DNA of 32,513 nt, taken from Candidatus Aegiribacteria sp. GTDB taxonomy: Bacteria; Fermentibacterota; Fermentibacteria; Fermentibacterales; JCC-6. Made by a program: the position numbers and the translations under genes. Under the pieces are notes generated by a model. It was not told where the DNA came from. It did no database searches and saw only the letters and a list, made by a program, of their open reading frames with translations. Location: assembly GCA_030613065.1 (NCBI GenBank), contig JAUWMQ010000017.1:1-32513 (forward strand), given 5' to 3'. This document shows positions 1 through 32,513 of this stretch, piece by piece. The stretch's first letter is position 1; each line of letters starts with the position of its first letter.

Positions 1-45
1 TACTACATACTTCATTCATGACAAGTGGGGCTTTTTCTTAGAGGG

Positions 46-1527
46 CTACTCCAGCTTCAGCAGCATCACTCCTGTGTTGGAATCATCAGAAGATAACCTT
101 ACTGAATAGATACCATCAGGAAGCACTGCACCTGATGCCGATCTCCCATTCCATTGATAGACTGCTTCGCTTCCGCTGAAAGCAGGTTCTATCTCTATGA
201 CCAGTCTTCCGGAAAGATCAAAGATTTGAAGATCACTCGGATTACTCGTGAATCCTGATGCCGAAACAGTTACTGATGATGAAAATGGATTGGGAGATAC
301 TTCAAGGAAAAGGTCAGACATTGAACCCGATTCATGTTCCTCAACGCCAAGGTTGATGGTGGTGTTTTGATAGCAGCGAATGTACGCTGGTATGTAAGGA
401 TAATGTTCACTTATGATCAGATCAAAATCTCCGTCAAGATCAAAATCCTCGGATATCATTCCGTATGTGCCATATTCTGTATTCAAAAAGAGAAGACTGT
501 CCGCATGATGTGAAAAACTACCATTACCATATCCGGGATAAACGATACTGCCAATGTATGCAGAAATAGCTACATCCAGATGACCATCCAGATTAAAATC
601 TTCTACTTCAACCCATTCCCCAAAACTTGTCAGTGAATCTGACCGGATATACTCGTCTCCATCCCAGAGGAAAACGACGTCATATCCTGCCATAAATCCT
701 CCACATGTAGCTACAAAATCAGGTATACCGTCCTCGTCGAAATCCCCGGAATCGAGAAAACAATATGATGGTCCGCAAGGAAAATCATACACTACTGTTA
801 CCAGTGGCTGAAATGTTCCGTCACCATTTCCGTAGAGAAATCGGATAGAGCCATCAAGACCAAGTACGCCAATATCGACATTGCCATCCAGGTTCATATC
901 GCCAAGGATCTGGACAGTATGGAGTATTCTTGCTATTATTTCATAGTTTTCTGTTTCCTGAAAAGTAAAATCACCATTACCAAGAAATACACTGATTGTA
1001 TCTCCTGTCAAACTAGTTCCCTGGGAAGCAGTTATAAAATCATAATCTCCATCATTATTCAGATCACCGGATGTTACCCAGACATTCATAACATGTAACG
1101 TGTCCAGTTCAGTGAAAGTACCATCCCCATTACCTTTGAATAAGTGAATTAAATCTTCTTCAAAGGGGGGCTCTGGTAGATTATGAACAGCATATCCCTC
1201 CCCTATTAGAAGGTCGTCATATCCATCATTGTCGAAATCATTCACTGTTATTGATCCCAGCGGGTAATCAAACAAATCCGTGGTCAGCATATCGAATGAA
1301 CAGTCACCATTGCCAAGTAATGTATAGAGGTAACTGCTTCCAGCAGTGAAGCAAATCACTGCTATATCTGGATAAGCATCGTCATTGAAGTAACCACCCT
1401 CCATGCATACTACTGCGGTCAACGATCCATCTCCAACGTTATATTCAGATGCCAGCTCGAATATGTAATCAGCCCGGGCTGAAGTAATCATGCAAACCAT
1501 GATATAGATCACGAAATACTTACACAT
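46..1527 (-). CDS. Secreted FG-GAP/VCBS-repeat protein with T9SS type A sorting domain
   Basis: 493 aa. An N-terminal signal peptide (hydrophobic residues about 4-19, ending SARA) sends it across the inner membrane. The body has about seven FG-GAP/VCBS-type repeats, each with a calcium-binding-like acidic loop of the form DxNxDGxxD (for example DFDNDGYDD, DLNNDGDYD, DMNLDGNVD, DFDEDGIPD, DFNLDGHLD, DFDLDGDFD), which normally builds a beta-propeller. The last ~85 residues form a T9SS/FlgD-like sorting domain: a SPNPFSSSVTV start, a DLSGRLV strand and a GIYSVRL strand close to the C-terminus. In Bacteroidota such domains direct export through the type IX system and surface attachment. The start ATG has an AGGGG Shine-Dalgarno-like stretch about 10 bases upstream. 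No enzymatic domain is seen, so a surface or adhesin-like role is inference. Confidence 0.88.
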   Translation of the reverse strand: MCKYFVIYIMVCMITSARADYIFELASEYNVGDGSLTAVVCMEGGYFNDDAYPDIAVICFTAGSSYLYTLLGNGDCSFDMLTTDLFDYPLGSITVNDFDNDGYDDLLIGEGYAVHNLPEPPFEEDLIHLFKGNGDGTFTELDTLHVMNVWVTSGDLNNDGDYDFITASQGTSLTGDTISVFLGNGDFTFQETENYEIIARILHTVQILGDMNLDGNVDIGVLGLDGSIRFLYGNGDGTFQPLVTVVYDFPCGPSYCFLDSGDFDEDGIPDFVATCGGFMAGYDVVFLWDGDEYIRSDSLTSFGEWVEVEDFNLDGHLDVAISAYIGSIVYPGYGNGSFSHHADSLLFLNTEYGTYGMISEDFDLDGDFDLIISEHYPYIPAYIRCYQNTTINLGVEEHESGSMSDLFLEVSPNPFSSSVTVSASGFTSNPSDLQIFDLSGRLVIEIEPAFSGSEAVYQWNGRSASGAVLPDGIYSVRLSSDDSNTGVMLLKLE

Positions 1528-1541
1528 CTCTGTTACTTCCC

Positions 1542-1784
1542 CTAATCATTCAGTATGATTACTTTCTTAACAATATTCCCGGTATCCAATCCATCAATAC
1601 AAACTGTATACATTCCTGTTGGGAACTCGCTCTCACCTGTCAGGAGAAAATTCGTTCTGCCAGCTTGAATATCTTCCTTATCATATCTGGTGACAAGCCT
1701 TCCATCAACAGAATAGATCCTGATCACCAGACTGGAAGTCAGTGGATGCGGCAGATTAAGAATAAGTTCGATTGCTGTATCCTA
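1542..1784 (-). pseudogene. Remnant of a T9SS C-terminal sorting domain
   Basis: The frame encodes a typical end of a type A sorting domain: TAIELILNLPHP, then VIRIYSVDGRLV, then PTGMYTVCIDG, ending VKKVIILND and a TAG at 1542-1544. An in-frame TAG lies at 1782-1784. The same frame stays open further upstream to about 1880 without a start codon or an identifiable passenger domain. A GTG at 1725-1727 could in principle start a 61-residue peptide, but it would begin inside the beta-sandwich. The simplest reading is a decayed second cargo gene whose 5' part is gone. Its stop lies 15 bases before the start of the intact cargo gene. Confidence 0.6.
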
Positions 1785-1972
1785 CGCCCTTTCACTGATT
1801 ATCTTCAGTGGAGTATTTATAATAATGATCCAGTTTCCATCTGATATACGCGTTTCTCTGGAGTATTGTCCTTCTCTCGATAGGGTACTGGAAATTCAGA
1901 AGGATGGATTTCTAAGCGGTTGACTCCAATCTCCAATCTTTGATATTCTGTTCTCAGAGAAGAGGAAATCAT

Positions 1973-2326
1973 ATGAATAGAATCATTCATGTTAAGATCA
2001 CGTCGGAAGAACCTCACAAAATAACGGATTTCTATCGAGAAGCGTTCGACTGGAAAGTAAGCAAGTTACCGGATCCGCCGGATGGCTGGAGGATGGACTC
2101 CGGTAAGGGTGTCGGAGTAAACAGCTCGGTATACCGCAGCGAGGATTCACCAATGGCCAGGCACCTTTCTATTGCAATATCAGTTTCATCCATCGAAGAA
2201 GTATCCGGCAGGATTAAAAGAGCAGGCGGAAGGGTAATGCATGGTACGATCCATGCCTTCGGCAACAAATACCTTTACTGCAAGGATCCTGACGGGAATG
2301 TTATCTGTCTGGTGGAATTCGCTTAG
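1973..2326 (+). CDS. VOC-superfamily (glyoxalase/bleomycin-resistance fold) protein
   Basis: 117 aa. The beginning (HVKITSEEPHKITDFYREAFDW) and end (YLYCKDPDGNVICLVEF) are the classic opening and closing beta-alpha-beta elements of a vicinal oxygen chelate module. The DPDGN signature with a following Glu gives one metal ligand, and the first His near the N-terminus could be another. Family members range from dioxygenases and glyoxalase I to antibiotic-sequestering proteins; the substrate cannot be told here. The ATG at 1973 is chosen because AGAGGAAA lies just upstream; an in-frame TTG at 1940 has no comparable site. It converges on the aminopeptidase gene with only 9 bases between stop codons. 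Confidence 0.85.
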   Translation: MNRIIHVKITSEEPHKITDFYREAFDWKVSKLPDPPDGWRMDSGKGVGVNSSVYRSEDSPMARHLSIAISVSSIEEVSGRIKRAGGRVMHGTIHAFGNKYLYCKDPDGNVICLVEFA

Positions 2327-2335
2327 GCGGAGCTT

Positions 2336-3625
2336 TCAGCCGCTGATATTCACGGAGCCCCTCATGTGTTCAGTCAATACCTTTATCATCGCTTGATGAT
2401 CCGATTTTCCAGCTGTTTCCCGCACCGAGTGCATGGAGAGCATCGGGTTACCCACATCAACGCTTCTGATGCCAGTCCTGGTGGATATTACAGGTCCTAT
2501 AGTGCTTCCGCAGGGCATATCGTTTCTGCTAACGAAATACTGGATATCAATACCTGATTTCTCAGCACAGGTTCTGAAGTAAGCGGATGATACATCACTG
2601 GAAGTGTATTTCTCCATGGAGTTTACCTTTATCACAGGACCTCCATTAAGAACCGGGCGGCATCCGGGATCGTGCTTTTCAGAGTAGTTGGGGTGAACAG
2701 CGTGCGCTCCGTCGGCGGAGACCTGAATACTTCCTGAAAGACATCTGAAGTACTCGTCCCTTCCCCCTGCGAGCCTTTCAATGACCGTATCAAGGAAAGC
2801 TGATCCAGCTCCGTTAAGAGTTCTTGATCCAACTTCTTCACTGTTGAAAAGGCATACCAGCCTGGTCTGTGGAGACTCTTCCGAAGCCAGCAGAGCTTCA
2901 ATCGCAGTATGACACATCGCGAGGTTATCAAGTCTTCCGGAGAATATGAAATCATCGTCAATGCCCCCCAGCGCCGCAGCTTGAGGATCCCATATTTCCA
3001 TGGACCATCCTGAAACGGAATCCCTCTCTACATCAGCTGACTTGCACGCAAGTGAAAGTACGTCATCGAATCCTGCACCATTCGAGGAGAAGAGCAGCGG
3101 AGTGTTAGTCTCGGGATTCACCTTGAAACCATCCTTGTTCATTTCCCTCTCGATATGTATTGCAGGGGATGCCATACGGAAGATCGGCTTTCTGATCATG
3201 AATAATCTTCTGGAAATAATATCATCATTGCGAATGGCAAGTGTTCCTGCAAGGGAAAGATCACGGTCGAACCAGGTTGCCAGCACGGGGGTGCCGTACA
3301 ATTCAACACCCAGAACGTTGATGTTACCTTTTTTTCTATCTGCTTCCGGCTTTATCCTGAATCCGGGAAAATCAGTGTGAGCTCCAATTATCCTGCACCC
3401 TGCAGTGCCGCAGGCTTCGGTGCCTGTAACACCTGCGATGATTGATGAAGATGAACGAACGGTGAAGAACTTTACATTTGCTCCGATGTTCCAGGAATCA
3501 GCCTCTTCCAGCTTTATGAAGCCGTTCTCATCTAATTTTGATGCTATCCGCGTTACAGCCAATGAGGATGTTGGCGAACTGTCAAGGAAGGAAAGAAGGT
3601 CCGGTATATAACTATCGGTTTTCAT
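2336..3625 (-). CDS. apeB: M18-family aminopeptidase (aspartyl aminopeptidase-like)
   Basis: 429 aa, the usual length for the family. M18 enzymes are cytoplasmic, dodecameric, two-metal aminopeptidases that remove acidic or other N-terminal residues from peptides. Metal and catalytic motifs are all visible: GAHTDFPG (His83, catalytic Asp85), SGRLDNLAM (bridging Asp233), FNSEEVGS (catalytic and ligand Glu263/Glu264), the conserved DMPCGSTIGP segment and a C-terminal SMHSVRE that supplies the last histidine ligand. It lies 18 bases downstream of the large activase gene on the same strand, so the two may be co-transcribed, although no functional link is evident. Confidence 0.93.
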   Translation of the reverse strand: MKTDSYIPDLLSFLDSSPTSSLAVTRIASKLDENGFIKLEEADSWNIGANVKFFTVRSSSSIIAGVTGTEACGTAGCRIIGAHTDFPGFRIKPEADRKKGNINVLGVELYGTPVLATWFDRDLSLAGTLAIRNDDIISRRLFMIRKPIFRMASPAIHIEREMNKDGFKVNPETNTPLLFSSNGAGFDDVLSLACKSADVERDSVSGWSMEIWDPQAAALGGIDDDFIFSGRLDNLAMCHTAIEALLASEESPQTRLVCLFNSEEVGSRTLNGAGSAFLDTVIERLAGGRDEYFRCLSGSIQVSADGAHAVHPNYSEKHDPGCRPVLNGGPVIKVNSMEKYTSSDVSSAYFRTCAEKSGIDIQYFVSRNDMPCGSTIGPVISTRTGIRSVDVGNPMLSMHSVRETAGKSDHQAMIKVLTEHMRGSVNISG

Positions 3626-3643
3626 TATTCCGCTCTTTCAGTG

Positions 3644-6600
3644 TTAATGCTCCATTTCAATGGCTTCTGCGGGACTCTCCGACATTTCAGTTGACCTGGC
3701 CCTGAAATTCTGCCGGACCTGGTACATGAACGCCTGAAGTCTTGCTTCGTTATCGGTTTCCTCCTGGCCATCAAAGGCAAGGTTCAACCATGGAAGGTTA
3801 CTGTGTTCCTTTCTTATTTTCTTACTTATAGCAGTCACGACGGTTCCAGGGAGACATGTGAAGGGAAAGATATTGATGGCTCCGTCTATCGCTGCTTTTT
3901 CATTAAAGGCAAGCGGAGCTCCAACACAGAGAATTGCTTCCCCACCGATGTTTTCCTTCATGTAAGGTTGTGCTGCATTCATTATCTCTTCGGGTTCTGC
4001 CCCGGGACGATCCGCGAGGAAGTCAGTAAATGGGGCTTCAAGTTTCATTCGAAGCTTTTTCATGATCTTCTTCCTTGAATATCCCTTGATAAGATCAAGC
4101 GGTCTTCTCCTGGCTTTCGATTTACTTATGAAGGAATAATTCACGTATTCGAACCATTCCATCAGCGGAGTATGAAGAACTTCCCCTCCAAGAGCTTCGA
4201 TACGCAGGTCCGTATAAGAGTTTGCGAATGGATCGTTTCTTACATAAATTTCTCCGAACATCAGTATCAGAGGTTTCGGAACATCCTTTCTTGGAATACT
4301 TATAAATTCACTGGCAGCCTCTTCAAGTACAGGAATAAGGGACCTTCCACTACCCATGGCTTCTGCGGTTGCAGTAAGATACTTCTCCATAACCGTATCA
4401 GCTGATCCGTTCTCAAGCTCGTATGGGCGAACTCTGTAAAGAGCGCTTTTCAGAACATCACCGGCTACGGCAGCCCTGAGCATATCCATCTGGAATCCCA
4501 CGGTAGAGAGCTCCTTGACGCTGGTATAAGAATCGCTTGAAGTTGCGGTAATTATGGGGACATCCTCGTAACCCATCCTGTCAAGAAGTATCCTGTGATA
4601 ACTGCAGTACTGGCCGAAACGGCACGGTCCTGAAGCTGTGCCGATGAAGAAGGCTGTTTCGGACGGTTCGTTTTCGCTGAGAACGGAGAGCATGTTTCCC
4701 GCGGTAATGATTGCGGGATAGCATTCTTTGCCGGTTGTTACGGACCGGCCCAGCGCGACGGAATCCCTGTTTGTGGGAGGTATTTTAACAGCTTTAACAC
4801 CATGCTTCCTGGCCGCTGCTACTGCTACCCAGGTTGCGTCACCCAGCCAGGGGATCCAAACTGTCCTGTTCCCGATCTCCATGTTCCTGTTTCCGAGCTG
4901 TTCCAGGAATGGAGAAGTACCATGCTCTCTTCTTCCTTTTATCGCATCCATGAAGGCTTCACATCTGGTGATTACACCTGCATCGGCAGCATGTTCATCT
5001 ATTTCAATGGTCAGCATTGGTTTATCACCCATTATTTCTGCTACCTCGTGCTGAATGAACGAATCAGGGCCGCAGCCGAAATTGGTAATGTAGACGCCGT
5101 TAAGCCTTCTATCCTCCCTGATTGCAAGCGCTGCTGCTATAATCCTCTGGCCGTACTGCCAGTACATATTCCTGTGTATCTCCGCAGCACGCTGCAGAGG
5201 AAGCTCCAGAAAATCAGTCGGAATCACAGATGCCCCCAGTTTCGCCAGCTTGTCAGGAAGCTCTACGTTCACAGCCGGGTCCGCTCCGTTGTATGGCCTG
5301 CTGATTATTACGAAAGCAGCCTGATCTTCTCTTATTTCCGCAAGCGCCCTTCTGCCCGCTTCCAGCAGGGCGTCTCTGAACCTCAGATGTCCTTTTCTCG
5401 CCTCCGTACAAGCTTTTCTGGCAATGGTAGCATCGATGTCCAGTTCGTCGGCCATTTTCAGGAGACCCTTCATCCATTCCCTTCCGGGAAGGGAGAAATC
5501 CAGTACGGGGCTTAAAGTGGTAATATTCTCTTCAGAGGAAAGACCAAGACCGGAGTCAATGATGTAGGGTGAAGCCTCAATGTAGGGACAGTTATAGGAT
5601 TCAGTGAAATCACCATTCGGAAATGATCTGAGTATGGAAGGAAGGAACAGGTAATCAATATCCTGTTCAAGCAGATTCATAACGTGTCCGTGGGCAAGCT
5701 TAACGGGGAAACATGTTTCTGCTGCGACACTTTCAACACCGGAATGTATGAGGGTGCTGGTAGAGATCCCCGAAATGAGAACATTATAACCGCACTTTTC
5801 AAAGAAAGTCCTGAAGAAGGGAAAGTACTCCCAGAACCATAATGCTCTTGGTATTCCGACAACCCGTTTCTTTCCTGAAATACTGCCGGTATAGCCTTCG
5901 AGAAGAAGCTTTTCACGTTCCTTGAACCAGTTGGTTCCAGTGTCAATCTGGCTGGAAGAAGTACTTTCCGTCTCGTACTTCTCGCATCTTCCTCCGTAAA
6001 AGAGGTTTTTTCCATCATGGAGAATAACGCGATGAATTTCACAGTGGTTGGGGCATCCTTTACATACGAAGGTTTCCTGACTGTATTTCTCATCGGCAAG
6101 CTGGAACCCCTTGAATTTGGATGGACCCGGCGGCTTCTCCTCCGCTGCAAGGAGGGCTGCGCCGATGGCTCCCGTTACGTGATGGTTTTCCGGGATAGTA
6201 ACTATCCTGTCCTTTAGAATTGCGTTGAAGGCGGCGGCTACACCGGTGTTGAAGGCTGTTCCGCCCTGGAAGAATATACGATTGCCTATTCTTTTCTCTC
6301 CTACGACTCTGTGCAGATAGTTCCTTACTATTGAATATGACAGTCCGGCTACAATATTCTCCACTGAAGCGCCATCCGCCTGCTGAGAAAAGACATCACT
6401 TTCCATGAAGACAGTGCAACGCTCACCAAGACCGCATGGGGTTGTGGCGCCAATAGCAAGAGGTCCGAATTCCCTTATATCCAGGCCAAGTTTTTCTGCC
6501 TGTTCTTCAAGAAAGGAGCCCGTTCCCGCAGCGCAGACCTTGTTCATTTCAAAGTCAACTACTCTCCCGTTCTCAAGAGATATGTACTTAGAATCCTGAC

Positions 6601-7837
6601 CGCCTATCTCGAATATCGTATCGACTTCGGGATCTATCTCCACTGCAGCCCTGGCCTGGGCGGTAATCTCATTTCTGACTATATCGGCGCCTGTAAAATC
6701 CCCTGTCATATACCGTCCGGAACCTGTTGTACCCACACCGAGAACTTTTCTTTCGCTGCCAAGTGTATGCGAAAGTCTTGAAAGTCCCTGTTTGACTGCT
6801 TCGAGAGGCCTTCCGGCAGTCATCAGGTATTCGGATGCAAGAATGTTGCCTGAAGTGTCCCCGATCGCGACAAGATTTGTGCTTATGGATCCGACATCGA
6901 TGCCTAAATAAACAGCTTCATCTGTATCAGCATAAATTTCCCGGGACTCGGGATGTGGAATCGAGAAATCTCTGAGCGGACTCAAGGTGTTTCCAGTACC
7001 GCTTCCTTTCTTGATATTGAGAAGCTTTCCGATGAAATCGCCATCGATTATGCTGAATTCACCTTCATCTGATGTAAGCGCTGCGCCTGCAGCTGTCAGG
7101 CATCTGAAATTCTCCGGTATTGTCAAGTCAGATAATTCACTGCCGAGAACCTCCCGGAAAGCATTGACCATTCCCAGATTTGCAGCAACACCGCCAACGA
7201 ATGCTACCGGAGGACGAAAATCTCTTCCCGAAGCAATTGAACTCTTGAAATTTCTTGCCACCGCAAAACAGAGACCGGCAACTATATGGGATACGGGTGT
7301 ACCAATCTGCTGGAGATGTATCATATCCGATTTTGCGAATACACTGCATCGGCCTGCTATCCTGGGCGGATGGCTGCATTGAAGGGCGAGTTCGCCGAGT
7401 TCTTCGATCTTAAGTCCCAGCCTTGAAGCCTGCTGATCAAGGAAAGAGCCAGTACCGGCTGCGCAGACCGAGTTCATTGAAAAATCGTCAAAGATCAACC
7501 CGTCCGGACTTCGCCTGAAAAGAAGCAGCTTTGAGTCCTGCCCGCCCATTTCGATAACCGATCTGACCTCGGGACAGTAAACCGGAATTGATCCTGCGAG
7601 AGCAACCACTTCATTGATAGTTCTGCAACCCGCAGCTGAGGAAGCACTCCGTGAAGCGCTGCCGGTAAAAGATGCCGGGCTTCCCTTCCAGCCTTCAAGA
7701 TCCGAAAGGATATCTACAAGGGAATCAACAGGTTTGCCATGGTGCCTTCTGTACAGAGCGGCGATAATGCTGTTTCCATCCATAAGCACTACCTTCGTGC
7801 TCACGGATCCCATATCTATTCCGATCCTTCTAATCAT
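3644..7837 (-). CDS. Giant acyl-CoA dehydratase activase: two BcrAD/BadFG ASKHA domains plus DUF2229/HgdB-like region
   Basis: 1397 aa. Residues ~3-260 and ~310-565 are two complete ATPase modules of the HgdC/BadFG type. Each has a phosphate-binding start (GIDMGSVSTK; GIDVGSISTN), a GGQDSK motif, and the two cysteines that in HgdC hold a [4Fe-4S] cluster across the dimer (Cys125/Cys164 and Cys435/Cys474). A cysteine-rich segment follows (Cys592, 595, 599, 618). Then comes a DUF2229 region (from ~658) and a C-terminal part resembling dehydratase subunits, with conserved Cys in TGKECYP and SGPCRFGQYC. HgdC-type activators use ATP to inject one electron into a 2-hydroxyacyl-CoA dehydratase or benzoyl-CoA reductase. 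Large fused forms are known in anaerobes but their substrate is generally unassigned. No partner dehydratase is in the window. The start ATG has GAAGGA 8 bases upstream. Confidence 0.9.
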   Translation of the reverse strand: MIRRIGIDMGSVSTKVVLMDGNSIIAALYRRHHGKPVDSLVDILSDLEGWKGSPASFTGSASRSASSAAGCRTINEVVALAGSIPVYCPEVRSVIEMGGQDSKLLLFRRSPDGLIFDDFSMNSVCAAGTGSFLDQQASRLGLKIEELGELALQCSHPPRIAGRCSVFAKSDMIHLQQIGTPVSHIVAGLCFAVARNFKSSIASGRDFRPPVAFVGGVAANLGMVNAFREVLGSELSDLTIPENFRCLTAAGAALTSDEGEFSIIDGDFIGKLLNIKKGSGTGNTLSPLRDFSIPHPESREIYADTDEAVYLGIDVGSISTNLVAIGDTSGNILASEYLMTAGRPLEAVKQGLSRLSHTLGSERKVLGVGTTGSGRYMTGDFTGADIVRNEITAQARAAVEIDPEVDTIFEIGGQDSKYISLENGRVVDFEMNKVCAAGTGSFLEEQAEKLGLDIREFGPLAIGATTPCGLGERCTVFMESDVFSQQADGASVENIVAGLSYSIVRNYLHRVVGEKRIGNRIFFQGGTAFNTGVAAAFNAILKDRIVTIPENHHVTGAIGAALLAAEEKPPGPSKFKGFQLADEKYSQETFVCKGCPNHCEIHRVILHDGKNLFYGGRCEKYETESTSSSQIDTGTNWFKEREKLLLEGYTGSISGKKRVVGIPRALWFWEYFPFFRTFFEKCGYNVLISGISTSTLIHSGVESVAAETCFPVKLAHGHVMNLLEQDIDYLFLPSILRSFPNGDFTESYNCPYIEASPYIIDSGLGLSSEENITTLSPVLDFSLPGREWMKGLLKMADELDIDATIARKACTEARKGHLRFRDALLEAGRRALAEIREDQAAFVIISRPYNGADPAVNVELPDKLAKLGASVIPTDFLELPLQRAAEIHRNMYWQYGQRIIAAALAIREDRRLNGVYITNFGCGPDSFIQHEVAEIMGDKPMLTIEIDEHAADAGVITRCEAFMDAIKGRREHGTSPFLEQLGNRNMEIGNRTVWIPWLGDATWVAVAAARKHGVKAVKIPPTNRDSVALGRSVTTGKECYPAIITAGNMLSVLSENEPSETAFFIGTASGPCRFGQYCSYHRILLDRMGYEDVPIITATSSDSYTSVKELSTVGFQMDMLRAAVAGDVLKSALYRVRPYELENGSADTVMEKYLTATAEAMGSGRSLIPVLEEAASEFISIPRKDVPKPLILMFGEIYVRNDPFANSYTDLRIEALGGEVLHTPLMEWFEYVNYSFISKSKARRRPLDLIKGYSRKKIMKKLRMKLEAPFTDFLADRPGAEPEEIMNAAQPYMKENIGGEAILCVGAPLAFNEKAAIDGAINIFPFTCLPGTVVTAISKKIRKEHSNLPWLNLAFDGQEETDNEARLQAFMYQVRQNFRARSTEMSESPAEAIEMEH

Positions 7838-8082
7838 AAAATCTTATCCTTCGTGATAAATCATGTCCAGCTGGATTATCTTGTATGGTTCCATCATTCT
7901 CTATTCAGCAGCTGTAGAATGTAAATAGCGAATGAAGCTAAAAAGAGCTTTATCATAATACATCCAGAAACTGAAACTCTGCCGGCAGCCGGAACTGAAA
8001 GATAAATTAATCCGTTATATTGTGTTAGATTTAAAATTGGCGCTACAGGAAAACTTACCGATATTTTTCTCCATAAATTCAC

Positions 8083-8088
8083 AGGAGG
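8083..8088 (+). promoter_or_regulatory. Perfect Shine-Dalgarno AGGAGG that fixes an unusual start at 8095
   Basis: AGGAGG is followed after exactly 6 bases by ATA at 8095-8097, in frame with a signal-peptide-like sequence and the phosphodiesterase. No ATG, GTG or TTG lies at a workable distance in that frame; the GTG at 8111 is in another frame and the first in-frame GTG is at 8227. Confidence 0.6.
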
Positions 8089-8094
8089 ATAATA

Positions 8095-10155
8095 ATAGCT
8101 GCAAAGCACCGTGAAACCGGTCGGCGCCGGATTCCCTTATTCATCCTGTTTCTGCTGCTGCTCGCGGGGTCGGCAACGGCTTACGTAGGACCGGGCGCCG
8201 GTTTTGGAATAGTTACATCTTTCCTTGTGTTTCTGAACGCCATTTTTGTTTCTCTACTCTCTGCACTCATCTGGCCTGTAACAATCGCAATTAAGCTGCT
8301 CAGGAGAAGAAGAAGAGAGTATGCAAGAACTGCGAAACGAGTTGTAATTCTAGGGCTTGATGGTTTTTCGCCGGATATTGCGGAGAAAATGATGGCCGAT
8401 GGAACTATGCCCAACCTTGAGAAGCTTTATAACGAAGGCACTTTTTCCAGACTGGGGACGACCTGCCCCGGTATCTCACCGGTTGCCTGGTCTTCATTCC
8501 AGACAGGTGTCAATCCAGGGAAACATGGTATCTTCGATTTTCTGACACCTGACAGAAAGAGGTATCTCGCAAAACTTTCATCGGTGCATACCGGAACGGC
8601 TCCGTCAATAGTCGGTCTGGGACCCATCAGAAGAACTGTGATGAAACCTTTCGTGAAACTTCTTCGAAAAGGTATACCGTTCTGGAGCCTTCTAAAACGC
8701 TACGGTATCAGGTCCACTGTCATCAGGGTTCCTATCACATACCCCCCAGAACCACTTGATGGTCATCTTCTCAGCGGAATGTGCGTTCCAGACCTTCGGG
8801 GAACCCAGGGCAGTTATACTATATTTACGGAAGATGAACCGGGAGAATCTTTTACAGGTGGTCTCCATCGAAAGCTTCATAAACTTGATAAGGAGAGGTG
8901 GACCGCTGAATTACCCGGACCCGAAAATATTGATGGAGAATATTCGACTGTAACTCTTGAGCTTGATACTTCAGGAGAGGTAGCCCTCCTGACGACCGAT
9001 AGAGGACATCTGAAATTGAAGAAGGGTGTGCTTTCAGACTGGCTTGAACTGCTCTTCCGTTCAGGCCGCAGCAAGGTCAGGGGCATATCTAAATTCTGCC
9101 TGACAGAGGATTGTGAGAAAAAACCGGTTCTATACTGCACTGCCCTTCATGTAGATCCCTTCTTCCCTTCTGTTCCCATTTCTCACCCCGTTCATTATTC
9201 AAGATATCTTGCCGGTCTTTACGGACCATACGCAACACTCGGGCTTGCTGAGGATACATGGGCTTTGAGCAACGGGGCAGTTTCCGAAAAAACATTTCTT
9301 GAGCAGGCATGGTCCATTTTCGATGAGAGAAAGAAGATGTTCTTCGATGCCCTGAAACACACCAGTGACGGTCTGATAGTGTGTGTATTTGATACATCAG
9401 ACAGAATACAGCACATGTTCTGGGGCGACGGTATTCCGAAAGGTTCACCTGTTCATGAAATGTACAGCAGGATGGATTCCCTCATCGGGGAAACAGCCGG
9501 AATGCTCGGCAGAAAGGACATGCTGATAGTAATGTCAGATCACGGCTTTACGTCCTTTCATACGTGTATCGATTTCAATAGATGGCTTCTTGAGAACGGC
9601 TACCTTTTTCTTGAAAAAGATGTTGAGACGGTCGACACATCATTCAAGGGTGTTGACTGGTCCAGGACGAAAGCGTGGTCAATGGGGCTCGCCGGTATAA
9701 TGCTGAACCTCAGAGGCCGTGAGGATAAAGGCATAGTAGAGCCGGGAAGCGAGGCTTCAGAACTTCTTAATGAGATATCGGAAAAGCTGCTGAAGCTGGA
9801 AAACGGTAAAGGTGAAAGGGTCATCAGCGCCGTTTACTCATCGGAGAGGGTTTACAGCGGGCCTTACGTATCCAGAGGACCGGACCTTGTGATAGGAACG
9901 GAATCAGGTTACAGATCCGGCTGGAGCTGCGTTACAGGGGGTATCGGAAAGGAAGTGATCTATCCTAACGATAGACATTGGAATGGAGATCACTGTCACG
10001 ATCACAAGCTTGTTCCCGGCACATTAGCTTCAAATGTAAAACTGAATTCCGAAAATGCTACGATCCTGGATATCGCACCAACTGTTTTGCGGGCTCTTGG
10101 TGCTGCTGCTCCAGCATATATGGAAGGTAAATCCCTGATTCAGGGAAGGGACTGA
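8095..10155 (+). CDS. Membrane-linked alkaline-phosphatase-superfamily phosphodiesterase (type I NPP-like), probable ATA start
   Basis: About 686 aa if started at ATA 8095, or 642 aa from GTG 8227. The longer version is preferred. It gives an arginine-rich N-terminus, a hydrophobic stretch ending GSATA, then AYVGPGAGFG and a second membrane segment before an arginine-rich strip; a GTG 8227 start would cut into that second segment. The catalytic domain carries alkaline-phosphatase-superfamily metal motifs: LGLDGFSPD, the nucleophile region SPVAWSSFQTG, FDTSDRIQHMFW, VMSDHGF, and a late GDHCHDH. Such enzymes cleave phosphodiesters or pyrophosphates, or transfer phospho-groups between lipids and glycans; the substrate is unknown. 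The arginines after the second segment suggest by the positive-inside rule that this part faces the cytoplasm, but this is uncertain. It heads a tight operon (3 bases to the next gene). Confidence 0.85.
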   Translation: MAAKHRETGRRRIPLFILFLLLLAGSATAYVGPGAGFGIVTSFLVFLNAIFVSLLSALIWPVTIAIKLLRRRRREYARTAKRVVILGLDGFSPDIAEKMMADGTMPNLEKLYNEGTFSRLGTTCPGISPVAWSSFQTGVNPGKHGIFDFLTPDRKRYLAKLSSVHTGTAPSIVGLGPIRRTVMKPFVKLLRKGIPFWSLLKRYGIRSTVIRVPITYPPEPLDGHLLSGMCVPDLRGTQGSYTIFTEDEPGESFTGGLHRKLHKLDKERWTAELPGPENIDGEYSTVTLELDTSGEVALLTTDRGHLKLKKGVLSDWLELLFRSGRSKVRGISKFCLTEDCEKKPVLYCTALHVDPFFPSVPISHPVHYSRYLAGLYGPYATLGLAEDTWALSNGAVSEKTFLEQAWSIFDERKKMFFDALKHTSDGLIVCVFDTSDRIQHMFWGDGIPKGSPVHEMYSRMDSLIGETAGMLGRKDMLIVMSDHGFTSFHTCIDFNRWLLENGYLFLEKDVETVDTSFKGVDWSRTKAWSMGLAGIMLNLRGREDKGIVEPGSEASELLNEISEKLLKLENGKGERVISAVYSSERVYSGPYVSRGPDLVIGTESGYRSGWSCVTGGIGKEVIYPNDRHWNGDHCHDHKLVPGTLASNVKLNSENATILDIAPTVLRALGAAAPAYMEGKSLIQGRD

Positions 10156-10158
10156 AAA

Positions 10159-12120
10159 ATGAAAAGAAGGGAATTCCTCAAACTTGCGGCTCTGTCGCCT
10201 GCAGCACTCCTTGGCAGCAGCTGCATGCGAACATCCCCGGTCAGACGTGTCATTGTACTTGGAATAGACGGAATGGACCCCTTCCTTCTGAGAAGTTTCA
10301 TCAATGAAGGAGTAATGCCCAATGCAGCTAGGATGATGGGGTCAGGCAACTTGAATCGTCTTGGAACCAGCAACCCTCCTCAGAGCCCTGTTGCATGGTC
10401 CAATTTTATAACGGGCTATGGTCCTGAAGTGCACGGGATATTCGATTTCATTCACAGGGACCCCTCCAGCAGGGTGCCCTATCTTTCAACATCAAGGGTC
10501 ATCGGTCCCGACAGAATCATCAGCATCAGCGACTGGCGTCTCCCACTCTCAGGCGCAAAAGTGGAACTTCTGAGAAAGGGAGAGCCTTTCTGGAACAGCC
10601 TGACGGATGAGGGAATACCTGTAACCCTGGTTAAACTCCCGGTTGATTTTCCTCCTGACAGTGGAAAGGCCAGAATACTGTCAGGACTTGGAACGCCCGA
10701 CATGCGGGGTAGCCAGGGAAGTTTTACGTTCTTTACAGACGATGCCAGATCGATAACTGATTCAACCTCAGGAGGAATTGTCGTTCCGGTACGTGACTAC
10801 GGTGACAACTGCTATGTATGCACGATAAAGGGTCCCGAGAACTCCATGCGAGCCGGTAACCCTGTAATGGAAGTGGAAACAAAGGTCTGGGTTGACCGTG
10901 ATGCCGATGCCCTGAGAATAGATATTCAGGGCGAACGCATTGTCCTGGCTGCCGGCGAGTGGAGCCGCTGGGTAAGAATGAGATTCGATGCCATTCCACA
11001 CATTTCCAGCGTATCTGCCATCGGAAGGTTCTTTGTAAAAGAGATCACACCCAGGCTTAAGCTATACCTCACACCGCTTAATATCGACCCGCTGAATCCT
11101 GCTCTTCCAATTTCGGAACCATCAACTTTCAGCAGTGACCTTGCAAGAGACCTTGGCCCCTTCTATACACAGGGCTTTCCTGAGGATACAAAGGCTCTTT
11201 CAAGGGGTATCCTTTCAGACGAGGAATACCTGCAGCAGGCGTGGATAGTCCTTCAGGAACGGCTGGATCTTTTCCATCATGAACTGAGCCGATTCAGGGA
11301 AGGTATGCTTTTTTTCTATTTCAGCTCTCTGGATCTGAACATTCACATGTTCTACAGAGTTCTTGATCCAAATTCCCCTCTCCATGCGAGCACAAGCCCA
11401 CGGTTCAAAGGTGCAGTCCGAGAACTTTACAGGCAGATCGACAATGTTATAGGTGATGCCCTTTCAGCAAGGGACGAGAACACTGAAGTGATAGTAATCT
11501 CCGATCACGGATTCGCACCATTCAACAGGGCCTTCAACCTTAATACATGGCTTGCTGAAGAGGGTTACGCTAACATTACATCTCCCCACGCACGAAACCA
11601 GGATATGTTCGCAGCGATCGACTGGGCTTCTACTTCAGCATACGGGCTCGGACTGAACTGCCTGTACATTAACAGAGAAGACCGGGAGGAGAACGGAGCT
11701 GTCCCCCCCGAACAGGTTCCCGACCTTCTTCTCAGGTTGAAGCAGGATCTGGAAGCCGTTACGGATCCCTCCACCGGAAGGCATGTTATAGCCAATGCTT
11801 ATATTACTTCAGATTTCTATCCTGGTCCCCTTCCCTCTTTTGCACCGGACATGATAATCGGTTACGCGAGGGGCTACAGATCTTCATGGGAGACCACACT
11901 TGGAAGCTATCCCGATGAGGTAATAACGGATAACCTTGATCCATGGAGCGGAACTCACTGCATAGACCCCTGCGCTGTTCCAGGTATTCTTCCCTCCACA
12001 CGACGTCCGGTGCTGCCTGACCCGAATCTCATGGATATGGGGAAAAGTATTGCCTCTTTGTTCAATATACCCGTTCTACCTGCAGGAGGCAGAAACATCT
12101 TCAATACGAGCGATTCTTAG
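10159..12120 (+). CDS. Exported alkaline-phosphatase-superfamily phosphodiesterase (type I NPP-like) with Tat-like signal
   Basis: 653 aa. The N-terminus MKRREFLKLAALSPAALL matches a twin-arginine signal (RRxFLK), and Cys22 in GSSC could be lipidated although the lipobox is imperfect. The enzyme domain parallels the preceding gene: LGIDGMDPF, SPVAWSNFITG, SSLDLNIHMFY, VISDHGF, and GTHCIDP near the end. It is therefore a diverged paralogue placed outside the inner membrane. In the late metal-binding segment the first copy has HCHDH and this one HCIDP, a change that could alter metal binding or specificity. Spacing to the upstream gene is 3 bases and its stop abuts the next ATG, so co-expression is very likely. 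Substrate unknown; phosphoglycerol-, phosphoethanolamine- or nucleotide-type phosphodiesters are possible. Confidence 0.88.
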   Translation: MKRREFLKLAALSPAALLGSSCMRTSPVRRVIVLGIDGMDPFLLRSFINEGVMPNAARMMGSGNLNRLGTSNPPQSPVAWSNFITGYGPEVHGIFDFIHRDPSSRVPYLSTSRVIGPDRIISISDWRLPLSGAKVELLRKGEPFWNSLTDEGIPVTLVKLPVDFPPDSGKARILSGLGTPDMRGSQGSFTFFTDDARSITDSTSGGIVVPVRDYGDNCYVCTIKGPENSMRAGNPVMEVETKVWVDRDADALRIDIQGERIVLAAGEWSRWVRMRFDAIPHISSVSAIGRFFVKEITPRLKLYLTPLNIDPLNPALPISEPSTFSSDLARDLGPFYTQGFPEDTKALSRGILSDEEYLQQAWIVLQERLDLFHHELSRFREGMLFFYFSSLDLNIHMFYRVLDPNSPLHASTSPRFKGAVRELYRQIDNVIGDALSARDENTEVIVISDHGFAPFNRAFNLNTWLAEEGYANITSPHARNQDMFAAIDWASTSAYGLGLNCLYINREDREENGAVPPEQVPDLLLRLKQDLEAVTDPSTGRHVIANAYITSDFYPGPLPSFAPDMIIGYARGYRSSWETTLGSYPDEVITDNLDPWSGTHCIDPCAVPGILPSTRRPVLPDPNLMDMGKSIASLFNIPVLPAGGRNIFNTSDS

Positions 12121-12942
12121 ATGATGAACACTGCCGGAAACATTCTGAACGGATTCTTCGACTTTCTGCTGTTATTATTCAGACCGTTTCCCCCTTTCTG
12201 GGGACTTCTGTTCATCTCGCTGCTTTCAGGTCTGGGAATGATCATGGTTTTCAGGCTAGTTTCGAACCAGGAGAAAATTTCCAGACTGAGAAGGAGAATG
12301 GGCGGTGAACTACTTGGAATACTCCTTCATCTGAGCAGCCCGGTAACCGTGATGAAATTCGCCGGTGAACTCATATGGAGCAATACTCTTTACCTTATCT
12401 ATCTTCTGAAGCCCATGCTTGTTATGGCCATACCTTTCATGCTTGTTTGGGGTCAGCTGGACGCGAGGTACGGCTCAACGGAGATGGATGATGATTATCC
12501 TGTAACAGTATCAGTGTTTTTCGAGGATGGCCTTCCCGATAGAGAGAGCCTTGAAATCGGAGTAACCGGGCTGGAACTTATACCACCTGTTGTATTTATC
12601 GATACGCTTGATGAAGTAAGTTTCAGAATACTCCCTTATGTCGATTCACTTCGAAGTTTGGAAATTGATGGAACATCGATTCAGGTGGGAAGAACCGGAA
12701 GATGGAACGGATGCAGGATTTTGAGGGGTTTTAATTCAGATGGTTCACTAATATCAACCTTCTTCCGCCCATGGATAGTCAGAGTAGAACGCTCGGAAGA
12801 CAGCCTGCTTTCCGGATGGTATTCGCTGCCTGATGTCAGATACAGGGTTCTTGGCGGCCACTGGTCCTGGATTGCCGTATTTCTTGTCTTTTCTTCACTA
12901 TCCGCGATTGCAGGAGCAAAAGCATTCAAGGTTAAAATTTAG
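12121..12942 (+). CDS. Membrane protein of unknown function in the phosphodiesterase operon
   Basis: 273 aa. Hydrophobic segments at about residues 24-45, 85-110 and 250-268 surround a basic helix after the first segment (KISRLRRRM) and a ~135-residue soluble beta-rich part (about 115-248). The order of one membrane segment, a charged helical stretch and a following hydrophobic pair loosely resembles Oxa1-superfamily/DUF106-type proteins. I rate that comparison as weak inference. The ATG directly follows the preceding TAG with no gap, which implies translational coupling to the exported phosphodiesterase. A scaffold or lipid-substrate-handling partner of the two phosphodiesterases is a plausible guess only. 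Confidence 0.75.
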   Translation: MMNTAGNILNGFFDFLLLLFRPFPPFWGLLFISLLSGLGMIMVFRLVSNQEKISRLRRRMGGELLGILLHLSSPVTVMKFAGELIWSNTLYLIYLLKPMLVMAIPFMLVWGQLDARYGSTEMDDDYPVTVSVFFEDGLPDRESLEIGVTGLELIPPVVFIDTLDEVSFRILPYVDSLRSLEIDGTSIQVGRTGRWNGCRILRGFNSDGSLISTFFRPWIVRVERSEDSLLSGWYSLPDVRYRVLGGHWSWIAVFLVFSSLSAIAGAKAFKVKI

Positions 12943-12955
12943 AGATTGGAGGATA

Positions 12956-13153
12956 ATGGGGAAGCTTAAGTTGAAATTTGACAGTGCAACCATCGAGAGG
13001 ATAAGAAAAGTCTCCGAAGTGGGCGGATATTCGTCTCCGGAGGAATTTCTGATTCACGTTATAGAGCGTGAGCTTGATTCACTGGATCCCGGTCAGGGAG
13101 AATCTGAGGAAGAGATACGTAAAAAGATGGAAGGCCTTGGCTACATCGAATAG
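12956..13153 (+). CDS. Small ribbon-helix-helix-like protein with GLGYIE tail
   Basis: 65 aa. The first half (KLKLKFDSATIERIRKVSE, then GYSSPEEFLIHVIEREL) has the strand-helix-helix pattern of ribbon-helix-helix DNA-binding or adaptor proteins. The tail EEEIRKKMEGLGYIE is strikingly like the C-terminus of the APS-kinase-like protein on the opposite strand (EKEILKKLQDLGYLEE). The ATG at 12956 follows GGAGG at 12948-12952 by 3 bases; a longer reading from 12833 would overlap the membrane-protein gene by over 100 bases and is rejected. It is the last gene of the operon, 13 bases after the membrane protein. It may regulate the locus or act as a small partner protein. Confidence 0.72.
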   Translation: MGKLKLKFDSATIERIRKVSEVGGYSSPEEFLIHVIERELDSLDPGQGESEEEIRKKMEGLGYIE

Positions 13154-13175
13154 GGTCAGCATCGAATAGGGTCAG
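13144..13175 (+). repeat. 16-bp perfect tandem duplication covering the RHH gene stop
   Basis: The unit CATCGAATAGGGTCAG occurs twice head to tail (13144-13159 and 13160-13175). The first copy contains the last codons and TAG stop of the small RHH gene. A third partial similarity, GGGTCAGG, recurs at 29563-29570 in the other intergenic repeat of the window. Confidence 0.85.
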
Positions 13176-13189
13176 GTCTTGCATTTGAG

Positions 13190-13228
13190 CATTATTATCT
13201 TTTTATTATACGATAACGAATAATAATG
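13190..13228. terminator. AT-rich inverted repeat between convergent operons, possible bidirectional terminator
   Basis: CATTATTAT (13190-13198) and ATAATAATG (13220-13228) are perfect 9-base inverted arms separated by 21 bases. They lie between the convergent ends of the phosphodiesterase operon and the sat operon. The arms have almost no GC, so the hairpin would be weak; the terminator role rests on position. Confidence 0.3.
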
Positions 13229-13232
13229 TATA

Positions 13233-13652
13233 TTACTCTTCCAGGTAGCCCAGATCCTGTAACTTCTTGAGTATTTCTTTCTCTTCGTCTGGATGGACAT
13301 CATACTTTGGTGGGGGTACAAGTCCGGCAAGCTCAAGATCCCTCATGAAAATATCCTTAGTGTCAGTACGATGGAGGTCGGATTCTTCTATTATCCTTAC
13401 TTCCAGTTTTTCACCGGGGTTTATGGAAGGGTGTTCCGGACCTGAAGCAATAACGACAACACCGTGGCTGGCAAGCATAGCGCATGCAACTGCCTTTGCT
13501 CTGTCGTTATTTTCCATTCCAAGGTTTTCGATTGCTTCACTGTGAAAAACTTCTACCCTGCCTCCGCGTACTTCTATTTCTCTCCCGAGTTTATCCAGAA
13601 TAGATTCATCGGCCCCCTCTTCGGTCTTGATCCAGATTACAAGTCCCTTCAT
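13233..13652 (-). CDS. APS-kinase-like protein with destroyed P-loop (pseudo-CysC)
   Basis: 139 aa, shorter than a normal APS kinase (~170-200). The fold signature can be followed: GLVIWIKTEEGADES aligns with the GxxIWFTGxxGAGKS start of CysC, then RGGRVEVF, DRAKAVACAMLASHGVVVIA (equivalent to the ARxGVIVIVA strand), and a C-terminal LGYLEE like the family's LxxxGYI end. The Walker A lysine is replaced by Glu16 and the preceding Gly by Asp15, and the DGD motif is replaced by HSE, so ATP-dependent kinase activity is not expected. The gene is coupled to sat by a TGATG overlap. Fungal ATP sulfurylase carries an inactive APS-kinase domain that senses PAPS; by analogy this could be a stand-alone regulatory or structural partner of Sat. 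Identity rests on reading by eye. Confidence 0.7.
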   Translation of the reverse strand: MKGLVIWIKTEEGADESILDKLGREIEVRGGRVEVFHSEAIENLGMENNDRAKAVACAMLASHGVVVIASGPEHPSINPGEKLEVRIIEESDLHRTDTKDIFMRDLELAGLVPPPKYDVHPDEEKEILKKLQDLGYLEE

Positions 13653-14809
13653 CAGTTATCTCCATTTCTGGCAGCTTCCATGAGGATTTCAGCTATTTCA
13701 GGACGTGTGAATTCCGGAGGTGGTAGTATTCCTTCCTTTAACATAGCCCTTACTTTTTTCCCCGAAAGGAATACATGGTGCTGACTGTCGTGAGCGCATG
13801 TCTTTGGAGTAGCCATACCTCCGCATTTACTGCAGAAAAACGCATGTTCGAACTTCAAAGGTACAATTCCCAGTTCATCAGGGTCGAATTTGTCAAAAAT
13901 CATCTGTGCATCGTATGTACCGTAGAAATTTCCGACACCTGCATGATCTCTTCCTACGATAAAATGACTGCATCCGTAGTTTTTCCTGAGAAGTGCATGG
14001 AAGATTGCCTCCTTCGGTCCTGCGTATCTCATAGCAGCCGGAAATACACTCATTGCCACCCTCGTATTCGGGTAGTAATCCTTCAGTATCTCTTCGTAGC
14101 ATCGCATTCTGACTTCAGCTGGGATATCCCCCTGCTGGGTTTCACCTATAAGCGGATGAAGAAGAAGACCATCAACAATTTCCATGGCACACTTCTGAAT
14201 GTACTCGTGGGCACGGTGTATCGGGTTCCTTGTCTGGAATGCAACAGCTGTTTTCCAGCCTCTTGCTCTGAATAGAACCCTTGTTTCCTTGGGGTCTAGG
14301 CGGTAATTCTGAAAGCTCTCGATCTCTCTTCGCCTTATCGATCGAATTTTCCCACCAATGTATTTACCGCTTAATAACTTAAGATACATGACACCAGGAT
14401 GGGAATCATCGATTGTTCCAAGTGTTTTTTCCGCTTCCGCCATGAGATCGGCATTGAAGACATCCTCAATCCGCATATCTCCCCAGATCGTACCTTCAAT
14501 ATCCTTAAGTCCAACGTGGTCGCCCGGGGATACATCGGGGTCTCCGTCTTTCTGAGAGAATACAACCGGCAGCGACCAGACCGGCCCTGCGACAAGATGC
14601 ATGAGATCAATAACCATTTCGTAATCAGCTCTGGACATGAAACCCTCAAGAGGACTCATGGCTCCGTTTCCTATCATTTCCAGGTCGTTCTTTTCGCGCG
14701 GATTAAGAGTCAGGAGTTTGCCGTCTCTTACCTGATTAATGATCTCTTCGGCTTCCGAGCCTTCGTACTGCCGGTCAATTAGTCTTCCACCGTGGGGAGG
14801 TACAAGCAT
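13652..14809 (-). CDS. sat: Sulfate adenylyltransferase (ATP sulfurylase)
   Basis: 385 aa, normal for the single-chain bacterial/archaeal Sat. It catalyses ATP + sulfate to APS + pyrophosphate (or the reverse) in the cytoplasm. Active-site motifs are intact: AFQTRNPIHRAHEY (Gln192, Arg194, Asn195, His198, His201) and IVGRDHAGVG (residues ~284-293). A zinc-site pattern C-x2-C-x8-C-x5-H (Cys326, Cys329, Cys338, His344), as in thermophile and archaeal enzymes, is complete. The closing GKKVRAMLKEG is also typical. Its only operon partner is the kinase-dead APS-kinase-like gene (TGATG overlap). No aprAB, dsr, cysH or working cysC is in the window, so the fate of APS is unknown. Both assimilation and sulfation chemistry remain possible. 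Confidence 0.95.
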   Translation of the reverse strand: MLVPPHGGRLIDRQYEGSEAEEIINQVRDGKLLTLNPREKNDLEMIGNGAMSPLEGFMSRADYEMVIDLMHLVAGPVWSLPVVFSQKDGDPDVSPGDHVGLKDIEGTIWGDMRIEDVFNADLMAEAEKTLGTIDDSHPGVMYLKLLSGKYIGGKIRSIRRREIESFQNYRLDPKETRVLFRARGWKTAVAFQTRNPIHRAHEYIQKCAMEIVDGLLLHPLIGETQQGDIPAEVRMRCYEEILKDYYPNTRVAMSVFPAAMRYAGPKEAIFHALLRKNYGCSHFIVGRDHAGVGNFYGTYDAQMIFDKFDPDELGIVPLKFEHAFFCSKCGGMATPKTCAHDSQHHVFLSGKKVRAMLKEGILPPPEFTRPEIAEILMEAARNGDN

Positions 14810-14916
14810 GTTTCCAGCCTTTCATTCAATAACCTGTTTATTAAAAAAATAGTCTGTTTGAATCTACGATTCATTGATCTGGTATTACTGACAAGTAACC
14901 TGTTAGCTTCAACAAA

Positions 14917-14922
14917 TATAAT
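14917..14922 (+). promoter_or_regulatory. Candidate -10 element upstream of the ABC operon
   Basis: A perfect TATAAT lies about 95 bases before the ABC ATPase start in the 208-bp divergent region between sat and the transporter operon. No good -35 box is seen at 16-18 bases; CTGACA at 14888-14893 is 23 bases away. The call rests mostly on the -10 match. Confidence 0.3.
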
Positions 14923-15017
14923 CCTTAATCTGTATTCATGCTAATTATTCTTAATCACTCCGGGACTGGTCAGGAAAGTAGTTGTTTCGTATTTTTAATA
15001 TATGGAAGGCGGGGTTT

Positions 15018-15890
15018 ATGGAAGAATATCCACTGCAGGTTAAGGAACTTGAGAAATGTTTCAGAAAGAAACTTGGTCTGTCAAGTTTTAAAGCGTTAGA
15101 CTCGATTAGTTTTCATTTGTCCCCTGGAGAAATACTTGGATTCATTGGTCCTAACGGCGCTGGAAAAACTACAGCCATCAAATGTATACTGGGACTTCTG
15201 AAACCCTCGAAGGGTAAGGTTACTCTCTGGGGATCAAATCCGGCATCACTTGAAGTGAGAAGAAGGATAGGTTACGTTCCCGAGAATCCTGATTACGATG
15301 ATTCGTTTACACCTATTGAATTCCTGACAATGTTCTCCTCGATGCGCAGGCTTGAACAGAAAAAGGAACAGATGCTTGCAATTCTTGACAGAGTAGGTCT
15401 TTCGAAATGGGGAAATGTAAGGATCAGAAGTTTCTCGAAAGGAATGAGGCAACGTGTAAGTCTTGCCCTCGCACTTCAATCCGAACCTGATCTTTTAATT
15501 ATGGATGAGCCCACGGGGGGATTGGATCCAGCAGCCAGAAAGGAATTCCGTGACATCATCCTGGCAGAAAGACAGAGGGGTGCATCTGTTTTCTTCTCAT
15601 CCCACCTCCTGTCTGAAGTTGAAACCATATGTGACAGGGCGGTCATACTGTCGAGCGGAAAAATGGTTATCGAAGGCAGGCTTGAAGACCTCATGCGCAC
15701 TGAGGATCATTACAGGATTACTTACATAATATCAGATGATGAACCGAAGGAACTTGAGGTTGAAGCTGATGCGCTTCAGAAGAGGATAGATGACCTGAGA
15801 GCTGAAGGATACAGCATCATCGCTGTAAATCCGCTTTACAGAAGCCTTGAGGAAGTCTTCCTGTCCGCTACCGATGGAGGTGGCAGATGA
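15018..15890 (+). CDS. ABC-2 type exporter, ATP-binding subunit
   Basis: 290 aa. All ABC ATPase motifs are present: Walker A GPNGAGKTT, Q-loop region GYVPENPDYD, signature FSKGMRQRVSLALAL, Walker B LLIMDEPTGGLDP, and the switch histidine in FFSSHLLSE. A ~75-residue C-terminal extension follows, common in ABC-2 drug or lipid exporters. The ATG at 15018 is preferred over an in-frame TTG at 14982 because purine-rich GGAAGGCGGGG lies just upstream. Its stop overlaps the start of the permease gene by 4 bases (ATGA), so the pair is one transporter. Substrate unknown. Confidence 0.93.
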   Translation: MEEYPLQVKELEKCFRKKLGLSSFKALDSISFHLSPGEILGFIGPNGAGKTTAIKCILGLLKPSKGKVTLWGSNPASLEVRRRIGYVPENPDYDDSFTPIEFLTMFSSMRRLEQKKEQMLAILDRVGLSKWGNVRIRSFSKGMRQRVSLALALQSEPDLLIMDEPTGGLDPAARKEFRDIILAERQRGASVFFSSHLLSEVETICDRAVILSSGKMVIEGRLEDLMRTEDHYRITYIISDDEPKELEVEADALQKRIDDLRAEGYSIIAVNPLYRSLEEVFLSATDGGGR

Positions 15891-16642
15891 AACCCGTAAT
15901 GACTTTCGCTCTGATGACACTGAGAAATCTGCTCAGAAGAAGAGCGATCTGGGGAATCAGCATCGTAATCCTCATTTCCCTTTTCGGTATCGGCCAGATC
16001 CCTTCATACGGAGTTTCCAACGAGGGAAGATTCATTCTTGATTTTGGTCTTTTCGGTCTCGAGATAGGAGCCCTGCTTCTGGCAATAGGGCTTGCATCAA
16101 ACATCTATCCAAGGGACCGGGAGCGGAAAACCGTTATGCCGATAATTGCGGTACCCCTCTCCCGCGGTCAGTACCTTATGGGAAGATTCGTGGGGGCTGC
16201 TATCGTTGAAGCTGCCGCAATGCTCGTGGGGTGCATCGGACTCATGATAATACTTATTATCAACGGACATGCGGTTCCGGCTGACATGTTACCAGCTACG
16301 GGTCTTCTGCTGGTAGAAGGATGGTTCCTCCTGGCGGTTGTCTTCTTTTTCAGTTTCTGGACCTCTCCCCCGCTTAACGCTCCACTTACCGTTCTTCTGT
16401 TCATAGTTTCACAGATGTCTGTTGCAGGATTCATCAAGTTGTTTCCACAGGCTCCGGGCCTGATGCGAACACTGCGGCTTCTGCTGCCACATATGGATGT
16501 TTTCCACATTAAGGACCCGATCGCCCATGGAATAGATATTCCTGGTCTATACTTCTTCCTGGCGATGCTGTACGGACTGGCCTACATGGCTTTCATGCTT
16601 TCAATAGCCCTCGCGATATTCCGAAGCAAGGACCTGAAATGA
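15887..16642 (+). CDS. ABC-2 type exporter, permease subunit
   Basis: 251 aa with about six hydrophobic segments (near residues 20-35, 48-68, 100-125, 140-165, 170-190 and 220-243). A cytoplasmic-looking motif YPRDRERKTVMPIIAVPLSR lies after the second segment; this kind of ERxxGT/PLSR region in ABC-2 permeases contacts the ATPase. It is linked to the ATPase and to the next gene by 4-base ATGA overlaps. The permease is too short to contain a large periplasmic domain, so any extracytoplasmic contact could be provided by the histidine-rich and TPR-like proteins that follow. Confidence 0.88.
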   Translation: MKPVMTFALMTLRNLLRRRAIWGISIVILISLFGIGQIPSYGVSNEGRFILDFGLFGLEIGALLLAIGLASNIYPRDRERKTVMPIIAVPLSRGQYLMGRFVGAAIVEAAAMLVGCIGLMIILIINGHAVPADMLPATGLLLVEGWFLLAVVFFFSFWTSPPLNAPLTVLLFIVSQMSVAGFIKLFPQAPGLMRTLRLLLPHMDVFHIKDPIAHGIDIPGLYFFLAMLYGLAYMAFMLSIALAIFRSKDLK

Positions 16643-17061
16643 AACTGAGCGCAGTTATTCTTGTTACAGCTGTTGTACTGCTGTCACTAACCTGCAAAGC
16701 GGACTATGACATCACTGAAGTAGCCTCTCCGGAGCACTTGGAAACGGATCATCCCCATGAACATGATGAGTACGAACTTGAAGATGCTGAACATGGTGAG
16801 TCAGATCATGAACATGAAGCAGAAAGTGTTGAAACGGGTTCAGTACATGATGAATCCCTGGAGCATGATGTTTCCGATATTTCCGGAAGTGACAGACATG
16901 TCCATGGTGCTGGAGAAAGAAATCATGGTACAGGGTGGTTTTTTAATCAGCCATGGGCAGCCAGCTTCATCTGGGGCAAGATGGTCAGAGATTCCGTAAT
17001 ACTCATTATTCTGGCCGCAGCCATATTTATTACATCAGGTTACAGGAGAAAGCGCAAGTGA
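16639..17061 (+). CDS. Histidine-rich, membrane-anchored extracytoplasmic protein of an ABC operon
   Basis: 140 aa. It starts with a signal sequence (residues 1-18; Cys19 might be a lipidation site, but SLTC is a poor lipobox). A low-complexity region of about residues 25-105 is rich in His, Glu and Asp with roughly a dozen histidines, many as DH/EH/HxH pairs. A C-terminal membrane helix (about 118-135) ends in an RRKRK stop-transfer. Such His/acidic stretches usually bind Zn, Ni, Co or Cu. Four-base overlaps with both neighbours place it firmly in the ABC operon. It may be a metal sensor, buffer or recruitment factor for the exporter. I do not recognise a named family. Confidence 0.82.
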   Translation: MKLSAVILVTAVVLLSLTCKADYDITEVASPEHLETDHPHEHDEYELEDAEHGESDHEHEAESVETGSVHDESLEHDVSDISGSDRHVHGAGERNHGTGWFFNQPWAASFIWGKMVRDSVILIILAAAIFITSGYRRKRK

Positions 17062-17720
17062 AAAGAAGATATTTTCAATATCTGCTTGCTGTTGTATTTC
17101 TGTTCATAGCTGTTCTTTCGGGCAGAATTGCAGGTGAAACTGCATGGGAGAACGAAGCCGCATCGGAAGCTGTTTCCACCGGCGCAGGTGAAATAGGGAG
17201 CATTTTTGCCGATATTCTCTGGCTCCAGCTTGATCAGTACCATCATATATGGATGTATCAGGGAAATGATTGGATGACCGCTACGGATTATCTCCCTCAG
17301 CTCTGGCTCATAATTAAGCTGGATCCTACCTTTACGGAGGCGTATATAGACGGCGGTTATCATCTTACCATGAATCTGGGGCACCCTTTAGAGGGTTTAG
17401 AACTGCTGGAGGAAGGCGTAAGGCAATGTCCTGATAACGAGCGGATGCTCTGGGAAAGACTCATAGTCCTGTGGCAATCGTACTATTACGGCGACAGGGC
17501 AATCCAGGAAGCGGCCTGGGACTATTTGGCTCTGGTTAAATACAAACGGGGTCAGATTCTTGATCCCTGGAACGAAGCTAATGCCTCAATGATCCTCGAA
17601 TTCTCTTTCGAGAATGACAGTCTGAGGCGTAATAGTATGGAGATATCTGAACGTTACTCCGAAAGATGCGATTTCATCAGGTTTGCTAATCGCAATGGTC
17701 TCTGGACGCAGAATATATAA
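17058..17720 (+). CDS. Membrane-anchored TPR-like protein, last gene of the ABC operon
   Basis: 220 aa from GTG 17058, which overlaps the previous TGA (GTGA) and has ACAGGAG about 9 bases upstream. A single N-terminal membrane segment (about residues 7-23) is followed by a soluble helical region. Helix pairs such as LIIKLDPTFTEAYIDGGYHL and GLELLEEGVRQCPDNERMLW have the spacing of tetratricopeptide repeats (about residues 75-135), and later helices are aromatic-rich. A readable but unlikely extension back to 16953 would overlap the His-rich gene. TPR proteins act as docking modules, so it may assemble the exporter or bind its cargo. Confidence 0.82.
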   Translation: MKRRYFQYLLAVVFLFIAVLSGRIAGETAWENEAASEAVSTGAGEIGSIFADILWLQLDQYHHIWMYQGNDWMTATDYLPQLWLIIKLDPTFTEAYIDGGYHLTMNLGHPLEGLELLEEGVRQCPDNERMLWERLIVLWQSYYYGDRAIQEAAWDYLALVKYKRGQILDPWNEANASMILEFSFENDSLRRNSMEISERYSERCDFIRFANRNGLWTQNI

Positions 17721-17777
17721 CAATCCTTTTCAAGCACGAATCCTAATATTACTGTCCATCGTTCCCTTCCTTTCTCA

Positions 17778-19592
17778 TCAGCGGGATTTCTTTGCCCTTT
17801 TGAAGTGATCGTTTATCTGAATAGCCCTTCTCCTCCCTATTCCGGGGATTTCCATGATCTCATCAACGGTTGCAACAGCTATTCTGTCAGCGCTTCCGAA
17901 GTGGGTCAGGAGCCTGATTCTTGTTGCTGAACCTATTCCGGGAATATCTTCCAGTACTGATCTCAGACTTCCCCTGGACCTCTTCTGCTGATGGTAATGA
18001 AGAACGAACCTGTGGGCTTCATCTCTGACGCTTCTCAGGAAGGTCAGGGGAGTGGAATCCATCGGCAGCCTTATTTGTCTTTCGGAAACTCCTTCAAGGA
18101 GCAGTTCTTCCTTTTTTGCAATCGATACGAAGCGGATTCGTTCCGACCACACCTCACCAGCAGCTGCTATAGACGCTCTCAGCTGGGTTATTCCTCCATC
18201 TATCAGAATAATATCGGGATACTCATCTTCAAGTGATGAGAGGTACCGCTTTACCGCTGAAGCGATCATGGCGGGATCGTTTCTGCTGATTTCATCAGGC
18301 ATCGAAAACCGCCTGTATCCTGACTTATCCGGATAACCGTTTCTGAAGCTTACAATTGCAGCTACAGGCCATGATCCCTGTATTGTGGAGGCATCAAGAC
18401 ATATTACCCATCCAGGCGGTTCCTTTAGATTGAATATATCCGCGAGGCCTTCAAGGGCAGCCTCGATCTTTTCTTTTCCGCCTGAAGGATGCTTCCAGCT
18501 CAATCTGACAAGGAACTGATCGAGGTTTTCCTGCGCCAGTTCAAGCAGTTCCAGGCTTCCTCCCCTTTTCGGGACGGTTATTCCAATTGAGCCATTTCGT
18601 TTATCTGACAGCCATTCGATAAGTGACGATTTGTCATCAGGTATTTCCTGGACAATAATTTCTCTGGGTATGTCACCTGTCTGGGAATAGTACGACTTCA
18701 GGAGAATTGAAAGCCTTTCGGATAACGGGGCGAGTTTCCATCTGCCATCGAATGGCATTCTCACAACACAGGTGAACCTGCCGCCCCGAATCCTCATAAT
18801 CACTCCCCAGTTCTCTTTTATCGCTGCGACATCCCTGTTGATCCTGTCCTTGATGCTGTCAGGGGCCGGCCACCCGAAACTCCCAAGACGTGAGAGCAGA
18901 TCACGAAGCCGCCCAGCCTCTTCGTAATCCATGTTCGCAGAAGCGATCTGCATCATCTGCTCAAGACGGATTCTTGCCCGGTCCCAATCCCCGCGCAGTA
19001 TTCTCAGTATTTCCTGCACATTCGCCCGATATCCCTCCTGGCTCATCCCTCCGATACATGGAGCCGGACATCTTTCCATCTGACCCATAAGACAGGATCT
19101 TGATACGGATGGTGGTTCCGTCCCGCTGCATCGTCTCAATGGACAGGTACCAAGGAGAAAATCCACAAGTTTTCTGAGATTTCTTGAATCAGGATAGGGG
19201 CCGAACCTGGGACGTTCCTTTGGATTGCTCCGTTCCCTGGTTATCAGAAGTCTTGGGTAAGTCTCATCGATAGTGATCTCAAGGTAAGGGTATCGTCCTG
19301 AAGTCCTGAGACGGACGTTAAGCGGCGGTTTTCTGATCCTTATAAGTTCCGCTTCGAGAACAAGGGCTTCGACTTCGGTTCTGGTAATGGTCCATTCAAC
19401 TGAAACTGATTTATCCAGGAGCAGCTCATGACGGGCATCACCTGTGTTCGAGAGATGGCCTTTCAGCCGTCTTATCAGATTCTTAGCCTTACCGATATAG
19501 AGAACACGGCCATCTTTGTTAAGAAAGCTGTAGACACCGGGAAGAGCAGGTGCCCGGATAATCGATTCCCTAAGACTCCTTGATACTGCCAC
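17778..19592 (-). CDS. uvrC: UvrABC excinuclease subunit C
   Basis: About 604 aa. UvrC makes both incisions around a lesion handed over by UvrA/UvrB. In order: a GIY-YIG nuclease domain (GVYSF with LYIGKAKNLIRRL), a four-cysteine iron-sulfur region (CPLRRC, then SCLMGQMERCPAPC), a UVR helix that contacts UvrB (SANMDYEEAGRLRDLLSRL), the RNase H-like 3'-incision domain (CLDASTIQGSWPVAAIVSF, IILIDGGITQL, RDEAHRFVLHYHQQKR), and tandem helix-hairpin-helix motifs at the end (DIPGIGSATRIRLL, EIPGIGRRRAIQI). The GTG at 19592 is preferred over a TTG at 19640, which would overlap murJ by 71 bases and add a proline/arginine leader coded through a G9 run. The remaining overlap with murJ is 23 bases. Confidence 0.94.
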   Translation of the reverse strand: MAVSRSLRESIIRAPALPGVYSFLNKDGRVLYIGKAKNLIRRLKGHLSNTGDARHELLLDKSVSVEWTITRTEVEALVLEAELIRIRKPPLNVRLRTSGRYPYLEITIDETYPRLLITRERSNPKERPRFGPYPDSRNLRKLVDFLLGTCPLRRCSGTEPPSVSRSCLMGQMERCPAPCIGGMSQEGYRANVQEILRILRGDWDRARIRLEQMMQIASANMDYEEAGRLRDLLSRLGSFGWPAPDSIKDRINRDVAAIKENWGVIMRIRGGRFTCVVRMPFDGRWKLAPLSERLSILLKSYYSQTGDIPREIIVQEIPDDKSSLIEWLSDKRNGSIGITVPKRGGSLELLELAQENLDQFLVRLSWKHPSGGKEKIEAALEGLADIFNLKEPPGWVICLDASTIQGSWPVAAIVSFRNGYPDKSGYRRFSMPDEISRNDPAMIASAVKRYLSSLEDEYPDIILIDGGITQLRASIAAAGEVWSERIRFVSIAKKEELLLEGVSERQIRLPMDSTPLTFLRSVRDEAHRFVLHYHQQKRSRGSLRSVLEDIPGIGSATRIRLLTHFGSADRIAVATVDEIMEIPGIGRRRAIQINDHFKRAKKSR

Positions 19593-21225
19593 GTCTGAAT
19601 GCCAGCGCGAATACCGATCTGGCAAAGCCCCCCCCCGCAAGAGCGAATACAGCCAGGAATAGTACTATCGCTGCGATGGAGGCTCCCAGAATGGCAAGGA
19701 TACCGCGGACAGTTGAAGTCGATGCGGCCTCAGCCACCCATGGTGAAACAGCCAGAAGCAATACGAATGAAACAACGCTAGCTGGAATCATGGAGAGCCA
19801 TGCGGCAGTGGACGATCGTATCACTGCTCCTATTCTCCTTCTCAGGGTGATTCTCAGAAGAAAGAAATTAACAAGTGCCGAAACGCTGGTCGCCAGCGCG
19901 AGGCCGGCAAGGGGCTGCGCAAATCCGGTACTGATGAAAAGAGTTGTAAAGACGAAGTTGAGTACAATGTTAAGCCCCATACAGCTGATGGCTATCTTAA
20001 CAGGTGTTTTTGTATCCTTCATTGCATAGAATACCGGCACGGTGATCTTTACAGCTCCGTAGAATAAAAGACCGGCAGAATAGTAGATAAGAGCTGAACT
20101 GGTAAGTAGTGTGGATTCCGCTGTGAAAGCTCCCCTTGCCAGCAGAACCTGGACTACCGGTCGGGCCAGAAAGATCATGCAGAGGGTAGCCGGTATCATC
20201 AGGGCTGCAAGGGCAAGTGTTGCCCTTCCAAGGGTTTTTCCAGCATCCGCAAGTTTGCCTTGGGCGGTCTGCCTGCTGAGCGTGGGCAGCAGCGCAGTTG
20301 CAAGTGAGACGGCAAATACTCCCTGGGGGAACTGCATTATCCTGTTTCCGTAAGAAAGGGCAGCTACGCTTCCGGGTTCGAGCAATGAGGCTATCATCTG
20401 ATCCACTATTATGTTGACCTCTGCTGCAAGAAGTCCAATAAGTGCGGGAAAAGCCAGTTTTCCAATTTTCCTTACTTCAGGGCTTTTCCAGTTGAAATCC
20501 AGCCTGAAGCTGAAGCCCTTCTTCCTGAGAGGGGGTATCTGGATCAGAAGCTGCAGCAATCCTCCGAAAAGCACTCCTATTGAGTAACCCCACACCGGCT
20601 GCTGCGGAAATATCCAGCGGGACAGGAGAAGTATGCCCGCAAGAGCTGAAAGGTTGAAGAGGATCGGCGCGCTTGCCGGGGCAAGAAAATGCCTGTGTGC
20701 ATTCAGTATTCCACCCATCACGGCCGCGCATCCAACCAGCAGTATGTAGGGGAACAGAAGCCTGAGCAGACCTGTAGCCAGCTCGGTCTTTCCAGGTATT
20801 GCGGAAAATCCGGGGGCAAATGCCTTGATAAGAAGAGGAGCTGTGAGCATTCCAATGATCACGATGATCAGAAGAACAGCTCCAACAAGCGTCAGTATTC
20901 TACTTCCAAGGATAAAGGCGTTCTTACTGTTGTTCTTTCCGAGTGTTTCGACATATGTGGGAACAAAAGCAGCGCTGGTCGTTGATTCACCGAAGAGCCT
21001 TCTAAGGGTGTTAGGAATAATGAATCCGAGAGTAAAAGCGTCCGCTGCTATGCCGGTTCCAAGTATGGCAGCCTGTGCGATGTCCCTGAACAGACCAAGT
21101 ATCCGGCTTGTTAGCGTAATGCCTCCCATGAGGCCAGTAGCTCTTGCTATACGGGATGCTTCCTGACGCGGGGTTCCGAGGTCATCAAAACTGGAAGTAT
21201 CATTACCTTGCACTTCTGGATTCAT
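19570..21225 (-). CDS. murJ: Lipid II flippase MurJ
   Basis: 551 aa with about 14 predicted membrane helices, the MurJ/MVF layout. The N-terminus ARATGLMGGITLTSRILGL is the typical start. Segments such as FGESTTSAAFVPTYVE (TM2 region), YGNRIMQFPQGVFAVSLATALLPTLSRQ and VPVFYAMKDTKTPVKIAI are diagnostic for the family. It moves undecaprenyl-pyrophosphoryl-MurNAc-pentapeptide-GlcNAc across the inner membrane for peptidoglycan synthesis. The last ~20 codons contain a run of nine G (19628-19636 on the + strand as C), where slippage would change the C-terminus. It follows the GT-C-like gene after a short gap and overlaps uvrC. Confidence 0.94.
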   Translation of the reverse strand: MNPEVQGNDTSSFDDLGTPRQEASRIARATGLMGGITLTSRILGLFRDIAQAAILGTGIAADAFTLGFIIPNTLRRLFGESTTSAAFVPTYVETLGKNNSKNAFILGSRILTLVGAVLLIIVIIGMLTAPLLIKAFAPGFSAIPGKTELATGLLRLLFPYILLVGCAAVMGGILNAHRHFLAPASAPILFNLSALAGILLLSRWIFPQQPVWGYSIGVLFGGLLQLLIQIPPLRKKGFSFRLDFNWKSPEVRKIGKLAFPALIGLLAAEVNIIVDQMIASLLEPGSVAALSYGNRIMQFPQGVFAVSLATALLPTLSRQTAQGKLADAGKTLGRATLALAALMIPATLCMIFLARPVVQVLLARGAFTAESTLLTSSALIYYSAGLLFYGAVKITVPVFYAMKDTKTPVKIAISCMGLNIVLNFVFTTLFISTGFAQPLAGLALATSVSALVNFFLLRITLRRRIGAVIRSSTAAWLSMIPASVVSFVLLLAVSPWVAEAASTSTVRGILAILGASIAAIVLFLAVFALAGGGFARSVFALAFRRGSIKES

Positions 21226-21249
21226 TCAAACAGGTTCCTTAACTAGGGT

Positions 21250-22785
21250 TCAGAGGTTTTCCGCATGCTCAAGTATTGGCCTCAGTTGCTCACGAAGCAA
21301 CGGGTTCAGGAAAACAGCCCGTCGGGCTGCATCGATGGAATCCCGGTATCTGCCGTTGGTCCAGAGGGAAACCGCGTAGTTTTTCCAGAGTGTTGGGGAT
21401 TCGGGAGCGATCAGAAGAGCTTTCTCAAATTTCCGAAGTCCCTCTCCAGGATTTCCGCTAAGAGATACAAGCACTCCTTGCAGGTTGTAAAGGTCAGCCC
21501 CGAAGTATCCTCTTTCTTCAGCATCATTGAGATACTCAGCTGATTCAATCAGCCTTCCTGAGTCGAGAAGGTACTCACCTGCAAGCATAGATGTTAACCC
21601 GTATCTCTCCATCCCGGGGTAAGTTATGAGTAAAGAGATGATAACGATTAAAGCAGCTGGAACGAGCGAATATCTGATGGTTTTCCAGTCAGGCGTTAAG
21701 GATGCCGCGAGGAACCAGAAGGCGGGCAGCACCGCTGTTCTGAATCTGGCAGATGGGAAAAAGATAATTGCGGATGCTATCCCGCTGCAGATGAAAGCGG
21801 CGGCCGCAAGCTGCCAGAAATTCTTTCCTTTTCTGAAAGCCCCTGTCGTACCTGCTGACAGGGCAAGCAGGCTCAGGGGCAGAAGAAGAAAAAGCCATGT
21901 TTTTCGAAGTAACCATCCGGTTTCAAAGTTCCTCCCGGGACCCGGTAAGGTAAAGAAGGCAAGAAGCTTCCTCCCTCCCATTGAAAGCCATTCAAGCGGT
22001 GAATTGCCGATCGAACGGAAGGCTCTCTCCAGAAATACCGCATCTCCGCCTTCTCGGCTGGTTCCCCTTGAAACAAGTTCCTCGAATTCCGTTCCGGGAG
22101 GTGTAGTGACACGATTCCAGTCGGTTCCAAGCCATAGGTTTTCACCTCCGTTTGATGCTATGACCGGCCCTGCCCCGGCGAAGAGGTTCAGTGTAACAAC
22201 CGGTATTACAGCAATCGCTGCGAATGCTGTAAACATAAGCCATTCGCGCAGATGATTCCGGAAAGAAAAAACAAGAAGAAAAAGCGGGAGAAGGGCAAGC
22301 TCGGCCCTGAACAGGATGGCAATTCCGGCAAGGAACCCAGCCAGGGCTGTTTTTTCCTTTTTCGCCAGCAGCAGTGTGAATGCGATCAGTACTGCGGCAG
22401 GAATCGCTGATAATAGCTGAATTCCGAAGAGTATCATGAATGGAGAGAATAAAAGTCCCCCCGTACATATATGAACCCAGATTCCGCCCCGTTTTCTGAA
22501 CGCGAGGTAGAGGGCCAGTGCGGGAAGAAGAGAGAGCAGTGAAAATGCTATGCGGGATGCTATTACGTTTTGCTCCACATTAATCAGCATGGCAATGATG
22601 AACAGACCTGGAGGTCTTGAAAAACCTTCAACCCCCGGGATGAAAGGGCTCAGAGAATACGTTTTCTCGTCAACATAGAGGCCTTCTAAGGGCAGCAGAC
22701 GGTCGAGTGAAGAGAATGTCCAGATACGAAGGCAAAGCGCAATAAGGAGTATCGCTGAAAGTACAAGCGGTTTTGAGAATTTCAT
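21250..22785 (-). CDS. GT-C-like integral membrane protein (PMT/ArnT-type) with C-terminal TPR tail
   Basis: 511 aa. About ten membrane helices follow an N-terminal segment, and the first extracytoplasmic loop carries an acidic pair (Asp39-Glu40 in YVDEKTYS), where GT-C glycosyltransferases keep their catalytic acid. SRPPGLFIIAMLI resembles the RxPG-type motif after the first loop of ArnT/PMT-family proteins. After the last helix (about residue 390), residues ~395-505 form TPR-like repeats (LYNLQGVLVSLSGNPGEGLR, LWKNYAVSLWTNGRYRDSID). Such enzymes transfer sugar from polyprenyl phosphate to proteins or lipid A. The acceptor is unknown, and a non-catalytic role is possible. The ATG overlaps the stop of the preceding gene by 4 bases. 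Confidence 0.78.
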   Translation of the reverse strand: MKFSKPLVLSAILLIALCLRIWTFSSLDRLLPLEGLYVDEKTYSLSPFIPGVEGFSRPPGLFIIAMLINVEQNVIASRIAFSLLSLLPALALYLAFRKRGGIWVHICTGGLLFSPFMILFGIQLLSAIPAAVLIAFTLLLAKKEKTALAGFLAGIAILFRAELALLPLFLLVFSFRNHLREWLMFTAFAAIAVIPVVTLNLFAGAGPVIASNGGENLWLGTDWNRVTTPPGTEFEELVSRGTSREGGDAVFLERAFRSIGNSPLEWLSMGGRKLLAFFTLPGPGRNFETGWLLRKTWLFLLLPLSLLALSAGTTGAFRKGKNFWQLAAAAFICSGIASAIIFFPSARFRTAVLPAFWFLAASLTPDWKTIRYSLVPAALIVIISLLITYPGMERYGLTSMLAGEYLLDSGRLIESAEYLNDAEERGYFGADLYNLQGVLVSLSGNPGEGLRKFEKALLIAPESPTLWKNYAVSLWTNGRYRDSIDAARRAVFLNPLLREQLRPILEHAENL

Positions 22786-24335
22786 TCGAAATATCCAAAC
22801 AGTACAGGCAGGGGGCTCATGACAGAAGATGTATCAGAAAGGATCAATGCATCATCAAGGACTTCCATAAACTGATGACCGGAGCAGTAGATATTTTCGA
22901 TCCCCGACAGTCTCCATCTCCTTGTTACTTCAACCGCGATGTTTTCGGGCTTCATCCAATCGAAAGCGGGCAGGTATTCAGCAAAGCTGGAATTATCCTG
23001 AGGTATCCACAGCCTTCCATGAACAGTGAGTTTCATTTCCGTGCCAAGGTCGAACGGATCCGATACTGTCAGTGAATCGGGAATGACGGTTCTTCCGCTC
23101 AGCCATGACCATTCGGACAGCGAGAGGATGAGTTCTTCCGGGGAAAGTCCTGCAAACCTTCTTCTGAGCATCATGTCATACCATCCGATGCATTCAATCT
23201 CAAGTACGAATGTTCCTTCGTAAGGATTAATCTTCCAATCCTCCAGAACTCTGTTTTCTTCGGAAGTGTTTGGAGGCATGGTTCTGATATTTCCATCTTC
23301 AATTATATACAACGTATCAGGTCTATAGATGTATGATGCTGATGTAAGGTATGCTGAAGGTTCCATGAAGCAGCTGTCACCATCCGCAGACACGAGCCTG
23401 ACCAGAAATCTGTTCCATCCCTCCGGAACTGGAATACCGTAATCAATACTGCTGGCAGGAATAATATCTGCTTCCATGCCCAGTTCCCTGCACATTGCAG
23501 CATAAACGAGTGCGGTTTCAAGGGGTGTTCCCTGTCTCAGATCGAGTATTTCCTGCAGGCTGTGTACAGCGTACAAATCCCTTCCATTGACAGTGGAAGT
23601 GGGATTGATGCTGTTGCATAGAAGGCTTCGTGCCCGTTCAGCCTGGGCGAACTGAATAGCCCCTGCCGATGTTGCCTGGAGGGCAGCTTCCCTCAGGTCG
23701 GGCGGATAGGAGGAACGAAGTATAACAGCTATCTCCTCCATAATGTGATCTTCCAGCTCCCCGAAGGTTCTGAAGGGTGAAATGACAAGAACCCCGGACG
23801 AATCAGCTGCGGTGAACTCAAGTCTTTCATCGATCCTGATAATATCGTATCCTGTTGCATGCCAGTTGAGATTGTTAAGCATATCTCCACTGAAAGTAAA
23901 GCGGGATGTATCCGGGCGAACACCCTTGACGGATGGAGAGAGAACGGCCCATGCACCCCTCTCCCAGTTTCCGCTCCAGTCACTTATTAAAATTCTGTAA
24001 TCAACCATCATCCCCATGCGCAAAGCGGGGAATACAGTGATAAGCGCAAGCTGCCAGCCCCCGCTTCCTGTAAGTGTATCAACAGACCATGGTGGAATCG
24101 GACCTGTATCACCTCCAGGGAAGCCGAAAACAGCCCTTTCTAAGGAGATGGATTGTGTTTCGGGATTGAAGCCGCGGGTGATCCTGCTCAGGAGACGGTC
24201 GCTTCCCTGAATGCCCCTGATCTCGATAGTCGTGTGCAGAGTGTCCTGCTGCAGCGAGATAGAAACGGAATAGAATGACAGAGTCGATGGCGCTGCAAAT
24301 ACATGCAGTACCCCAATGAGCAACAGCCCTATCAT
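22782..24335 (-). CDS. Transglutaminase-like exported protein with catalytic triad lost
   Basis: 517 aa with an N-terminal signal peptide (about residues 1-14). The middle aligns with the transglutaminase core of the gene just upstream, but the key residues differ. SGVCRDKA of the neighbour corresponds to RQGTPLETA (Cys to Pro271), FDHMLV to WNRFLV (His to Arg309) and FLDPT to FMEPS (Asp to Glu325). The fold elements ALVYAAMCRELGMEADII and the surrounding strands are kept. It is therefore probably a non-enzymatic relative, perhaps a binding or scaffold protein for its active neighbour. The start overlaps nothing upstream except a 4-base ATGA with the active copy, so the two are made together. 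Confidence 0.78.
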   Translation of the reverse strand: MIGLLLIGVLHVFAAPSTLSFYSVSISLQQDTLHTTIEIRGIQGSDRLLSRITRGFNPETQSISLERAVFGFPGGDTGPIPPWSVDTLTGSGGWQLALITVFPALRMGMMVDYRILISDWSGNWERGAWAVLSPSVKGVRPDTSRFTFSGDMLNNLNWHATGYDIIRIDERLEFTAADSSGVLVISPFRTFGELEDHIMEEIAVILRSSYPPDLREAALQATSAGAIQFAQAERARSLLCNSINPTSTVNGRDLYAVHSLQEILDLRQGTPLETALVYAAMCRELGMEADIIPASSIDYGIPVPEGWNRFLVRLVSADGDSCFMEPSAYLTSASYIYRPDTLYIIEDGNIRTMPPNTSEENRVLEDWKINPYEGTFVLEIECIGWYDMMLRRRFAGLSPEELILSLSEWSWLSGRTVIPDSLTVSDPFDLGTEMKLTVHGRLWIPQDNSSFAEYLPAFDWMKPENIAVEVTRRWRLSGIENIYCSGHQFMEVLDDALILSDTSSVMSPLPVLFGYFE

Positions 24336-26110
24336 TGTCTGAATATCACTGTTCTGTTCGAAGAAGATAGGCCTGCAAGAAGACCCTGCCTGATATTCGA
24401 CAGCTGGTTTCTGTCCGGAACGTCAGGCTGAAGCGTGAGGTATTCTTCCAGTAGGAGCGCGTCGTCAACAAGTGTGATCTTAATGCTGTAATTTTCGGAT
24501 TCGAAAGGTTCCGGAAGCTCAATATGACCGGGAGGCAGATCTCTAAGAAGTATCCTGAGGTGGGCTGTGTAAGGTGTTTCAATATAAATATTTTCTCTGA
24601 ACTGCGGCAGTATGTACGCTGCAGCTCTTGAACTTACGAGATCCAGTATTTCAAGTCCCGGAATTATCAGCCAGATGGATTCTCCAGCCTGCACTATGCC
24701 GCATTCCCACTTTCCAGTTCCATCAAGGCTTAATGGTGTTCTGATGGAAGAGGGATCCCCTTCGAAGAAAACTTCTGCTCCGGGAAGAAGGCCAAAACAT
24801 CTTTCGATAAGCAGATGCATCTGTAACGGCTCGAATCCCGAAAGCATTGATCTGAAAAGTTCATCAGCGGCTCCTGCGAAATTTACAGAAATTCTGCCGG
24901 AGATGATGGATGAATCTTTACTGAGAGAACCTTCGATTATGATCGAAAGAGTATCTTCTGAATCGTCATCGGGAAAATATTCCAGGGGTGAACCTGACGG
25001 CGTCAGGGGCAAATATCCCCTGCCTCTCAGTGTATAGGTATATCCGCTGGGAGTAAAACTGTTCGTTGGATCGAGAAAAACTATTTCACCGATGGAATCT
25101 TCAAACATTACAAGCATATGATCGAAGCTTCTGGAGCCTGGATAAGATCCAAGTTCATTCGATACAGATGTCAGTATCGCAGAGGGCATCTGTCCCGCTC
25201 TGCGCAGAAGCCAGAGAAGAAGAACTGCTTTGTCCCTGCAAACACCTGACATCTCTTCCAGAGTCTCAACCGGGTTCCGGGGGGAGTAGCCAGGATCTCT
25301 TCCCCAGTTGCCGCTGAGGTATTCAATCTCCTCTGAAACCCAGGCGCACAGATTCTCCGGCTGATTCCCTGCGACCCCGATTATGGAATCCGCCAGAGTT
25401 GAATACTCAACCATGCAATCATCGATCAGGACGGAATAGAGCCCCCTGCTTAGATCATCTGATCTATGACTGGAGACACATACAAAGGGATTGGGATCCC
25501 GGGAAAACGGCAGATATAGAATTGGATTCCGGGAACCTGATTTCCAGATCATGCATTCCGTTCCGTCTTCCATGGTATACCTTTGAGTTTCAAAATCCCC
25601 TTCCGATTGAATGTGGATCTCCCTTGCGGTAGGCCACAGTACTTTGAATACGCCAAATTGGATGCTGTCCCTGGAGGCGGCGTAGAAAGTGAAGGAGTAG
25701 AAATCCCCCATTGGCAGGTATCTGATGCTGCGTCTGATCTCAACCTTGAGAGTATCACCTATCTCGATTCCAGGGAACTCGATAAGAACCTCCCTGAGGG
25801 AACTCTCAAGCCTTCCTGCAGCCAGAAGTGAACTATGCGGGTCTTCATGCAGTATCCCGCAGTCCTCTCCTCTTCCCGAGCGCCAGTGGCTGATTGAAGC
25901 TGTTACTTCCAGAGACTCCCAGGTATTCCTGAAGGAGGCGGATATTTCCCTGTAGCGGTCCACACCGGAAGCGGTAAGCGGTACAATTATCTCACGAGTG
26001 ATTTCTGTATAACCTGAATCAGGTGATGAACAGTCAATGGTAATGCTGTGTTCAAGGTATACTGCGTCCGGCGCTGATATGATAAGCAGCAGCAGCAGTG
26101 ACAATGTCAC
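24332..26110 (-). CDS. DUF3857/transglutaminase-like exported protein, triad intact
   Basis: 592 aa, starting at GTG 26110, which overlaps the surE stop (GTGA). A short signal sequence (residues 1-16) is followed by a DUF3857-like beta domain (about 20-160) and a transglutaminase core. The catalytic Cys291 lies in MSGVCRDKAVLLLWLLRRAG, His331 in RSFDHMLVM and Asp347 in VFLDPTNSF. These enzymes can cross-link, hydrolyse or cleave amide bonds in the cell envelope. The remaining ~200 residues contain further beta-rich segments. Its position with an inactive paralogue and a GT-C-like protein suggests a periplasmic protein-modification or envelope-assembly function; substrate unknown. Confidence 0.83.
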   Translation of the reverse strand: MTLSLLLLLIISAPDAVYLEHSITIDCSSPDSGYTEITREIIVPLTASGVDRYREISASFRNTWESLEVTASISHWRSGRGEDCGILHEDPHSSLLAAGRLESSLREVLIEFPGIEIGDTLKVEIRRSIRYLPMGDFYSFTFYAASRDSIQFGVFKVLWPTAREIHIQSEGDFETQRYTMEDGTECMIWKSGSRNPILYLPFSRDPNPFVCVSSHRSDDLSRGLYSVLIDDCMVEYSTLADSIIGVAGNQPENLCAWVSEEIEYLSGNWGRDPGYSPRNPVETLEEMSGVCRDKAVLLLWLLRRAGQMPSAILTSVSNELGSYPGSRSFDHMLVMFEDSIGEIVFLDPTNSFTPSGYTYTLRGRGYLPLTPSGSPLEYFPDDDSEDTLSIIIEGSLSKDSSIISGRISVNFAGAADELFRSMLSGFEPLQMHLLIERCFGLLPGAEVFFEGDPSSIRTPLSLDGTGKWECGIVQAGESIWLIIPGLEILDLVSSRAAAYILPQFRENIYIETPYTAHLRILLRDLPPGHIELPEPFESENYSIKITLVDDALLLEEYLTLQPDVPDRNQLSNIRQGLLAGLSSSNRTVIFRQ

Positions 26111-26859
26111 CTGCCCCCGTAAGTGAGCTCCAGATCAGGTGGGACAGCGTTGGAAGTCCTGTTGGAATCCAGCAGGGTCAGGCTTACCATGGACCTGCTG
26201 ATAGCATCCACATCAGAATCCAGAGGATCAACAACGGGTAAAGAACGGTATCTGTCGTATGCGAAAACCCTTCCCGGCTCAAGCTGTCTGAACGATATGT
26301 CCGACGAGAAGCGTGCCATCTTCGTCCATTTCATGCCTGCTATTTTATCAGGCTCAACTTCAGGCACGTTGATATTCAGGATTGTTCCTTCCGGTATTTT
26401 CCCTGCAATTCCTGCTTCCATCAGTGATTCAAGAACGGAAGATGCTGTTCGAAAAAAGGGTTTTCTGCTCGACGATGTTACCTGAACACTTATGGCAATT
26501 GATGTAATATCCCAGAGAGCGGCTTCAGTAGCGGCTGCAACGGTTCCTGAGTAGAAGATATTGTTAGCAAGGTTAGCGCCGGGATTGATCCCTGAAATAA
26601 GAATATCCGGCGGATTATCTTTCATTATTTCCATCAATGCAACTTTAACACAGTCGGTTGGAGTACCTTCCAGTGCCCATTTGCGTGGACCTTCCTCCCT
26701 CAGTTCCATAGAGGAGTAAAGTCCCAGAGCGTGACTCGTCCCGCTGCAGTGGTTGCGTGGAGCTACAACCCAGATCTCGTGAGCATCCTTCAGGAGATTC
26801 TCAAGCTCCACCAGGCCGGGCTGGTCGTATCCATCATCGTTTGTAAGGAGTATTCTCAT
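26107..26859 (-). CDS. surE: 5'/3'-nucleotidase SurE
   Basis: 250 aa. SurE is a metal-dependent nucleoside 5'/3'-monophosphate phosphatase. All family motifs are seen: the N-terminal MRILLTNDDG (metal-binding Asp8/Asp9), APRNHCSGTSHALGL, LEGTPTDCVKVAL, and SGINPGANLANNIFYSGTVAAATEAAL. The ATG at 26859 is chosen because the protein then begins exactly at the conserved core and only 4 bases lie between it and the stop of the upstream porV-like gene. A longer reading to 26937 would place 26 extra residues on top of that gene. In E. coli surE is a stationary-phase survival gene, next to pcm; here it sits in an envelope gene run. Confidence 0.94.
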   Translation of the reverse strand: MRILLTNDDGYDQPGLVELENLLKDAHEIWVVAPRNHCSGTSHALGLYSSMELREEGPRKWALEGTPTDCVKVALMEIMKDNPPDILISGINPGANLANNIFYSGTVAAATEAALWDITSIAISVQVTSSSRKPFFRTASSVLESLMEAGIAGKIPEGTILNINVPEVEPDKIAGMKWTKMARFSSDISFRQLEPGRVFAYDRYRSLPVVDPLDSDVDAISRSMVSLTLLDSNRTSNAVPPDLELTYGGR

Positions 26860-26863
26860 ACTG

Positions 26864-27766
26864 TCAGAGGGACTTGTGGAGTGTGAACCGGTGTACGGTA
26901 CCAAGTACATAATCCGTAGGAACGAAAGCGTAATCAAGTGTCCAGCTTCCCGCCGAAAGACCTATGCCTGATGTAAAATCTCTGGAATCATCGAGGAATC
27001 TCATCCCGAAGCGGAGTTTCAACCATTTCTGAGGTGTATACTCGAGCCCGCTGCCTGCTGAAAGCGAGTTATCCAGTGGTTTTCCTACTTCCGCCGATAT
27101 GGCGGCATCCCCGAATGGGAAATGAAAACTGTACCTTCCACCCAACCTCCAGGTGGCCGGAAGCCTGAAATCATCTTCCACCATTGTGACTGAAGGCCCC
27201 AGATGCTGCAGTGAAGCAGCAAGATCAAGACCTGTTAAAGGGTGTATTACGACTCCAGCGTCAAAAGCAATTCCTGTAGCGCTTTCCATCCATATCTTCT
27301 CGCGCAGGAGTTTCATCCCGATGCCAAGGTCAAATATCCCAAGCCTGATACCCGCTGCCGCATGAAAGGAAATGTCCCATGCGGAAAATGTTGTAATCGG
27401 TTCGGAGCTGGCCGTCTCCCTCATTTCGAGGTTTCCCACATATAAGAATCGGGTTCCGAGGGCGCATTTTACCCGGTTAAGGTTGAAATTCCAGGAAAGA
27501 AAGTTCTGTGCAGCATCTCCAAGCCACTGATTATGACCTGCGGATATGCCGCCTTCACTCAGCGATGCCAGCAGAGCCGGGTTTGTGAAACCCGCAAGAT
27601 TAGCGCTGTTCAGCAGGCCTGTTCCACCGAGTGCCGCAGCCCTTGCTCCGGGATCTATTTTCAGAAAACTGAAAGCTCCAGCACCGGCATCACGGTAGAC
27701 CTCGTCAGATGAGAAGACCGGGAGCACTGTAATAATCATAATTGCAGCAAATAATATTGTTTTCAT
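26864..27766 (-). CDS. PorV/PorQ-family outer-membrane protein
   Basis: 300 aa with a signal peptide (residues 1-19) and an 8-14-strand beta-barrel pattern of alternating hydrophobic residues ending in FTLHKSL. The N-terminal part GAGAFSFLKIDPGARAAALG and the following NSANLAGFTNPALLA are characteristic of the PorV/PorQ (UPF0164) family. In Bacteroidota, PorV shuttles T9SS cargo to the attachment complex by binding its C-terminal domain; PorQ has a related role. The T9SS sorting domains at the left of the window fit with such a system. The gene heads the long - strand run and its start has a GGTGAT Shine-Dalgarno-like stretch. Confidence 0.87.
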   Translation of the reverse strand: MKTILFAAIMIITVLPVFSSDEVYRDAGAGAFSFLKIDPGARAAALGGTGLLNSANLAGFTNPALLASLSEGGISAGHNQWLGDAAQNFLSWNFNLNRVKCALGTRFLYVGNLEMRETASSEPITTFSAWDISFHAAAGIRLGIFDLGIGMKLLREKIWMESATGIAFDAGVVIHPLTGLDLAASLQHLGPSVTMVEDDFRLPATWRLGGRYSFHFPFGDAAISAEVGKPLDNSLSAGSGLEYTPQKWLKLRFGMRFLDDSRDFTSGIGLSAGSWTLDYAFVPTDYVLGTVHRFTLHKSL

Positions 27767-27878
27767 GTATCACCATTCTGAATAAGTTCTTCAGTGTATT
27801 ATCATCATCTGGCTTCTATCGCGCAAATTGACAATAGTTCCACTTCCGCAGGAAGAAATAAGTGAATCGGAGATACAC

Positions 27879-28685
27879 TTGAAAGCTGTACATTTCGCGA
27901 CTGGAAGACATGACGGAAATTACAACATGGCTTTCGACAGGCTGCTTATGGAACATTTGAGGGAAAACAGGTGGGATTTTATTCTAAGAACCTACGGCTG
28001 GGATCCAGCATGTGTTTCAATAGGAAAGCTACAGAATACTCATCATGAAATTAACGCAGATAAGCTTTTTGCCGATGGTTACGGGCTGGTGCGCAGGCCG
28101 ACAGGCGGCAGGGCGGTATGGCATGAAACAGAATTGACATACAGTATAGTCGCTGCATCAGATCATGCCGCGGTATCAGGCTCCATAAGTGAAGCACTTA
28201 AGAAAACAGCTGCTCCTATGGTAAGAGCCATGAATGCTCTCGGAATACAGGTTGCGGTAAGCCCCACAGAAAAGCACAGGGCAGGCGGCCCGAGATCATC
28301 CGGTAACCCATGTTTCACATCTCATGGTAAATGGGAGGTTGGAACCCCTGACGGAAGAAAACTCGTCGGAAGCGCGCAGGCCCGCAGCCGTGGAGTCTAT
28401 CTCGAACAGGGTTCTATCCTCTTTGAGAACGATCAGCTGAAGATACTGGACTATCTTCCAGTCGATACTTCTCCCGGCTTGAAGATAATTCTCAGGCGTC
28501 ATCTTACGGAAGGAATCGCCTGCTTACGCGAATTCGACCCGTGCATTGAAATAAACGATATGGAAAACGCCCTTCATGAATCCTTCTCTCTAATCGCTGG
28601 AAATCATCTTGAGTATTTACCTTACGAAGAACTTGAGGGAGAACGTCTGAGTGAACTTGAATGCGAGTGCAGAAGTGACATATAA
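27879..28685 (+). CDS. lipM: LipM-like octanoyltransferase (biotin/lipoate A/B protein ligase family)
   Basis: 268 aa from TTG 27879, chosen for GGAG at 27869-27872 six bases upstream; another in-frame TTG at 27828 lacks a ribosome site. Family motifs: NYNMAFDRLLMEHL at the start, RRPTGGRAVWHETELTYS (octanoyl/lipoyl-binding), NPCFTSHGKWEV with a cysteine where LipM has its acyl-thioester Cys, and GRKLVGSAQARSRGVYLEQGSIL. LipM moves octanoyl from acyl carrier protein to GcvH, after which LipA inserts sulfur. The adjacent lipA (35-base overlap) supports LipM rather than an ATP-dependent LplA ligase. It could still be a ligase or LipL; substrate proteins are not in the window. Confidence 0.84.
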   Translation: MKAVHFATGRHDGNYNMAFDRLLMEHLRENRWDFILRTYGWDPACVSIGKLQNTHHEINADKLFADGYGLVRRPTGGRAVWHETELTYSIVAASDHAAVSGSISEALKKTAAPMVRAMNALGIQVAVSPTEKHRAGGPRSSGNPCFTSHGKWEVGTPDGRKLVGSAQARSRGVYLEQGSILFENDQLKILDYLPVDTSPGLKIILRRHLTEGIACLREFDPCIEINDMENALHESFSLIAGNHLEYLPYEELEGERLSELECECRSDI

Positions 28686-29547
28686 TAAAAAACCATCATG
28701 GCTCAGAATGCCGGCACGCGGATCTGAAGAAGCAGCGAAAGTGAGATCAATTCTTAGAAAATACAGCCTCGATACAGTATGCAGGCAGGCTATGTGCCCG
28801 AATCTGGGACACTGTTTTCAGCGTGGGACAGCAACTTTTCTCATACTCGGAAGAGAGTGCACAAGATCATGCCTGTACTGCGCCATTGAGCATACCGATG
28901 GTATTCTTGAAAAGCCCGATGTCAACGAGCCTGAGAGACTTGCGGAAGCTTCAGCAGAGATGAATCTGAAGTACGTTGTCATCACATCTGTGACAAGAGA
29001 TGACCTTGAGGATGGCGGCGCAGGTCATTTTGCGAATACTGTTAAAGCTGTTAGAAAGAGGATACCCGGTGTGGTGATTGAGGTTCTCACACCTGATTTC
29101 CGTGGCAGCAGCGATGCCCTGAAAGTAATTGCGGATTCGGAGCCTGATGTATTCAATCACAACCTCGAGACCGTTGAGCGACTCTTTCCCGATGTCAGGC
29201 CTGAAGCTTCCTACGGAATGTCCCTTGATGTGATTGAATTGTACGGTAAGCTTGCTCCCTCCACTCCCCTCAAAAGCGGACTTATGCTTGGCCTGGGAGA
29301 GACTGAGAGAGAGATCAGAATTGCTCTTCAGAACCTGAGGGAAAGAGGTGTCATCATGCTCACATTGGGTCAGTACCTTCAGCCTTCCCGAAGGCACTGG
29401 CCGGTGAAAAGGTACGTGACGCCCGATGAATTCGACGCATGGAAAGATGAAGCACTCTCTATGGGTTTTCTTTCCGTAGCATCGGGCCCCCTTGTAAGAA
29501 GTTCCTTCCAGGCGGATATGCATTGGGGGCCGGGCCTCAAAAATTAA
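28651..29547 (+). CDS. lipA: Lipoyl synthase
   Basis: 298 aa. LipA is a radical-SAM enzyme that inserts two sulfurs into protein-bound octanoate. The auxiliary cluster motif CRQAMCPNLGHC (C-x4-C-x5-C) and the radical-SAM motif CTRSCLYC (C-x3-C-x2-C) are complete. VTRDDLEDGGAGHFA, FNHNLETVERLFP and LGLGETEREI are conserved, and the C-terminal RSSFQAD supplies the serine that ligates the auxiliary cluster. The GTG start at 28651 has GGGAG at 28637-28641 and lies inside the end of the lipM-like gene. The last six codons (GPGLKN) fall in the left arm of a 16-base inverted repeat, so the extreme C-terminus may have been reshaped by repeat insertion. Confidence 0.96.
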   Translation: MNLNASAEVTYNKKPSWLRMPARGSEEAAKVRSILRKYSLDTVCRQAMCPNLGHCFQRGTATFLILGRECTRSCLYCAIEHTDGILEKPDVNEPERLAEASAEMNLKYVVITSVTRDDLEDGGAGHFANTVKAVRKRIPGVVIEVLTPDFRGSSDALKVIADSEPDVFNHNLETVERLFPDVRPEASYGMSLDVIELYGKLAPSTPLKSGLMLGLGETEREIRIALQNLRERGVIMLTLGQYLQPSRRHWPVKRYVTPDEFDAWKDEALSMGFLSVASGPLVRSSFQADMHWGPGLKN

Positions 29548-29614
29548 CATTATTAGCAAAAGGGGTCAGGCACCAAACGCTGGCACCAAACGCTAAGATT
29601 TGAGGCCCGGCCCC
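29526..29614. repeat. 16-bp perfect inverted repeat with internal 13-bp tandem repeat between lipA and the 2H gene
   Basis: The left arm GGGGCCGGGCCTCAAA (29526-29541, inside lipA) pairs with TTTGAGGCCCGGCCCC (29599-29614). Between the arms, GGCACCAAACGCT is repeated in tandem (29569-29581 and 29582-29594), preceded by AAAAGGGGTCA. The middle string AAAAGGGGTCAGGCACC itself resembles the arm sequence, so three related units (two +, one -) seem clustered. The layout resembles REP-type elements, and the GC-rich stem could stop transcription from both sides. Confidence 0.8.
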
Positions 29615-29626
29615 TTTACGGCCTCT

Positions 29627-30169
29627 TTATTCCTCCAGTTTGTAGCTTCTTATTGAATGTACTGATTCGCGGTCAAAGGTCAGAAGGCCGATTTCCTTTA
29701 CCCATCCCCGTATCGGGAGATTGATTATATCCATACAGGCATTGATCGCCTTCGGCAGATCAGCTGGTGGAAGCCCCAGAGTCAGTGAACAGTGGGGGAC
29801 CCAGGATCCGGGGCGGTAGAGCCCCTCGGAGAACTCCTTCATTTCCTTGAATATCCTGTAGAGCTGATCGTGCACGATTATAAGTGAAGGCGTAAATACC
29901 GGCCCCAGAAAGACAGTCCCGCTTTCGGGGCCGAATGTTGCTATAGAAGAGAAGCTAACTGGAAATACTTTGTGAGTTTTGGCGAAGTCCATAAGGTCAT
30001 CAAGTATGAAGTCGGGTTCAAGATCCTCCCATATAGCCAGGGTGAGATGTGGCTTGCCGCCTGACCGCAGCAGCGGTGATGACAATCCCCTTGTTCTCAG
30101 AATACTCCAGGCACGAGTTATGGTGCTTTCGGTCTCGCTGTCAAGAAACAGACATATGTCACATGCCAT
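29627..30169 (-). CDS. 2H phosphoesterase / 2'-5' RNA ligase-like protein
   Basis: 180 aa. Two His-x-Ser/Thr motifs define the family: His41-Leu-Thr43 in GGKPHLTLAIW and His126-Cys-Ser128 in VPHCSLTLGL. These line the catalytic cleft of 2H phosphoesterases, which act on 2',3'-cyclic phosphates or 2'-5' linkages in RNA or nucleotides. It is transcribed divergently from the dihydrouridine synthase gene (about 55-base gap) and converges on lipA across the inverted repeat. The biological substrate is not known for most members. Confidence 0.85.
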   Translation of the reverse strand: MACDICLFLDSETESTITRAWSILRTRGLSSPLLRSGGKPHLTLAIWEDLEPDFILDDLMDFAKTHKVFPVSFSSIATFGPESGTVFLGPVFTPSLIIVHDQLYRIFKEMKEFSEGLYRPGSWVPHCSLTLGLPPADLPKAINACMDIINLPIRGWVKEIGLLTFDRESVHSIRSYKLEE

Positions 30170-30224
30170 TACAAATCACTTCTATCATTCACCCTGCAGT
30201 TATGCTTCAAGTTATCCTCTGTAT

Positions 30225-31211
30225 ATGTTTGCCTTCATGGAAAACAACGCTTTTAGGGAATATACCCATGGACTGGTCCTCGCGCCGATGGCCGGTTCCA
30301 CCGACTCGGCATTCAGAAGGATATGCCGCCGCATGGGGGCTACTGCGGTAGTTACTGAAATGGTTGCAGCCGCTGGACTGTCAAGGAAATCAGTTAAATC
30401 ACACAAGCTGCTTCGTTTCCACCCGGAGGAAAAACCGATAGGAGTTCAGCTTTTCGGGAAGAGGCCCGGAGATTTTGAAAGAGCAGCAGAGCTTGTTTCG
30501 GGAATGGATTTTGATTTCATTGATATCAACGCTGGTTGTCCTGTTAAAAAGGTCGTTAACAGCGGCTCAGGTTCAGCCCTTCTCAGGAACATCCCTGCAC
30601 TGACCGCAATTGTAAGAGCAGTTTCTTCGCAGACCTCACTGCCTGGCACTGTGAAGATCCGTATAGGGTGGTCCCCTGCAGAGCCTGTTCTCGACAGTCT
30701 TCCCGCTATTCTCGCTGATGAAGGCGCTGCGGCAATAGCCGTACACGGAAGGTACAGATCGGATATGTTCGCTGGAGAAGTCAGAAAAAGAGAGATTGAG
30801 AAAATCGTTCGAAACTCACCGGTTCCCGTTATCGCCAACGGTGATTCCAGAAGTGTTTCAGATGCGCTTGACCTGATTGATTCCACCGGGGCTGCAGGAT
30901 TGATGATTGGCAGGGGCTCCCTTGGTAACCCCTGGATATTCAGGGGGCTTCTTTCAGGAAAACCTGAGGATGCCTCTCCCCTTCCTGAGGAGGTCGTATC
31001 CGTAATCTGGCAACAATACAAGTGGATGAGTGAGTACATTCCCGAGAGTCACCTCTATCATGTCCTGAGAGGACAGCTCCTTAACTACATTAGAGGCTTC
31101 AGGGGTGCTGCTGCTCTTCGGGGCAAAGCGGTGGGGGTGGATAGCAGAGAAGATCTTTCAGATATTCTGTCTGAACTGGAGGAACTGCTCAAAACGGAAA
31201 GGCATACATGA
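30225..31211 (+). CDS. dus: tRNA-dihydrouridine synthase
   Basis: 328 aa (324 if the second ATG at 30237 is used; neither has a clear ribosome site). Dus enzymes reduce uridines in the tRNA D-loop with FMN and NADPH. Visible features: VLAPMAGSTDSAFR (FMN-barrel start), GVQLFGKRPGD, the catalytic cysteine in DINAGCPVKKVVNSGSGSALL, the AVHGRYRSDMFAG strand, IANGDSRSVSDAL, and the phosphate-binding GLMIGRGSLGNPWIF. The helical C-terminal tRNA-binding part is present. Open reading extends upstream to 29979 but would run over the divergent 2H gene. The stop overlaps the next gene by 4 bases. Confidence 0.94.
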   Translation: MFAFMENNAFREYTHGLVLAPMAGSTDSAFRRICRRMGATAVVTEMVAAAGLSRKSVKSHKLLRFHPEEKPIGVQLFGKRPGDFERAAELVSGMDFDFIDINAGCPVKKVVNSGSGSALLRNIPALTAIVRAVSSQTSLPGTVKIRIGWSPAEPVLDSLPAILADEGAAAIAVHGRYRSDMFAGEVRKREIEKIVRNSPVPVIANGDSRSVSDALDLIDSTGAAGLMIGRGSLGNPWIFRGLLSGKPEDASPLPEEVVSVIWQQYKWMSEYIPESHLYHVLRGQLLNYIRGFRGAAALRGKAVGVDSREDLSDILSELEELLKTERHT

Positions 31212-31966
31212 GCAAAGCAGCGGCGGTGATCGCTTATCTTACCCTCTTATCCCTCTCGTGTGGAACCCCGGAAACTCTTATTCTGCCTGATATTGCGCGT
31301 TACACAGCTGAAGAACGCTGCAGATATACCTGGCACGAGAACGACGGGTGGGCTTTCATCGCATGGGCGATAGATATTGAAGGTGGAGCTGAGACGCTCG
31401 CGATACAATCAGGTTATTCACCATCTGAGCGGCCGGAAAATGGAGTGGAAGTAACGCTGCCCTTTCCGGAAGAACTTTCCGAAACTCTTGAGAATCGCCT
31501 TGAAGCTGCGCGGATGGTACGGGAGGCAACCGATGTGCTTGAAACCGGGGACACTGCATCGGTCAGAAACCTGCTGGAATCAGCAATGGAAAGGGATCCT
31601 TTGTGGTCCATTCCGGCTTACAATCTATCTCTGATCATCCTCAGACAGGAAGGCCCCGTGGCTGTGCTTGAACTCCTTCAGCCCATTGCCCATAAATACG
31701 ATGCCGCTCTTATCCAATCCGAGATCGCCTGGAACTGCGGTGATCCTGATAAAGCTCTGAGGCAGCTTGAGATATGCCTGATGGATGAATCTCCCCCCTT
31801 CGAAGCACTGGCAGCAGCAGCTCTTATTTACACTGTCACCGGTAACTACTATCAGGCTTCCGGAATATGGAGAGAAATCCTGGCCAGCCCTGAAGCGGAC
31901 GCTTCCATAAGACTTATGGCTGCGAAGTACGCCATACTTTACGAGGAACGTAACAGACAACCCTAA
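31208..31966 (+). CDS. Lipoprotein-like protein with LysM-like segment and TPR-like helices
   Basis: 252 aa. A signal peptide with a good lipobox (LSLSC, Cys18) predicts an envelope lipoprotein. Residues about 40-80 (GWAFIAWAIDIEGGAETLAI, a YSP turn, then NGVEVTLP) loosely follow a LysM pattern, which in other proteins binds peptidoglycan. The remaining part (about 85-245) has repeated helix pairs (VREATDVLETGDTASVRNLL; AALIYTVTGNYYQASGIWRE) like TPRs. The start overlaps the dus stop by 4 bases (ATGA), which ties its expression to dus without an obvious functional link. The LysM reading is tentative. Confidence 0.76.
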   Translation: MSKAAAVIAYLTLLSLSCGTPETLILPDIARYTAEERCRYTWHENDGWAFIAWAIDIEGGAETLAIQSGYSPSERPENGVEVTLPFPEELSETLENRLEAARMVREATDVLETGDTASVRNLLESAMERDPLWSIPAYNLSLIILRQEGPVAVLELLQPIAHKYDAALIQSEIAWNCGDPDKALRQLEICLMDESPPFEALAAAALIYTVTGNYYQASGIWREILASPEADASIRLMAAKYAILYEERNRQP

Positions 31967-32310
31967 GAATCAACGAAACCAAGTTCGGTGCTGAAGAAAT
32001 AGTGTACCTCATCTCCGATGCTGACAATCTTGAAATCCATTCTTGAATCACCGTTGTAATCGTCTATTTCCACATACTCCGGCATCCAGTTGATAAGAAA
32101 GACCCTCTCCTTTATGGGATCTCCCGGCTTCTGCATGGATAGCACGAGTTCATTCAGTTCACGGGAGCTGAGTACAACAACTCTGGCCAGTACACCATCA
32201 ATTTCCATGTGTTCGCTGTAGATAACCCTGTTTACAGCGCACGAAGCAAGAGTTTGAAGGATCATCATCGATAAGAGAGCTGCAATGCCTGAAAGAGAAT
32301 TGGATTTCAT
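31963..32310 (-). CDS. Small putative lipoprotein of unknown function
   Basis: 115 aa. The signal region (residues 1-23) ends in TLASC, a plausible lipobox with Cys24. The mature part is short, with beta-strand-like stretches (GVLARVVVLSS, YVEIDDYNGDSRMDF, GDEVHYFFSTE); DDYNGDSRMD resembles an acidic EF-hand/dockerin-type loop. I do not recognise the family. Its TAG (31963-31965) interleaves with the TAA of the convergent lipoprotein gene (31964-31966). A GAGGT about 13 bases before the ATG is the only ribosome-site candidate. Confidence 0.7.
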   Translation of the reverse strand: MKSNSLSGIAALLSMMILQTLASCAVNRVIYSEHMEIDGVLARVVVLSSRELNELVLSMQKPGDPIKERVFLINWMPEYVEIDDYNGDSRMDFKIVSIGDEVHYFFSTELGFVDS

Positions 32311-32419
32311 AGTTCTTGGTTTTACCTCTTCTGTCGAGATTCAGGATAATGAAAATATGTATATAGTACTATTACACTGTCAGGCATTATCTGTCGTGTC
32401 CTGCTCGTTCTTTGATGCC

Positions 32420-32481
32420 CCTGCGGCGTTACGGATTCAGTTACATAGCGCTACTATGCGCCTTTATCCGAGCCTTGCAGG
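32420..32481. repeat. Core of a long imperfect palindromic element at the right edge
   Basis: Nested inverted segments CCTGC/GCAGG (32420-32424, 32477-32481), CGGAT/ATCCG (32432-32436, 32466-32470) and CATAG/CTATG (32444-32448, 32454-32458) form a symmetric imperfect hairpin with a CGCTA loop. Similarity between the arms continues outward (GTTCTTTGATGCC against the reverse complement of GGAACACCAAATAAC), back to about 32390 and probably beyond the window end. No reading frame is convincing here. It looks like a non-coding repeat (MITE- or REP-like) or structured RNA. Confidence 0.6.
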
Positions 32482-32513
32482 AACACCAAATAACTTCGCA
32501 ATTTCCCGACAAC

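Follow-up and report, generated by a model that had tools for sequence, protein, structure and literature searches.

In the genome of Candidatus Aegiribacteria sp., the gene overlapping sat, which encodes ATP sulfurylase (Sat), specifies a stand-alone and apparently dead APS kinase, here called the pseudokinase, and this gene is preserved under purifying selection in related species. Profile comparisons indicate that the protein shares descent with intact APS kinases that bear the same C-terminal tail. We consider it about an even chance (roughly 50%) that it is a catalytically dead APS kinase retained, on a chain of its own, as a non-enzymatic partner of Sat. To our knowledge, dead APS-kinase domains have been described solely within the ATP sulfurylase of fungi; among the open-licence papers listed, no title or abstract described a dead APS kinase encoded on its own next to sat, a bacterial pseudo-APS-kinase in general or the present gene cluster. 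The relevant features of the window, i.e. the whole stretch of 32,513 nucleotides that was analysed, are the following.

13233..13652, minus strand: pseudo-APS-kinase gene, an open reading frame of 139 aa plus stop, APS-kinase fold
13599..13628, minus strand: former P-loop region, residues 9-18; P-loop Lys in none of the 20 family members
13536..13544, minus strand: His-Ser-Glu (residues 37-39) replacing Asp-Gly-Asp
13236..13307, minus strand: C-terminal tail, residues 116-139, ending LGYLEE; predicted helix 121-133
13652..14809, minus strand: sat (385 aa), encoding ATP sulfurylase with its catalytic motifs; stop overlapping the pseudokinase start
12956..13153, plus strand: RHH-like small protein of 65 aa that carries the LGY tail as well; gene convergent to the pseudokinase gene
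12121..12942, plus strand: membrane-protein gene of the ancestral cluster, 273 aa; membrane call from hydrophobic sequence
10159..12120, plus strand: AP2, type I phosphodiesterase family (PF01663)
8227..10155, plus strand: AP1, type I phosphodiesterase family (PF01663)

Loss of kinase residues and relation to tail-bearing kinases

The first-pass annotation had proposed a separate pseudo-APS-kinase next to sat in which Asp15 and Glu16 occupy the place of the P-loop Gly-Lys, and His-Ser-Glu that of Asp-Gly-Asp (DGD), and the open reading frame, the fold and the alignments bore this out. Compared with APS kinase (CysC; PF01583, TIGR00455, PRK00889), the pseudokinase has the same fold and the same order of strands and helices but neither P-loop lysine nor DGD motif nor lid, and its core comprises about 115 residues instead of about 173. 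Among the 20 pseudokinases collected, the P-loop (Walker A) lysine is present in none, the second Asp of DGD in none and the first in one, the lid with its KGLY and FTG motifs is missing from all 20, and each ISPY position is retained in either none or one. Of 49 columns that are near-invariant in 38 intact kinases, a reference set for which a P-loop motif was the selection criterion, which makes the invariance of the P-loop columns partly a matter of construction, the pseudokinases keep 7, replace 20 and miss 22, the missing ones including the lid; an earlier MAFFT alignment gave 12 of 65 columns kept, a count obtained with a different reference set and threshold. After the P-loop motif filter, 23 of the 30 CysC loci of the phylum had entered the reference set, and the seven outside it carry other intact P-loops (GLPSSGKS or GLSGCGKS). 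Judged from the missing residues and the known mechanism of the family, catalysis by the pseudokinase is very unlikely. A MAFFT alignment that set the stretch LVPPPKYDVHPDEE against the kinase lid was replaced by an alignment with the tail-type kinases described below, and since LVPPPKYDVHPDEE aligns there with their C-terminal helix and tail, a likeness between this stretch and the C-terminus of Sat (LPPPEFTRPEIAEIL) was dropped.

When the pseudokinase profile was run against 385 genomes, matches were obtained in 37, of which 17 lie outside the phylum. In 15 of these 17 the matching protein is an APS kinase, intact and roughly 200 residues long, that shares the C-terminal helix and carries the additional tail (TLELMGYIP...EEEEKIKxRLKDLGYI), and the P-loop was intact in all 15 ahead of any filtering; a kinase without the tail (G232, L141) and a protein resembling a short-chain dehydrogenase by eye (G059, L145) were set aside. 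These tail-type APS kinases (L129-L140, L142-L144) are the nearest relatives found, sharing the helix, the tail and its LGY ending as well as an overlapping gene neighbourhood, but they are intact whereas the pseudokinase is not. The profile and structure searches for APS kinase that had been suggested at the outset were both positive: hhalign matched the pseudokinase to the 15 tail-type kinases with a probability of 98.7 (E 4.5e-16, 137 columns), whereas the ordinary CysC found in Fermentibacterota reached 53.5 (E 1.3e-4, 70 columns), and the structural match occupied VIA rows 1-30. PRK00889 weakly matched 12 of the 20 pseudokinases (best E 8.1e-4), and the Pfam APS-kinase model matched none of the 20. 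The tail was absent from the 24 solved sequences matched, which covered only positions 1-181 of the 200-position profile, and in the 42 genomes of the phylum no match both spanned the kinase and reached the end of the tail, the kinase-spanning matches ending at 166-184 and the seven that reach position 200 being pseudokinase loci. Two of the intact tail-type kinases (L136 and L144) have Asp-Ala-Asp instead of Asp-Gly-Asp.

Overlap with sat, selection and inheritance

The neighbouring Sat is an ordinary ATP sulfurylase (PRK04149, 508 bits), and the catalytic Q.RN..H..H motif occurs in all 42 Sat sequences compared, which were selected by the pattern GRDHAG. In the window the pseudokinase ATG starts on the final base of the sat stop codon. 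This gene overlap, noticed in the first-pass annotation, is real and is kept across the family: sat stop and pseudokinase start share either 1 or 4 bases in all but one of the 20 cases and lie 1 base apart in the remaining one, the starts of L012 and L021 having been read by eye. In addition, GGAG was counted by eye in the 14 bases preceding the pseudokinase start in 19 of 20 loci, mostly within the last sat codons, and could represent a Shine-Dalgarno sequence.

Fifteen of the 20 pseudokinase sequences gave 105 pairs, of which 58 were left out as saturated; in the 47 with dS <3 the dN/dS ratio (Nei-Gojobori) had a median of 0.115 and a maximum of 0.263. The 20 profile matches contain no internal stops (in an earlier search three matches ran one codon past their own TAG). 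Homologues with an intact P-loop had been expected to expose a gene that is just damaged, and such homologues do exist in other bacteria; however, purifying selection, presence in 20 of 42 phylum genomes and freedom from internal stops show that the gene is not simply a damaged one. Conservation within the pseudokinases is highest in strand 29-36 (0.87), followed by strand 62-71 (0.82), the C-helix (0.81), helix 51-61 (0.78) and the tail (0.77), and drops to 0.61 in the former P-loop and 0.49, the lowest value, in residues 72-98. That the core strands, the C-helix and the tail are conserved while the P-loop is less so favours a structural or docking role together with Sat.

A profile of 20 homologues detected the pseudokinase in 20 of the 42 Fermentibacterota genomes, with named matches in Candidatus Aegiribacteria, Fermentibacteria and Fermentibacteraceae (14 loci). 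Outside the genera g4 and g5 it was found in 20/20 genomes with a stand-alone sat, one of these sat genes being a contig-edge fragment (G038), and in 0/7 genomes without, several of which are incomplete and one of which (G013) has a fused form alone. Every one of the 15 g4 and g5 genomes possesses sat and the membrane gene, with sat split by stops in G035, and none of the 15 has the pseudokinase, so that Sat evidently can persist without it. In the Sat tree, the sequences from genomes with a pseudokinase (18 of the 20 used) fall into a single clade, supported at 0.97, that unites f3 with g1-g3, and those of g4 and g5 form a separate clade (14 sequences, support 0.91). Moreover, one genome (G016) has sat and the pseudokinase with no membrane-gene match, and another (G018) shows the reverse. 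Based on the Sat clade and these two patterns, the pseudokinase appears to have been inherited together with a Sat lineage.

Gene cluster and shared C-terminal tail

The neighbourhoods of 11 of the 15 tail-type kinases were compared by phmmer, some of the stretches being cut off by the end of a contig. In all 11 loci cysC has a phosphodiesterase-family gene (APx) as its direct neighbour, sat lies within the same cluster in ten (the exception being L164), a second RHH-like gene (RHH2) precedes sat in seven, and AP1, the RHH-like gene and the membrane-protein gene occur together in six, five of which also contain AP2. PF01663 was found in all six phosphodiesterase-family proteins scanned. Five loci (L155, L157, L160, L161 and L162) combine sat, cysC, four type I phosphodiesterase-family genes, one or more RHH-like genes and the membrane gene, and the L156 cluster has three phosphodiesterase-family matches. 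In ten Fermentibacterota loci (the window and L146-L154), sat and the pseudokinase gene are adjacent, AP1, AP2 and the membrane gene are present in eight and RHH in nine, mostly facing the pseudokinase gene but co-oriented with it in the three family f3 loci; neither APx nor APy was detected in any of the ten stretches. Whereas sat and the pseudokinase gene overlap, a phosphodiesterase-family gene separates sat from cysC in the tail-type loci. The RHH name should be read with PF01402 matching one of nine homologues, other than the window protein, and with a weak best Foldseek E of 1.2. The cluster membrane protein at L161:9-848, a homologue of the one at 12121-12942, is weakly EMC3/TMCO1-like (PF01956, E 0.0033, below the cut-off).

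A tail of the form EEE..I..KL..LGY is common to three unrelated proteins of this cluster, namely APS kinase, RHH and RHH2, the loci concerned being the window and L155-L163, and this sharing may be the larger finding. Outside the phylum the tail occurs on RHH in 6 of 6 and on RHH2 in 7 of 7 loci that have them, while its presence on the non-phylum kinases is by construction, the tail having brought them in. In 164 kb of the present genome, made up of the window and stretches from 10 further contigs, three open reading frames of at least 50 aa have such an ending: the pseudokinase, its RHH-like neighbour and a frame of 56 aa that is probably spurious. The tail, retained in 19 of 20 pseudokinases, is predicted to be helical both there and in the RHH-like neighbour. 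LGY endings elsewhere were found on phosphodiesterase-family proteins in L165 and on one long open reading frame each in L156 and L165. Tentatively, the LGY tail might act as a docking code that gathers unrelated cluster proteins into a sulfate-activation assembly, in which the Fermentibacterota kinase would be a dead subunit paired with Sat; the members of such an assembly, proposed with the same reserve, would be APS kinase, two RHH-like proteins, Sat, up to four phosphodiesterase-family proteins and the membrane protein. The findings point to a multi-gene cluster that joins sulfate activation, phosphodiesterase-family proteins and a shared C-terminal tail.

Candidate roles and fungal counterparts

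As a partner of ATP sulfurylase, the pseudokinase would be made in step with Sat and would bind it as a structural or docking subunit, either supporting oligomerisation or using its tail to tether Sat to a partner common to the RHH-like proteins, and PAPS would be made by the unlinked ordinary CysC. A separate CysC match was indeed present in 17 of the 20 pseudokinase genomes, with the P-loop seen in 16 and the other being a contig-edge fragment; against this reading, one of the three genomes in which no CysC was found (G017) is 95% complete. The tail could also serve a partner other than Sat. It is unlikely that the body of the protein matters little and that the tail acts as an adaptor taking the pseudokinase and the RHH-like protein to a shared non-Sat target, for instance the membrane protein or the phosphodiesterase-family proteins encoded nearby. 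The occurrence of the tail on CysC, RHH and RHH2 and its retention in the dead copies are consistent with such an adaptor, but parts of the pseudokinase body are as conserved as the tail, and G016 keeps sat and the pseudokinase gene with no membrane-gene match genome-wide and no RHH, AP1 or AP2 match within the surrounding 19 kb.

APS kinases are dimers, and the dead copy might form a mixed dimer with the unlinked active CysC and so bring an active kinase to Sat. The frequent CysC match elsewhere in the genome and the retained core fold would fit this arrangement; nevertheless, it seems improbable given that this CysC is unlinked and belongs to a different, tail-less type, as reflected in the hhalign probabilities above.

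The annotation had also likened the protein to the inactive APS-kinase domain of fungal ATP sulfurylase acting as an allosteric sensor. This analogy holds insofar as an apparently dead APS kinase is paired with a Sat gene, but a likeness to the PAPS-sensing domain is not supported in detail, since the lid and most of the substrate-site motifs are lost and conservation in the former P-loop is below that of the core strands and the tail. In the Penicillium-type enzyme the APS-kinase domain serves Sat by regulation and not by catalysis (PMC2275785); according to a review, regulation by PAPS acts through this domain, and the corresponding yeast domain is probably structural (PMC4220642). The Penicillium-type domain is fused to Sat, full length and, according to the latter source, regulated by PAPS, whereas the pseudokinase is encoded by a separate gene and has no lid. 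By sequence, the PAPS-sensing fungal domain (1m8p, 1i2d) covers profile positions 2-174 (E 3.1e-47). A pseudokinase inhibiting Sat upon binding of PAPS or APS, in the manner of filamentous fungi, is a poor prospect, with KGLY and FTG missing throughout, the ISPY positions hardly ever kept and the fungal sensor domain being full length. A decaying gene on its way to loss, as its absence from g4 and g5 (15/15 with sat) and its much shorter length than that of intact relatives might suggest, is contradicted by the selection data (dN/dS about 0.12, 20 matches without internal stops, conserved start overlap) and can hardly be maintained.

The reading of the pseudokinase as a structural partner of Sat has a parallel in yeast. 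The fourth domain of yeast Met3 is not known to carry a P-loop, and we know of no LGY-like tail on this protein. It is short, the Sat match ending at 386-387 of 510-511 with about 124 residues left, compared with about 115 in the pseudokinase, while in Penicillium the match ends at 388 of 573 and about 185 residues are left. Thus, the pseudokinase is by size nearer to the yeast than to the Penicillium domain; like the Met3 domain it is a short APS-kinase-like module without a P-loop lysine, but that domain is fused to Sat and the pseudokinase is separate. PMC3779200 describes the fourth domain of yeast ATP sulfurylase as having no defined function, and the subunit role proposed here would parallel the one thought to apply to it. 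Yeast ATP sulfurylase was absent among the 50 VIA rows for the pseudokinase structure, which speaks neither for nor against the parallel, and Met3 was absent among 60 of the 96 profile matches. A bacterial dead kinase on a separate chain, together with its intact relatives, allows an enzyme to be compared with a non-enzymatic version of itself in much the same genomic surroundings.

With respect to sulfur metabolism at large, a dissimilatory role was rejected as AprA was above the cut-off in none of the 42 phylum genomes. The PAPS-reductase family (PF01507) was above the cut-off in three and Sulfotransfer_3 in 13 of the 42, the present genome being in neither group; it has Sat and an ordinary CysC without a match to either family. 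Finally, Sat and APS kinase are apparently fused in one frame in two genomes of the genus, G011 (C21, 649 aa) and G013 (C30, 631 aa).
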